This document shows, in pieces, positions 1 through 64,000 of a DNA stretch of 64,000 bases; the first letter of the stretch is position 1; the number at the start of each line of letters is the position of its first letter. Origin of the DNA: Chrysophaeum taylorii (lineage: Eukaryota > Sar > Pelagophyceae > Pelagomonadales > Pelagomonadaceae); assembly GCA_029834535.1 (NCBI GenBank), contig JAQMWT010000390.1, forward strand, positions 186,001 to 250,000, in the 5' to 3' direction. The translations under genes and the position numbers were made by a program. Below the pieces are notes generated by a model that worked only from the letters and a program-made list of their open reading frames with translations, made no database searches and had not been told where the DNA came from.

Positions 1-916
1 CGGTCTAACCACACACAACAGGGCGACGTAGAGCCGGCACGGGTACGTTGTGACGCGAGTCGGCGATCGCTTTGTGATAAACCACCAGGTCTCCGAATTG
101 CAAGGGAAGTATGCTCCTCGAGAAGAAGACGCGCCTGCCTGCAGCATGTTCGTCATGATGTGGGCTCTTAGAGATAAAAGCAACCAGAACAGCGCGATGG
201 ACCATACGCGGCTTTCGAGGGGTGGCCCGGTGCAGCCTTTTTGCCACGGGCCGTGCTTTGTCCGGGAGTTCATGTCCAACAAGACGAGGTCCCGGTAGGA
301 GGACATCATCAATAAGAGCGACCGTACCCCATTTATCCTCGCGCACCATCAAGTGACCGACGCAGCCCCTTGTTGACTCCAAGACGTCAAATTCGAGAGT
401 ATGTGCCCCGCCGCTGTCAGGACGCCACACGGGTGTGTGTGTTGCCGATCTGGGGTGACAGCAGGGAACGAAAAACTACGCGGCATATCCAATGGCTCAG
501 ACATCTACGTATATCGGGACGCTTGAAAATTACTACGTCGTCAAAGTGGGTAATAAGTAGATCATCGGATGCGCCCAGGTACAGCCAGCTACGATCTTCA
601 GATCTATGCAAACATCCACGTACGCACATTCGAAATTTGCACATGATTTACGAACGACCGACCTCCTGCCCGGAAGTCTCTTATTTGGTGCGGGGGGGGA
701 TCGCGCGCGCATCCGTCGATTGGTGGCAGGCAAGCTTGCGGCATCATCGAGGAGAAATTCGAGCCGACAACAATAACTCTGTAGCTACGTCGAATTTATG
801 GGCATAGAACCACCACCTCGTGCGGCAAACAGACGAGGTGGCCGCCAACATGAAGGCGACGATGTCGGACAGCAACGCAGCGACAGAAATGAACCGATAG
901 GAAGTAGACGAGATAT
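1..916. other. Gene-free left edge
   Basis: No recognisable gene. Several open frames of 60-145 codons exist on both strands, none with a known domain or convincing codon bias. A 141-codon frame on the minus strand (5-430) is the longest stretch with ordinary composition and could be transposon debris continuing from outside the window. Confidence 0.5.
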
Positions 917-1306
917 CTAGAAGTTGTAGATGTCGTCGTCGTCGTCTTCTTGGGGACCTTCAGGTGGTCCTGCGGGACTGATAACGTCGCTCGTCGATGC
1001 CTGATGGATAGCCTTGAGGCTCGTTTTGAGGTGCCAATTGGTGATTTTTGCCTTGAGGTCGGCGTCTAAAGCGAGTTCGTTTGCCACGAGGGGCTGGCCG
1101 GTGAGCGGGCAGATAGACCCGTTCCTGGCGAACCAAGCATGGATGATTTTGGCTTCGAAGACATGGCCGTAAGGCGAGCGGAGAGGCTCGGTGAGGCGGC
1201 GTTTGCTTATCTCGCAGAGGAACTCGGGGGGAACGTCTTCGTCCTGGCTGGGCTTCTCGCGGGGGCGGCGGATCGGCGTACGGTCGTCTATTTTGTCGTC
1301 GTCGTT

Positions 1307-1344
<38 letters not shown>

Positions 1345-2326
1345 GCGGTTTGCGTCCCAGCGCCGGGAGATCGCCGAGTCGCGCGCCGCGGTGCAGGTAC
1401 TCCTTGGCCTCGGCGACCGCCGGGGGCGCGGTGACCGACTCCTCCCTGACGCCGCCGCCGCCTTCATCATCATCGTCTCGGGGACCGGCGAGTTCTGCGA
1501 TGACTTCTCGCATCGCCCGTGCCCCGGCGACGTGCCAAGGGAGCGCGCCGTGGATATCGCGCTTGGTCGCGTCGGCCCCGTAGACCAGCAACAACCTGGC
1601 GAGCTCGAGGTGGTTGTGGAACGCCGCCTCGTGGAGCGGCGTCCAGCCGACGACGTTGGCGAGATCCTTCGGAGCTCCAGCGTCGAGGAGCGCGCGTGCT
1701 ATGTCCTTGAAGCCGCACCGCGCGGCCTCGCCGAGACAACTCTGTGGGGGTGGGCGCGTGAAGGGACCCTGCCGCGCGAGGTCGGCGTCGGGAACGTGCG
1801 CGAGATGGGAGGAGGGCACTCGAGCGAGGACTCGAACGGCGATGTTGCCAAAACCTCGATGACACGCCTCCAACAGCGGCGTCCACTGCATCGAGTTCTG
1901 GGCCGTAGGGTCGGCGCCCGCCTCGAGGAGCGCGAGGGCGACGGGCTCGAGCCCGTACGCGCAGGCCATGTGAAGCGCGGTCCATCCCTTGTTGTGCGCT
2001 CCCGGGCCGCGCTTCGTTCGCGCTTCGAGGACGTCCTTCCGCGTTTTCACGCGCTCGAGGAGAGCAAGGGCCGCGCTGATGGTCCCGTGCGAGTGGCAGC
2101 ACGCGTGCAGCGGCGTCCACCCGTCGGAATTCGCTTCACCCGCGTCTTTAATGGGGATTTCTTCGCCGTTCGCGGTCACGGGTTCGTCGCCCTCGTCGCC
2201 GCGGAAGTCCTGAATCATGTACATGTCCGGGAACCTCATCGAGGCCAACGCCTGTCCGAGCAAGTACGTGCACGCGACGAGCTCCTCCAGCTCGGCACTC
2301 GCTGCGCTAGACGCCCCACCGCCCAT
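917..2326 (-). CDS. Ankyrin-repeat / U-box protein (putative E3 ubiquitin ligase)
   Basis: A 469-residue protein. Residues about 68-285 form ankyrin repeats (repeated GWTPLH / LLLxxGAD signatures), a glutamine tract lies near 324-337 (a CAA repeat), and residues about 365-440 form a U-box (PPEFLCEISKRRLTEP, then CPLTGQPL). U-box proteins hand ubiquitin from an E2 enzyme to substrates; here the ankyrin repeats would recruit the substrate. The C-terminus is acidic. I chose the ATG at 2326 because further upstream there are only non-ATG codons, and it gives MGGGAS, which fits the N-myristoylation rule (Gly2, Ser6); membrane anchoring is therefore possible but inferred. The start lies 64 bp from the stop of the upstream rsmH gene on the same strand. 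Confidence 0.85.
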
Positions 2327-2389
2327 AGACTTATTATTATTATTGTAACTTGAATGTTGGAACCGTTGAGCGCGCAAAACCAAAACGGA

Positions 2390-3328
2390 TCATCGCCGCC
2401 GCCGCTGGGCTACGCGAAGCTTGGCTGAGCGCGCGCGAGGGTTGCGGGCTATCTCGGCTTGGGACGGCAAGAGGGGGGCTTTGGAGCCGAGGACGTCGGT
2501 CCAGGGCGAGAGGTTGGCGCCGAAGTGGTCTTTTGGGGGATCGCGGACGTCGACGCGGCCGGACCGGATCGCGCGCTTCACGCGGCGGTCCTCGAGGCTG
2601 TGGTAGGATATAACGACGACGCGGCCGCCCGGGTTGACGATCACGGGGAGCTTGTGGAGGAGTCGCTCGAGAGCCCCGAGCTCGTCGTTGACGAGGAGGC
2701 GGATTGCCTGGAAGACGCGGGCGACCGACTTGAGTTTGTGGGGGCCCGGAACGACCCCCTCGACAACCTCGGCGAGCTGCGTGGTCGTCTCTATGGGTCT
2801 CGCCCTCGCGACGGCTCTGGCTATTCTCCTCGCGAGTCTCTCCTCGCCAAAAGTCCGCAAGAGGTGCGAAAATTCTGTTTCGTCCATGCGGTTCACGATG
2901 CCCCAGGCCGTCGCGCCCTCTCGGCCCATCCGCATATCCAGTGGTCCTTCGTTTCGGAACGAGAACCCGCGACCGCCGTCGTCGAGCTGCTTGCTCGAGA
3001 CTCCCAGGTCGAGGAGCACGCCATCGCACGCGATGTCGATCGTGTCGAAGTTTGCCTCGACGCATCGGAACCGCGGGTCGCGCACCCGCGACCGCGCGAA
3101 GTCGATTGCTGCGGCGTCGCGGTCCACGCCCACAACGGTTGCCGACGGGCCAAGCTTCTCCAGCAAGGCGGCCGAGTGCCCGCCGCCACCAAGGGTTCCG
3201 TCGACGTACGTTCCGTTGGGGGCTGTCACGAGGTACTCAACCACCTCCTCGGCCATCACGGGCACGTGGTACCAACAACGGACGACGCGCCGCGCGCTCC
3301 ACGCGACCGTCGGCGCGAACCACAACAT
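2390..3328 (-). CDS. rsmH: RsmH/MraW: small-subunit rRNA m4C methyltransferase, organellar
   Basis: A 312-residue protein matching RsmH along its length. RsmH uses S-adenosylmethionine to methylate N4 of the cytidine equivalent to C1402 in bacterial-type 16S rRNA. Visible signatures are HVPVMAEEV, the SAM-binding VDGTLGGGGHS, GVDRDAAAI, LLDLGVSSKQLD followed by GFSFR and PLDMRM, RVFQAIRLLVN, and VISYHSLEDRRVK. The first about 20 residues are basic and hydrophobic, consistent with a plastid or mitochondrial presequence. Bacterial RsmH is usually about 310 residues, so the presequence must be short. Same strand as the U-box gene downstream. Confidence 0.95.
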   Translation of the reverse strand: MLWFAPTVAWSARRVVRCWYHVPVMAEEVVEYLVTAPNGTYVDGTLGGGGHSAALLEKLGPSATVVGVDRDAAAIDFARSRVRDPRFRCVEANFDTIDIACDGVLLDLGVSSKQLDDGGRGFSFRNEGPLDMRMGREGATAWGIVNRMDETEFSHLLRTFGEERLARRIARAVARARPIETTTQLAEVVEGVVPGPHKLKSVARVFQAIRLLVNDELGALERLLHKLPVIVNPGGRVVVISYHSLEDRRVKRAIRSGRVDVRDPPKDHFGANLSPWTDVLGSKAPLLPSQAEIARNPRARSAKLRVAQRRRR

Positions 3329-3536
3329 TTACTTTGAGCGGACACGAACGAACGAACGAAAAAAATGGGGTGTTTTTAAGTAGTAGTAGTAAAGACTTGG
3401 TGGTGGGTGGGGTGGCTTGGGGGGTCAGCACGGCAGCAGCAGCAGCAGCAGCACCAGTTGAAAGACAGTAGCAGCAAGCTTGCAGCATAAAGAAGAAGGA
3501 GGGTGTGGAGGTGAGGTTATTAGTATTCCGAGGTTA

Positions 3537-4898
3537 TTAGTATTCTTCGCCGAAGTCTTCTTCTTCGCCCTCGCCCTCGGCAGTCTCGGCGCCGACCTCT
3601 TCGTAGTCCTTCTCGAGGGCGGCGAGATCCTCGCGGGCTTCGGAGAACTCGCCTTCCTCCATGCCTTCGCCAACGTACCAGTGGACGAAGGCGCGCTTGG
3701 CGTACATGAGGTCGAACTTGTGGTCGATGCGGGAGAGGGCCTCGGCAATAGCCGTAGTGTTGGCGACCATGCAGACGGCGCGCATGACGCGGGCGAGGTC
3801 GCCACCCGGAACAACCGTGGGTGGCTGGTAATTGATGCCGCACTTGAAACCGGTCGGGCACCAGTCGACAAACTGGATGGTGCGCTTGGTCTTGATGGTC
3901 GCAACCGACGCGTTGACATCCTTGGGGACGACGTCGCCGCGGTACATGAGGCAGCAGGCCATGTACTTGCCGTGGCGGGGGTCGCACTTGGTCATCATGC
4001 CCGCCGGCTCGAAGACAGAGTTGGTGATCTCGGCGACCGAGAGCTGCTCGTGGTAGGCCTTCTCGGCGGAGATGACGGGGGCGTACGAGGTAAGCATGAA
4101 GTGGATGCGAGGGTACGGCACCAGGTTTGTCTGGAACTCGGTGATGTCCACGTTGAGAGCGCCATCAAAGCGGAGCGAGGCCGTCAGCGAAGACGCCACC
4201 TGGGCGAAGAGGCGGTTGAGGTTCGTGTAGGTGGGGCGCTCGATGTCGAGGTTGCGGCGGCAGACGTCGTAAAGGGCTTCGTTGTCCAAGCAGAACGTGA
4301 CGTCCGTGTGCTCGAGGAGGGCGTGGGTCGAGAGCACCGAGTTGTAGGGCTCGACCACAGCGTTCGAGATCTGCGGGGCGGGGGAAATGCAAAACGAGAG
4401 CTTGGACTTGCGGCCGTAGTCAACAGAGAGCCGCTCGAGGATGAGCGAGCCAAGACCAGACCCGGTGCCGCCGCCCGTGGCGTGAAAAGCCAAGAAACCC
4501 TGCAGCCCGGTGCAGTTGTCGGCGAGCTTGCGGATGCGATCCAGCACCAGATCCACGATCTCCTTGCCGATCGTGTAGTGCCCGCGCGCGTAGTTGTTCG
4601 CCGCGTCTTCCTTGCCCGAAATAATTTGCTCGGGGTGGTACAGCTGGCGGTACGTTCCCGTCCGCACCTCGTCGCACACCGTCGGCTCCAAATCAACGTA
4701 CACGGCGCGCGGCACGTGCTTGCCGGCACCCGTCTCCGAGAAAAACGTGTTGAACGCGTCGTCCCCGCCGCCTATCGTCTTGTCCGATGGCATCTGCCCG
4801 TCCGGCTGAATACCATGCTCGAGGCAGAACAACTCCCAGCACGCGTTACCCCCCTGGATACCGCCCTGGCCGATGTGGATGCAGATGCACTCGCGCAT
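3537..4898 (-). CDS. TUBA: Alpha-tubulin, divergent central region
   Basis: A 453-residue alpha-tubulin, the GTP-binding subunit of microtubules. It starts [11 protein letters not shown], keeps Lys40 in the acetylation loop ([12 protein letters not shown]), the nucleotide loop GGGTGSG, the GTPase-activating Glu of [11 protein letters not shown], and the terminal EEY recognised by tyrosination enzymes. The last 230 residues are highly conserved. By contrast, residues about 12-17 (GQGGIQGG instead of the usual GQAGIQVG) and about 135-215 differ from standard alpha-tubulin, including a stretch [13 protein letters not shown] that reads like beta-tubulin. It is probably a functional paralogue; other alpha-tubulin genes may exist elsewhere. 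Divergently transcribed from the carbonic anhydrase gene. Confidence 0.95.
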
Positions 4899-5343
4899 GA
4901 TTCTACCGCTTGCTTGCTTGCTTCTTTCTCTTGGGTGGACAAGTCGAGTCGGTGGGCGAGACCGACTTTGAGACTTGCTTTATGCTCTTGTTGTATACCG
5001 TTCCTCCTTTCCTGAGCGAGCGTTGTACTTTTTTCAAAGTGGCCGTTGCACATTTTGTGGGTACACTGGTAACCCGCCAAAAGATACGTCGTTTCAAATT
5101 AAACCATTTGACCCTTACCCTTCTCAGCAACCGCCGACGTTCTTCGAAGAACTCAGTTTATATACTTCACCTAACGGACAGAAAGACAGACGTCAATAAT
5201 GCAGTGAGGTGGCCCCGGAGTCACTGACGAGAAGTCAGAATATTCAATTCAACGCGCGCACAGGTACCACGTATTCCCGCCGGAGTTTCGGGTTGTCAGA
5301 AGAAAAAGCCTACGTGTTGCTCACACGTTCGACAACAAAAGCG
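4899..5343. promoter_or_regulatory. Shared divergent promoter region, tubulin / carbonic anhydrase
   Basis: 445 bp between the two divergent start codons, less GC-rich than either gene. It must hold both promoters and 5' leaders. No specific element is identified with confidence. Confidence 0.5.
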
Positions 5344-6042
5344 ATGGGTGCCGCCAAGATGCTGATTGTTCTTTGCGCACCCGTCGTCGCGTTCGTCCCG
5401 AGCTCGCCCGCAGTATCATCCGTCCGCCCGCGCGCAAGCGTCGCCTCGGCTGATGAGGCGAAGGTAGCGGTCCAGCCCAAGCCCGTGCTCAAGGCGGCTC
5501 CCAAGGTCGTGCCCAAGCCGGTGGTGCCTGCGGTTACGGCCCCTTCGCCGACCGATGCGCCGATCACGTACAACGAGGTGCGCGCGGCACTCAAGGCTTG
5601 GACCAACGGCATCATCGAGATTGGCAAGGTTTACCAAGAAGGCGGCGACTACAAGGCCAAGGCGATGGAGGTGATCGAGTCCAACTACGCCTTCTCGCAC
5701 GACACCGCCCCGGGAAACCAGCTCCTCTTCAAGCCAACCAAAGCGGCAGAGCACCCCTTCCGCTCCCAGTTTGACGAGTTCGTCTCTTACTTTGTGGGTG
5801 ACGGCAAGTATTGCGAAGACGCTGGCTTCGCCATCACCCCCTGGTCCAAAATCCGGTACGACATGTACGGCGTCTACATCGTCGGTCCGACTGCGACCGT
5901 CTCCGGCAATTACTGGTTCACCAACGCCAACGACGGCTCCGAGACCAAGGTCGAGTACAGCTTCCAGTTCGTCCGGGTCGCCAACCCGGCCGGCAAGCTC
6001 AAGATCATCCTCCACCACAGCTCAATCCCCTTCAGCCCGTAA
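5344..6042 (+). CDS. Plastid-targeted iota-type carbonic anhydrase-like protein (SgcJ/CaMKII-AD fold)
   Basis: A 232-residue protein. The N-terminus MGAAKMLIVLCAPVVAFVPS is a hydrophobic signal ending in an Ala-Phe step, the classic bipartite entry signal of heterokont plastids, followed by a Pro/Ala/Lys-rich transit region to about residue 75. The remaining about 150 residues have the conserved pattern I associate with the LCIP63/iota-carbonic-anhydrase domain: ALKAWTNGII near its start, LLFKPTKAAEHPFR, a GFAITPW segment, SGNYWF, and the C-terminal HHSS. Iota enzymes hydrate CO2 within the plastid carbon-concentrating machinery and may work without zinc. Only one domain copy is present, whereas diatom LCIP63 has several. 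The frame is open further upstream, but an earlier start would bury the signal peptide. The alternative is a non-enzymatic NTF2-like protein. Confidence 0.75.
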   Translation: MGAAKMLIVLCAPVVAFVPSSPAVSSVRPRASVASADEAKVAVQPKPVLKAAPKVVPKPVVPAVTAPSPTDAPITYNEVRAALKAWTNGIIEIGKVYQEGGDYKAKAMEVIESNYAFSHDTAPGNQLLFKPTKAAEHPFRSQFDEFVSYFVGDGKYCEDAGFAITPWSKIRYDMYGVYIVGPTATVSGNYWFTNANDGSETKVEYSFQFVRVANPAGKLKIILHHSSIPFSP

Positions 6043-6462
6043 ATTGTGACATTCTCGTTGTTGTTGTTGTTCAATAATTCCGACTCCACAACCGTAGTAA
6101 CATCATAGTCGCCCCGCCCGGGAGTATCCGCTATCGTAAAGCGTTGTTCCGGGAAAAGAGAGGTGGGTTTTAAGTGTAGCCCTCTCGCCGTACCAAGCGG
6201 CAGCACGCAAAACGGATCGCCGTCGTGATTCGAAAAGGACACGGTGGCCGAGCTCTGTCACGTCCGGGGCTCGGGGATAGTAGTAACTATCATCAATTCT
6301 GGTTCTGTGAGCAAGGGAGTCCCCAACCATCCTAATAACTACTTTTAACTATTCCCCTTCGGCCCAAGTTCGCCGCATCTAAAGCGAGCGGCGGATCGCC
6401 GACGCCCTGGGCCGGCAGTGCCCCACCGCCTTCAGCCACGTCGCCGCCGCCTCGGGCGGCCC

Positions 6463-6530
6463 TACGCAGGCCGCCCGCGCCCAGCAGGACGTCTCACTTC
6501 GTCTTACATACGTCTGTCGGCAGCATGGCT
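6463..6530 (+). repeat. Fragment of a transposon coding repeat
   Basis: About 70 bp, roughly 80-85% identical by eye to the reverse complement of 20885-20955 and of 54120-54195. In frame it encodes QAARAQQDVSLRLTYV, matching QAARSQQDVTLRRTYV in the other copies, so it is a protein-coding transposon relic rather than non-coding sequence. Confidence 0.6.
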
Positions 6531-6620
6531 GGGGGTAGGCCCCTCCAGCACGGCAATGACCCCCGTGGATCAGGGCTGCACCTTGAGTCGAAATTCATTC
6601 TTGTCACATCAAAAATCTTG

Positions 6621-6688
6621 ACTTTGACGTCGCGCAGACAGCAGTGGTCAGATGACTTTGACGTCGCGCAGACAGCAGTGGTCAGATG
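6621..6688. repeat. Perfect 34-bp tandem duplication
   Basis: The unit beginning ACTTTGACGTCGCGCAGACA occurs twice head to tail (6621-6654 and 6655-6688) without a mismatch. The rest of 6043-6921 is gene-free; around 6735-6860 further GTCA-rich motifs related to the repeat edges recur. Confidence 0.9.
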
Positions 6689-6921
6689 ATCTGGGTCACG
6701 TCAAAATCAACCTTCAGTATGACTGCCTTCATGATGATGGTCAAGAAGTCAAAGTCACAAAAACGAGAAAAGCGGCGTCACGTAAAATCCCGTGACCAGC
6801 TCGCCAAAAGTGGTCACGTCAAGTCACGAAAACGTCAACATTTAAGGGTCGTTTGAGGTCAACATTTTGACGACCTTGACGTCGAGGTGGAGCCCTGCCC
6901 GCCACAAAATTTGTTGAAGCG

Positions 6922-7485
6922 ATGTCGGGGAGGCAGCGACAGATGATCGCCGTGCGGCCGAGCGAGGTGATTCGCGCGTTGTGGGACTTGATCGACGGGT
7001 CGTGCGCGTGCGGGATCAGCCACGCCGTCGCACCGACGCCCGCGCGGCAGCCGACGCCGCCGCACAACGTCGTCGGGCTGCGCTCATCAAGAGAGGCCGA
7101 AGCGAAGCAGATCATTCGGGACTTTATCGAGACGTGCTGGTTCTGGCAGCGGGCCGAGCTCCGGCGACGGCTTCGCTCGCGCGACGACGTGGTCGCGTGC
7201 GTGGCTTTGGTGGACGACGAGGTCGCGGGGGTGGCGGCCGCGACGATCGACGGCGCGGTCGCTTACATCCAGTGCGTCGTGGTGACCGAGCGCTGGCGGC
7301 ACCCGGCCGCCGGTCTCGGGGGATGCCTCGCCTCGCACCTCGCCGGTCTCGCTGCCAAAAGGGGCGTCGGCCGCCTCAAGTACGACCGTTGGCTCGGCTT
7401 TGGCCGCCTCTCCTTCACATCGCCGGGCTGGCGGCCAGCGGGCGGCGTCTTACTCGGCGGCCAGGAGTGGGCCCTCCGCCCCTAA
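6922..7485 (+). CDS. GNAT-like N-acetyltransferase domain protein
   Basis: A 187-residue single-exon protein. Residues about 85-160 look like the core of a GNAT fold: a beta hairpin (VACVALVDDEVAGVAAATID), then IQCVVVTERWRHPAAGLGG, which fits acetyl-CoA-binding motif A (V-x-x-x-R-x-x-x-G-x-G), followed by a helix. The acceptor substrate cannot be predicted. The loop is slightly atypical (HPAAGLG rather than RGKGIG), so confidence is moderate. It converges on the MORN gene, with only 11 bp between the two stop codons. Confidence 0.6.
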   Translation: MSGRQRQMIAVRPSEVIRALWDLIDGSCACGISHAVAPTPARQPTPPHNVVGLRSSREAEAKQIIRDFIETCWFWQRAELRRRLRSRDDVVACVALVDDEVAGVAAATIDGAVAYIQCVVVTERWRHPAAGLGGCLASHLAGLAAKRGVGRLKYDRWLGFGRLSFTSPGWRPAGGVLLGGQEWALRP

Positions 7486-7496
7486 TTTAATATTTA

Positions 7497-9062
7497 TCAC
7501 GAAGACGCCTTAATTTTGAGGGTGCGGGCGTAGGCTTCCCTTTTCGTGCGGGCGGCGGACTTGGCGGCGGCCTCTTCGGCCGCGAGGGCGTGGATCGCGT
7601 CGACGCACCGCGTGAGGATGTTGCGGAACTGGCGGCGGATCGCCTTGGAGGTCCCGGGGTGCTCGTCGTCCCAGTGGAGCCGCCGGCCCGTGTCGTAGAC
7701 GGCCGCGCGCTCCGTCCCGTCTCTGAAGACGACGCGAACGACGCCGTGGGCGTGGCCGTTCGCGAAGGCACCGCGGAGAACGGTCCCATCGACGTACTCG
7801 AGGTCCCCTTTTCCGTGCTTTGTGTCGTCGCACCACTCGCCGTCGTACCGGAGGACGCGGTACATCGCGTCGACGCCGCCGACGTTCCGATTTTTCGGGT
7901 CGCCGCGCTCGGCGTAGGGGCAAAACACCATTTCCCCGCGGCCGTGGCGGCGGCCCTGGCGCCACTCTCCCTTGTACCCGCGGCCGTCGATGCACCGGAG
8001 CTCGCCATACCCCTCAAAACACTCCCGCGCGTAGCACCCCTCGTACCGACACGTACCCCGACCGCGGTGCTTGTAGCCCAAGCCGCACCGGTACGGCACG
8101 CCCACCTGATTTCCCCACTGCTCGCTTCCCTCGCCGTCGCGCTTGTCGTCCTTGAAGTGGCCCACAAATACCCGCCCGTCCGCGTACTGCAACGTCCCGG
8201 CGCCACACATCTTACCGTCCGCGAACCACCCTCGGTACTCGTTGCCCGAGACCCAGACGCGCGTCCCGCGCCCGTGGCGCACCCCCGCCTTGTACTCGCC
8301 CTCGTAGTACCCGCCGTCGCGATACGTGTACTTCCCGCCGGCGAACGCCCCGTCTTCGAACCGGCCCTCGTACCGGTCTCCCGACGCGTACGCCCGAACC
8401 CCCTTGCCGTGCGGCGCGTCGTCCTTCCACCCGCCAACGTACCGGTCGGCAGCAGCGGACTGCATCGTGCCCTCGCCGCTTTGCCGGTCGTGTTCGAACC
8501 GTCCCGAATATGTCGTCATCTTGTTCGCAAACACCCTCAGCCCAGAACCGTGCCGCTCGCCTCTGCAGAACTCGCCGTCGTACGTTCCGCCGTCGCCGTA
8601 CTCAAACCTCCCGCGTCCGTGGAACTGCCCCCGGTCAAACTCGCCCTCGTACGTCCCGCTCGCCCTTATCAGCTTCCCCCTCGGCCCCATCGCGTTGTGC
8701 CGGAACTCGCCCTCGTACCTCGCGTCCCGACTCGACAGCACCCCCGCCCCGTGCTTGCGATCCTTCCAGAACTCGCCCTCGTACGTCCCGCCCTCGTCAT
8801 CGAGCCGCCCCCGCCCGTGCCGCAGCCCCGCGACAAACTCGCCCTCGTAACACCTCGAAGGACCCGCCAACAGTCTCCCGCGCCCATGGTACAGATTGTT
8901 TCGCCATTCTCCCACGTAGGATGATGCTTCGCCACAATATTCCATCGATCCCTCGCCCTCGCGCTTTCCCTCGCACATCTCGCCCTCGTACCGGTCCTTG
9001 TTAGGGTACACGCGGACGCATTTCCGAATCACTTTTTTCGTCGACACGACGTCCGCCACCAT
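7497..9062 (-). CDS. MORN-repeat protein
   Basis: A 521-residue protein made almost entirely of MORN repeats (about 18 copies of the YEGEFxxGxxHGxGxxxxxDG type) from residue about 20 to 430, followed by a basic, alanine-rich helical tail. MORN repeats act as scaffolds and sometimes bind phospholipids; related proteins occur in basal bodies, flagella and membrane-cytoskeleton junctions of protists. No catalytic domain (such as a PIP kinase) is attached. The start is the ATG at 9062 (MVADVVSTKK); the open frame reaches 9140 only through a non-ATG codon. Confidence 0.9.
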   Translation of the reverse strand: MVADVVSTKKVIRKCVRVYPNKDRYEGEMCEGKREGEGSMEYCGEASSYVGEWRNNLYHGRGRLLAGPSRCYEGEFVAGLRHGRGRLDDEGGTYEGEFWKDRKHGAGVLSSRDARYEGEFRHNAMGPRGKLIRASGTYEGEFDRGQFHGRGRFEYGDGGTYDGEFCRGERHGSGLRVFANKMTTYSGRFEHDRQSGEGTMQSAAADRYVGGWKDDAPHGKGVRAYASGDRYEGRFEDGAFAGGKYTYRDGGYYEGEYKAGVRHGRGTRVWVSGNEYRGWFADGKMCGAGTLQYADGRVFVGHFKDDKRDGEGSEQWGNQVGVPYRCGLGYKHRGRGTCRYEGCYARECFEGYGELRCIDGRGYKGEWRQGRRHGRGEMVFCPYAERGDPKNRNVGGVDAMYRVLRYDGEWCDDTKHGKGDLEYVDGTVLRGAFANGHAHGVVRVVFRDGTERAAVYDTGRRLHWDDEHPGTSKAIRRQFRNILTRCVDAIHALAAEEAAAKSAARTKREAYARTLKIKASS

Positions 9063-9387
9063 CGCAAGTTTCGCGGTGATGATAATAATAAGTCTTCTTT
9101 CAATAATAGGTACGTTGTTGGCAATCAGGACATTCCGCAATCACCGCAAGGCCATTACGCTATACGAGGGTTGCGCCATCATCGATCATCGTCGGTTTAT
9201 CAGGCACCCTAACTAATAATAATCTGTATGATGATTCGAGCGCACCGCGTTTTTTAAGGCAGGAGGCGGATTGCTACCGTCGGGAAACCGTCTGCTCTGG
9301 TCAGTACAGTAATATCTTCCCGCGTTATATATGGCAAGCCCATGCTGACAGATTTTTTTTGTGTGTACACACGCCTTTGTTACAATA

Positions 9388-9428
9388 CAAACAAACAAAC
9401 AAACAAACAAACAAACAAACAAACAAAC
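9388..9428. repeat. (CAAA)n microsatellite
   Basis: About ten perfect tetranucleotide copies. Confidence 0.95.
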
Positions 9429-9477
9429 CCGTGCTGACAAATTTTTCGTGCATGCTACTGTTCATCCCAGCCCCCTA

Positions 9478-9478
9478 C

Positions 9479-9543
<65 letters not shown>

Positions 9544-9562
9544 GCCTGTCTGTCTGTCTGCT
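9478..9562. repeat. (CTGT)n microsatellite
   Basis: About 21 tetranucleotide copies with one interruption near 9545. The motif is the same as the tail of the dispersed 3'-end repeat family described below, so it may be an expanded retroposon tail. Confidence 0.95.
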
Positions 9563-10162
9563 GCGATTTCGGAATCGCAAAGCAGCAATCCGCACCAAGA
9601 GGTTGCTGACTCTCGAAGTTTGAGGATTCTCCTCTTCAGTTAATATTCGTCGCACTTCGGTGGTGGTCGAAAAGAGACTTGCCGAAATTGCCCTGTCGTC
9701 AACTCGAACAGCGCTCGACGAAACAAGCGTGTAGAGGAACTTATTTGTAGCAGACGAGCGCATTCCGATCTGTTATGTTATGAGCAGCAGCCGGGTGGAG
9801 TGCCCTCCTTGTCTCTTGACACAACATCGATCGGACCTGCCTCGCGTTCGAGTAGCCAAGCCAGAAACCACCGAGTCCCTCCGCTGCGGCTTGAGCGCCA
9901 CAAAACTAGCCATATCTTTTCTTCTGAAGGAGGACGCTAGTTGGGGTATTCGGTTTGAAGCACATGACAACGACGGCCTGACACCTACTCCGTCGTCGTT
10001 GGCGATGTGTGATGACGAATAGCACGTGCGTGTGAATTCCTAAGACACCTCAATATGCTTCATACACGTCAACAACCTCGCTTTCTCGAATTCTTCGGAT
10101 GCTTCTTGGTCACGGGGCTCGCTTTCGCTCTCGAGCATCTGAAAGCTGGAACGCGAAGAAAG

Positions 10163-10918
10163 CTAGCTGCTGAAATTGACTGCTTCTTGATTTAAAGCGA
10201 CCATGGAGGAGGACGGCAACAAATATTCCTGAAAGCTTCCTATGGAAAAAAGCGATCCTGTATCACGCGGAACAAGTGGTGGGAACAATCCGGACGGGGT
10301 GTCAGTGTCACGTAAACCACCACAAACGTAGTAAAGCTCTAGCAACATCTTATCCACGAGGCCGCTCTCTTCAGACAAAATTGTGTTTTTTCTGCGTGCA
10401 ATCTTCCGATAGAGTTCTCTGCGATCGTCGGCTGCGCACAGCTCCTGGCAAGTAGGGAAGAGTTCCGCGGATGTCAATTACGCGCTCAATTAATACATGA
10501 CTGGCAAGCTTGAACAACTCCCCGCAAGAGATATTTGGCGGGTCAGAACAAGAGGCAACAACGCGCGATGCCGTATTCTCGCGAATGGTGACTTCGCAAT
10601 CGAGTGAGTTCACGCAGAATATATATACTACAGCAATCGCGCGATGATATTGTTGGCTCACTTCTTAGATTTGAGGGCTGCGAGCGACGTAGCGACTGGG
10701 CGCTTCCTCTCTCTCGACGACGAACTGTGGTACTCATCGGAATCGAAGATGTCGGAGTGCGGCGGCGTGGACAAATGCCGTGCTGGGCCTCGAGGTTGGT
10801 GCGAACTGGCCGCTGTCGCCGCCGCGCGAGCCTTCGAGATGCTGCTGCTCGACCATGAAACCAGGCTGCGGCGGCGCGACGGGGCGCAACGATCGCAAAG
10901 CATCTTCACCGCCGGCAT
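10163..10918 (-). pseudogene. Possible broken or spliced gene, unknown product
   Basis: Three minus-strand open pieces lie in register: 10918-10666 (ATG, Ser/Arg-rich), 10661-10371, and 10477-10163, which shares a region with the second in another frame. The first piece ends at AAGAA/GTGAGC, an acceptable 5' splice site, but I could not find a convincing 3' acceptor, and a TAA immediately precedes the third frame. No domain is recognised in any part. It could be a gene with introns, a frameshifted relic, or chance. Confidence 0.25.
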
Positions 10919-11158
10919 TTGAAGGAAGTCGCCATCGCCGCGACGATATTGCTGCAAAAAAGCAAGAAGATACGTGGCGAAGGCCCTCTTCGAAATAAAT
11001 AAATCAATAAATAAATAAAGCCTCGAAAAGGTTTCTCGAGTCGGAGATAGCAGACTGAAAGCACTGATGAAGGGCCTGCGTCGTGCTCACGTTCGCAGTC
11101 CCCCCCCCTCTTAGCAGTCGACTTGAAAAACCCACAAGTCTAGCAAATATACCGAATC

Positions 11159-12997
11159 ATGAAGAAAACACTTGGAAGGTTGTTTTGGGTGGTGGTGGTG
11201 GTGGTGGTGGGCGCGTCGAAGCAGAAGAAGTCCGAGTTGCCGCCGGTGTTCCTGATCCCGCCGTTGTGCGGGACACGCCTGCGCGCGTGGTCGAGCGTGT
11301 CGTGCTCGGGGGCGCAGTCGATTCGGCCCGGGGACGACATCTGGGTGAACGCCCCCCTCATAAGCACGCAGCCCCGGTGCTGGCTCGAGTGCGCGCGGCT
11401 GTGGGGTCCGGAAATGAAGGACGCGCCGTCGTGCGCGTCGCGGCCCGACGAGGGGCTTGACTCGATCTACACGCTCGCGTCGGGAGTGTTAGGCATGTTT
11501 TCTCACTCGATGATGGAGCTGATCGAGGGTTTGACGGCGGAGCTCGGGTACGACCCGACGCGGCTCCACGCGATGCCGTACGACTTTCGCGTGACCCCGG
11601 ACTTGCTGGAGACGCGGGACGGGTACTTTTCGCGGCTCAAGGCGTTGATCGAGGTGGAAAGGAAGCGGTTAGGGAAGCGGGCGATCGTCTTGGGGCATTC
11701 GTGGGGGTGTCGGATCTTCGCGTACTTCCTCGAGTGGCTCAAAGTGGAAACACCAGACCGCATCGAGTGGATCGACCACCACATCGCGATGTACTTTGCG
11801 AACGGAGCTCCAATCTACGGCGCCCCCGACATCGCGACGAGCTTGATCGTAGGCGCCACGCAGGGCATGCCGATATCGCTCAAGCTCATTCACGAGGTCC
11901 TAGCGAGCGCGGGGGGCTTGACGAACCTCATCCCCACGCCAACGGTCGAGGACCCCTGCGGCGGCCGACACGACCACGAGCTCCCGTGGCTCCGGGTTTC
12001 TTCCGGAGGATTGTTTGGTCCTCGGGCGTGCGACGGGCCCGACTCGGCCATCGCCTTCTTCCGCGAGGCCGCCCGCAACGATTCCCACGCTGCCGACATA
12101 GCTGCCTTCATCGAGCGCACCTGCGAGGACCCGTTGAACGCGAACGCCCACGAGCGCCCTCCCGTAGATACGGTGCACGTCGCCTACGGCGTCGGCTTGG
12201 GAACGCGAATCCAGACGACCTTCGCGCTCCTGCCGGGGGAGACCACCCAGACCCTGCCGTACTTCGCCGACCAGCTCTCGCTCCGCGAGAGGGAACGGTA
12301 CACGCGGCCCGCGCGGACCTGGATCGTCAATGGTTCTGTCGACGAGGTTGGCTTGAACGGCAGAGACCTCGTAGACGAAAAATCGGAGATTTTAAAAAGC
12401 GGACCGGGCCGCTCGGGCGACGACACGGTACCCTACGTCTCGCTCGCGGCGGCCCACGCCTGGCTCGACTGCGACAGCGTCGCCGTGTCCTCGATTCCGC
12501 TGAGAAAATTGTTCACGCGCGACGAGATTAGAAGGGGGGTTTACGATCGCCGCGACCGACGCGCCGTCTACGAGACGAACGACGACGACGACGAGGAGGA
12601 GAACAGGTACGACTTGTTCGAGTCATCCACCGTCCGGAACGACCGCCGCGCGGAACGAACGATTATTATGGAAATGCACCGCGTTGCGCACCGCGGCTCG
12701 GCTATTCACCCGGTCTACGTCGACTACGTCATCAGACAGATCCGGGCTCACGTCGACACCCTTCGAAATCACGCCGACGATCTCCTCATCGACGACGTAC
12801 ACCAGGAACCACATCAAACGACCGACACCCTCGTCCAAGACCGCTCCTACGAGCCCGCGACCGACGACGACTGCGTCTGGAGCTTCGTCACCTCGTCCTG
12901 CGCCTTTCCCTCGCGATGTACCTGGCGCTACCAGGTCGGCGATCTTTCCCTCTCCCAGAGTTGCCGCCTCCGCAGGAGGCCCCCCCCCGATCTTTAG
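11159..12997 (+). CDS. LCAT/PDAT-family acyltransferase
   Basis: A 612-residue protein. It opens with a basic residue pair and a run of valines (LFWVVVVVVVG), a signal anchor into the secretory pathway. The lecithin:cholesterol / phospholipid:diacylglycerol acyltransferase fold is shown by FLIPPLCGTRLRAW near the start, the nucleophile elbow GHSWG (Ser about 181), GDDTVPYVSL carrying the acid residue (Asp about 421), and SAIHPVYVD carrying the candidate His517. PDAT enzymes move an acyl chain from a phospholipid to diacylglycerol to make triacylglycerol; LCAT uses sterols. Which substrate applies here is not decidable. The last about 35 residues are encoded by a sequence that recurs at 15044-15140, so the C-terminus may be acquired. 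Confidence 0.85.
   Translation: MKKTLGRLFWVVVVVVVGASKQKKSELPPVFLIPPLCGTRLRAWSSVSCSGAQSIRPGDDIWVNAPLISTQPRCWLECARLWGPEMKDAPSCASRPDEGLDSIYTLASGVLGMFSHSMMELIEGLTAELGYDPTRLHAMPYDFRVTPDLLETRDGYFSRLKALIEVERKRLGKRAIVLGHSWGCRIFAYFLEWLKVETPDRIEWIDHHIAMYFANGAPIYGAPDIATSLIVGATQGMPISLKLIHEVLASAGGLTNLIPTPTVEDPCGGRHDHELPWLRVSSGGLFGPRACDGPDSAIAFFREAARNDSHAADIAAFIERTCEDPLNANAHERPPVDTVHVAYGVGLGTRIQTTFALLPGETTQTLPYFADQLSLRERERYTRPARTWIVNGSVDEVGLNGRDLVDEKSEILKSGPGRSGDDTVPYVSLAAAHAWLDCDSVAVSSIPLRKLFTRDEIRRGVYDRRDRRAVYETNDDDDEEENRYDLFESSTVRNDRRAERTIIMEMHRVAHRGSAIHPVYVDYVIRQIRAHVDTLRNHADDLLIDDVHQEPHQTTDTLVQDRSYEPATDDDCVWSFVTSSCAFPSRCTWRYQVGDLSLSQSCRLRRRPPPDL
12885..12990 (+). repeat. Hairpin-rich duplicated segment, copy A (overlaps acyltransferase C-terminus)
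   Basis: About 100 bp similar to 15044-15140. It contains the palindromes CCTGG-CGCTA-CCAGG and GCCTCC-GCA-GGAGGC and ends near CGATCTTT in both copies. The reading frame RCTWRYQxGDL is kept in both copies. Confidence 0.7.
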
Positions 12998-13162
12998 AAG
13001 AAGAAGGAAGATCATCCGGTCTGTGTGGTGGGCGGCTTCTTCAAGTCTCGTCGTGACGCCAATCCCTGCTGAGGTAGCACGGTGCGTCGTGCTGACGCTG
13101 TCTCGATGCGGAGACATGTAGTTCACAACGCGCCCCACGGCCCGCTATCGGAGACTTACTAT

Positions 13163-13237
<75 letters not shown>

Positions 13238-14358
13238 TTCGTTCATTCATCGGGCTGCTGCTGCTTCTTGCTAGCGGAAAAAAAAAAAGTTCGGCGTGTG
13301 TCGAACTTGCCACAGTTCGTTCGTTCGTTCGTCCGTTCAAACCACCACCACCTTTGAAACTTGAATTTCACTAAGAGGACCTCAGCCTCATCCTACAGTA
13401 CTGGGCGAATATGGCAGCACCACGTCAAAGCAAAAACGCATCAACAAAAACGAAAACTCGCGTACTGCAATCTGCCGACGTCTCAGAATGCTTCGTAACA
13501 ACAATAAGTATTTCAATGCTTGCTTTTTGTTGAAAAGAAAATTCGCCCGCGACATCGCATCGCTGACATGGCTCCGGCGACTACTACTAATCAGACCGAA
13601 CGCCCTCGAAGCAAATCTAGTGGTCACAAGGAAGAGACGACAAATGGTGGGTAACCGTCCAACTTCCAGGGGCCGTGCAAAAGTACGTCAGCCTGCGCCG
13701 GTTTAAAATTCCCGGATGAAGCGTGCGCAGTTGCCGCCGCACCCAAAATGCGAGTTCCCATCGTCTGGCGCGCTCTGCTGTCAGCAGCACATTATCGGCT
13801 TCTTCCCCCGCGTCTCGACTACGACTTCTCGACAGAACGACGCGAGCGCCAGCCTGCAACGACTTGGTGGTGGTGCACGTACGTCCTCCTCGTAAAGTAA
13901 GTACACCGAGCCTTTTGGATTTGAACGGCAGCGACCATGCCCCGGCGCCGACGACGACTTCGCGAGCGGGAGTACGTATCCTCACGAAGATGCGGGGCCA
14001 TTACGACACGGCCTTTGGTGGTGGAGAGGCAAACGCTCACACTGTCCTCGTCGCCGGGGGCTCCAAGCACGATAACCGCTTCATGCTGACCTTGTGACAT
14101 TATCAGCAGTGCCCTTCATGCTGTTACTCATAACATGTTGTATTCTTTCGGACACGATCATGTTTTCTCCCAAGTTTGATCACGCTCTTCGCCTCAATAA
14201 ACATCTGTCTACTTTCCCACACTTTAGAGTTTCCACAACCTCGTGCGTGATCACTGCGCAAGCAGAGCGGTAGATCTGAAACAATTGCGGGAAAAAAACA
14301 ACGGGGTCTAGGGTCACTCATACCCGAAGAACACCGTCGAAATCCTCGCTCTGCAACG
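12998..14358. other. Gene-free interval with (TTTA)n microsatellite at 13160-13239
   Basis: About 20 perfect TTTA copies at 13160-13239, followed by a short GTTC run near 13318. From 13380 to 14100 there are overlapping 70-125-codon frames on both strands with no recognisable domain; I do not call any of them. Confidence 0.6.
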
Positions 14359-14730
14359 ATGGACCTGCTCCGCGCGATCTTTAACGTCATCCTCGTGATC
14401 GAAAGCAACGACGATGAGAATGTGCGTGACGGGGACGGAGGCAAGGCGATCGGTCCAGCCCAAATCTGGAGGTCGTATCATAAGGACGCGAAGGAAGTCG
14501 ATAGTAGTATCGGCGACTACGCCGAATGCAAGGGCCCCGGGAGCAGAGAGGAGTCGTTCAAGGTGTTTGTCGCATACATGAAGCGCTACGCCACGAAGGC
14601 ACGACTCAAGCGCGAGCCCAGCGTCGAGGATATCGTGCGCATCCACAACGGCGGTCCGAACGGCTTCGAGAAAGAAGCAACCCTACCGTACTACGACAAA
14701 TTCTTAAAGGCGGGCGGAGGCGAGCTCTGA
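14359..14730 (+). CDS. Small phage/virus-type lysozyme-like protein
   Basis: A complete 123-residue protein with no signal peptide. It matches the lysozyme-like fold of small phage, bacterial and algal-virus enzymes: VIESNDD supplies the likely catalytic Glu15, then DGGKAIGPAQIWRSY, and the C-terminal VEDIVRIHNGGPNGFEKEAT. Such enzymes cleave the glycan strand of peptidoglycan. In an alga it could act on ingested or associated bacteria, or be a viral remnant. It is flanked on both sides by repeats and debris, which fits recent arrival. The ORF is intact. Confidence 0.75.
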   Translation: MDLLRAIFNVILVIESNDDENVRDGDGGKAIGPAQIWRSYHKDAKEVDSSIGDYAECKGPGSREESFKVFVAYMKRYATKARLKREPSVEDIVRIHNGGPNGFEKEATLPYYDKFLKAGGGEL

Positions 14731-15281
14731 GCCTTCGTGCTTAGTATCTTGTCGTGTATTCCGGGGATCTCGGTCTGCGCTTGGCGCGAGAATGGATGGC
14801 GAGAAAAGGCGGCTGGCGGGCCCTTGGAAGCGCGAGAATAAGCGGCAGTATGTACATTCGCACGAATCCGCAATGGGAGCTTGATGCGCGAATTGTCCGG
14901 CACTAACTAGATTCTCAGGCCGCCGACTGGTATCGTAGGTCATTAGAGTGGTGTATTGTAGATCGCGTTGTTGGATAAAGCTGATACTATTAGTCAGTCT
15001 CCGACTCGGCGGCGGCGACAATAGTGACGCAGGCCCTTGCATTGCCACTCAAGGCTCTTGCTTCCCGCGCCTTTCCCTCGAGCGATGCACCTGGCGCTAC
15101 CAGGCCGGCGACCTCGACCTCTCCCAGAGGAGGCTGCCGCCTCCGCCGAAAAAAAAAAGCGATCTTTCAGAAAAGAAAATCCATAGCACAAATTGATTAT
15201 TATTACTGAATTCGAATTCAATAATAATTCTGGAGCTACCCGCGGCGGGCGAGTGACGATCGGAGCAGTCCTAACTACTAA
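14731..15281. other. Gene-free interval
   Basis: No gene recognised; it contains the second copy of the hairpin-rich segment (15044-15140). Confidence 0.5.
15044..15140 (+). repeat. Hairpin-rich duplicated segment, copy B
   Basis: Similar to 12885-12990. It keeps the CCTGG/CCAGG palindrome and has GGAGGC-TGCC-GCCTCC in place of the second hairpin. No gene leads into it, so it looks like a detached repeat or a pseudogene tail. Confidence 0.7.
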
Positions 15282-15462
15282 TCGACAGATGTTTGTTTGT
15301 CTGTCTGTCTGTCTGTCTTTAAATGTCGACTGCTAAGAGGGGGGGGTGTGTGTGGGGAGCATGAAGGATGTGGGTGGGTTTGTGGAGTATGAGGGATGTG
15401 CCTGACGGGCGGAGATAAGTACGCGGGACCTAGTCGGGGTCATCGCCGAGGCGTGGGGCAGG
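15282..15462 (-). repeat. Dispersed retroposon 3' end, copy 1 (TGTC tail)
   Basis: Read on the minus strand: a short coding tail, then CTTATCTCCGCCCGTCAGGC, CACCC-rich sequence, GCAGTCGACATTTAAAGACA and a (GACA)n tail, which is (TGTC)n at 15297-15318 on the plus strand. It is preceded by ACTACTAATCGACAGATG, also seen near 53950-53995. Confidence 0.8.
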
Positions 15463-15463
15463 C

Positions 15464-15580
15464 GTCTGTCTGTCTTTAAATGTCGACTGCTAAGAGGGGG
15501 GGGTGTGTGTGGGGAGCATGAAGGATGTGGGTGGGTTTGTGGGGTAGGAGGGATGTGCCTGACGGGCGGAGATAAGTGGG
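15464..15580 (-). repeat. Dispersed retroposon 3' end, copy 2
   Basis: The same roughly 110-bp 3' end as copy 1, but joined to different upstream sequence: the broken protein at 15560-16750. Confidence 0.8.
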
Positions 15581-16750
15581 CGTGGCACGCCGCGCTGGCC
15601 TCACCGAAGGCACCAAAGACGAGGCCGGCGACGGTGCCGTAGCTACGTAGCCGCTGTTCGACAGGGCCCAAGAAGCCAGGCGGTGGTGCTGTACCCGGCT
15701 GGGGATGATGGCGTCGATGCCGCGGGCGTGAGCGAGGTATTCGGAGTGGACTTGCGCTGCGCGCCGATCGACAGGCGACGGGTGGGAGGGATGGAGGGCG
15801 TGGGCGGTGTACAACGAACCCCAAGCGAGGGTTTTGATGTCGTAGAGTTGCTCCTTGTTGTCGAGCGTGGTGAGGATGTCTGGGACGACTTGACGTCGGG
15901 CGAGATTGCCTCGGTACCGGCCGTAGAGGCGCGTGCGAATGGTAGGGCGACGACGTCAGCAAAGATGCCGAAAACCTCGGACAGGGCTGGGATGCCGGCC
16001 TCTTTGACGCTGCCGTGGACGCAGTCGAGCTGGCCGTCATGCCAGGTGGTCCGCGCTCCTCCGCGGTTGACAAGGTTGGCCTGCGTGAGAAGCACCTTGC
16101 CGTGAGCGTCGAGAACGACGTCAGTGCCCAGAATGCGAGTGCCCACGAGGCCCAAACAAGCTGGAGAGGGGTAGCCAAAGTACTGGGCACACATCTCAGC
16201 CCAGCAGCGGTTGGGGATTTGAAGGCCAGAGCTGGGCCACGAGCTGATGAACGTGGTCGAGAAGCGATCCCATGAGGACGCCGCTACTCGAAGTGCTTCG
16301 GTGATGGGAAGGGTGGCCGCAAGGCGCTGGAGTGCAGTGGCCCGAGCTGTCTCGCGCTGGGAGGTTAGAGCACGCTGGAGTTGGGGTATGAGCACGGGTG
16401 TCGAGATGGTGGGGTCGACGAGGACGCCCATGGAGACGAATTCGTGGGAGAGAGGACCGTCGACGAGATGAACGTTGGCGGGGTCGCCGGAACCAGCGCC
16501 GCCGTGGGAAGCCAGCGTGGTACGGAGATCAGCCCGAAGTCCGTCCCACGCAGTCTCGAGTGCCCGCCCCAGGCGGCAACCGGATGCGAGGAGGTGGTGC
16601 CAACGGTGCAACTCGTTACCTGTGCGAAAAGAAGTGGCACCCAGGACCGAGGCGAGGCGGGGGAGGTAGCCAGGGACCTCCAAGGCACCCGTAGGATCGC
16701 GAAGGTCGACGAGGTGTGGGAGGGCCTGGGCCGCCGTGCCAACAAAGGCG
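15560..16750 (-). pseudogene. Broken transposon polyprotein, C-terminal part
   Basis: A 346-codon minus frame (16683-15643) carries coherent sequence to about residue 260 (SSWPSSGLQIPNRCWAEMC, YFGYPSPACLGLVG, EVFGIFADVV). It then loses frame; the continuation is visible in two other frames (VDRRAAQVHSEYLAHARG, then GPVEQRLRSYGTVAGLVFGA ending near 15590). I associate this pattern with transposon-linked reverse-transcriptase-type proteins seen in haptophyte and heterokont genomes, from memory only. There are at least two frameshifts. It ends directly in the dispersed 3'-end repeat, which is therefore the 3' UTR of this element. Confidence 0.6.
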
Positions 16751-16789
16751 GCGGGGCTGAGGTCGGCGTCTGTCCCTCGATTTAGGGTA

Positions 16790-17430
16790 AGGATCAGTTA
16801 GGCGCGAGAGTAAGGATCAGGTAGGCGCGAGAGCCAGACAGTGATCCTCCAAGCCGTCTACAGCGACCTCGCAGACTATTTCCACGACCCGCGGCGGCTC
16901 TTTCAGCGCGCCATTCTCACGCCCCGTCGAAACGATGTTGTCGATGCTGACAACGCGCGCATGACCGCGGCCTTTTTTTTTCCCGGAGACGAGGCGTCGG
17001 AGTTCTTTTTGGCTGACTAGGCTGGGTCGGAAGACGACGCCTCGCTCTTTACAGTCGAGTTTTCAACTCCCTGACAACCAACGGCATGCTGACTTTGATC
17101 GCGAGCTTAATGTCTTCGCAACCTCGACCCGTCGCACGGCCACTGCAACGGTACCAGATACATGATCGATCGTGTCGTTGTCACCGAGGCTCCTCCAACC
17201 TGTATCGCTTAAGGCCCGCCTACGCCAAACGATCAACAAGAGCCAGGGCCAGACGCCCCGCGAGGTCGGCGTCCTCTTTCCCAAGCCCGTCTTCTGCCAC
17301 GTCCAGCTCTACGTGGCTCTCTGTCGATCGGCAACCCCGAGGATATACTCTTCTGGGTCGACGACTCCACCCTACCCCACACGTGCTGCGCAATACCGAT
17401 AAGCCCCCTCCCGGCGTCTACACGCGCACT
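16790..17430 (+). pseudogene. Helitron-type PIF1 helicase remnant, copy A
   Basis: Translated across frames it shows YSDLADYFHDPRRLFQRAIL, FNSLTTNGM, RNLDP followed by GHCNGTRYMIDRVVV, and NKSQGQTPREVGVLFPKP followed by QLYVAL. These are the C-terminal motifs of PIF1/Helitron helicases, which unwind DNA during rolling-circle transposition. There are several frameshifts and at least one stop (TAG near 17018). Only the last about 200 residues of the helicase are present; no Rep domain is visible. Confidence 0.85.
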
Positions 17431-17760
17431 ATAGGTGAACTTACTGGGACCACGTGAACTTACTGGGGTTTGAGATTGGGACTAGGTGAACTGAGTGACC
17501 AGGTGAAACTGGGACCAGGTGAACATACTGGGGTTTTTAGAGTAAAGGGCTTTTATAGTATACTCAAAGGTTGGCGGCGCGTGCGGATCAAAGCAGCTTA
17601 GGTTGGCGGAGGCGAGAGCGACGAGCTCAAAGGAGTTGGTGTGAGCTAGGTGAACTTACTGACCAGGTGAACTTATAGTAAGTTATACGAAACTTACTGG
17701 GACCAGGTGAACTTACTGGGGTAAGAGATTGGGACTAGGTGAACTTACTGGCCTGCACTT
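17430..17760 (+). repeat. AGGTGAACTTACTGGG motif array, copy A
   Basis: About ten imperfect copies of AGGTGAACTTACTGGGACC around a unique core (17565-17640). The same arrangement, inverted, lies at 52715-53055. It directly follows the helicase remnant in both places, so it is probably the element's 3' terminal region. Confidence 0.8.
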
Positions 17761-19280
17761 GTCTTCTTCTAAAAGCGCACTATTAAAGTTTCGGCGGTTT
17801 GGAAACATAGGGAAGAGCTCGCCGCCGAGCGGCATCAGGTCGGCCTGAACTCCCCACGGGTGGCGCTTGGCGCTCTTTTACCATTGGTGACCCCCCCTTC
17901 TGGAGGGACATAATAAACCGTACTTTGCGCGAACTCGCCTCGCACGACGCGGCTTCAACTACGAGCTCGAAGAAGACACAGCAGTGATGTCACGCTGGGA
18001 TCTGAGGCTCGACGGATAGTAATTCTCGACGGGGTGGGCGAGGCTGTCGCCAACGTCGACCAAGCCCGCCAGATCTACGAGCCCGCCGCAGAGGATGGCA
18101 TAGAAAACGTCTGCTATGGTGACGACGACGATAATAGAACAACGAGCAGCTTCTCCGCGGGTCGCACCTGTCTGAGGTCGCCTTTTAATAATCCGTTAAG
18201 TCGGACCGAAGTCAACATGAAGCTCGAGGCGAAGGATCCCACAAAGTCCAAGATCTGCTCAGAGAAAAGCTGGTATTCGACGAGGTCGATCCGGCGAGAC
18301 AGAGCAAAGAAGCAACGCCAAGTTCACCTGGTCATCAAATGTGTCCTCATGCAAGCCCAGCACATTGAGCTCGTCGATGCTGAACACTTGTCCGTCGTCG
18401 CTGCCGAAGATTCGTCCGTTCTGTAACCGGCAGCAGGCTTCTGGTTTGGTCCTGCGCGATGACGGCTAATTCTCCTAGGACTCTTACAATAGGACTCCGT
18501 GTCCAGATTATCTTCATTGTCCCCACAAAAACGAGGACCTGCTGTGCGACGTGGCAACGTTGTTAAAACCTTTCTGTCTCCAAGACTCAGCATTACATCG
18601 GAGAAGGAAAAGATCCCTGACAAGGTCCCCTCTGTCTCGCAAGTTTTTGTCCACGAATAAGTGAGTGGGCTTCCAGTATGGCAGTCCTTCACCCAGTACT
18701 ACTACGTCGATGCGCACGAACTGCCCTACGTCCTCGAGTATCGCGCCGAGTACCTCGAGGGGGACATTTTGGCTACGAGCTGCGGACGTACAGATCACGG
18801 AGACGGAATCTGCGAAAAGTCGTATCCGAATCTCCCGGTGGGTCGCACCGACGCAAAGATGGTCGAAATCCTCCACGTGGACGACCGACTGCGAGGACTT
18901 CAAATCTTAGCGCGTAAACGAATCGATGTTATTAGCACTATGCCCTTACGGACGAAAAAGTTGGGGGATGGGTCTAGACGAGGCGACATACAAAGCCTTT
19001 TGAGTGCCCAAGAATACTTGGATGACTACGAGCCACAACGATCGAAAGCCGACGGTGCTTTCTGCTGCTTTCGTCGGGTAGTTCTACTTTGGCATCATCC
19101 CCAACGGTTGGGTCACACAAGACGACAAGCTCGTGCAGTGCGCCGCCGGCCGCCAAGCCGCACTGAAAGAGAACACGAAGAAGAAGAAGAAGGCGGCAAA
19201 ACCGCGAGCAGCCTCAGGAGCCTGTCGTCCGGTATCCTAACCCAGACTACTACTACTTACTGATTGATTACGGCAAAAAA
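17761..19280. other. Mostly gene-free interval
   Basis: No complete gene recognised. A coding-like fragment lies at 18661-18910; a 130-codon plus frame (18034-18426) shows no domain. Confidence 0.5.
18661..18910 (+). pseudogene. Orphan coding fragment, unknown
   Basis: About 83 codons with a strong G/C preference in third position and protein-like composition (PVWQSFTQYYYVDAHELPYV, VLEYRAEYLEGD). It has no in-frame ATG upstream and fades into sequence without codon bias after about 18910. It looks like one exon or a broken piece of a gene I cannot identify. Confidence 0.35.
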
Positions 19281-20489
19281 ATGTTGTGTGCCGTGGTGCT
19301 GGCCTGCGACGCCGCGCACCTCGGAGGACTCGGGTCCGCCATTGGATCGGTAGTCGCCGCCACCGAGAACGTGTCGTCGCTCGAGTTCACAGTCGTGACC
19401 CCGGGCGACCAGGTTCGCGCCGCGTCCGCTGTGGCGGCCCAATGCAGGGCGCGGACGCGCATCGTGCCGTTGGAAGCAACCAAGCTCGCGCATTTGCCGG
19501 TTCCGTCGTACGGCGAGTTTGGCAGCTCGAAGATCGATACTTACGGAAACCTGTCATCGCTGCTGAACTACGCGCGCTTTTTTCTGCCGGACTTGGTCGA
19601 TACGGAGTACGCGTTGTACGTCGACGTCGACGTCGTCGTCCGGTGCGACACCGTCGCGCTCATGGCGAGCATGCCCGCTCTTTTTGAGGCCCACCCGCAC
19701 GCCCTCGTCGCCGTCGTCGAGCGATCGTCCCATGGCCGGCGGTTGTTTAATCGAGGATACTCGTTCAACGCCGGCGTGTTTGCCGCACATCTCGGTCGTT
19801 GGCGAGCCGTCGGCGCGACGCCGCAGCTCGAAGCTATCATGAGAAGGAACGCCGAGGCCCTTCGGAACAGGACGCAGCAGCTCTGGTCGCGGCCCTCCTC
19901 GCAGGCGCCGATGACGAGGGTCTTCGACGCTGATCGCGCCGCGCCGCTCGGATCCGAGTGGAACCGCCTCTTTCGACCCCACGGCCCCCCCCCCTCGGAC
20001 GTCGCGGACCTCCTCGTCAACGGGACCACGCTCCGCTACGACTGCGCCTGGCACTTCACGGGGGCGATCAAGCCCTGGGACTATCTCCCCCTCAACGCGA
20101 CGCGCTGGACGCTAGACCTCTGGCGGCCGTACGCCACAACCCCGTGCGGCCCCGCTGCCGGCGACGACCTCCCCAAGTGGCCCTTGTCCCTGCCCTCCCG
20201 CGACGACTGGCACCACACCCTCAAGCTCCAGGCTAAGGCCCGCCTGGCCGCCGCGAAAAAAGAGGAGGCCGAGCGTCGCGAGGCTGACGCGGCCGACCTC
20301 AAGCGCCGCAACGCGGAACTCAAGGCTGCGGCGGCCCGAGAGAAGGACCGCCTGCGCCGCGAGAAGGCCGCCGCCCAGCTCCGCAAGTCCCAGCAGGACG
20401 AGGTCAAGCGCGCACGGAGGGCCGCCAAGCGTGCGCGCCGCGAGGCCCGGAGAGCAAAACGGCTCGGACTAAATACCCCGCCCCCCTAA
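19281..20489 (+). CDS. GT8-family glycosyltransferase with basic coiled-coil tail
   Basis: A 402-residue protein. The GT8 (glycogenin/LgtC-like, retaining) signature is clear: LLNYARFFLPDLV, then ALYVDVDVVV with the metal-binding DxD at 115-117, SFNAGVF (about 162), and the C-terminal CAWHFTGAIKPWDY with the second metal-ligand His. It would transfer a sugar from a nucleotide donor to an unknown acceptor. A short hydrophobic N-terminus (MLCAVVLACDAA) is part of the first beta strand rather than an obvious signal. Residues 310-395 are a charged Lys/Arg/Glu coiled coil, unusual for the family. The ATG at 19281 starts at the first beta strand of the fold. Confidence 0.85.
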   Translation: MLCAVVLACDAAHLGGLGSAIGSVVAATENVSSLEFTVVTPGDQVRAASAVAAQCRARTRIVPLEATKLAHLPVPSYGEFGSSKIDTYGNLSSLLNYARFFLPDLVDTEYALYVDVDVVVRCDTVALMASMPALFEAHPHALVAVVERSSHGRRLFNRGYSFNAGVFAAHLGRWRAVGATPQLEAIMRRNAEALRNRTQQLWSRPSSQAPMTRVFDADRAAPLGSEWNRLFRPHGPPPSDVADLLVNGTTLRYDCAWHFTGAIKPWDYLPLNATRWTLDLWRPYATTPCGPAAGDDLPKWPLSLPSRDDWHHTLKLQAKARLAAAKKEEAERREADAADLKRRNAELKAAAAREKDRLRREKAAAQLRKSQQDEVKRARRAAKRARREARRAKRLGLNTPPP

Positions 20490-22217
20490 TAGAGCGACGT
20501 GTCATCGCAATGTATCTTCTATTATCTCGGATGGATGGGTCTTCGTTTGCTCCCCGTGTGGACTTTCTTCATACCCTATCTGGTAGAGATTCGGGATGCG
20601 CCGGAATGTCAACAAAGTTCCTTTTCTTCGAGTGCGACCTATCCTCTCGGCTTCGATGAGCTTTTTTGCATTAAAAAAACGACGTTCAGTAGTAGGGATC
20701 CTGGTCTGTCTTTAAATGTCGACTGCTAAGAGGGGGGGGTGTGTGTGGGGAGCATGAAGGATGTGGGTGGGTTTGTGGGGTATGAGGGATGTGCCTGACG
20801 GGCGGAGATAAGTACGCGGGACCTAGTCGGGGTCATCGCCGAGGCGTGGGGCAGGCGAAGAAAGGACGGGTCCCGCCCGTAGGTCGTACGCATGCTGCCG
20901 CCGGACGTATGTGCGACGAAGGGTGACGTCCTGCTGGGATCGGGCGGCCTGGGCGGGGTTCCACCTTTTCTTCGGTAAAATGCGAACAAGGCCAAGGCTA
21001 TATGAATTATTATTTCCCTATAATACTTTTTTTTCTACGACGACGGCCCCAGAAATCACGCACTACGGTTATGAGGGAGGATCCCCAACGTGTTCTGATG
21101 ATTGTGATGAACGAGTCTCCGCCAGACCTCTCCACCACACACACGAGCGCCAGCTGATCCTTTCCTTCCTTCCGCACACCCTTGAGACTGATGTCGCCAT
21201 CTAGCAGTGCAGTGCAGTTCGTTCGTTCAACTTGGAAAGTTCATCACGAATAATAAAAAAAAATGGCCGCAGTGCGATATCCTCGAGATGACTCCTGCGT
21301 CAATACGTGGCGACATAGTTCCGCGAAATGTGCACTTTTGCGGAAGACGCCGGGCATTCGAATGTCACCCGAGGTGACGAACAGCGAGAGCCAAATGCTG
21401 GCGGCTTTTGTGGTAGCGTTTGACGTGACGACCTATATCCTTGGACACATCGCTCTTAATAAGACAGGCGATAATCGTCCAACACCGCGACGTTCCACCA
21501 AGTGACTCACAGCCGGCATTCAGCCAAATACGCGCGGAAACGGCACAAATATAGCAACCCGGGTTCGGAGGAACAAGAAGCAAGTGACGCGCGACGGCAG
21601 ATGGTGCTGCCTTGAACGCCGCGGAAGCCCAATTTGGCGCTTGAAATATAAGAGATGCTAAAGTCTCGTATTATTGCAGCCGCGAACCATGATTCCCGGT
21701 TCGTTGCGGTTGAGCACGGGTTGTGCGCGCCGCTTGTGTACACATACCTTGTGTCCGCGTCCGACAGTGTCGTTTCTTCCATCGTGCCGGAAATATCATG
21801 CACGGCGCGACAGACGTTTGAAACTGGCCAGGTCTTCTTCAGCGGGGAATAAATAGTCTAAGAGTTGGGGTGCAGACTGCTGTTAAGCCGAGCGAGTCGC
21901 ATCTGGATTCGGACGTTGCAGTTGGGCTTTTAACGGTGGGTCTCAACAAGGCACTCCGCAAATCCAACATACTGACGGAGACGTGGTACTCCCTCTTGCT
22001 CAAAACCGAGAAGACAACTGGCGATAGACCATCAACTCGCCCTCAACCACTCCCCAATTGAACGCCCAGTGACTCTGATCCCACGCGCCAGGGCGCTGGG
22101 ATTGGCCCACGCCCCATGCAGCATCGGGCGCTGGCATTTAGTTGGTTAGACTCTCGTATGCTCTGATTTGACCTTAAACACCTGTAGACACTTTTAGGGT
22201 TTATTAGTGTCAAGTTC
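20490..22217. other. Gene-free interval with retroposon copy
   Basis: Apart from the repeat at 20704-20965 nothing is supported. Short frames (21263-21505 plus, 21507-21803 minus) have no domain or codon bias. Confidence 0.55.
20704..20965 (-). repeat. Dispersed retroposon 3' end, copy 3 (longest)
   Basis: About 260 bp. The minus strand encodes QAARSQQDVTLRRTYV, RRQHAYDLRAGP, then a stop and the common 3' end through GTCGACATTTAAAGACAGAC. The upstream part differs from the 15560-16750 copy although the final 110 bp is shared. Confidence 0.8.
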
Positions 22218-22847
22218 ATGATGCTTCCGAGCAGCAGCGGCTACGCCGTCGTCGCACTTCCGGCGGAGATCACTCAACTCGCGCGTCGAGTCTTCGAGCT
22301 CGAGGAGTCGTGGCCCCCCGGAGAGCGAGCAGAGGCGAGCGCCGAGCCCCACGGCTGGCATCTCGAAGGCGAACTTGGCAAATACAATCGGCATCGACGG
22401 GGGTACATCTTCCAGAGCTCAAAGCCAATTCCTTCGGCGTTCGGGGACGCGTTTGTCGAGGCCTTCGAATCCTTTCGAAGAGCCGTCGAGTCCTACGTCG
22501 AAGAACTCGTCGACCGACCGTTGGTCTCGCAGATGCACGTCAAGCGATGCACGAGCTCCGGCGTCGCCGTTCCGGCTCACGGCGATCCCTCCCTCGTCTC
22601 CCTCGTCATCCACGCGGGCTTCGGGGGCTTGGAGGTCATGGTGGACGGCGCCTTCCGGGAAATCGAGACCGGGGGCCCGCACGTCGCCGTTCTCCTCGCC
22701 GGGAATATGGGGAAAACCCCCGCGAGACATCGCGTCGTACTCCCGCCCGGACGGGAAGGCCGCCTGGCGGCAACCTTTTTTTTTATGCCACCCGACCCCG
22801 CCTATCTCGAGGCCAGAGCCCGATCCTTCCGAAAATACTTCAAATGA
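22218..22847 (+). CDS. 2-oxoglutarate/Fe(II)-dependent oxygenase (IPNS-like)
   Basis: A 209-residue protein. The double-stranded beta-helix iron site is visible as HGDPSLVSLVI (His121, Asp123) and RHRVVLPPG (His171), followed by RLAATFFF with Arg182 as the likely 2-oxoglutarate anchor. GGLEVMVDGAFREIE matches the middle strand of the isopenicillin-N-synthase/gibberellin-oxidase branch. It would couple 2-oxoglutarate decarboxylation to oxidation of an unknown small molecule. It is shorter than typical plant enzymes (about 300-350), because the N-terminal cap domain is reduced. ATG codons at 22218 and 22221 are adjacent. A transposon block begins about 200 bp downstream. Confidence 0.8.
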   Translation: MMLPSSSGYAVVALPAEITQLARRVFELEESWPPGERAEASAEPHGWHLEGELGKYNRHRRGYIFQSSKPIPSAFGDAFVEAFESFRRAVESYVEELVDRPLVSQMHVKRCTSSGVAVPAHGDPSLVSLVIHAGFGGLEVMVDGAFREIETGGPHVAVLLAGNMGKTPARHRVVLPPGREGRLAATFFFMPPDPAYLEARARSFRKYFK

Positions 22848-24339
22848 TCGAGCGGGCGGTGCCCGCCAGCTGATGTCCGACGAGCTGGCGAGTGGCACTT
22901 CCTTTCGACCGAGTGATGTGATACGGGGTAAGTAGGACGGGACTGGTTGATCGTGCGAGGTGCTGGTGGGAAGCCGCGTGCGTGCGAGGACGCAAGCCGG
23001 AAAAGACGCCACAAAAAAAAGTGATATTATCGTGGTCGATTATTTTAGGAGGGAATCATCAAGAACGGCGTCGTTAACTTACCGCTGCTTCCCGACGCGG
23101 GCCGCGCTCTCACCCCACAGTTCGACAGCGACGACATTGGAATGCCGGAGCTCATCGACGACGACTCGGACAGCGACATCTCCGGCGACGATTCGCAAAC
23201 CTCCGTCGTCAACAACCCGCGCGCGTCCGCCGCTACGTGCGCCCGGTTCGCAGTCAAGGATGACGCCACTCCCGACCTCATCAGCGACGACTCGGACAGC
23301 GACATCTCGGAGGAGGACTCGCATGCCTCCGACAAAGACCCTCCGTACGCGTCCCACGCGGCTCACCATCACCGACGAGATGACGGTGCCCGTAGTCAGC
23401 ATCGTTGCAAAAAGCTCTTCTTCCTCCTTGGGTGTCGCGACATCGAAGCTCTGGGTTGAGTCGTGGACTTCCCGAAGAGCCGCATCTTATTCCACCGCTC
23501 GCAGACGGTGTACCAGCGGATAACGACGACGTACTTACCGCCGCGGACGAGAGTTTCGGCCCCGACGACGACCAACCGCGCGCTTTACGAGGATGAGCCC
23601 ACCATCGCGCGCCGATCGACAGCAAACCGCGATCGCCCAAGCCGAGCGCAACCGCGCCAAACGAATTCTGCAGCCGGAATGGACTATCCAAGATCTGCAC
23701 CAGCCACCGCCCGTTCGATCCCCCTATAGATCGGCGAAGCGCTCGATCTTCCAGACCGCAGTCATGACGCGCGTTTCGACGCAACCCGTGTGCGCATATG
23801 CCAAGCGAACAGTTATGGTGCAGCCCGGCCGTACTTACAACGTGCCCGTGACGCTTTCGCACTCGACGAGAGCGGGAATCGCCTTCGCGACGACCGCGTC
23901 GCGCGCCGAACGCGTCGGAGTCGTCGTAGCTGGAACTTGCTCGACTCACGACCCATCTGACCCGCAGCAGTCCGCGATCGTCGCCCTTTCGTCCATCAAC
24001 GCCACTCCGACGACCCTCCTACGCGGCCATCGCATCGCGCGATGTCCGCGCCCAAGTACTCGCGGCGACGCCAGCGGATCTCGACGACTACCCTGCCGAC
24101 GACTCGACCGAGGTCGCGAGCTCCGCCGTGTTCTCAGTGTATCAATTGCAAGCAACGAAGCGCAAGCCGGCAGCGAGCGACCCCTGTTGCTCAAAAATAC
24201 CTCGGTTGTCGGCGACTCCGACGAGAAGACTGGACGACAGACGCAACGATCGTCCGTCGCCCTTCCCGAGATGAAACCCGAGAGGACAACCTGCAGCGCC
24301 ATAGCCGACGACTCGAGTACAGCCCTTCCCCCCCCACCT

Positions 24340-25240
24340 ATGTGGTGATGTGCTTCGCCGGCGCCCTCGGAATAAAAGCGATGCAACGAGCGTCGCGGGA
24401 TGTCCTTCCGCATTGTTTTAGCCTCGACTCTCCAGAAACCGCGATCAAGGTTCATCCGGCAAACTTTCCTGACGTACCGGTCGTCCAGCACCCGCTCTGC
24501 GACGGAACGTACGAGACCACGCTCAACCCGATCGAGTGCTATCTGCCTCGGGACGAATGGTCCAACGCCTTTTTTCGCGGGCGCCGCGCGTCCACTCGTT
24601 CCGCGCGAACCTGACCCGACGCGATGTTGAAAAAGGGGTCACCGCCACCAATAGGACTGTCAACCTCTCTCGGATGTCCGGGATATGGCTCGTCGAAAAA
24701 GAACCCTCGCTCTTACCCGAAGAGTCGTGCGCTGGTGCCCGTACGTTTATGTTACCGACTTGGACGCGATCACGGCCGGATTGATGAGCACACGCAAGCG
24801 GCTGCTGATCTCGAGCCATCTCCGCTCGCTTTTCCAGAAGTCGACCTGCCCGAATCTTCAAGAAGCCTTCAAATTCGGATACCCGAACGAAGAAGAGCTC
24901 CTCCAGATCAACCACCTCGGCAATTGCCACGCAGAACCGGCGTGCGCGCAAACCCGAGAGCCCTTCTTACGAGTCGGTCCGCACAGCTCCGACGCCAAAC
25001 CGCTGACCGTGGAAATGACCGCAACCCTGCTGACAATGCCAACCGACTTCAAGTGGCTGGACACGACAATCGCGGATCGCTTCGAGCGCGCCCGCGATAC
25101 TGCCCGAGATACGCTCGCCGCATTCGCGTGCCAGTTCCGCAACCACGTGCCGCCGTCCTGGCGGAACACCGGCCCTGTCCGCGACGACGCCTTTTGCCGC
25201 GTCAACGAACGAGACAGTTCTCGCGTTTTCATCGGACACC
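24340..25240 (+). pseudogene. Dead C5-cytosine methyltransferase domain of element 2
   Basis: Homologous along its length to the methyltransferase at 63050-63920. MCFAGALGIKAMQ stands for motif I (MLFSGAGGSTLGLQ). Motif IV reads RAPRVHSF where the other copy has SPPCVHSA, so the catalytic Cys is Arg. Motif VI is WLVEKEPS and motif VIII TRKRLLISS. At least two frameshifts. Confidence 0.75.
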
Positions 25241-25499
25241 ATGGATCCGGACCAACCCGTTCTCAACATCGACACCAACGTCGCGTCGTTCGTTTCGAAT
25301 TGAGAACTCTACGACCCGGCCGAGGGGAAAATGCCGGAACCCCGCGTTCCGCCGGACAAGTCCGCGCCGGGGATGTCGTCGCATTTTTTCTTCAGCTAGG
25401 GACCCACCGATTCGTTCGTTCATCAAAGCACTCCAAACGACGAACGGAGCCGAGAAAGCCAAAAGTTCGCTTCAAACACGAAGAGAAGTTTCAACCCCC

Positions 25500-26340
25500 C
25501 GAGCACCTGAAGGACAAGTACGCGATGAAGGTCCCGACCAAAGAAGAGGGAGACAAAGTCGTCGAGGGAGTAGGAATCCCGAACCTTCCGCACTTGGACG
25601 AAGACGCGAAGCGGAACCGCTGCGTACGGCGTGTCTGGGCGTTCTTCGATCCAATTATGTGGCCCGTCGATTCATCTCCGGTGTCGTTGCGGTTCGAAGA
25701 TCAAAACCCAAAGTCGATGAGGATGCAGCCCCTATCGATTGCTTGCGCAAGCAGATCGAAGCGTGGTGCCGAGATGGAGTGGTTCGCCCGGCGGCTAACT
25801 CGCCGCGGGGATTTCCTGTCCTCGTGCTGCCGAAGAAAGGAGGGGGGATCGGAAGATCCAACGCCTTTCGTGCCGCCCTCGACCTCCGGCAACTCAACAA
25901 CGATCAGCTAGTCGATGACAGCTGGCCCAATTTGCGTCGAGGCGACGCGCTAGAGTTCCCCGCCGGCCCAAGATGGCGCACTTCGATCGATATTAGATGG
26001 GGCTATCACAACCTCCGGTTGGATCCCGACGCTCAAGATGCCGTCAGCATGGTTAGCCCTTTTGGCGCGCACAGCTTTTTGAGACTACCACTCGGAGTGA
26101 AGACCGCCGGAGCCCTATTCTGCAAGCAAATGACCAGACCTGTCGAAGTGGACGTATCGTGATCTGGTCGCCTTCGCCGAGGACACCACGATGGGCACGG
26201 ACGACATTTATGCCTTTCTCCAGTGCCTGATCGAAGTCTGGTGTCACCTCGCTCAGAAGGGCTCGCACCTCGAAGTTCCACCTTCTTCGAGAGACGAAAT
26301 CGAGTTCCTCGGACGACGTATATCGACCCCCGCTAAGGTC
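25500..26340 (+). pseudogene. Reverse transcriptase remnant of element 2
   Basis: Starts at KDKYAMKVPTKEEGDKVV and continues through LDLRQLNNDQLVDDSWPN, IDIRWGYHNLRLDPDAQD and GAHSFLRLPLGVKTAGALFC. The catalytic FVDD box is FAED here, so the enzyme cannot work. One frameshift near 25730 and another near 26160. Confidence 0.8.
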
Positions 26341-26739
26341 TGAAGCCGAACCTCAAGACGCTAGACACGTTGCGGATGATGCCCATCGCGGGCGCTCTCC
26401 CTGGAACTTCGGCGAAGACCCAGATCCGGTCTTTCATAGGCATGGTGTCCAACTACTGTCGGCGGCGGTATGTCGACGACTACTCGAAGATCTCGCGGAA
26501 CCGCCGCGCCAACCCTGTCTCGATTACGTTCCCTTCGAGTGGACGCCCGAGTGCCAGAAGGCCTGGGACGTGGCCATCAAAGCGCGAGTCGAGTCTCGCG
26601 GAGCGTGTTGCCCCAACTACGACCTGCCGTTTTAGATCAGATCCGACGCCTCCTAGGATGGGCTTGGCGCCTTCCTCTTTCAGGTTTTCGAAGTCGGAGA
26701 TGAAGAAAACGGAGTCGAGGGACTCGGGAAGAGCACGTC

Positions 26740-29700
26740 ATTGATGGCTAACACGATGCGGAAGGTCCCGTGCTTTTCGTTAGCCCGTTGAAATCCAAGC
26801 GTGCCTCCGCCAGCTACAGCGAAAAACATCACCACGTACCAGTCAGTGATAAGGATCCACTCGATCATCTGCGCGTGGCGCGTCAAGGTGTCTTCTCGGT
26901 CTCGTTCGCGATAGCGTAGTTTGCGTGCATGGTCTTGCAACGTTCGTCCTTTATCCCAATCGCGGAACGGCAGCGTGTCTTTGAGAAGTATCGATCGTTC
27001 GTTGCCGGCCTGAGCTTCGTTATTCGCGAATGATATCGTAAACGTCGCAGAGCTGCTTCGTCCAGGGACTGTTCGTCGCGATCGTTCACGACGACGATAG
27101 GAGTCACTTCGAGTTCCTCTACGCAGCGCACGATCGTCGCCGTGAGCGACTCTGTGTCCACGCACAACTGCGGGGGCGTGCCGTTCGTAGAGGAGAGGGC
27201 CACGACCGAAGCTGAGGGTTATTGTCGTCGTGCCCTTACACGACCCCAACGCGCACGGTACACGACGCCATTGCCACGAAGGCGTTTCCCGGCTTCATCG
27301 GGTGCGACAACGAGGCTGGTACGACCTGGCTGGATCAGAACCAGGTTCGTCTGGCATACGCGCACGCCGGTTTTTCGGTTGAAACGCGCGTCATCTGGTC
27401 GGGTAGCTCTGGCGGCTCTGCAATCAACACAGACGTTAACACACACGGATCGGCGGGGGTCGACGTAAATCCTGGAGCGTCCATTCCGGCCGCAGGATCC
27501 GCTTCCTTGCCACGCCTTCGGCTTCCTCGATCGCGCTGCGCTGCTCGGCTTAAAACGTCTATACTCGACTCTTGCTCAGACTCGACGCGATGCGTGAGCA
27601 TTGGTGCCGAAACTCTCTGTCCGCGGTACGTTATCGTGTGCCTCTGGAATACGGTCTGGGTACTGTGAAACAGAAAGCGGGCGCGCGGGAAGTCCGTGAC
27701 CAAGGCGTCAATGTGGCGACCGCCCTGTAAGAACAGCTTGTTGGTGTCGGCAACGATGCCCACGATCGGCACCGTCATCTCGTCCTACACTGTGAGTCGT
27801 ACCATGACCCACTCGTTGATCTGTGTCTTGTTGCAGCCGGATGCGGCTAAACGGCAGCTTTCCGCGATCTAACATCTTTTTTTTTTTTTTCGCTGAGCAC
27901 GGTTACTAGTTTTCGGCAGATGTAGCTCCTTTCGGCCATCCCGTCAATCCCAATGGCAGTGCTGACCGCTCGTAGCGTTACTGGGGCGAAAAAATGTGGG
28001 CCGGCATAAAGGTCAGTCGTCCCGGATCGAGGCAACATACGGTCTCCAGTCCTTTTTCCACCAGCTCTTCCAGCTCCGTCGTCATCTTCCACAAATTCGC
28101 ACCTGCAACGAGCCATTCCTTTTTTTTTCCGGGTCGCCGACGCCTTCTCGTTGCTGCGGTATCGGTCGGTTTGGCAGCCAAAATCACAGTCTTCGTCGCG
28201 CGGCTTGGCCCAGAGTCGTCGTCGTGTAATCGTGCAGATAGTGGGTCGCGTTCGTCGACCGAACAGCGGCGGTTGCTTTGCTTCTCATCCATCGGGCTCT
28301 TAACCAGTCGATCCCGGTCTGAAGTCTCCTTTTATCAGAAGACTATAGCGCAGGTCCGAAATCCTTTCCAACAGGCTTTCGGCGCTCGGCAGCATTGTCC
28401 ATTTCTCGGCGACGGCCTGTGCGAGTAGGTCTGGATCTGTATTATTCTTCTCCTGCGCATCCAATTTTGGGATGACTGTACCTGCGCCTGTACCTGTAGC
28501 GTCTCTTCCTCGCATAACTCTACGGAAGATGATGCTTCGGACTCTTCACGGGATGCGTCGGAGATCTCGTCCACGTGAAGGAGACAGGTTTTGCGATCCT
28601 CGTTGTATCGCTCGCACGCTCGCAAAACTTTATCGTGCGTCGGACCGCGCGTCGCCACCGCCTGCTAGTCACGGCCGTAGAGGGACCAATCGTTCGCGTC
28701 GAGACGCGTCTCTGGGTCGTCAACGCTCGTTTCTACTTCTAGTACTTCTAGTGCTTCAGGATGTGCATCTGTCGGCGTCGTTACGTGAACGCTTACGTCT
28801 GGGCTTTCGGGCTTTCGTCTGGGGGGCTCCTCCGAAGAAGGCTGCGCCGTCCCCGGCGTCGCGGTCGGATAAGTTGTTCCATCGTCCGCAACGCAAAAAT
28901 CGATTGGCAATTTGGACCCGGGCGTGTCAACCGACGCGTAAGAGTCGACCACGGCTGGTTCGATCGTAGCGTTATCCGAGACGTCGTAGTCCCGAGTCGT
29001 CACTGACAGATCAGGCAAGTCATCGTAGTCCGTTTGTGTCAGAGCCGTTCTTCGGCGACAGGCGCACTCCACGTTGTGCGAGCGCTCGGAGTCCTAATCA
29101 GAGTCGTCGATAAGGCTAGGTACGTCGTCCAAATCATCAGCTGCTTCCTGAGGGTAGGGGATTTCGATGTCCGAAACATCGTCGTCGTCATCATCATCCT
29201 GCAAGTAGCGCTCTGTTGCGCGTCGTCAGCGGCGGCAGCAATCTCGGCGTCGAGCTCTTCGGCCGGCACCTCTCCGAAGGAGGACGGTAGGGCCGTAGTC
29301 TTCTGGGTTTTCGTCGGGCTGGACATAGACCGTGCTCTCTGAGACGGGGTCTCTGTGGGATTGGATTGGATTTGATTTGTGTAGAGGCCGGTAAACGGTC
29401 CGAGCACGTGGGGGTCGGCGTTGCACGCGCAGTGCGCGAGCGTGCAACTACCGCTGCAGCGGTCATCGTCGAGTCCATCGAGAGATGATCCCGCGTAGTC
29501 CACCGGCGGCGCGTGGCGGCTACGTCGCGGCTCCGAGTCGATCCGGAGCTCGATGCTCTACTGCAGGCTGCTTTGATGCGGGTGAAAGAGCTCGGCGAAC
29601 TGGTCGAGTTCCACATACGTCGGCGGCGGTGCGTCTATCGCCGCGGCCGTAGCGTTCGCGTGTCCGGGGCGCCCGTCTGGCTGCGCGCGAGGTAGTTGTC

Positions 29701-31345
29701 GTGCTTTCCACTCGTTGAAGAATATTGACTTGCCGCCGTTATCGATGCGCTTTCTCAATTCGATGCGATACGCATCGGGGCGTCGCGCGCGCTTATGTTG
29801 TACGAACAGTCGACATTTCAGATGTGTGTAGTTACCACAGTGGATACCGATCTTGGTGGCCCAGGCAGTCGGGTCGGAGATGATGGTCGGCCGCTTCTTT
29901 GAGGGTTGAGATGGCTGGTTTTGACCGTTCGTGAGATGAGCTTGATGTTGATGTCGCGGTGGTCGCAGCGGTTTGTCTTGGTTCTTCAAGCGATCTTTGT
30001 GTCGGCGATGGTCGGCGTCGTGCCTGAGGGCTAAAGCCTTGACGTCTTCAAAATCGCGGTAATCGTTTTTCTGATTGAGGCGTGGGCGGCGGATTTCCTT
30101 CTTCAGCCCGGTGCAGGTGTACATCGCTCGATGGGCATCTCGATGATGTCGACTTCGCTCAGTGAGCGATTCGCCGCCGTGCAAAACCGCGTTGCGAGTC
30201 TCTGGAATTCGTTAAACTACGTGAGGTGGTCCTCGCCCGAGTTGACAGACACTTTAGCTTGCTCGAGCTCCCTCAGCTCTTGCCACATATGCTCATTGGT
30301 CTTTGAGTGATGTTGTTGGCGCCGGTCGAAAGGCTCGGCTCTCTCCGGGCGGTTCTGCGGCCGTCTCCTCGGGCGCCGCTTCTCTTTCTTCTTCCAGCGA
30401 CCCGGTGACGTGCGCCGCGTAAGCTTCGGGTCCCGGTTCGTCGTCTTGGTTCTCGTCTATGCCGTCAGTTCTGGCGAGTCGTCCTCCTGCACGCGCCTAC
30501 GTCTCGCGCGTCGCAGTAGTACTGTTGTCGTGAGCGTCGATGGCTCAGTGTTGCCCTGATATTGGGCGGATGTCGGTCGGTTGGCTATCCAACTCCGATG
30601 CGTATCTAGTGGTTGGTCCGAACGCGAGCAACGTTCTCGCGTCGCACGTCGGTGGTGCTTGATGTCGGCCTGGCTTTTCGGCCCTAATTCATGTCGGCTT
30701 TGGCTCTGCCGGTGAGGACGAGCTGGTTGTTGCTCTTGATTACTGGTCCCTGCTGCTCTTAGCGGCACGAATACGTCCGACGATTTCTGGTCCCTGCTGC
30801 TCTTACCGACACGAATACGTCCGACTTCGCGAAAGTCGTCCGGCTCGTCGTCGCGTTGTCTCCGTGACGCGGTCTTGCACTTCTGCTTCGGCTCGAGGTT
30901 GCGGGTGATCAAGCCGCAGATCTTGCGCTCAGAACGCTCTTAAGGTCTTCTTCCGCACGTCCAGATGCAGGTCGAGTTCTCGATGCCGATGTGGCACCTA
31001 ATCTCATAGTCCTCGACCAACTGCGACAGCAAGAGAGAAAGGAGGGGCCTCCGCTTACCCTGATACGGCGGCTGTCCTCGTCTATTCGAGGATGCCGATC
31101 GAGAGGTGGTCTTCTCTCGCCGTCACACGACTACGAGCGACTCGCCAAACACTACTTGAGGTTCACGAGTGCGTTTATACATGAAAGTTGCTTACTTTCA
31201 GCTGTTTCCGTAAAAAAAAGGGGGTGGCGTGTGCGTTGAAGATAGGGGGTAGTAATGGGTGCGACTGAGGGTAAGGAAGGAGGATCAGAATAAGGTCTAA
31301 GAGTAGGAGTTGCTGCTACAGAGTGCACCTAAGTTGAGGTTTAGA
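26740..31345 (-). mobile_element. Decayed Ty3/gypsy element 3, gag to methyltransferase
   Basis: Minus-strand relic. From its 5' end (right): candidate LTR near 31243-31330, gag-like basic region (30912-30457, with a 44-bp direct duplication at 30743-30825), a degenerate CCHC knuckle (IHCGNYTHLKCRLF near 29830), acidic linker (29072-28665), protease region with an altered active-site loop (IGIDGMAERSYICRKL near 27950, where a working enzyme would have D-S/T-G-A), EMTVPIVGIV near 27780, then the start of the methyltransferase (VVMFFAVAGGGTLGFQRANE near 26840), cut off at about 26740 after LAIND. Many frameshifts. It gives the domain order gag-protease-methyltransferase. Confidence 0.7.
31243..31330 (-). 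repeat. Candidate 5' LTR fragment of element 3
   Basis: Shares GGGGGTAG and the core AGGAGTTGCTGCTACAG with 58633-58683 (GGGAGTTGCCGCCACAG), in the same orientation relative to its element. The pairing of one element's 5' end with another's 3' end is what an LTR would give, but similarity is limited. Confidence 0.3.
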
Positions 31346-31439
31346 TCCTACCCCCTTCTCGGTCGTCGAGAATCTTCTTGTCCTCCCTCCCTCGCTCTCA
31401 CCCCGCTGCGCTCTACGAATTGAACGCAAAAAAAAGGGC

Positions 31440-31640
31440 TCGCAGAAGAGATCTGCCCCCGCCTGCTCTTAACCTTTGAGTCTACTCTCCCGAACCCCTG
31501 CGTCCCCGTAGTCTTCTCTTGCACTCACTCACCCCGCTCTCCTTTACGCTCGAGGCTCTGATCGGCCGCTCTGATCTGCACGCCTTCCCGCGCCCGCTCT
31601 GCCCTTAACTTTTGAGCCTACTCCCTGACCCAGGCACGCC
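31440..31640 (-). repeat. Third copy of the Helitron-terminal core
   Basis: CTCACTCACCCCGCTCTCCT, CTCTGATC..GCACGCC and CTTTTGAGCCTACTC match the core of 52835-52935 and, inverted, 17565-17640. The AGGTGAACTTACTGGG arrays are missing here. Confidence 0.55.
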
Positions 31641-33822
31641 GATGGCGCCCGCCTTCTTCTTGAGCACGATGCTGCGGCGAACATCCCAGATAGTACGGGG
31701 TGGGCGCCTCTTGCATACGCTTTCCGTGTCGAGACGGTGAGAGTCCTCGTCGTTCTTCGGCGCGACATTCGGCACGAAGCGATGACAAATGAGAGGTCGA
31801 TTCTTTACATTGTGCCCGTGCGTGTTTTTTTTGCGGGGTTTGCCGTGGCTACCGTACGCTGACACGACACATGTGGTTTCATCTATCAAGAAGGTCGTCA
31901 TAGTTTACGGGAAATGATGTCGACTGACCCTGCTATTGTACGACGATGATAAGCAGCTGCTCCCGCCCGAGCCAGCGCGCCCGGCGACAGTATTGAAGTA
32001 GCCCGGCCTTGGCACGCACGGTTCGGCTTTGAACGACGACGAAACCCCCCGCTGCCTTCCCGATGATAGATCGATATCGTGGACCTCTCGCATCCTCGCG
32101 GACACTAACGGACTGCCTGCAGTGTGTGCCCCTTCGTGTCTGTCCAAGTTGAAGCAAAGCATACGCGGACCATCGAGAAGCTCAGTTCATGCAGGAATCG
32201 AGGCGACGAAAAAAAAAGCCCGCATGAATGAATTTCGACTATGAACGTCGCCGCAATGTCGGTGGTCGAGTATATACGCCGCTGTAGTGGCCGAGACGAA
32301 CATACTGTGAGTTGTGTGGCAACTAGCGGCGGGCGATGCTCACAGACAATGAATGGGCGCCTTGTCGTGCGTTCGAAACAAACGCGGTGTGTGACTAACT
32401 AAACCGCAGCGTCTCCAACAGCAGAAAAAGAAACACGCGAAGACGCAAGGGCAAAACGGCACCACTGTCAACCAAATTCATAAAGATGAAGCATGTCATG
32501 CTGAACGCACCGCACGCAAATTGAAAAAAACAAGCGCGATAATCGAAGATGACGACGAGCACGGCTGAATCATTCTCAAATCGCAGACATAAGTAGAAAC
32601 GAAGATTTCTAAGCGTGAAGTATCGTTTTTCAAAGTGTTGGTTCCGGTGTTAACAAAGCGCACAAAGAGTCGTCATCGTGGATCGGTCGAATGTAGATTT
32701 GCGAAGGTAAATCGATCCGGCGTGGGCAAAGCTCGAGTCTCCAGTATCCAACGAAAGTGCAAGTTCAATTCAGGCAGATCGTTGGCACAAATTATACACC
32801 AAAGAGCGCCATGTGGACCCAAAGCTGTTGTTTTGTTGGGTGGCAAAGCGAGAAGAAGAGAATGGGAGGAACCAGGATTGGCCAAGGATGGGTTTCGTGT
32901 TAACATGATGCATAGCAAGAAAAAGAAATTGGAGTTCCCCTAGCTTAAAATACGACCCTCGCGGTTGGCCACAAAAAAACGGCATTCGAGGCCGCGGCGG
33001 AAGCGAATAGAATCAGGGAAGGGCGGGCGTTCTGCGAAGATTGGTTTCGGGGTGGGTCTCGGTGTCGTGATGTATAGCAGGTGGCTGGCGAGTTTTGCTT
33101 CGGTAACAACAGCAGTTGGACGTGTAATGGTTGTAACGCCCATAAATCTTTGGTGATGCGGTAATCATTTTTTTTACATTGCCGGTCGCGTAGTTGACGA
33201 ATTATAATTGTCGGGGATCCATTCGTGTCTGCGGCCACATTCTTGGCCGCGCCAGTTTCTTCTATTCGACCCGCGCGCGAAGCGCAGCATGGTGTTTTCA
33301 AACAACAATCGCTTCATCCGCGTACTCATACGCTGATTTTAAGAAGAACAAGTAGGCCGCGTTCTTCGCAAGGTAGTGCCGCATCGAAATCTTCCAGACC
33401 GCCCAGCTCTGTTGCAGGAATACTATAGTTGTTCTTCTTGTCTCTAAATGTCGACTGCTAAGAGGGGGGTGTGTGTGGGGAGCATGAAGGTTGTTCTTCT
33501 TCTCTCACCCATCATACCCCGAGATGCTCCCCCTATTGGTGGTGACGTTGTTGAAGTGCACGAAGGAAGTTAGAGAGTCTACTACGGTCCGTTTCTTATG
33601 AGTTTTTTTTTTTTTTCCCGGAAGCGTGATGATGTACGAGGAGGAGGTTTTTGAAGGAATCGAAATCGAATGAAAAATCGCGAAAAAAAGGTTCGGAAAA
33701 AGACGGTAGGGTTTGACTAGAAGGTTTGAAGGAAAAAGAAAATGTATCTTATTTAGTTCAAGAGTGACGTCTTCTTTTTACGGTTAGCGGGAAAGGTCTG
33801 AGTGTTTAGAGAAAGTGAGGAA
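31641..33822. other. Gene-free interval
   Basis: No gene is supported. It contains only short frames on both strands, a 50-bp retroposon insertion (33440-33489), and poly-A/T runs. Confidence 0.55.
33428..33501 (-). repeat. 50-bp retroposon 3'-end insertion with 12-bp target duplication
   Basis: Positions 33440-33489 are the last 50 bp of the dispersed 3'-end family (AAATGTCGACTGCTAAGAGG and GGAGCATGAAG). They are flanked on both sides by the direct repeat GTTGTTCTTCTT (33428-33439 and 33490-33501), a 12-bp target-site duplication. Confidence 0.85.
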
Positions 33823-34461
33823 ATGAGTAGTCCAGAGGCGCCACCGGCCGAGGACGAGATCTCCGAGGAGGAGGCGTCGGACGGGCCTATCAAGACCGCC
33901 GCGCGTAAGTGCGAGCGAATTTTGGAGGCTCTGGAGGCCGTCCAGAACAAGCAGATGCGGGCAGCGCTGGAGGATCGGCTGAGCAAGGCCGAGAGGGAGC
34001 TGGATGAGCTGATCGAGTTCGGCGAGAAGAACGAAGTCAGCAAGGCGGAGAAGAAGAAGTCTCCCAAGCAGCGGACGACCGAGAGCGTGAAGAGCCGGTT
34101 CAAGGGTGTCTACGGGGTGCGATCCCTGAAGAAAGGATCAGTCCGCTGGACGGCAAAGCTGCTCAAAGACAACACGTGGTATCGGGACGGGTCGTATACG
34201 GACGAAGAGGAGGCCGCACGGGCCGTCGACGTGCGGCTGCGGGCGTGGGGTCGCGGCGACGAGTGCAACTTCGACGAGGAAGGTCAAGAGAGGCCGGCGC
34301 GCGATCGGAAGCACGGTTCCTCGAAGCGACGCCTTTCTTGCGGTCAAGAGGATTCGAACAAGCGACCGGAGACTGATATCCGCCACTACCAACAGGATTC
34401 GAACAAGCGACCGGAGACTGATATCCACCACTACCAACCGGTGGGCCTCTTCCCAAACTGA
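33823..34461 (+). CDS. AP2/ERF-domain protein
   Basis: A 212-residue protein. Residues about 1-90 are acidic and then predicted coiled coil. Residues about 95-155 form one AP2 domain (SRFKGVYGVRS, SVRWTAKLL, GSYTDEEEAARAVDVRLRAW), a three-stranded sheet and helix that binds DNA. The C-terminus is basic and carries two 15-residue repeats (DSNKRPETDIRHYQ type). Single-AP2 proteins in algae may be transcription factors or derive from AP2-HNH homing endonucleases; no HNH motif is seen here. The start is the ATG at 33823; further upstream only a GTG is in frame. Confidence 0.8.
   Translation: MSSPEAPPAEDEISEEEASDGPIKTAARKCERILEALEAVQNKQMRAALEDRLSKAERELDELIEFGEKNEVSKAEKKKSPKQRTTESVKSRFKGVYGVRSLKKGSVRWTAKLLKDNTWYRDGSYTDEEEAARAVDVRLRAWGRGDECNFDEEGQERPARDRKHGSSKRRLSCGQEDSNKRPETDIRHYQQDSNKRPETDIHHYQPVGLFPN
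34349..34438 (+). repeat. 45-bp in-frame tandem duplication in the AP2 gene
   Basis: Two head-to-tail 45-bp units (34349-34393, 34394-34438) differing at one base, adding 15 residues to the protein. Confidence 0.9.
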
Positions 34462-35224
34462 TCTCTGCTGATCCCCGCTCCCACATCTACTGCCCGGGTG
34501 CTCATGACTCAGAGTCCCTCTCTAATTCTGCATGGCGAACGGGCCAGCGGCCGGACTCTAACGACACTGCACCCTGATTTATCGAAGCCTAAGAGACGAC
34601 GACGACCACCACTTCTTCTTCTTCTTCTTCTTCTGAATACGCGCGCCTCGCGTCGACCTCGCTTCTTCTCTCGTAGATCCTCCGCGTCACGACGACGTTT
34701 CGCCGCCGATGACAACGACGAGGACACTTCGCCGCCGCCGACGACGACGACGACATTTCGCCGCCGCCGACGACGACGACGACGACGACATTTCGCCTCC
34801 GCCGACGACATTTCGCCTCCTCCAACTTGATGGTGATAATGATGATACCCGCACCCTTTGTTTATGTACTTCTTTCTTCCTTTGCCTCGCGTCGTCCGTC
34901 TCTGAAGGCGGCGGGCCTTATCCTTCGCGTGTTTTGCTGCTTCCTACAGTCATCTAAATATGATGGTACGAAGAGGTACTGTGGGCAGCAGCTTCTTGTG
35001 GATCCTCTCGATGACACGAATACTGTGGCCGCCGGGGGGGGGGGCTGATCCCACTTGACGCGCGCGCGCGGCACACACACTGATTCATAATCGCGCGTGG
35101 ACGTCGCTGCCCACTTTCTTGAGCTCCTCGGGGTGTAGCCGGAACTGGCGGGGGCTTCTTCCGTTAGGCGACCCAAACGACCAGAACTCTATTCGTCGTC
35201 GGCTGTTGAAAACGGGCAATTTCT

Positions 35225-35256
<32 letters not shown>

Positions 35257-35517
35257 AGAGAGGGACGATGAAGGAGGCGGACGAAGTTGCGGCGGAGACC
35301 ATGCTGTTGTCCACTGCACTCATCACTGTGGTTCCGGTTCAAGTCTTCGAGATGGCTACGTTTCATTGTCTGCCTGGGTTCACCGAATACCGGTTGCCAA
35401 GACCGCTCTGCGAAAACTGGGGTCATCCAAGCGGAGTCGTCAAGTACGGCATCTCAGAAGCAAGCAAGACGCGGAGCGAGCGACAAGGGTCGCTACTTCC
35501 CAAAAAGAGAGCAAGGG
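34462..35517. other. Low-complexity interval with CTT, CGA and CGT repeats
   Basis: Triplet repeats at 34611-34634, about 34700-34805 and 35226-35258 create long artificial frames. A minus-strand piece at 35230-35085 (SFGSPNGRSPRQFRLHPEEL) has host-like codon use and could be the end of a broken or spliced gene; its origin is unknown. Confidence 0.5.
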
Positions 35518-36444
35518 TTAGTATCCAAAGGCTTCTAGCTGGTCGAGAATCGATGCTGCGTGAGACCCACCCCCTTGCTGCTGCGTTTCATCCGCCGCCA
35601 CACCCAGCGTCGGCAACCCGAGACCCTCGTCGTCGTCGTCGACGAAGCTAGGGGCGCCCGCCGAGGCGAAGCTAGGCGGAGGGAGAAACGGCTGGGAATA
35701 AAAGAATGGTCCAGGCGGCGGTGGCGGGTCGACGCGGCGCTTGCTGAGCGTGGCCTTGAGCTTGTCCAGAAGGCCGAGGGGTGTTCCAGTTCCTGTTTCA
35801 GTTTCCGGGGGGGGCTGCGCGGGTTGTGGTGTTTGGACGGAAGGAGCCGCGGTTACGATCATCATCTTCTTCTTCTTCTTCTTCCTGGGGGTCGGGCTTT
35901 TTTTTGGTTTTGGGACCGCGGGTGGTAGACGGACGGGTCTCGGCTCGTCGGGAGAAGGAAAAAGCTCGCGTCGTTTGCGTTTCGCGCGGTTCAGGGCGGT
36001 GCGCCTTTTGAAGAGGGCCTTGTCGATCGGCGGGAGCGTTTCCTTGAGGTGAGAAACGCACTTGATGACGCGCGCGGCTATGAGGAGCGACGCGGCCGGG
36101 CGACATCCGCGGCAGAAAACGGCGGGACATCTGACGCATCGCCAGGCGTCGGCGTCGGCGGCCCCGCAGGCCCCGCAGGCGTGGGAATCGCAGACCCACT
36201 CCTTCTCGGTCCGGCAGGCGCCGCAACGCATCGCCTTGCATTTGGTGCACTTCTGACACTCCTCCGAGAGATCGAAGCGAAGACACGAGACGCAACGATT
36301 TACTTCCAAGGTGCAGCTCTCGCACCGCCAGGGGTGCCGCGCCTTGACGCAGTCGAAGTGGGCCCGCCGGCCGCACCCCTCGCACCGCACGGTGTCGTCT
36401 GTCGCCTCGCATGCCACTTCGCAGGCAACGCAGACATCCACCAT
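35518..36444 (-). CDS. PHD-type / Cys-rich zinc-finger protein
   Basis: A 308-residue protein. Residues 1-140 hold about 25 cysteines in successive CxxC pairs: a PHD-like finger (CVACEVACEATDDTVRCEGC, then HFDC and WRCESC), a middle CxxCK cluster, and a third cluster (CGACGAADADAWRCVRC, then FCRGC), like the tandem PHD/C5HCH modules of chromatin-binding proteins. Residues 150-215 are basic (possible nuclear signal RKKKKKKM), and the rest is Pro-rich with a short hydrophobic end (ILDQLEAFGY). A chromatin-reader role is inferred; no catalytic domain is present. The start lies 30 bp from the OPT gene's stop, same strand. Confidence 0.75.
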   Translation of the reverse strand: MVDVCVACEVACEATDDTVRCEGCGRRAHFDCVKARHPWRCESCTLEVNRCVSCLRFDLSEECQKCTKCKAMRCGACRTEKEWVCDSHACGACGAADADAWRCVRCPAVFCRGCRPAASLLIAARVIKCVSHLKETLPPIDKALFKRRTALNRAKRKRRELFPSPDEPRPVRLPPAVPKPKKSPTPRKKKKKKMMIVTAAPSVQTPQPAQPPPETETGTGTPLGLLDKLKATLSKRRVDPPPPPGPFFYSQPFLPPPSFASAGAPSFVDDDDEGLGLPTLGVAADETQQQGGGSHAASILDQLEAFGY

Positions 36445-36474
36445 TATTTATTGCGTGTTCCGTTGAACACGTTG

Positions 36475-38190
36475 TTAGGCGCACCAGTCGAGCGGGGCGA
36501 CACGACCACCACCACCAGCGGCAAAAGCGCGCAGGGATGCTCCGAGCATGGCGAAGAGGCCCTCCCCCAGCACGAAGCCCGAGGCGATGACGACGAGGAG
36601 ACGGCGGTGGGAGTCGGGGTGGAGGTGGTGCCAGAGGCGGGCTCCGAAAGCCCCGAAGACTCGCGGGAGGCTGAAGCGGGCGGGGAGATACATGCCAATC
36701 GCCGTAGCGACGGGAGAAATGGGGGAATTTTGGGGGGCGAGGGCGCCGGCGAGGAAAAACGCGAGGCCGAGGGGGCCGAGATGAGAAAAGGTCCCGAGGA
36801 CCCCGCCCCGCGCGCAGAGCTGGGCCATGTCGAGCCAGACGAGCGCGGTGGGCGCGGGCAAGTCGGGGCCGGGGATCTGGTAGACCGAGGAATAGAGGCG
36901 ATAGAGGGCGACCGAGAAGAGAATCGAACAGAAGGAACCGAGGATCTGGACCCCGAACTGGGCGGAGGGCGCCACGCCCAATAGCAAACCCGTTTTGAGA
37001 TCCTGCATCATGTCTCCCGCCTGGGTTGCCCCGGCCTCCGCGACGGCGCCGGCGACGAGGTTTGGAAGGACCATCTTCGGAGAAATTACGGCGAAGACGA
37101 GCTGCGAGAGCTTGCCGACGCCCGAGACGGGATTGAGATCAGTTTCTCCTAGAGCGCGGACCGCGAGCACGGAAACGAGCGCCGCGCAAGCGACGGCCGC
37201 GACGAGTTCGAAAACCGAGGCGTACTCGCGCAGGGCTACGACGCAGGCGAGACTCGAAAACGCGAGCCCACCCATCCACACGGCCCTGGGGACGACCCCT
37301 CTCGTTTCGACCTCCTCCTTGTCGTCGTTTTCGTTCCGCCCAGGAGACGAAAACGACGACAGCGCGACGCGCGCGAGGTTCGTGAGGGACTCGCCGAGCA
37401 TGAGGGCGATCGAGAGCCACAAAACAAAGCCCGCAGGTCCGTCCTTGGGGTCGTCGATATCCCCCTTGGCCCACTCCAAACGTTTCGCGAGGACGCCCAA
37501 TCCTAAACCTACGAAGGCTCCGACGAGCATCGACAGTCCGCTTCGATAACCCATGATCGCCCCCTGGCCCAAGTAGGCTGGGGATAAGCAGAGCGTCCAC
37601 TGCCACCTCGCCGCCGGGGCCCCAAATATCGGAACCCGGCTCGCGCACGGAAATAAAAAAGTCACCGCACCGTACGCGACCGCGCACAACAGGCTTCTCC
37701 TCAGCCACCGCCATTCCGCGTCCATCGTCCCGTTCAACACGTCGATCAGCTTGGCCGTCGCCGTCCCGCTCGGAAATTCGAGCTTATCTCGGATGAGCAC
37801 GCGATCTCTGAGCGGGACGGCGAGGAATACGCCGAAGAACCCGAGTCCGCAGCACCACGTCAGCTGCTCCGTCCACGTCTCCAGCGGGTGGCCGAGCACC
37901 TTCAACGCAGGCACCACCCCAACAAGACCCCCCGCGAGCGGCATCGTCGCGCACGCCACGGCGGTTGTTTGGAGGATCACGTTCTCCAATGGCTTCACTC
38001 GAAACAGCCAGTATCCCACCAGCGCCGACTGCAAGGACCCCATCGTCAACCACCCCGTCTGAAGCCCAAAGTACATGTTCGACCCGCACAGCAACGCGCC
38101 CACGCACACGCCGCCAAAGATTGCGCGCCACGTCACGACGCCGCCAACCTCATCAGCTTCGGTCGACACCACGAGCCCATCGCTTTCCAT
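36475..38190 (-). CDS. OPT-family (oligopeptide / YSL-type) transporter
   Basis: A 571-residue polytopic membrane protein with about 14 hydrophobic helices. Family signatures are SNMYFGLQTGWLTMGSLQSA near the start, ATMPLAGG, FPSGTATAKLIDVLNG, a MGYRSGLSMLVGA helix, GETDLNPVSGVGKLSQ, and GATQAGDMMQDLKTG. OPT proteins import short peptides or metal chelates by proton symport; the GLQTGW/TATAKLI pattern favours the YSL-like branch common in bacteria and fungi. The start is the ATG at 38190; the frame runs 13 codons further only from a TTG, through a (TTTC)n leader at about 38194-38222. Confidence 0.9.
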   Translation of the reverse strand: MESDGLVVSTEADEVGGVVTWRAIFGGVCVGALLCGSNMYFGLQTGWLTMGSLQSALVGYWLFRVKPLENVILQTTAVACATMPLAGGLVGVVPALKVLGHPLETWTEQLTWCCGLGFFGVFLAVPLRDRVLIRDKLEFPSGTATAKLIDVLNGTMDAEWRWLRRSLLCAVAYGAVTFLFPCASRVPIFGAPAARWQWTLCLSPAYLGQGAIMGYRSGLSMLVGAFVGLGLGVLAKRLEWAKGDIDDPKDGPAGFVLWLSIALMLGESLTNLARVALSSFSSPGRNENDDKEEVETRGVVPRAVWMGGLAFSSLACVVALREYASVFELVAAVACAALVSVLAVRALGETDLNPVSGVGKLSQLVFAVISPKMVLPNLVAGAVAEAGATQAGDMMQDLKTGLLLGVAPSAQFGVQILGSFCSILFSVALYRLYSSVYQIPGPDLPAPTALVWLDMAQLCARGGVLGTFSHLGPLGLAFFLAGALAPQNSPISPVATAIGMYLPARFSLPRVFGAFGARLWHHLHPDSHRRLLVVIASGFVLGEGLFAMLGASLRAFAAGGGGRVAPLDWCA

Positions 38191-40145
38191 GATCTTTCTT
38201 TCTTTCTTTCTTTTCTTTCTTTCGCTCAAGGCACAGATTCGATTGACAAGCGAGACCGCGACGCCGCCGCCGCCGAGAAGCGACAGACTTTTTTAGAGCC
38301 GAGGATGCGAACGACCCCGAGGCGATGCCGCAACCGACTGACTGTCGTCGCGGCGCCGTGTCGGCGACAATGACGGAGATAGCGATGTTGTCGACGACGA
38401 CGAGAAGATGCCGGACGCAGGGCCGGCTTCTGGGCATGCGGAACCCTGCTGGATTGACCTCGTCCACGACTGCGGGGTTGCCAGTGATATGTGCCGTATC
38501 GGCACCTTAGGAGTACACAGCTCTGACGTCAGGTTTCGGCGGCGCATCCTCAACGTCGCGCTCGTGCCCAATTCAAAATTCTACAGTCCGGGACGAAAAC
38601 GTTCCGGGACGAAAACGTTTCGCTCCAAGCCCATCTTCGGGCTCGCAATGGCAGCTCTGCCTTCCACGAGCCAGCTCGCCCTCCGCCGAAGCCAACACTG
38701 TCATTCCTGCACCCTGCTCTTCGCGGGCCATCGTCCCCGCGCCCTCGTCCCCGACCTCCAGGTCATCCACTCGCCACCCATAGACACGGCGCTCGGGTCG
38801 AATCCAACTCGGGTCGAATCCGCGGCCCCTGCGCCCAGATTAGGCCAACGAGGGAATACGCAAAGACTCACGGTCGCTTGAAAGAGAGCGACCCGATCGC
38901 CACTAGCACGCGCGGGCAGCGCGTTAGGAAGACGACGGCAGCCTCATGTCGAGTGGACTCAGCTATTTTACACGCGGGTTATGAGCTCCTTACTTGCGAT
39001 TTTGATGGAGATACAACCTCGACCTGTAGGCCTTAAAGACGGAACTTTAATAACCTTTTTTCTATCCTGCGCAGGGACCAGGGACCAACACGCTTCCCTC
39101 CTCTCAAAGCAATAAAAACTCTAGAGCTCTATATACAAAAATCAGAGCCACGTGTTAGAAGTAAGGATTGCGAGCCCAATTCAATTCCCTCAGCAAGGTC
39201 CTGGTGCCAATAACTCTGTGAGCCCTCACCTGTCTACCAACCCATCCTCCTTCCTGGGTCGTGTTTTCCCGCTGACGTGAATTGCGGATGGAGTATGTTT
39301 CTCGCGGCGACGCTCGGCACGGGGTGTTCAAACCCTAGCGCTCTAGTCTTCGACGGGAGTTATGAAGATGACGTGCGGCGAACCTTCGCGCCGTCTTCGT
39401 TCGAGGCCGTCTATTATGACGAGGTGATCATTACTTTGTTCGGGGAGGGGGGTGGCGAAAAGCGGCGGAAATCCGTGCCCTCAAAAATAAATAAATAAAT
39501 AAATAAAACTCTGGTGTAGTCAGTCAGTAAAGCCCGAAAAAAAGAATCCTCGCAAAAGCACAACATTGCTTTCAACAACCCCGAGACGATCAATGGTTGC
39601 AAGTTTTCTTTAGCAATGCTTTGAAGTATTGTTTCAGTTGTAAACTCGGAGCATGGACGACCAAGCATCAGCGGATTTCATTGACGAAGCCGGAGGACAA
39701 TATAAGGCGAGCGTGTAGACGACGGAACGAGAAGCAGCGCATGTCTACGAGTACAAGGATCTATCTCGATGGTTTCGGCAGCCTGTATGCCGTTCGAAGG
39801 AGCATCAAGCACATAAAAAGAAAGAAAGCGCTGTGGCGTCATAATGTTGACACGAACCTCAACGCGTCCCTGACGTCGGCGCTCCTCGTGGGCACAACCG
39901 GCAGCTTTGCTTCGTCAGGACCAGCCTGCACCGCGCGCACAATAAAATTTGCGTCCTCGGTAACAGTGTCGTCGAGTCGCGACGTCCGCGAATAGTACGA
40001 GGGCATACGTCGAGGAGGAGCCTCTTTGTCTTCTCGTTTTCTCGCGACTAGACTCGAGTTAGTTCTTATTCTCTTATTTGCCGCGAGGGTATCCTCCTCC
40101 TGGACATCACGGCCCACTTTAATAATAATAAGAAAAAGGGATCCG
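38191..40145. other. Gene-free interval
   Basis: It contains a (TTTC)n tract next to the OPT start and an (AAAT)n tract at 39485-39508. A 157-codon plus frame (38408-38881) has no recognised domain, and I do not call it. Confidence 0.5.
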
Positions 40146-40633
40146 TCAAGTTTGGTCAAAAAGTTTGGTGAATTTCTTTCATGTTTGCTCGATTTTGATG
40201 TATGATTAAGGAAAAACTCACATGTGTGGTCACTTTCCATAGAAGTTAGGTCAGTTAAGTTTGGTCACTCCGAAGTTGCATTAAGTTTGATCAATCAACC
40301 CTTCAAGTTTGATTAATTTCCTTGTAAGTTTGGTCAACAAGTTTGATCACTACTCCTCAAACTTCCACAGTATTGACCAAACTCCGGCTTTTTAAATCAA
40401 ACTTAAGGAGGCTTTTTAAGGGGGCGCGTGAGCGCTTTTGGTGCGAAAATGCTTTAAAAACGAGAGCTAGGTGCTGCAGCTACGCAGAATCTACCGTGGC
40501 GTTACACGCGCGGCATGGACACCCCCCCATGACCGCCTTAGAAGGAGGTCCGTCCTAAGACAGCACGGTGATACGCAAGGAGAGCGGGCAGCGACACGCG
40601 GCCCCGAGAGCAGATTCCCACGGCTTGGCGTAC

Positions 40634-41022
40634 TTAAGCTGGGCCCATTCTCGTACTTTCCATCGTTCGTAGAAGCCACCCAAACCGCGACTCACCACGG
40701 TGGTGTTGCCGTGGTCGTGCGTCATTCTTCAACAACAAGCGGACATAGGACACCAGACTTACACGGTCTGCGTGAGACGGATCACCCCATTCTGCATCCC
40801 AAAACTCGAGAGGGAGCGCGTCTTTGATAATCGACTCGGGGTTGAGAACGCGAAACTCGACGACCTCGAGAAACTGCGCGAGCACCGCCCCAGGAGCACC
40901 CAAAGATTGTAGTCCCACACTTGTGCGGGACCGTACAGGACCACGTTCAGGAGTTCCTCACCGTCGCGTACCCGACCCGGAGTTAGCTGTCCAGCTTGAT
41001 CATGGGACGGCAACGCGAGCAC
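40634..41022 (-). pseudogene. Frameshifted coding remnant inside the foldback-type element
   Basis: Two minus frames join into one coherent sequence: LTPGRVRDGEELLNVVLYGP, QVWDYNLW (41022-40900), then AVLAQFLEVVEFRVLNPESI and DALPLEFWDAEWGDPSHADR (40918-40730). One frameshift lies near 40900. Family not recognised; it could be part of the element's own gene. Confidence 0.35.
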
Positions 41023-41595
41023 GTGCCGTTACGCCAGCATAAACAACTCGCACGACCGTAAGAGAACACCTCCTTATCCTCCTCCTCCTCGCGCATCTCG
41101 ACAACCCCGCCCTGCCGCAAGATCTCCCCGGGAGCTGCTGCTGCACCGTCGAGCACTGTACGAGAAAGTCGGCAAATACAAGCTGCGGCGCGAAGGGATG
41201 TCAAGACGTCGACAGCCTCGTTCCGGAAAAGATCGCCGACACCACCCCTGTAATTCTAACCCAGTCATCAGTACGAGTCTAAAATATGACAAGTTTGATG
41301 TGATTGTTCGAAATTTGATCACACCAAATTGAATGCCTCCAAGTTTGACCATACACACGCATCAACATGCGAACACTCGCAGAACAACATATACAAACAA
41401 GGCCTGCGCAAGACAACGCTGATACCACGCTGTTTCGTCGCCCAAGATTATTCATTCGGATGCGCCTTATTAGTTCGATGTTTATGACAGACTACAGCGA
41501 ACGATCCCGGTTCGCCATCTCGTGCCTTTAGCGGATGACACTGTTGCAGATGTCTATCAAACGCATATGCCGAGAAGAGCCGCCTGACAGACTGA

Positions 41596-41672
41596 ATAAC
41601 TAACTAACTAACTTCAGACCTCTCCCGAGCATGGGAGCCAGGCCGGACCGGCAGGAGCCGGTGCGGAATCAC
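41596..41672 (-). repeat. 5'-truncated copy of the SINE-like element
   Basis: About 75 bp matching the 3' end of the 302-bp insert at 59455-59756 (three differences in about 60 bp outside the tail), in opposite orientation and including the GTTA/TAAC tail. Homology stops sharply at 41672. Confidence 0.75.
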
Positions 41673-42615
41673 AGAGGCAAATCACGCAGTTGTGTGGCAG
41701 AGGCGAGGGACGAGGACGGACTCGTTGATGGTGGACCGCCACTGCGCGGTCTTGTGCGAGGTCGTGCAAAAGCGTCGCAGGCCGCGGACGTGTTGGTCCA
41801 CGAACAATCGACCTGTCCGTCGCGCTCTGCCCAACCGAGCGAACCCCATCCCAACACGGACTTTCCGGGTGCTAACCGGCCAGCGAGCCGCCTGACTTGC
41901 CCTCCATAAAGCCCTTGATGAGGACCGACACGGCCTCGCAGAAGTGCTTCGCGCGATAGCTGGATCTTTGTCGGCAAGAAGGTTCGGAGCAGGTGTGCCT
42001 TTTAGCACACGCGACGGTATTTTCTACTTGCACATCACAACGAGCAGCACGCACATAAACGCTGCATCTTGCATATAGCACTTGAACGACAGCGCTGTCG
42101 CGCTGTAGATCATGTTGTACATGCCGTCAACTTGCCGCCCGTGTCGAACATCATCTGCTGCAAGTCGGCCTCGAGAACACACCTGCTGAACTTGGCATCT
42201 TGGTCAGATCGAGTAAAGTGGAGCCTCGTATTTGCGCGCTCTGAGCTGCGACAGCGTACTCGGCGATCTCTCATAGTCGTTTACCTTCGCCTGGGCACGC
42301 GACTTCTTGTTTTCTTTCTCGGCGTCGTGGTCAACCGACGTCGGCGTGTTACCACCACGCTCCCGCTCGACCTGAGCGAAGCCCGCATCGATATCGTGTT
42401 CGTTTCGAAGTCGAAGGACGATCCGGAGTCACAGCGCGACGTACAGAACCGCTGAAAGCTTGATCACGGCGGGCCTTGTTTTGTCATCGAACCGTATGTT
42501 TGCTCTCTGAGAGTACAAGTTTAGTCAACCAAGAGACGGATTGACCAAACTTAAGTGACCAAACTTGTTGAAGGTTTACGGTGACCAAACTTATATGGTG
42601 GTTGGAAACTTGACT

Positions 42616-43624
42616 TTTCCCTAAGAAAAATGCTGACTGGGGGTTTGAGTCCTTGTTTTTACTCGGCGGAGCCGATGCGCTTTGCTTCCCTACCAGGAGC
42701 TCGCACGACACGCGCCGGATTGCTATTGTCGCGAGAACGCCGTTGTCGCCCACGAAGCGCTCGGCCGTGTGCTGCGACTCGGATGCCGACACGAATCCGT
42801 ATAAGTAGACGACCATATCGGCGAAGGGGAGTTCCTCCCGCCCCTGCCTGGCAGCCTCGCGTGGATGGCCGCCCGCCGCCGACGGGAGCATACACTTGAT
42901 GCCATCGGTGGAGCTTGGGACCGACCGTGCTCACCTTATCTTTATGGCGGTGTGGCGGCCGTCAGTTCTTTCCCAGCTCTAATCGAGCCCCCCGGCGTCG
43001 ACGTCGCTCGCGGGGTGCATTTCGCCGCCGAGCGCGATTATAGGTGGCAGGCAAAAATCTCTGGACTACGCACATGGGGTGCTCGGGAAAAAAAAAGCCC
43101 AACCATCCGTGGGCGGGGGCGCTGCTGTTCCTCGCCGTACTCTACTACGCCCGGGGCCTACGTCATCGTCGCGAGGATGACCGACGGCGGCGGCGGCCAG
43201 ATGCTTGTTGGCCGCCGAGGTGGCGGCGCGCGTCGCGATGGTGATCGGAGTCGCGACTGTCATCATCAGCCCAGTCGTCCGTCCGACGACAACAAACATC
43301 ACACCCGCACATCGTGGAAGTCAGTCGACACATGAGCAGGTATTTTGTTTTCAAAGCCAGGCACACACCGGTTGGTCTCGCGTCGGCGGCCCCAGGCTGT
43401 CTTGACTCTTGCGTCTTGGGAGGGTAGGTTGTCGTCCCAGCAGCAGGGAACGCGTCGTCTTGTTTTGGTCGTCGTGGCGGTTGAGGCGACGACGACCGAC
43501 CCACGAAGGAAACATGTACAAAAAGAAAAAGGAGGGACGCAGCTGGTTCAAGTTGGCCAGCGCAGTAGGTTGAATGTAAGGTCAAACAGCTGGCTTGGCC
43601 AGATCAGTAGCAGATGACCTAAAT
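42616..43624. other. Gene-poor interval
   Basis: One small plus frame near 43074-43244 begins MGCSGKKKPNHPWAGALLFL. That would be a myristoylation-like start followed by a hydrophobic segment, but the frame then becomes Arg-rich and unconvincing. A second hydrophobic stretch lies in another frame at about 43205-43270, so a spliced small membrane protein is possible. Confidence 0.3.
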
Positions 43625-44848
43625 ATGGAAGAGGAGGCATTTGTGGGAGGGCTGCCGCCGCCGCAGCTGGTGCCCACGCAGCCCGCGAGCGGGTTCCGGC
43701 GCGGGAAGTGGACGCCCGAGGAGCAGGATTACGCGGAGCACTTGATCACGAGTTTTACCGCGGGGACGGTCGCGAACTGCGACGAAGGGATTACACTTCG
43801 CGCCTTTCTGGCGCGCGAACTACGATGCGACCGGATGCGAATCTCGAAGAAATTCGCGGGAGCGAGCATCGGGAAGTTGATATTCCGGCGACGGGGCCCG
43901 CCGGACGCGGAGACCGAACGACGGCTGAAAGAACTTCGAGACGCGTTCCAGCGGAGCGTGAGCACGTTCCCCGATTCTTTCACGCTTGGAACGCTCTACC
44001 AAGCGGCCCCCGCGCCCGCCCCCCCGACGGAAGACAAAAAGCCGCCGGCGGCCTCGTTCGTGGCCGAATCGACGGAGGAAGCTTCCTCGTCCGCGCCTCT
44101 GGTGATTCCGGGCCGGGGGGGGGCTCCGCCGCCGCCGCCGCCGCCCCCTCCGGCGCGACAACAACAACAACCACCACCACCGCCAAAGCCCCCGACATAC
44201 CAAGCCGACCAACAGCAACAACAACAACAATACCGACGACCGTACCCCGCGCAAGTCGGGGACGAGTTCCAGAATTTTGTGGCAGTTCCGGCGCACCGAT
44301 GCGTCGCGCAGGACCCGGCGAAGTGGTTCCAGCAACCCCGAACTCCCCCGCTCACCACCGTCATCAATGCCGCGAGTCAGGCGTCCAACTCCCAGCTGCT
44401 CGCGGCGGCGACCTACAACGCGCACAAAGCGCAGCGACAACACGCCCAGCACAAGGATGGCGGAGCGGGCTACGGGTACTTCCACCCCCAGCAGTTCCGG
44501 TACGAAGACGACGACAGAGTCATTACCGACGACAGAGATGGGGCTCTCCTGCGCCGCCAGCTCCTCGCGCAGTGCGCCGCACTCATTCAAAAATCCGCCG
44601 ACGATCGAAGAGACTCGGAACAACAGAAGGACGACGACGAAGAACGTCGCCACCTCAGCCATCACCACGGGATCGCTTCTCTCAAACGATCCTGGAAGGA
44701 GGCCGAGCCCGCCTCGACCTCCAGGCAGCGATGTAACGCCGATCTTCCCTCGGTGGACATCCTCAACGCCGAACTCGACGACGACGACGACGACGACGAC
44801 GCTGCCTTCAATGACTCCCTCAACTTTCTCCTCGGCGAGCACCCCTAA
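43625..44848 (+). CDS. Stramenopile-type RGKW domain protein (putative regulator)
   Basis: A 407-residue protein. Residues about 25-90 contain RRGKWTPEEQDYAEHLI, GITLRAFLARELRCDRMRIS, KKFAGASIGKLIF, a conserved domain I know from many diatom and other heterokont proteins. It looks like a Myb-like helix followed by a MRISKKF signature and is usually unnamed. The rest is low complexity: runs of Pro, Gln (CAA repeats near 44160 and 44215), and a C-terminal acidic DDDDDDDD stretch ending LNFLLGEHP, resembling an activation domain. A transcription-related role is inferred from this layout. The start is the ATG at 43625. Confidence 0.7.
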   Translation: MEEEAFVGGLPPPQLVPTQPASGFRRGKWTPEEQDYAEHLITSFTAGTVANCDEGITLRAFLARELRCDRMRISKKFAGASIGKLIFRRRGPPDAETERRLKELRDAFQRSVSTFPDSFTLGTLYQAAPAPAPPTEDKKPPAASFVAESTEEASSSAPLVIPGRGGAPPPPPPPPPARQQQQPPPPPKPPTYQADQQQQQQQYRRPYPAQVGDEFQNFVAVPAHRCVAQDPAKWFQQPRTPPLTTVINAASQASNSQLLAAATYNAHKAQRQHAQHKDGGAGYGYFHPQQFRYEDDDRVITDDRDGALLRRQLLAQCAALIQKSADDRRDSEQQKDDDEERRHLSHHHGIASLKRSWKEAEPASTSRQRCNADLPSVDILNAELDDDDDDDDAAFNDSLNFLLGEHP

Positions 44849-45360
44849 TTCTTCCTGCGTTGTTGTGCCTCGTCGCCAACCTCTCATGTTCCGCCTCGTC
44901 ACCCCCGTGGCAGGAGGACCTTCACTCCTACGTGACGACGGCCTGTCGGGATCGATCGCTCCAAGGTCCCCGCCGCGTCCTCCTGCGTTTCCTTCTCCTT
45001 CGACGTTCCTATTTTGGTCGAGTCGACGCGGTGCGTTGGTGCACGGCGCACTCCCTGCTGCTTAGAAAAAAAAAAAAAATTATTCCTCACCCCCCCGCCC
45101 CTCTTCGATGACGTCCGCCCATCCGGCGGTAGCCTTATTATAGCAGCTTCTCTCTTATTGTAAGAAGAATATTATGTTGTTCCTTTGGTCTAATTTTTTA
45201 TTTCAACACAGACAGCTCCGTCTCTCTATGTCGTCGTCGTCATCCGAACGAACGAACGAGGGCGCCTTTACACTTTATTATTATTATTATTATTATTATT
45301 AATACAGGGAGTGGCGGCCTGCTCCAGACGCATTGTGGTTTTCGAGAAACACTTGGAGGA

Positions 45361-45435
45361 AGACATTTTCCCACATCCTTCATGCTCCCCACACACACCC
45401 CCCTCTTAGCAGTCGACATTTAAAGACATTTTCCC
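45361..45435 (+). repeat. 51-bp retroposon 3'-end insertion with 12-bp target duplication
   Basis: Positions 45373-45423 are the terminal 51 bp of the dispersed 3'-end family (ACATCCTTCATGCTCCCC to GTCGACATTTAA). They are flanked by AGACATTTTCCC at 45361-45372 and 45424-45435. Confidence 0.85.
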
Positions 45436-45510
45436 TCCTACAACCCACCCACATCCTTCATGCTCCCCACACACACCCCCCCTCTTAGCAGTCGACATTT
45501 AAAGACATTT
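45436..45510 (+). repeat. Second short copy of the same retroposon 3' end
   Basis: TCCTACAACCCACCCACATC through GTCGACATTTAAAGACA, directly behind the previous insertion and joined to an ATTT run. Boundary duplication is ambiguous because the target already contains AGACATTT. Confidence 0.8.
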
Positions 45511-45588
45511 ATTTATTTGTAGGACTTAATTTAATAAAAAAGGTCCCTATTGATTGCAAGCAGCAGCACTTTATACATATCTTGGAAG

Positions 45589-48222
45589 ATGGGGGAGTTC
45601 CCGCCCGTCGACCGGTCGACTTTCGACAGCGAGGCGAGCCTCGGGGACCGGCCGCTGAGCCCGGGGTCCATCTTGCTGTCGGATGACGACGACGAGGACG
45701 AGGATAGGAAAAGGGAATTGGTGTGGCCACGGCCGCGCAGGACATCGATCACCTACAGCCACCAAAGCTCTGGGTGCTGCGAGGAGGTGGCGTCGCAGCA
45801 CGCGGAGCGGCGGCGGGCTTCGGTGACGACGACGGAAGGCTCGACGGCCGCGTATCCTCGTTTATATCTCGGCATGTACACGCTATGCCGCGCGACGCAG
45901 ATGATGGAGCGAGGCGAGGAGCCTCCCCCGACGGCGCTGGTCGAGGCGAGCGGCGTGAACCATTTGTGCCGCGTGTGCGCGACCGGCGGGCGAAGGGATG
46001 TGCTCGCGCACGGGCCGTTGTGGCCCGACGCCGGCGGACCAATGGCCCGCCAAGCCCTCGAGTCCCTGGCTTACAAGCCGGTTTTGCTGGTGGATAGCGT
46101 CGCGACGTGGGGCCGGTGCGCGAGTCTCCTGGATAAGGAAGAAGCGCTCGTCGCGGCGATTCTTCTGAGCGAGGACGCGGCGAAAGAGCCGGGCATCGAC
46201 CAAGCCGCTCGGAACGGAAACATCCCCGTCGTCCTCGTGCAGCCGTGCGACGTGCCTTTTTTTTCGCACGAGTCGCCCGCGTGGGTGTCGATCCGGCTCG
46301 ACTCGAAGCGCAAACTGCTGGAGCGGCGCGCAAAATTCCTCGCGAGACTCGAGGAAGCGCGGGCGCTGCGGGACGTGTGCGGCTTCGAGGCCGAGTTCGA
46401 GGCGCGCCTCGACAAGGCGATGGAGTCGGCGGCCGCGAAGGAATTTCTCGCCGCGTGCCACCGCGGCCACGTCGAGGCGATCGAGATCCTCGAGCAGGCG
46501 GGCGTCGACGCGCGCAAGGTCCGCGACAAGCGCGGACGGTCGGGGCTCATGCTGGCCGCCGCGTGCGGGCGGGTGAAAATTGTCAGGGCGCTGGGGGGCG
46601 AGGGGTGGTGGCTCCACCACCGGCGCGATCGGACCGCGACCTACGAGGAGCTCGAGGAGGCTCGCGAGGAGCAGGTCGACTACGTCAACGACGCCGACAA
46701 CGAGGGCCGGACGGCCGTGATGCACGCCGTGCTACGGAACGAGGTGCGCGCCTTGGACGCGCTCCTGACGACGACGACAACGAGGGCGTCGTGCCTCGCC
46801 AACCCGCGCCTCGCCGACTCGCAGAACGTGACGCCCCTCGAGCGCGCGATCAAGCGCGGCTTTTCGGAAGCGGCGATCCAGCTGCTCGCGCGCGGCGCGT
46901 GGGAAGACGACCACGGGATCCGGCCGCGCGCGGCGAGGTCGGCCTACCGCACGGCCGTCGACAAGGGCATGGACGACGTCGTGCGCGCTCTATACGCGGC
47001 GCAGGTCGAGGCGGCCGCCGACGGCGACTCGGGCGAGCTTCCGGGGTTCGCGTTGTTGTACGCGATTCGCGAGAAAAAAATGGGCTGCGTCGACGCGCTC
47101 CTCGACTCTGGAATTCGCCGATCGAGCACGCGCCAGGCCGTCGTCAACTTGTGCGACGCCAACTATCGCGACCCCGACGACGGCCGCACCCCTTTAATCG
47201 AAGCTGCCGTCCTCGGCGACGCGGTGCTCGTCAAAAAGCTCGCGCGCTACGTCTCGGGCTGGCCCGACCCGTGGTTTGGCGGCGAGCGACTCGTCGACCT
47301 CGACTGCGCCGACGCCGAGGGGTTGACGGCGCTCATGCACGCCGCCGCGCGCGGCTTCGACGACGTGTCGCGCGCCTTGTGCCGCGATAACGACCACCGC
47401 CTCGAGACGAACAAAAAAAGCGTCGCCGAGGGACGCACGGCGCTCCACTTCGCCGCGCACTCGGACGTCGAGCAGCCCGCCATCGTCCGAGACCTCTGCG
47501 TCTACGCCAAGGCGGACGTCGACGCCCGCGACAATTGGGATCAGACGCCGCTCCACCTCGGCGCCGACCGCAAGAATGCCGCCGTCGTCAAGGAGCTTCT
47601 CATGCAAAACGCCAACGTCTACGCGCTCGACGCCGCCGGGAATACGCCGCTCCATCTCGCCGCCCGCGTCGGAGCCAAGTCTGTTGTGGCTATTTTGCTC
47701 CAGAACGGCGCGCGTCTCGACGCTCCGAATTACTATTGGGACACGCCGCTCCACGTCGCGATTCTCCTGCATCACACGATCGACCTCAACTTGGACTTGA
47801 GGAGGAGGACGACAACGCGTTGTCGTTATCCTCGCGACGAGATGGTCGAAGACGAGGAGGAGGACCTCCTCTTCAACGCGTCGTCTTCGTCGCGAGTGTC
47901 CCCGACGACGACGGCGTCTCCGTCTCCCACCACCACCTCGTCCGCGACGCCGGACGAGCGAAAGCGCGAGAAGGCCGTCGAGAAGCTGGAGCGCGGGCAG
48001 TATACGGGGGTCGTCGAGCAGCTGCTGCAGCACAAGGCCAACCTCAAGTTGGCGAACCGCGACGGCCTCGAGGCTTTCTCCGACCCGCTCATGCAGCAGT
48101 ACTTTTCGCTCAAAGAGCACGCGCTGAACCGCCTCGTCGACCGCCGCAAGACCTGGATGCGCATCCTCCGGCTCAAGACGGCGTGCTGGCGATGCCTTCG
48201 GCACTTTCTTCTTCTTCTTCGA

Positions 48223-48257
<35 letters not shown>

Positions 48258-51200
48258 TTTGCCGCCAGGCGAAGGCGGCGCCCCCCATAGGAAGAACAAG
48301 AATACGAGTCATGGGTTGGCTTTCTCCTCGACGACGACGACGACGACGACGACGGAAACGCGGCGCCGCCGGAGCGGGACGAGTGGCACCACGTTTACCG
48401 CCAGCAGCAGCCCGTTCTCCGAGCGCAGCTACAGGCACCACCTGATTTCGCGCGCCGCGAGCGTCATGAACGTGGGCGGCGGCGTGCTGGTGCGCGAGAC
48501 CACCCGGACGACGACCGCGGACGACGACGTCCACGGCGGCTCGGACCTGGGTCAGATCCGCGTGCAGCGCGCCGTCGGCGCCGTCTGGCAACGCGAGGTG
48601 GTGCCGTCGATGCGGCGGGGACTGCTGCTTTCGTTCGCGAACGCGTGCTGCCTCGCGGCCCTCGCGACGCGCGTCGCGAGCGGCGGGTCGTCCGAAGCCC
48701 CGTCGCAGAGCGAGCTCTCGACGGGGCTTCGGAGGCTCTTCGAGGAGGAAGGTCCCGCGGCCGCCAGATCGTCTGCTGCAATCGGGTTCGAGGAAATCAA
48801 GACAAAGGAGGACTGGTACGAGTTCATGCGCACGACCTTTTATCTGGCGTTGAAGACGGGCGAAGCCCCGCACCAGTGGCGCGGGGGAGCATCTTTCCCG
48901 CTCGACCAGCCGATTGGCCAGACGACGCCGGAAAACCGGACCTTCCTCTCCGAGTTCGGGCTCCTCGTGGGCGCCGTGCGCGTGCAGCAGTGGCGGTCCG
49001 ACCCGACGCTCTGCGAAGTTCCCTCGCGCTACGACGGGACAGTGCGCTACTGCTACCGGTCGTCGACGACGCAGCTTTTCTCGAGGTCGCCGTACTCTGT
49101 CGGGATCAAACACGAAGACGAAAACGACGAGGTTGATGTCTCTGCGGCGTTTCGGTGGCGGAGCGGGCGCGAGCTGCGAAGGGCGGGCGTCTCGCACCGG
49201 CTCCGCCTGGGTTACTTCCCGGCGGGCGGGTTCGCGCTGGACCTCGCCGCGACGAGCGTCTCGCCGTCGGTGTTCGCCAAGCTCGAAAGTTTCGGATGGA
49301 TCGACGCCGCGACCCGCGCCGTCGCCGTCGAGCTGACGGCGTACTCGGCAAACACAAACCTATTTTACCACGCCACGCTCGGTCTCGAGTTTCCGGCGGC
49401 GGGGGGCGGCGGAGTTCCGCGTTTTTCTTTGGATGTCGCGCGACTCTTTCCGTACGATCGTCCCGACGGCGTGCTCGCGTTGGAAGGGGTGTGCGGGCTC
49501 TTCGCCCTCTGGGTGTTGTGGCGCCTCGTCGAGCGGGTGAAGAACGACTTCTTGTTCGTCAATCCCTGGACGGCGATGGACCTGGCGTTGACGGTGCTGT
49601 TCGGCGCCTACGTTGGCACGCGACTCGGCCAGCTCGCGCTCGCGGCGCGCGTCGACGACTGGACGACCCGGGACGCGGCAGTCTCCGTCGCGCGGCCCAT
49701 GGCTGCTGCGAAAAGGAATATCGTTTTCTTGTCCGCGCTCTGCTGGGTCGCGTGGTTCCGAGTCGTCGAGTTCTTGCGGATATGGAAGCGCGCGGCGATC
49801 CTCGTCTTGGACATCACCGCGATGACGGGCGACCTCGCCGTCTTCGTGGTTCTGCTCGGCGTCGTCTGCATGGCCTTCGCCTCTGCCTCCCACGTCCTCC
49901 GCGCGTGGTACGACGCCAAGTACGCGACCGCCTTGAACTCGATGGGCTACGCGATGGGCGCCGCCTTTGGCGAAATTAGTTACTCGGAACTTTTGACTTC
50001 GGACGACGAGGAGACCGTCTCCAAGGGTCTCGCCCTCCTCTACGTCCTGATCGTGCTCTTGTTGTTGATGAACATGTTGGTGGCCGTCCTCATCGACCAG
50101 AAAACGACGCGCTCGCACGTCGAGAAGCGCTGGTGCTTGATCCGCCTCGAGATGATCCGCGCGCGCCGCGCGAAATCATCTTCGCGCCGGCGCCCGCGGC
50201 TCGAGAACGACCGGGACGTCGCGCTCCTCCGCAAGCTCGAGCAGCGCGTCCACGAGGAGATGCGCGGCAGTCCAATAACAACAACAACAACAACAACAAC
50301 AACAAAAACAAAAGCAAGAGGACCCGGAGACGATGTGGCGGTTGCGCCGCCATCATATCGCGACGACGACTACGACTACGACGACGAGGACCTCGAGAGG
50401 CTCCACCGCGACTGCCTCGGCTTGTGCGACCGCGTCTTGCGCTCCGAGGAGCCGACGACGACGACGACGCCGGAGTTCGCGCGGCGCGCCAAGTTTTTGT
50501 ACCCCGAGCTGACCTTCTTCGAGGACCCCGAGGAGCTCGACGCGAAGATCCGGAGTTTCCGGCTCGTCGCCGTCGCGTGCGGCCAAGACTGGGAAGGCTT
50601 CCGGAAATACTCGGACCTCGAGGAGGAGGACTTGAAATTTATCACCGAAAATCTCAAGGTTTCGAGCGCGCGAGAGCTCGACGCCGCGTTCGCGACCCTC
50701 GCCATCGCCAACCTCGGCAAGATCCGCGGCTTCGCGGACTACGTCGAAACGCAGGCCCACGCGCGATCGGTCGACCACGACGTTACGGTCGCGAACGCGC
50801 TCGTCGCCTGCCCGCATCTCCTCAAGAGCTACGAGCGCCTCGCGAGGTGCGACCCCGAGGCCGCCGCAGCCGTCAAGCACGCGGCCTGCGGCTTTAATCT
50901 GGGACAGTTCGTTCAGGGCGAGAGCGTGGCGGCGTCGCTGCGGACCGCCGCCGAGGCCTCGCCCTTCGCGCTTCGCCTCGCGCTCCTCGACCGCCTTTCG
51001 CGCATCCCGTCCTGCTTCGAAAGGCGCGTCTTTCAAGACGTAAGGGAGGCCTGCGAGGCTCTTCTCCTCCAATTGCGCGACGTCCACCAAATATACGACG
51101 CCTATTTTTCCGAGCGCGCCCGTCGCCTCCGAGTTCCGCGGGACATCGTCCGACTCGCGGCGATGTGCCGCGTCTCCACGAAAGCAGAAGCGCGACCTCT

Positions 51201-51750
51201 CCTCGCCGCCTTCGACGCGCTCCACCGCGAGGACCGCGACCTCCTGCGCTCGGAGCTTGCCAAAACCGGAACAGACGACTGGGCCATCCTCGTCCGGTAC
51301 GCTCCGGGCTTTCTCGCCGCCGTCGCCAAACTCGAACCCTCCTCGACGACGCCGCGAGAGGAAGGACAAGTTGCGGCGTACGCCTGCGCGCTCCAGACCC
51401 TCGTCCAGCTCTACGTCAAGGCCAGGCGACTCGTCGCGGACCATTCGGGCGCGGGCGTCTACACGCTCTCCGTCCGCGACCTCGAGATTCTGGCGACCTG
51501 CTTGAACGAGACCCGCGGCACCGTCGCCGACTTCCGCGAGAAGGCCGCCTTCACGATCGAACACACGGGGAACGAGGGTTACGTCACCCTCAAAAACCAC
51601 CGCAGCCTCTACCGCGCGCGGAGCCTCAGAACCCGCCTCGAAAAGCGCCGCGACTTTGCCGCCGCCAACAACAGGCCCGCCTCGCCCGTCAGGCGGCGGC
51701 GCCGCCAGCGGCCTCCTCCTCCTCCTCCTCCTCCTCCTCCTCGTTATTAA
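45589..51750 (+). CDS. Giant ankyrin-repeat / polycystin (PKD2-like TRPP) cation channel
   Basis: A single 2053-residue exon. Residues 1-280 are an unrecognised N-terminal region with an alpha/beta segment (KPVLLVDSVATWGRC, IPVVLVQPCDVPFF). Residues about 285-725 are ankyrin repeats. After a low-complexity linker (Ser run from AGC repeats near 48230) comes a first membrane helix (LLLSFANACCLAALA, about 1010). Then a polycystin extracellular domain follows (NRTFLSEFGLLVGAVRV; GWIDAATRAVAVELTAYSAN near 1237; LEFPAAGGGGVP). Five more helices S2-S6 are at about 1297, 1329, 1377, 1413 and 1479, with a pore segment GYAMGAAFGEISYSELL near 1450. The C-terminal about 550 residues are helical, partly coiled coil, with no known domain. 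PKD2 channels pass Ca2+ and other cations, often in cilia. Ankyrin repeats are typical of TRPA/TRPC/TRPV, not TRPP, so the fusion is unusual. The start is the ATG at 45589. Confidence 0.9.
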
Positions 51751-51757
51751 GTATCTC

Positions 51758-52663
51758 TTATACTGCGCCGAGGCACCGCTTGGTGAGCTCGTAGACGCCG
51801 AAGTAGATGGTGGTGAACGGCATGAGCCAGGCGACGCGGGCCGCCGAGCCCGCGAGCAAAGCCTGCGGCCCCGAGTCGCGGATGAGAATTTTCCCGATCG
51901 CCAGGGGTCCCTCGAAAGTGCCCTTGGCGGCCGTCATCATCCGAGTTTTTATGACGTCGAGCGGGTTGGTCGCCAAGCCGACGACGCCGCCCGTGACGGC
52001 CGCGGCTAGAAGCTCGTTCGTCGTCGTCGTCGCCGCGCTCAAGCGGTTCGCGACGCCCTTCAGGAGGTCGTACAACCCGAGCTCGAGCATCGTGTACGGC
52101 ACGTCCCGGAACAGCGTGGCGCCGTAACCCGTATACAAAGCGCGCGGACCTTCGGTAGAGAGCAGCGTCCTAATCCCGACCGCGAGCCCGGGGTACACCC
52201 CCGCTTGCAGGCGCTGCTTGAGGAGTTCGCCAGGGACCAAAACCACCGAACAGGCCACAAAGGCGACGGCAGCGCACGCAAACCTCGACGCCGGTATCCA
52301 CTCCTCCGACACTCGGCCTTCGCACCACCGCTTGGTCGTCTCGTAGGCCGCAAACTTCACAGCGCCGCTCAACCCGTCGGCGACGGCGTACGGCACCACA
52401 CCCTCGTAGAACGCGGGCAGCCCTTTCTGCGATATGCTCCGGATGGCCGCCCCAACCCCCAGCCCCGACGCCTGCTGCACCGTCTTCACCGTGTCGACAG
52501 GGTGCATCGCCACGTCCCCGGCGACGGTCGCGACGGCACCCGCGACCATCGCATCCACCAACTCGAGCGACCCGCCGCCGCGCGCCACCACCGCATCCGA
52601 GACAACGTGCCGTTGCCGCTGGAAAGCAGCGACCGTCGTCACGACGACAACGGCGACCAACAT
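51758..52663 (-). CDS. Mitochondrial-carrier-family protein, probably plastid-targeted
   Basis: A 301-residue carrier with the three-fold repeat, each starting with the Px[D/E]xx[K/R] signature: PVDTVKT (about 57), PGELLKQRLQ (about 150) and PLDVIKTRM (about 235). The second signature is altered (PGELLK). The extra N-terminus MLVAVVVVTTVAAFQRQRH is a hydrophobic signal with an Ala-Phe step, which in heterokonts marks plastid rather than mitochondrial import. General similarity is to S-adenosylmethionine carriers, but the substrate cannot be fixed from sequence alone. It converges on the channel gene with 7 bp between stop codons. Confidence 0.85.
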   Translation of the reverse strand: MLVAVVVVTTVAAFQRQRHVVSDAVVARGGGSLELVDAMVAGAVATVAGDVAMHPVDTVKTVQQASGLGVGAAIRSISQKGLPAFYEGVVPYAVADGLSGAVKFAAYETTKRWCEGRVSEEWIPASRFACAAVAFVACSVVLVPGELLKQRLQAGVYPGLAVGIRTLLSTEGPRALYTGYGATLFRDVPYTMLELGLYDLLKGVANRLSAATTTTNELLAAAVTGGVVGLATNPLDVIKTRMMTAAKGTFEGPLAIGKILIRDSGPQALLAGSAARVAWLMPFTTIYFGVYELTKRCLGAV

Positions 52664-52714
52664 CAACTCAGGTCCGTTGCCTACGAACGAACGAAGATAT
52701 CATTAGGGTTTATA

Positions 52715-53055
52715 CAAGTGCAGGCCAGTAAGTTCACCTATCTCTAACCCCAGCAAGTTCAGGTCTGGTCCCAGTAAGCTCACCTAGTCCCAATCTCTAA
52801 CCCCAGTAAGTTCGGCGTAAGCCCACTCGTGCTCACACCCACTCACCCCACTCTCCTTCGAGCTCGTCGCTCTCGCCTCCGCCAATCTACGCTGCTTTGA
52901 TCCGCACGCGCCGCTAACCTTTGAGTTTACTCTAAAACCCCCAGTAAGTTCACCTGGTCCCAGTAATTTCACCTGGTCACTATATTCACCTATCCCAATC
53001 TCAAACCCCAGTAAGTTCACCTGGCCCCAGTATGTTCACCTACAGTGCGCGTGTA
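52715..53055 (-). repeat. AGGTGAACTTACTGGG motif array, copy B
   Basis: Inverted counterpart of 17430-17760: repeated CCAGTAAGTTCACCT around the core at 52835-52935. It is attached to helicase remnant B. Confidence 0.8.
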
Positions 53056-53680
53056 GACGCCAGGAGGGGGCTTATCGGTATTGCGGAGCACGTGTGAGGT
53101 AGGGTGGAGTCGTCGACTCAGAAGAGCATATCTCCTCGGGGTTGCCGATCGACAGAGAGCCACGTAGAGCTGGACGTGACAGAAGACGGGCTTGTGGGCA
53201 AGAGGACGCCGACCTCGCGGGGCGTCTGGCCCTGGCTCTTGGTGATCGTTTGGCGTCGGCGGGCCTTACGGGATACAGGTTGGAGGAGCCTCGGTGACAA
53301 CGACGCGATCGATCATGTATCTGGTACCATTGCAGTGGCCGTACGACGGGTCGAGGTTGCGAAGACTTTAAGCTCGCGATCAAAGTCAGCATGCCGTTGG
53401 TTGTCAGGGAGTTGAAAACTCGACTGTAAAGAGCGAGGCGTCGGCTTCCGACCCAACCTAGTCGGCCGAAAAGAACTCCGACGCCTCGTCTTCGGGAAAA
53501 AAAGGCCGCGGTCATGCGCGCGTTGTCAGCATCGACAACATCGTTTCGACGGGGCGTGAGAGTGGCGCGCTGAAAGAGCCGCCGCGGGTCGTGGAAATAG
53601 TCTGCGAGGTCGCCCGCCGTAGACGGCTTGGAGGATCAATGTCTGCCTCGCGGGCCAACCTGATCCTTACCCTAAATCGA
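53056..53680 (-). pseudogene. Helitron-type PIF1 helicase remnant, copy B
   Basis: Minus-strand copy of 16790-17430, beginning after the shared CTCGATTTAGGGTAAGGATC. It includes TTFHDPRR-equivalent, FNSLTTNGM and KSQGQTPREVGVL segments in several frames. By eye it is about 90% similar to copy A, with different small indels, so both descend from one element and decayed independently. Confidence 0.8.
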
Positions 53681-53689
53681 GGGACAAAC

Positions 53690-53925
53690 CAGGCCCGTCC
53701 TCTCTTCGCCTGCCCCACGCCTCGGCGATGACCCCGACTAGGTCCCGCGTACTTATCTCCGCCCGTCAGGCACATTCCTCATACCCCACAAACCCACCCA
53801 CATCCTTCATGCTCCCCACACACACCCCCCTCTTAGCAGTCGACATTTGCAGACAAACAAACAGACTTCATGCTCCCCACACACACCCCCCTCTTAGCAG
53901 TCGACATTTAAACACAGAAGAAGAA
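53690..53925 (+). repeat. Two retroposon 3' ends
   Basis: 53705-53850 carries the GCCTGCCCCACGCCTCGGCG to GTCGACATTT form; 53870-53915 is a short copy (TTCATGCTCCCC to GACATTTAAA). Between them is a CAAACAAACAGA tail. Confidence 0.75.
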
Positions 53926-53944
53926 CCCAGCTCCTAAATAAATA

Positions 53945-54225
53945 AATCCTTACTACTAATCGACAGATGTTTCCTCCTTACTACTAATCGACAGATGTTT
54001 GTCTGTTTGTCTGTCTGTTTGTTTGTGGGGTATGAGGGATGTGCCTGACGGGCGGAGATAAGTACGCGGGACCTAGTCGGGGTCATCGCCGAGGCGTGGG
54101 GCAGGCGAAGAGAGGACGGGCCCCGCCCGTAGGTCGTACGCGTGCTGCCGCCGGACGTATGTGCGATGAAGGGTGACGTCCTGCTGGGATCGGGCGGCCT
54201 GCTGCTAAGAGGGGGGGTGTGTGTG
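53945..54225 (-). repeat. Retroposon copy with duplicated tail and internal deletion
   Basis: CTTACTACTAATCGACAGATG occurs twice (about 53949 and 53977), followed by TGTC/TGTT repeats, then the element from GTGGGGTATGAGGG up to GGGCGGCCTGCTG. The latter is fused directly to a second CTAAGAGGGGGGGTGTG piece, so two insertions are nested or recombined. Confidence 0.7.
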
Positions 54226-54405
54226 GGACTTCTGTGTTGGTAGAAAGGAAGGAAGGAAGGTTCCTAGAAGACGGCTTCAAGTCCGTTGAACCTCTAGTAG
54301 GAGTACTAAGCGTCGTCCCTGGTGGGTGTTGAAAATTTCAGCAAGACGCCGCGTACTACGAGCAGTAAGTTGCCAAGCGCCCCCCCCGTGGAGGAGGCGC
54401 CCCTG

Positions 54406-55113
54406 ATGGTGCGCAACGAGATGAGCTCGCGGAGCTCGTCGAAGGACGAAACCCCATTGCCATGGTCCCTCGACGGCGAGCGGTCCCTGGACTTCAAGGC
54501 GACGAAGAAGAGGGCCGTCCCGGGTAAGAACAGCGGGTCCTGGAGCGTGGTGGCCACCGTGAAGGTTGGGCGGAAAGTGGTGTTCGAACGGCGGTCGTCT
54601 CTGGTGTTCGCGGTGTCTGACGACGTCGAGACGCGCGACGCCGAGTGCCTGCAGCACCTCCGGACGGAGCTCTCGGAAGTGTGGCATCGGGCGAGCTGCT
54701 CGCCCAAGGAGACGTGTCGCATGGATTTTGGGCGGGAGTTCACCGGAACGCGGGTTTTGCATATTGTGGCGCGAAAGCGGAAAAAGGGCAAAAAAGTAGT
54801 CTGGGAGTGCGCGTCTACGGCTTGTACCGAGTACGCGACGTTTCGTCGCGTCACGAGCTGCGATTACAAGGCCGACGCCGACGCCGCGCGGTCGACGGCG
54901 GCCTCCCTTCACCACGAGATCAATGCTCTCTGGTTGGCGGTCACCCGCGGAGAGACCGAGTCGCAGTTTGGCGGCGGCGGCGGCGGCGGCTCGTTTGCTG
55001 CCCACGACGAGAACGACCCCCCCGCGAGACGCGGCGCCCTCCGCTTCATTAAGGATGTCTACGGTCCCACCTCCAACGTCGATGCGGTCGTCACGAGGCC
55101 CTCCCGCATCTAG
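54406..55113 (+). CDS. Uncharacterised protein
   Basis: A 235-residue protein with host-like codon use but no recognised domain. It has a Ser-rich start, a beta-like middle (WSVVATVKVGRKVVFERRSS, LVFAVSDDV), a Cys-containing segment (WECASTACTEYATFRRV), a helix, and a Gly run (about 9 Gly) before the C-terminus. The frame stays open upstream to 54322 without an ATG, and the sequence AAATTTCAG just before 54342 could be a 3' splice site, so a short upstream exon is possible. The ATG at 54406 is the first in frame; 54421 is an alternative. Confidence 0.6.
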   Translation: MVRNEMSSRSSSKDETPLPWSLDGERSLDFKATKKRAVPGKNSGSWSVVATVKVGRKVVFERRSSLVFAVSDDVETRDAECLQHLRTELSEVWHRASCSPKETCRMDFGREFTGTRVLHIVARKRKKGKKVVWECASTACTEYATFRRVTSCDYKADADAARSTAASLHHEINALWLAVTRGETESQFGGGGGGGSFAAHDENDPPARRGALRFIKDVYGPTSNVDAVVTRPSRI

Positions 55114-55198
55114 GTCCTTTTTTTTATTGAAAAGAAAGACGACTTTTTTTTTTTTAGGAGATAAGATATATAAGAAGCTCGAAGATACGTCATCATCA

Positions 55199-57184
55199 TC
55201 AAACGTCGATGTCCGTAAGGGCGAAGTTGGTGGACTTGGCGGTAATGTAACTTTTTCTTTCGGCGGCGCTGTCGCCCATGAGGAGGGAGATGATGCGGTC
55301 GGCCTGGGCCGCGTCCTGGACGTCGACGCGCTGTAATTTTCTTCGGGCGGGGTCCATGGTCGTCTCCCACAACTGCGCCGGCATCATCTCGCCGAGCCCC
55401 TTGAAGCGCTGGACGGGCGCGTTGGGCGTCTTCTCGAGCTGGGCGGCGAGATCCTCGTCGGACCACGAGTAGACGTTTTTGCCGATCTTGTAGAGGGGCG
55501 GGCAGGCGATGTAGACGTGGCCGTCGTGCACGAGATCTCGCTGGTATCGATAAAAAAACGTTAGGATGAGGGCCCGGATGTGAGCGCCGTCGACGTCGGC
55601 ATCGGTCATGATGACGATTCTGTCGTAGCGCAGTTTGTAGTCTTCCCCCTTGACCCCCAACCCGAGGGCCGCCATGAGGGCCTGGAGCTCGGCATTTTTG
55701 TATATCTTGTCGGTCGCGCACTTCTCGACGTTGAGGATCTTGCCCCGCAAAGGAAGAATGGCCTGGGTCGCGCGGTCCCTGCCTTGCTTCGCCGAGCCCG
55801 CGGCCGAGTCGCCCTCGACAATAAAGATCTCTGCGTCGGACGAAGATTTGCTCGAACAGTCGGCCAGCTTGCCCGGCAAAACGGTGCTCGCGAGGAGCGT
55901 CTTGCGTCGGACCAAATCTCTCGCGCTCTTGGCGGCGGCCGCGGCGCGCTGCGCAGCCTGGGCTTTGTCGAGAACAGCAGCGAGGGCCTTGGGTTGCCAC
56001 TCGAACAACTTCGAGACCGCCTCCCCCACCACCGCGTCGACAATAGGACGCACGCCCGGCGAGCCCAGCCTCGACTTGGTCTGGCCCTCGAACTCGGGTT
56101 CGGGCACGCGAACGACCAACACGGCCGTCAAACCCTCTCTGACGTACTCTCCGGGGATGTTTGTTTGGAGCTTGCCCGCCTTCTTCGCCGCGCTGTTGAT
56201 GCCGCGCGTCAGGGTCGCCCGCAGTCCTTCGACGTGCGTGCCACCGTCAGCCGTTCGGATTCCGTTCGCAAAGCTCACCACGACGTCCGTGAACTGGTCG
56301 GCGCTCCAGCGCAGCGCGCACGAGACGTCGACGTCGTTTCGCGACCCCGTTGCCACGAACCCCTCGAAGGCCGGATGGAGCAGACTCTTTCCCGCGCACA
56401 GCGAATCCGCGAATTCCGAAATTCCGCCGTCGTGCCGGAACTCGCGGCGGCCGCGGCTTTGGCCGCCGCTCCTTTCGTCGGAAAGTACGAGCGTCGCGCC
56501 CGCGTTCAAGTATGCCAGCTCCTCGAGGCGCGCGGCCACCACCTCGGCGTCGAACTCTGTCGACTCGAAGATCAGCGGGTCGGGCGAAAACGTCACCCTC
56601 GTACCACCACCACCCTCCTCGGACGAAAAATCGCCGCATTTTTCCAAGCTCGACGCGGGATTGCCCGCCGCGAACCTCATCCGGAACCGCTCGGCGTCGC
56701 GCATTACCTCCACTTCCATGTCCCGGGACAAGGCGTTCACCACCGACAAACCCACGCCGTGGAGCCCCCCCGAGACCCGGTACCCCGAATTCGATCCGCC
56801 GAACTTTCCCCCCGCGTGCAGCACGCACAGCACCGTCTCCAACGCGCTCTTTCCCGTCTGCGGGTGCGTGTCGCACGGGATGCCCCGCCCGTCGTCCGAC
56901 ACGCTGCAGCTCCCGTTACCGTGGAGCGTCACGTCCACCTTCGACGCGTGCCCGCCCATCACCTCGTCCATCGCGTTGTCGAGGATCTCGAAAATAAGGT
57001 GGTGGAGCCCGCGCGGCCCCGTCGACCCGATGTACATCCCCGGTCGCTTCCGGACGGCTTCCAGCCCCTCCAGCACCGTGATCTGCCCGGCCCCGTACGC
57101 AGCCGCCGTCGCCGTCGTCGTCGTCGTCTTGGTCGTCGCCGACAAGGCCCGCGACAACCCGAGCCGCAGCAAAATGAGCGCCAT
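55199..57184 (-). CDS. gyrB: DNA gyrase subunit B, organellar
   Basis: A 661-residue GyrB. It supplies the ATPase of the bacterial-type topoisomerase that supercoils plastid or mitochondrial DNA. GHKL ATPase: FEILDNAMDE (Glu66, Asn70), DDGRGIP, GLHGVGLSVVNALS. TOPRIM: EGDSAAGSAKQGRDR and MTDADVDGAHIR (metal-binding DxDxD). The GyrB C-terminal box is QRFKGLGEMMPAQLW. The shorter length than E. coli GyrB (804) reflects absence of the insert specific to that group. The N-terminus MALILLRLGLSRALSATT is a typical amphipathic organelle presequence. The start is the ATG at 57184, 35 bp downstream of the truD stop on the same strand. Confidence 0.95.
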   Translation of the reverse strand: MALILLRLGLSRALSATTKTTTTTATAAAYGAGQITVLEGLEAVRKRPGMYIGSTGPRGLHHLIFEILDNAMDEVMGGHASKVDVTLHGNGSCSVSDDGRGIPCDTHPQTGKSALETVLCVLHAGGKFGGSNSGYRVSGGLHGVGLSVVNALSRDMEVEVMRDAERFRMRFAAGNPASSLEKCGDFSSEEGGGGTRVTFSPDPLIFESTEFDAEVVAARLEELAYLNAGATLVLSDERSGGQSRGRREFRHDGGISEFADSLCAGKSLLHPAFEGFVATGSRNDVDVSCALRWSADQFTDVVVSFANGIRTADGGTHVEGLRATLTRGINSAAKKAGKLQTNIPGEYVREGLTAVLVVRVPEPEFEGQTKSRLGSPGVRPIVDAVVGEAVSKLFEWQPKALAAVLDKAQAAQRAAAAAKSARDLVRRKTLLASTVLPGKLADCSSKSSSDAEIFIVEGDSAAGSAKQGRDRATQAILPLRGKILNVEKCATDKIYKNAELQALMAALGLGVKGEDYKLRYDRIVIMTDADVDGAHIRALILTFFYRYQRDLVHDGHVYIACPPLYKIGKNVYSWSDEDLAAQLEKTPNAPVQRFKGLGEMMPAQLWETTMDPARRKLQRVDVQDAAQADRIISLLMGDSAAERKSYITAKSTNFALTDIDV

Positions 57185-57219
57185 TCTTCTTCTTCTTAAG
57201 CTTACCACCACCACTACCA

Positions 57220-58266
57220 CTACTTTGTTCTTCTTGTTGTTTCTGCTTCTTCTTCAACTTGATGATGATTTTCGAAGGCGGGGCACTTGACGAACTCGCG
57301 CATGATCGAGGTGGCGTAGGCGCCGGGCTCGAGGTCGAAGACAAAGCGGAGGCCTTCCGGGACTTCCTGGATCTCCATGTTGCGGGGCCAGACGCGCGCC
57401 TTCCGCCGCGACCCGGGAAAGGGGAACCGCCCGAGGATGAGATTTTGGGGCAGCACCTCAGCTTCGTCGGGCCGGGGCTCGAGGCGGTTCCCGAACAAGG
57501 GACCGTCCTCGGCAGTGCCGTTTCCCACCACCTGGCGCGCCAGCCAGACGTTAAAGAGCATCGAAGAGAAAGCGTCGACCGCGAACGCGTGATCTGGGTT
57601 CTTCAATCTTAACTTCTTCTCGCCCGAAACCAGCCGTGCCCCTCGAATCGCCGTCTTCGCCCCCCTCCCAAACCGCTGCTCCCCAAAGTAATTCGGCGCC
57701 CCCACCTCCCCCAACCGACGCGCGATGTCGTTCGCTTTTTCCATATCCTTCTCGCACCCTCGCAACAAGATCTCGAACCGGTTCGCCGCGTGCGTCCCCC
57801 GGCGCAGCTTGCACCGCTTCCGGCACATCTCGAGGGGCTCGAGACCGCGAACAGCCTCTTCCGACACAGAACACCCGGGAACAGAAAACCACTGCGTCGC
57901 GACCGCTATTTTGTCCTTGAGTCCCGAGACCCCCACGTCCCGGAAATCCCCGAGCCCCAGCCGCTTCTGGATCGCCGTCTGCGCCTCGCGCGTCGTCTCT
58001 CCGCGCCGCCGCAGCCGGAACCACCAGTGAAAATTGTCGCGGTACCGAATCTCGTCTTCGGCGACATCGAGCACCTCGGTGACCACAAAATCTTCACACC
58101 GCTCCTTCACCCTGCCGCCGAGACCCTCGCACCTTGATGTCGCGTACGGCAACGAGTCGAACACGATCATGTACTCGAATCCATCGGGACACACCTTCAA
58201 CCTCTTCGACTCGCGACCATCCGACGACGTCAACAACACCTCATCGTCGTCTGAGCGATGCGTCAT
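57220..58266 (-). CDS. truD: TruD/Pus7-type tRNA pseudouridine synthase
   Basis: A 348-residue protein that converts uridine to pseudouridine in tRNA. The TruD hallmark GLKDKIAVATQW carries the catalytic aspartate (about 118); NYFGEQRFG and the terminal FDLEPGAYATSIMREF are also family signatures. Length equals bacterial TruD (about 350) rather than the long eukaryotic Pus7 (about 600), although the family spans both. The target is probably U13 in tRNA, by analogy. The start is the ATG at 58266 (MTHRSDDDE); no organelle presequence is evident. Confidence 0.9.
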   Translation of the reverse strand: MTHRSDDDEVLLTSSDGRESKRLKVCPDGFEYMIVFDSLPYATSRCEGLGGRVKERCEDFVVTEVLDVAEDEIRYRDNFHWWFRLRRRGETTREAQTAIQKRLGLGDFRDVGVSGLKDKIAVATQWFSVPGCSVSEEAVRGLEPLEMCRKRCKLRRGTHAANRFEILLRGCEKDMEKANDIARRLGEVGAPNYFGEQRFGRGAKTAIRGARLVSGEKKLRLKNPDHAFAVDAFSSMLFNVWLARQVVGNGTAEDGPLFGNRLEPRPDEAEVLPQNLILGRFPFPGSRRKARVWPRNMEIQEVPEGLRFVFDLEPGAYATSIMREFVKCPAFENHHQVEEEAETTRRTK

Positions 58267-58725
58267 CCAAAAGGAACGAAACCTACTACTACTAACCCCC
58301 CCGCGTGGGGTGCGTCCGTCCAGGGGGTCCAAGGCAACTGTGGCGCAAGGAGAATTTTAGGGGCTACCTGGCGTGCCTCCGAATCCTGGCTCGCCGCTCG
58401 CGTCCGTGCCCTGGGTGGAGCCACTGGACGAGGTTGGCCGTTCTCCCGCCACACGACCACAAACAACTTCCGTGCCTGGTCCTCACAACTTGAGGATCGG
58501 CTGTTGCTTTATGATCAAGGATATATCGAAAAACAGAAATCAGGGTGACGCATGCCACGGAAAAGGAAGATGATGTCATAGAAAAAAACTGACATCATCA
58601 GACCGGAGTAGGGTGCCCCTGATAAGGGGGGGGGGGGGGGTAGAAGAGGGGTAAGCCTTATTAGGAGGCGGGAGTTGCCGCCACAGGACTCCCATGGTAA
58701 GAATTCGAGCTGCCCCCGAGAGGTG
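58267..58725. other. Intergenic interval; 3' end and candidate LTR of element 1
   Basis: It contains a 10-bp inverted repeat GATGATGTCA/TGACATCATC (58569-58578, 58590-58599, 11-nt spacer), a G run at 58625-58640 and the LTR-like segment 58633-58683 resembling 31243-31330. No gene. Confidence 0.4.
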
Positions 58726-59442
58726 CTAGCGCGAGGAGCGCGGCTTCGCCTTACGAGCATCTCGTGAACGAATCTTCTGGTAAACGCGGGTGATGATGAC
58801 CGGTTCAGGAACTCGGCCACTGCGTAAAATAAACTTGGGTATCAACACATCAATCTCGTGCGGAGCGAAATCCGTGACACAAGGAGTTGTGTTGGAGGAA
58901 GCTCGGGACTTGTTGGTGAAACTTCGACCTTCAACGTCCTTGAACTCGGGCTTGAGCTTGCGGTGCGAAAGGTGAGAGGTCGGCTTGAAATAAGCGACAT
59001 CATCGTTCGGACCCAAATCGGAATGGAAATGCACAGCAACACGATCATTTTGGTAATCGCAAGGCTCGTAAACTTCAGCAACATAAATCTTCTTGCGCCA
59101 ATCGGAGCGCTTCCGGTCGGGAATCCGGAAAACAACAAACTTACCGTGCTGATAATCATCACGGAAGGTTTCTTCGGGTTTGCGGATGGCTTGATCAACG
59201 ATCGGAGGTACCATCACAGGCGTGATCTGACTAACATGAACACGTCGTTCTTCGGGCGGAGAGTCGAGAGACCCAATCCTATAGGTGACCGGGGAAAGGC
59301 GTTCCTTGATAATAAACGGCCCTCGCCATTCCGGTCGAAATTTGTTCTGAAGGAAAGGAATATAGAGCAAAACGTGCGATCCTTCCTTGTATTCAACATC
59401 GACATGATCGACATTGTAGGCCAATCGTTATTTCTTCAAAGC
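58726..59442 (-). pseudogene. C-terminal (GPF) module of element 1 integrase
   Basis: NKFRPEWRGPFIIKERLSPV followed by TYRIG is the GPF/Y module of Ty3/gypsy integrases; RRVHVSQITPVMVPP follows. The last about 150 residues (GKFVVFRIPDRKRSDWRKKI, YVAEVYEP, VAVHFHSD) look like a small beta-barrel similar to what chromodomain or SH3-like tails offer, but I cannot assign it. A TAA near 59431 lies just upstream. Confidence 0.8.
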
Positions 59443-59768
59443 TTTATCACGAGCGAGGGCATCCGCCCTCCCGGCGTAGGTTGGCACCTATTCGCCTCCC
59501 CGGCGGGCCGGTTGGCAGCCGAAACGTTCGCAGTGGGACGGGGTATGGCCGGGGGGCGAAGACGGAAGGTTATCGGCGAGTTGGTTGTCAGTCACATCGC
59601 GGTCTCCTCGTCGCATTGCGACAAGCTTGATGGTCACTCTCCGCCGACCGACCTTTCGGCGCTCCTCGTCTACAGGCCCGTGATTCCGGACTGGCTCCTG
59701 TCGGTCCGGCCTGGCTCCCATGCTCGGGAGAGGTCTGAAGTTAGTTAGTTAGTTAGTTTATCACGAGC
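59443..59768 (+). mobile_element. 302-bp SINE-like insertion with 12-bp target-site duplication
   Basis: Insert 59455-59756 lies between direct repeats TTTATCACGAGC (59443-59454 and 59757-59768), inside the integrase gene. Its left end is a perfect hairpin GAGGGC-ATCC-GCCCTC; its right end is a (TTAG)4 tail. A truncated relative lacking the left part is at 41596-41672. No coding capacity. A short simple-sequence tail, 5' truncation and a target duplication together indicate non-LTR retroposition. No clear tRNA-like A/B boxes were found. Confidence 0.85.
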
Positions 59769-60444
59769 CTCGCGGACGATCTTCGTATAATACTTCAATC
59801 GTTCACGAGTCTCGGCGACTGCATCAGAGCGAGTCTTCGGGAATAATCGTGTATCAAAGTCCATGAGCGTGTAGTCGGTCGGCAGCATCGGCTGACGGTT
59901 CAGGCGCAGCATAAAGGGAGAAATCTGCGTGCCTGGAATAAACTTGCGGTTGTAGCAGAACGCAATATAATGAGCAAAGTCAGGCCAATCCGTAATGTTC
60001 CGGCCCTGAAGGCAAGCACGGAGGAAGGCCTTGATAAATCGGTTGACAAGCTCAGCCGGGTTCGACTGGGCATGATAGGGAATCGTAGTTTGGTGTCGTG
60101 TGTTAAAGAGATGGCAAAACTCGCGCATCAACTTGTTCACGAACTCTTTACCGTTGTCGGTACGAATCATCTGGGGCAAGTAGCCCTTAAGGAGGATGTT
60201 AATGACAAAAGACTCGAGGACAGACTCAGCAGTCTTATCGTTCAAAACATCCAGAATCAACAAATGCGAGAACGGATCAAAAAATACTAGAAGATACGTC
60301 TCGGGACCAGCGCTGGGCAAGGGTCCAAATAAATCCATGCAAAGAACAGCACCATCACCATCTTAGACGGGCTGCTGCAAGAGTCCAGCTCGTTTCGGCT
60401 CAGGCGTACGAGCTTTCTGGCAAACTAAACATTCAGCAATGAAG
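59757..60444 (-). pseudogene. Integrase catalytic core of element 1
   Basis: ECLVCQKARTPEPKRAGLL completes the zinc site. A TAA near 60365 follows, then the rve core: MDLFGPLPSAG (first Asp), IRTDNGKEFVNKLM (second Asp) and QSNPAELVNRFIKAFL (Glu). It would insert the DNA copy into the host genome. The frame ends inside the SINE-like insertion. Confidence 0.9.
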
Positions 60445-60446
60445 AC

Positions 60447-61502
60447 TCAAACTTCGTTCGACATGTGAGGCCACCAAAATCGTTCTTGGATAGCCTGGAC
60501 AGTACTGTGACGTCCCATATGACCACCGTTAACCGGAGTGTAATGGTAGAGTCGAATAATGCGCTTGCGCAACGTAGCAGGTGCAACAATCATCGGGTGC
60601 AAATCAGCAGAAATGCGGTAAAGAACGTCTTTAACGACTTCGAATCGTTCGTTCGCTCGGGAACGTCGCGGCGTCTGACCTTGGGCCATTCGGTAGCGAA
60701 TATCCTCGCAAGTAGCATCAGATTCTTGCTCACGTGCGATCTCAGCGAGCGTCATATTATCGGGTATCTTATCGATATAATCTTTGTAAGCGGCTGCGTC
60801 CTTGACGATCTGTGGCTCATCGCGCGCACGGTTCTTCCGACGTTGTCTCGTAGCTTGAGACGTAGCCAATTTCATCGGATCCTTTTCACGATCTTCTTCC
60901 TCGTCTTCCGGCAGTTCGGTCGTAATAAACGACATTATGAAGTGGCAACCGGAGGCGGGAATTCCTCGGTCATCCACAGGTCGGGGAAGCTCTTGGAACA
61001 CCAAATAAGCGTGGTTCAAAGGTTCTCCAAACTCGTCAGTCTCGATGACATGATCTATCGGGTTGCGGGAGAGACGGTCAGGGATACTCATTCCCGGTGA
61101 CTTTCCCGGCTTGTAACCAAGTTCAGGGTCAAAATTGGCGAGACGCATCGCCCACCAAGCAAGCTGTCCAGATGAGTGCGTCGCCTTACGTAAAAACGTC
61201 AAATTTCGGTGATCGGTCTCCAAAACAGTACGGTGCCCTTCGATGTAGGCTCGAAAGTGCTCTAGAGAAAGTATAACTGCCAGCAGCTCTAGCCGACGGG
61301 GCTCGTAATTGCGCATCTCCTTCGGCACAGCTCGGCTCCAATATTCAATCACTCGTTCTTCTCGAGTCACTCTCCCGGCATCGTCCTTGACTTCGACAAT
61401 CTGGAAGAGATACGCTCCAAGTCCATCCTTGGAAGCATCGGATCTGAAAAGGCAGATCATAATCGGGGTGGTAGACTCCGCGGGAATCAACCAAAGCTTC
61501 AA
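60447..61502 (-). pseudogene. RNase H and integrase zinc-binding region of element 1
   Basis: RNase H: FRSDASKDGLGAYLFQ (first Asp), RRLELLAVILSLEHFRAY (Glu), LETDHRNLTFL (Asp); the catalytic acidic residues are present. A linker rich in Glu/Lys follows, then the integrase HHCC region (YHYTPVNGGHMGRHS, ERFWWPHM). The pair of frameshifts near 61548 and 61450 cancel each other. The TGA at 60447 interrupts the frame before the CxxC half. Confidence 0.9.
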
Positions 61503-61547
61503 TAATCGTATCCCAAACTTTCTGACACTCGGGCGTCCACTCGAACT

Positions 61548-62672
61548 TTACACCTTCGAGGCATAATGTCTCAGCGGTTCCACGATCTTCGAGTAGCCCT
61601 TCACATATCGCCGGCAGTAATTACTCATGCCGATGAAAGAGCCTATCTGGGTCTTCGGGGAAGTATTCGGTAAAGTACCTGGAATCGGCATCTTCTGCAG
61701 TGCTTCCAGCGTCTTCGGATTCGGCTTCAAACCTTCTGGGGTAGAAGTGTGTCCCAGAAATTCTATATCATCCTTGAGAAGGTGGAACTTCGCGGTTCGA
61801 CCGCTGTACCCTTTCTGTACCAAATGACACATCACTTCGATCAAAACTTGTAAATGTCGATGAAGATCGTCGGATCCCATCATAATATCGTCAACAAACG
61901 CAACCAAGTCTTGATACGTCAATTTCGAAAGGTCGCTCGCCATTTGCTTGCAGAAAAGAGCTCCGGCCGTCTTCACACGTAGAGGTAATCGCAAGAAACT
62001 ATGAGCGCCAAGTGGGCTAACCATCGTGACAGCATCCTGCGCTGCCGGATCCAGACGAAGGTTGTGGTATCCCCATCTAATATCGATGCATGTCCGCCAT
62101 CGTCTCATGGCGAGAAAAGCTAAAGCATCATCTTGTCGGATGTTCGGCCAACTGTCATTGACCAATTGATCGTTGAGCTGACGTAAGTCAACTGCAGCAC
62201 GGAACGCGTTTGACGTTCCAATCTCAGCTCCTTTTTTTGGAAGCATCAACACAGGAAAGCCCCAAGGTGAGTTGGCCGGACGAATGACTCCATCCCGGCA
62301 CCACTCGCTGATCTGCTTGCGGAGACAATCGAGCTTCGCAGGCGCCAATCGGTAGGGCGTCATCTTTATCGGTCGCGGATTCGCGTCTTTGAATCGTAGA
62401 GACACAGGAGGCGAGTCCACAGGTCTCATAATCGGGTCGAAAAAGGCCCAAGAATATTGCACACAGTGACGGAGCATCAGTTTCGCCTCGTCATCTAAGT
62501 GCGGATTGTCAGGAATTCCCAGCTCCTGCACAACCCTGTCAACTTCTTCCTTCGTAGGAACTTGAACTTTCATAGCCTCATTATCCTTGACATGCTCGGG
62601 GAGTTTGCGGCAGCGGTGCACCCTCGGCATCGCGCGGCGCATCTTTCCATGGCACATCGAACTTTTTCTCAT
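61548..62672 (-). pseudogene. Reverse transcriptase of element 1
   Basis: A 374-codon frame with VDSPPVSLRFKDANPRPIK, WGFPVLMLPKKG, AVDLRQLNDQL, IDIRWGYHNLRLD, FLRLPLRVKTAGALFCKQM and the catalytic FVDDIMMGS (61887-61898). It copies the RNA genome into DNA. The domain itself is complete; it is separated from the methyltransferase by a frame change near 62620, which could be decay or programmed frameshifting, and ends at a shift near 61548. Confidence 0.9.
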
Positions 62673-64000
62673 ATTTTAGTCTCACTTCCGGGTGGCTTTT
62701 GTTGATCCTCTCGCCTTTGACACGAACACTCGGCTCGCTCTTAATCTTCGGTTCCCGATTTTGCTCAGGATCTGGCGGAACGTCCAAATTTGGTCGTCGG
62801 GGGGGGGCAGCAGAAGAAGCATGAGACGCCCCCGGCTCATCTGTTGCAGGCGGAATCAACGGTACCTCTGGAGGTTTCCATTTAGTGCGATCTTGGAGAT
62901 CATCAGTCGACACCCATCTTACGACACGTGTGCGCGTGTTTAACAGCGGAACTTGTACGTGACGAAGGGTGGTTTCATCAATTTGCAAATAATAATCAAA
63001 CGGTCGGTCTGCAGGACTCAACGCCGACGGCAAAGCTTCGCCGCTCAGGTGAAAATCCTTGGTCACAGAGTTGTGCAGATCGAGTACTAATAAAGTCATC
63101 GTGTCTGGTGGCACGACGGACGCCAAGTGTTTCAACGAGGTCGTCCTGGAGAAGCCGGCCCAATCAAAATCAAGGGGCATCGTCAGCAACTCCGAAGTCA
63201 TTTTCGGATTCAGAGATCTGTAATCGGAACGGTGCGGTCCTACGCGAAGCGGGACACGCGTAACGGTATAAGCTGCGTATGTCGCGGCTCGTGATGATCC
63301 TAAATTGTTCATCTGAAGTAAATGTCGTTCGTCGGCGTAGCCAAGTGCTGCGGCGAACTCTTGCTGCATATTCTTGCAGGTCTTTGGAACTGCACGCAAA
63401 TGGAGCGGATGGCTGGAAACCAACAATCGCACGCGACAGCTCATCAAACTGGGAGTTGTGTTGTAAAAATTGACGACGTACACGTAAGGGTGCAAACGTG
63501 CAACGTAAGAAATAATCGAAGCCTCCTGCTCTATCAACCACATGAAGAAACCAGCCATCTTGCATAATTTCATCGTCCAGTGGGTAGCGGTGACTCCTTT
63601 CCCAACATCTCTGGAGGTTAAGTTGCACAGAGCGGAGTGTACGCAGGGTGGCGACGCGATACACATCGACGACGACCATTCTGCGTAGGGTAAATAAGAT
63701 TCGATCAACCGTAAGGTTGTAACATAGCGACCACGCAGTGTGTGCTGCACCACAGGAATATTCGGAAAGTTCTTGTGGTGGATCTGGTTGGCGGTGTCCG
63801 ACGCATCGAGTGCTAGCACGACTCGAAACGACGTCCCACATAATTCGTTGGCTCGTTGGAGACCTAAAGTACTGCCTCCGGCTCCACTGAACAGCATCAC
63901 CACCTTGCGATAAGTGATTGGAAGCCATTGAACCTTTTCGTATCGGCGGCGGATCCCCGCTTCGGTGATCTCGCGGCATTTCCTTTCATCTTCTTCCGAC
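62581..64000 (-). CDS. C5-cytosine DNA methyltransferase domain of element 1, with linker (partial)
   Basis: An open frame that enters from the window edge. Motif I is VVMLFSGAGGSTLGLQRA (SAM binding, near 63900), motif IV IASPPCVHSALC (catalytic Cys, near 63640), motif VI WLIEQEASI (Glu kept, the usual ENV is EQE), motif VIII SCRVRLLVSS, motif IX-like YRSLNPKMTSELLTMPLDF, and motif X-like LASVVPPDTM near 63110. The domain spans about 63920-63050 (about 290 residues), followed by a basic/acidic linker to 62581. All motifs occur in the canonical order, so catalysis is possible in principle. The target-recognition region between VIII and IX is short. Homologous domains sit in the two decayed elements at 23-31 kb. 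Confidence 0.85.
   Translation of the reverse strand, partial: SEEDERKCREITEAGIRRRYEKVQWLPITYRKVVMLFSGAGGSTLGLQRANELCGTSFRVVLALDASDTANQIHHKNFPNIPVVQHTLRGRYVTTLRLIESYLPYAEWSSSMCIASPPCVHSALCNLTSRDVGKGVTATHWTMKLCKMAGFFMWLIEQEASIISYVARLHPYVYVVNFYNTTPSLMSCRVRLLVSSHPLHLRAVPKTCKNMQQEFAAALGYADERHLLQMNNLGSSRAATYAAYTVTRVPLRVGPHRSDYRSLNPKMTSELLTMPLDFDWAGFSRTTSLKHLASVVPPDTMTLLVLDLHNSVTKDFHLSGEALPSALSPADRPFDYYLQIDETTLRHVQVPLLNTRTRVVRWVSTDDLQDRTKWKPPEVPLIPPATDEPGASHASSAAPPRRPNLDVPPDPEQNREPKIKSEPSVRVKGERINKSHPEVRLKYEKKFDVPWKDAPRDAEGAPLPQTPRACQG

Follow-up and report, generated by a model that had tools for sequence, protein, structure and literature searches.

Cytosine methylation usually silences transposons, and transposons that carry a cytosine methyltransferase (MTase) of their own are therefore a paradox. 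Such carriers have been reported for two host lineages, charophytes and dinoflagellates, a precedent that the original prediction for the locus discussed here named correctly (PMC5890265). The closest described system is KnitGypsy-Dnmt3 of the charophyte Klebsormidium nitens, an LTR Gypsy element whose Pol ORF includes a Dnmt3-related C5-MTase (de Mendoza 2018, PMC5890265). It is intronless, occurs in several copies, is reported to be under purifying selection, and has a DIRS-like repeat layout according to the legend in PMC5890265. In Symbiodinium, SymbioDIRS-Dnmt3 and SymbioLINE-Dnmt bring hundreds of retrotransposon-borne C5-MTases and several carrier classes into one algal host; the same paper states that Copia elements of this host lack a DNMT domain. 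Some retrotransposon MTases carried out de novo CG methylation in yeast, a precedent by analogy for an active enzyme; for the KnitGypsy and SymbioLINE domains tested there no activity was seen, a result that the authors call inconclusive (PMC5890265). That source also describes DIRS elements with a Dam-like N6A MTase, likewise a transposon-borne DNA MTase but an amino-methyltransferase rather than a C5 enzyme. In the open-licence PMC literature we found no published report of a C5-MTase in an LTR retrotransposon of a heterokont, and the main text of the Chrysophaeum taylorii genome paper contains no word beginning with 'transpos'. Ectocarpus is also a heterokont. Its Sola1 element, which carries ParB and an N4/N6 MTase, is a DNA transposon with an amino-methyltransferase and not a C5 enzyme (PMC12477816).

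MTase-bearing retrotransposons are thus known as a kind; new in C. taylorii are the heterokont as host, an MTase that could not be assigned to DNMT3 or DNMT5, and carriers from two LTR superfamilies in one genome. Unlike KnitGypsy-Dnmt3, the gypsy element has plain flanking LTRs and a heterokont as its host, and the nearest matches to its MTase, all of them weak, are of bacterial, phage or DNMT2 type. Where the described Symbiodinium carriers are DIRS and LINE elements (PMC5890265), those of C. taylorii are Ty3/gypsy and Ty1/copia.

The window analysed is a 64,000-nucleotide stretch of C. taylorii, a golden-brown marine alga (class Pelagophyceae, Stramenopiles); a heterokont host is supported by a DNMT5-like protein of this genome that is 100% identical to CTAYLR_010750 of that species. 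The end of the window is, almost certainly, a member of a Ty3/gypsy LTR family that is present in many copies, was recently active and has a C5-MTase in Pol between a protease-like region and the reverse transcriptase (RT). The element is 10.8 kb long, with two LTRs, a 5-bp target duplication and a tRNA-Ala primer site, and extends from the 3' LTR at window position 58339 to a 5' LTR ending at C390:255140, beyond the window. The prediction had placed it at 58726 to 64000; the domains do lie there, but this is not the whole element, since 58726-63999 (minus strand) covers just its 3' half. The features of this copy are:

58334..58338, no strand: target-site duplication GCAAC; second copy at C390:255141-255145, beyond the window
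58339..58685, minus: 3' LTR, 347 bp, ends TGTGGCG...CGCCACA; 91% identical to the 344-bp 5' LTR at C390:254797-255140
58726..59424, minus: integrase C-terminal part and polyprotein tail; Integrase_p58_C 26.6 bits, just below the cut-off of 27
59443..59768, no strand: insert of about 314 bp with 12-bp direct repeats TTTATCACGAGC; breaks the integrase frame, copy L065 being without it
59745..60338, minus: integrase core (DDE); Pfam rve 46.8 bits
60447..61502, minus: RNase H and integrase zinc-binding domain; RT_RNaseH 80 bits, Integrase_H2C2 44.5 bits
61548..62672, minus: reverse transcriptase (FVDD); RVT_1, frame shifted relative to the MTase frame in this copy
62581..63999, minus: C5-MTase domain and linker to RT; core 63010-63999, Pfam DNA_methylase

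The open frame of the MTase continues upstream past the window to a total of 657 aa. WRGPF in the integrase C-terminal part we take to be GPY/F-like; the GPF is located at 2871 in an intact ORF. The order RT, RNase H, integrase within one polyprotein is that of Ty3/gypsy, and the nearest relative of the RT/RNase H among solved structures, Ty3 Gag-Pol (7q5b, E 6.8e-66), bears out the predicted superfamily. This copy is decayed, a state that the first reading did not mention: its frame is broken between MTase and RT and again further down, and its LTRs are just 91% identical.

The other copies show the intact arrangement. MTase and RT share one frame in all 29 fetched (the best-scoring 29 of 90 listed), 7 of which have a stop codon within the MTase, and locus C5:520422-529622, whose LTRs are identical, is a single 3,067-aa ORF with MTase, RT, RNase H and integrase. 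The C5-MTase motifs and the three Pol domains had been predicted to lie in the same coding unit; all are present, and the unit itself is found in these sister copies but not in the window copy with its frame breaks. An MTase is listed just upstream in 47 of 110 listed RT copies, and in 12 of 12 sampled from the remaining 63. The analysis covered 51 of 57 PF00145 places. A genome-wide copy survey had been set beforehand as a test, and the domain is kept in copies wherever we looked. A deeper sister clade (B) also carries the MTase, at 40% identity to that of the window's clade (A) and 63% for RT, with PF00145 and RVT_1 both above cut-off in one frame in 4 of 4 fetched copies.

The gypsy family has recently been mobile, and purifying selection on its MTase comes close in strength to that on RT. 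For the MTase core, dN/dS is 0.175 within the main subfamily (253 pairs) and 0.050 between subfamilies; in the same 11 copies it is 0.186, against 0.130 for RT. The correlation of MTase and RT distances is weak over 29 copies, many of them broken (r 0.215, reached by 139 of 2,000 permutations), and reaches r 0.829 (0 of 5,000 permutations) among the 11 copies whose MTase and RT are free of stops, a set picked after the 29-copy result.

By profile matches, the gypsy domain is supported as a C5-cytosine methyltransferase with predicted enzyme activity. As anticipated, its best Pfam profile is a C5-MTase above cut-off: DNA_methylase (PF00145) scores 28.0 bits in 62581-63999 of the window copy (cut-off 22; E 1.9e-6) and matches 12 of 12 domains of alignment A1 (best E 6.3e-7), with 18.9 bits, under the cut-off, in the full 3,067-aa protein. 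In clade A the match is restricted to motifs I-III (profile 2-53). It is fuller in clade B (29.4-35.9 bits), where the motif X region aligns to PF00145 257/260-321. The domain also matches two PHROG families named DNA methyltransferase and, weakly and below cut-off, NCBIfam dcm. Motif names below are our assignments from general knowledge, and residue numbers are those of alignment A1:

63874..63897, minus: motif I MLFSGAGG, residues 35-42
63643..63654, minus: motif IV SPPC, residues 116-119; catalytic Cys codon 63643-63645; identical in 28 of 28 stop-free copies
63523..63531, minus: motif VI-like EQE, residues 157-159
63427..63435, minus: motif VIII-like RVR, residues 189-191
63256..63267, minus: TVTR, start of the motif IX block, residues 245-248
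63106..63123, minus: motif X-like ASVVPP, residues 293-298; the sister clade reads LGSMVPP

Two AlphaFold models reached a mean pLDDT of only 35 and 37; VIA-align with the second returned CARF proteins, dehydrogenases and other Rossmann-like folds, with no C5-MTase among the 50 rows shown.

Where does this domain come from? Profile hits in the PDB contain no DNMT3 chain up to E 10, and none is significant. The C5-MTase of Aphanizomenon phage CL131 resembles it in the motif I block and, very weakly, in the motif IX-X region, yet is a stand-alone enzyme with 31% identity over 29% of the domain (E 0.01). Searches with tblastn against phages gave 1 and 4 weak records. Relatives of the gypsy MTase numbered 0 of 4,771 protein-database candidates at E <= 0.001 (clade A query, long proteins only) and those of the copia-type MTase 0 of 6,537; none of either was found in viral contigs, nor, with the gypsy profiles, in prokaryote genomes. 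Little weight attaches to this absence from the databases, since the searches depend on short exact words and missed the alga's own element proteins too, so that annotated proteomes may omit such elements. The host genome encodes an MTase-SNF2 ORF of its own and the DNMT5-like protein that matches CTAYLR_010750. Descent of the gypsy MTase from host DNMT5 is unsupported (best DNMT5 4.7 bits, hhalign E 0.15), and the SNF2 helicase, the DNMT5 hallmark, has no match in the element ORFs scanned.

What might such an enzyme do for its carrier? The best explanation overall, which we hold tentatively as coming close to probable, is that the Pol-borne MTase methylates the element's own cDNA. Synthesised as a segment of Gag-Pol, it would enter the particle together with RT and integrase and there, or in the pre-integration complex, would methylate cytosines of fresh double-stranded cDNA. 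The incoming DNA would then bear a mark that the host chromatin machinery reads as self or already silenced, which could lower the cost of insertion or avoid foreign-DNA sensing.

The enzyme may instead act in trans on the host genome or its defence loci and shift the epigenome to favour all copies, as PMC5890265 discusses for Symbiodinium. Hundreds of matching stretches in the 70.8-Mb genome (90, 128 and 133 listed) could supply it; against this, a Pol-internal domain would be expected to work mostly inside the particle, and the window shows no CpG loss, which makes trans action unlikely. Clade A bears no sign of past methylation, which counts against self-methylation as well: CpG observed/expected is 1.27, compared with 1.30 for the window in 5-kb bins, the last of which includes 1.7 kb of the element; in the MTase columns C>T is only 1.16 times as high at CpG as elsewhere; and singletons over about 4.4 kb reveal no surplus of C>T at CG, CHG or CHH. 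The prediction's proposal that the element may methylate its own copies or host chromatin thus gains nothing from a deamination scar. The missing scar of CpG decay weighs little, because the whole window is not CpG-poor either, despite the DNMT5-like gene in the genome. Values lower than that of the window, which fit methylation, occur in clade B (0.96, 4 loci) and the copia-type element (1.02-1.05, 11 loci); they are not counted as self-methylation because another copia lineage, L070, is likewise lower (0.97), and its fetched 4.2 kb, a stretch that leaves out the 5' part, show no similarity to the MTase.

Quite unlikely, in turn, is a catalytically dead fold retained for nucleic-acid binding or particle structure. 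Canonical C5-MTases have Q in motif IV, N-V in motif VI and QxRxR in motif VIII. The gypsy domain reads PPCV in motif IV and EQE instead of ENV in motif VI, and the first position of its motif VIII is not Q; catalysis is not assured because the canonical Q and N-V are replaced, and one clade-B copy, L069, has SPSC. Yet 12 aligned clade A and B sequences share without exception the catalytic Cys, the motif I glycines, the opening glutamate of motif VI and R-x-R; SP-C, EQE and V-P also stay unchanged between the clades at 40% identity, and the copia-type domain retains PCQ and ENV in 7 of 7 aligned copies (the stop-bearing L007, left out, has ENA).

Methylation of RNA in DNMT2 fashion, be it element RNA or primer tRNA, would suit the primer site, which fits tRNA-Ala, and DNMT2 chains are among the few PDB profile hits, non-significant at E 0.28-0.3 (where an unrelated GGA1 chain scores equally) and 1.1-1.2. 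We judge it distinctly improbable: the DNMT2 similarity is confined to motifs I-III, and the DNMT2-like protein of the host reaches no more than about 6 bits with the gypsy profiles. Chance adjacency, an assembly artefact or a functionless passenger, for which one could cite the broken frame of the window copy, is next to impossible given linkage in all copies fetched for this purpose (29, 12 and 4), dN/dS well below 1, and an MTase that persists in the sister clade at 40% identity; linkage in every copy checked, with the flanking LTRs and target duplication, rules out bacterial contamination as well. All three outcomes named beforehand as refuting the prediction thus failed to appear.

A second carrier, absent from the first reading, is a Ty1/copia-type element of the same genome with another C5-MTase, located after a protease-like motif. 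In its 1,952-aa frame rve (1016-1110; 17.2 bits, below the cut-off of 32.6) precedes RVT_2 (1686-1933; 133 bits), the integrase-before-RT order of Ty1/copia; the polyprotein has no solved relative at E <= 0.01. Its MTase profile matches bacterial cytosine MTases among solved structures (E 0.016-0.018) and does not align with that of the gypsy MTase, and is therefore probably a separate, second capture. A link to DNMT5 is possible for this domain: the DNMT5 set scores 14.5 bits (E 1.1e-4), with E 0.0033 in hhalign. A phage protein reaches 34 bits, and the lead of the two phage proteins compared is biased because both were chosen as hits.

It is possible but doubtful that the two superfamilies, Ty3/gypsy and Ty1/copia, each took up a different prokaryote- or phage-like C5-MTase in an independent event at the same post-protease slot, and that selection keeps both. 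If true, dual capture would imply that this host exerts a strong pressure of its own, perhaps through a sensor of unmethylated incoming DNA, under which self-methylation of cDNA would serve as a passport, with a logic like that of phage MTases that evade restriction. Two unrelated carriers in a heterokont, with an enzyme that could not be assigned to DNMT3, would show that capture recurs. That a second superfamily bears a different C5-MTase speaks for an advantage common to both, and two carriers, many copies and conservation by selection suggest that DNA marking may help the elements spread. With three element clades, and probably two captures, in one 71-Mb genome, the benefit is open to a comparison of methylation between young and old copies. 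One sentence of PMC12344493 mentions 'LTR Copia' elements that bear a cytosine MTase, as the copia-type element here does; the sentence cites the 2018 paper, whose text says Gypsy, and concerns streptophytes and dinoflagellates and the DNMT3 type.

The methyltransferase-bearing element at the end of the window is an LTR element 10.8 kb long; the window contains its 3' half. Its LTRs are 91% identical to each other, and GCAAC flanks the element on both sides:

Window 58339-58685, minus strand: 3' LTR, 347 bp, ends TGTGGCG...CGCCACA
C390:254797-255140, on the window's contig, minus strand: 5' LTR, 344 bp, ends TGTGGCG...CGCCACA

Two bases past the 5' LTR starts TGGTGGAGGATATG; the tRNA 3'-end pattern fitting it occurs once in the genome, in a tRNA-Ala (AGC), and its reversed control not at all. 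Pfam matches order Pol from 5' to 3' as C5-cytosine methyltransferase (MTase), RT, RNase H, H2C2, integrase core and a GPY/F-like tail, while a protease-like region upstream of the MTase, without a Pfam match, is our reading of the window copy's locus (L009) and of an intact copy on contig C5 (L065). Among solved structures, the intact polyprotein is closest to Ty3 Gag-Pol (E 6.8e-66), which together with the flanking LTRs supports the proposed Ty3/gypsy identity. The window copy itself is decayed, with frame breaks at the MTase-RT junction and more downstream. Within its integrase frame lies an insert of about 314 bp (window 59443-59768) with 12-bp direct repeats, TTTATCACGAGC.

The original prediction placed MTase and RT in one coding unit. 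This fails for the frame-broken window copy but holds for its gypsy clade (clade A), where in 29 of 29 other copies, the best-scoring of at least 90 matches, the MTase is in frame with the beginning of RT; seven of these 29 have a stop within the MTase. All copies sampled elsewhere also keep the domain. The genome holds at least 90 matches to the MTase (76-100% identical; 90 scored of 1,387 candidates) and at least 110 to the RT (110 scored of 1,463). A listed MTase lies directly upstream of 47 of the 110 listed RT places, 24 of these pairs overlapping by 11 bases as in the fused frame, and in all 12 places sampled from the remaining 63 an MTase was found upstream, mostly frame-broken.

The intact copy is a single 3,067-aa ORF (C5:520422-529622) between LTRs identical over 336 bases (C5:520043-520378 and 529995-530330). 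Moreover, 40 of 484 candidate LTR matches were scored, each with 98-100% identity, and the two most similar fetched copies differ at 0.77% of 4.4 kb; the family has therefore moved recently. Despite its open Pol and identical LTRs, the intact copy (L065:623-9823) lacks, by our reading, the capsid-like stretch in the window copy's gag region (L009:1872-5084), and may depend on gag supplied by other copies.

Selection was assessed on 36 aligned clade A MTases, of which eight bearing stops were dropped. Among the 28 used, median dN/dS within the main subfamily is 0.207 (core 0.175), and between subfamilies 0.087 (core 0.050), where dS is saturated; the linker is looser (0.275). In 11 copies with a stop-free MTase and a full-length, stop-free RT, the values are 0.186 for the MTase core and 0.130 for RT, so the MTase is slightly less constrained.

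A deeper sister clade (clade B, at least 133 matching genome stretches) was sampled at four RT places of another subfamily, chosen for long frames. All four have an MTase related to that of clade A, and in the same Pol slot; identities to clade A are 40-42% in the MTase, 62-63% at the RT start and 27-28% upstream. The Pfam C5-MTase model PF00145 matches each protein in two stretches, and does so in the RVT_1 frame of L067 (1,666 aa, 31.9 bits), L068 (1,600 aa, 31.2) and L066 (1,398 aa, 29.4). The best stretch, above cut-off, covers profile positions 7-71 in L066; for L067 and L068 it covers 257/260-321. Clade B is thereby shown to have both ends of a C5-MTase, with the motif-bearing middle between them. 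Blocks invariant across both clades include FxG.GG, ALD, SP-C, EQE, R-RLL, TVTR and S.VP. Clade B dN/dS is 0.07-0.09 between its subfamilies and 0.32-0.33 for near-identical pairs. Because both clades carry the MTase at one position in Pol, its capture most likely predates their split.

The genome contains a second carrier, whose domain order, read from its sequence, is that of Ty1/copia:

L011:2096-7951: copia-type element with its own C5-MTase, between a protease-like motif and integrase

One 1,952-aa frame holds a DGGAS protease-like motif at 82, PF00145 at 349-475 (32.1 bits), an integrase match at 1016-1110, below its cut-off, and RVT_2 at 1686-1933 (133 bits). The MTase keeps PCQ and ENV, with motif I altered; it occurs in at least 128 genome stretches, 64-100% identical, and its dN/dS is 0.123 (six copies). 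The profiles of the copia and gypsy MTases, built from shallow alignments, could not be aligned with one another, which makes two captures the likely history. On contig C4 a gypsy-type MTase fragment (L015:8738-10000) adjoins a copia-type MTase element, perhaps a nested insertion.

Where did these domains come from? Each of the five domains tested matches PHROG families named DNA methyltransferase, the best family reaching E 6.8e-7 to 3e-12 depending on the domain; these families are presumably C5 types. Two PDB searches with gypsy MTase profiles gave no significant match, the first listing DNMT2 and unrelated GGA1 chains, the second bacterial cytosine MTases and DNMT2. Tentatively, we lean towards a prokaryote- or phage-like origin. 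Comparison with a DNMT5 set did not support DNMT5 as a close relative of the gypsy MTase. The host's own DNMT5-like ORF, an MTase plus SNF2, lies on C621 (23,557 bp) and matches Chrysophaeum taylorii CTAYLR_010750 at 100% identity. PF00145 finds at least 57 places in the genome (123 scored of 474 candidates), of which 51 were examined: this gene, one DNMT2-like gene (both labels being readings of domain make-up) and 49 overlapping the copia-type MTase.

Clade A shows neither a CpG deficit nor a C>T excess in any context. The method would overlook methylation if the lineage repairs or tolerates it, and may do so here, since the window as a whole likewise lacks a CpG deficit. CpG is lower in clade B and the copia type, and also in a copia lineage in which no MTase was seen. 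Given these patterns, we infer the mechanism, putative methylation of the element's own cDNA, from the MTase's position in Pol, its conserved residues, selection, recurrence and the activity of SymbioDIRS MTases in yeast (PMC5890265). The same paper reports no activity for the KnitGypsy domain in that test, in the authors' word "inconclusive"; among the yeast-tested domains it describes, KnitGypsy-Dnmt3 is nearest in architecture to the clade A element.

That retrotransposons bearing methyltransferases were already on record is correct, PMC5890265 describing SymbioLINE-Dnmt, SymbioDIRS-Dnmt3 and KnitGypsy-Dnmt3. The host is, as predicted, a heterokont, C. taylorii being a pelagophyte within Ochrophyta, Stramenopiles. 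Relative to those elements, this host, an MTase without established DNMT3 affiliation, and Ty3/gypsy and Ty1/copia carriers within one genome are new. A copia carrier as such may already be known, since one sentence of a 2025 paper (PMC12344493), citing the 2018 work PMC5890265, names 'LTR Copia' DNMT3 elements.

The assembly searched spans 70.8 Mb in 697 contigs and holds the window as C390:186001-250000; the genome paper gives 71 Mbp and 702 contigs (PMC10366177). C25/C521 and C10/C297 give equal-score matches at near-identical coordinates and are probably duplicated or haplotype contigs, so copy counts are slightly inflated. C696 has eight RVT_1 matches and may be an organelle contig with group II introns. 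Beside the window copy's 3' LTR, a TruD-like ORF (57220-58332, minus) has its listed start a few bases away and is followed by a GyrB gene (55199-57220, minus); the LTR could influence transcription of both. Further off, a 2,066-aa ORF (45550-51750, plus) combines ankyrin repeats with polycystin and ion-channel domains.
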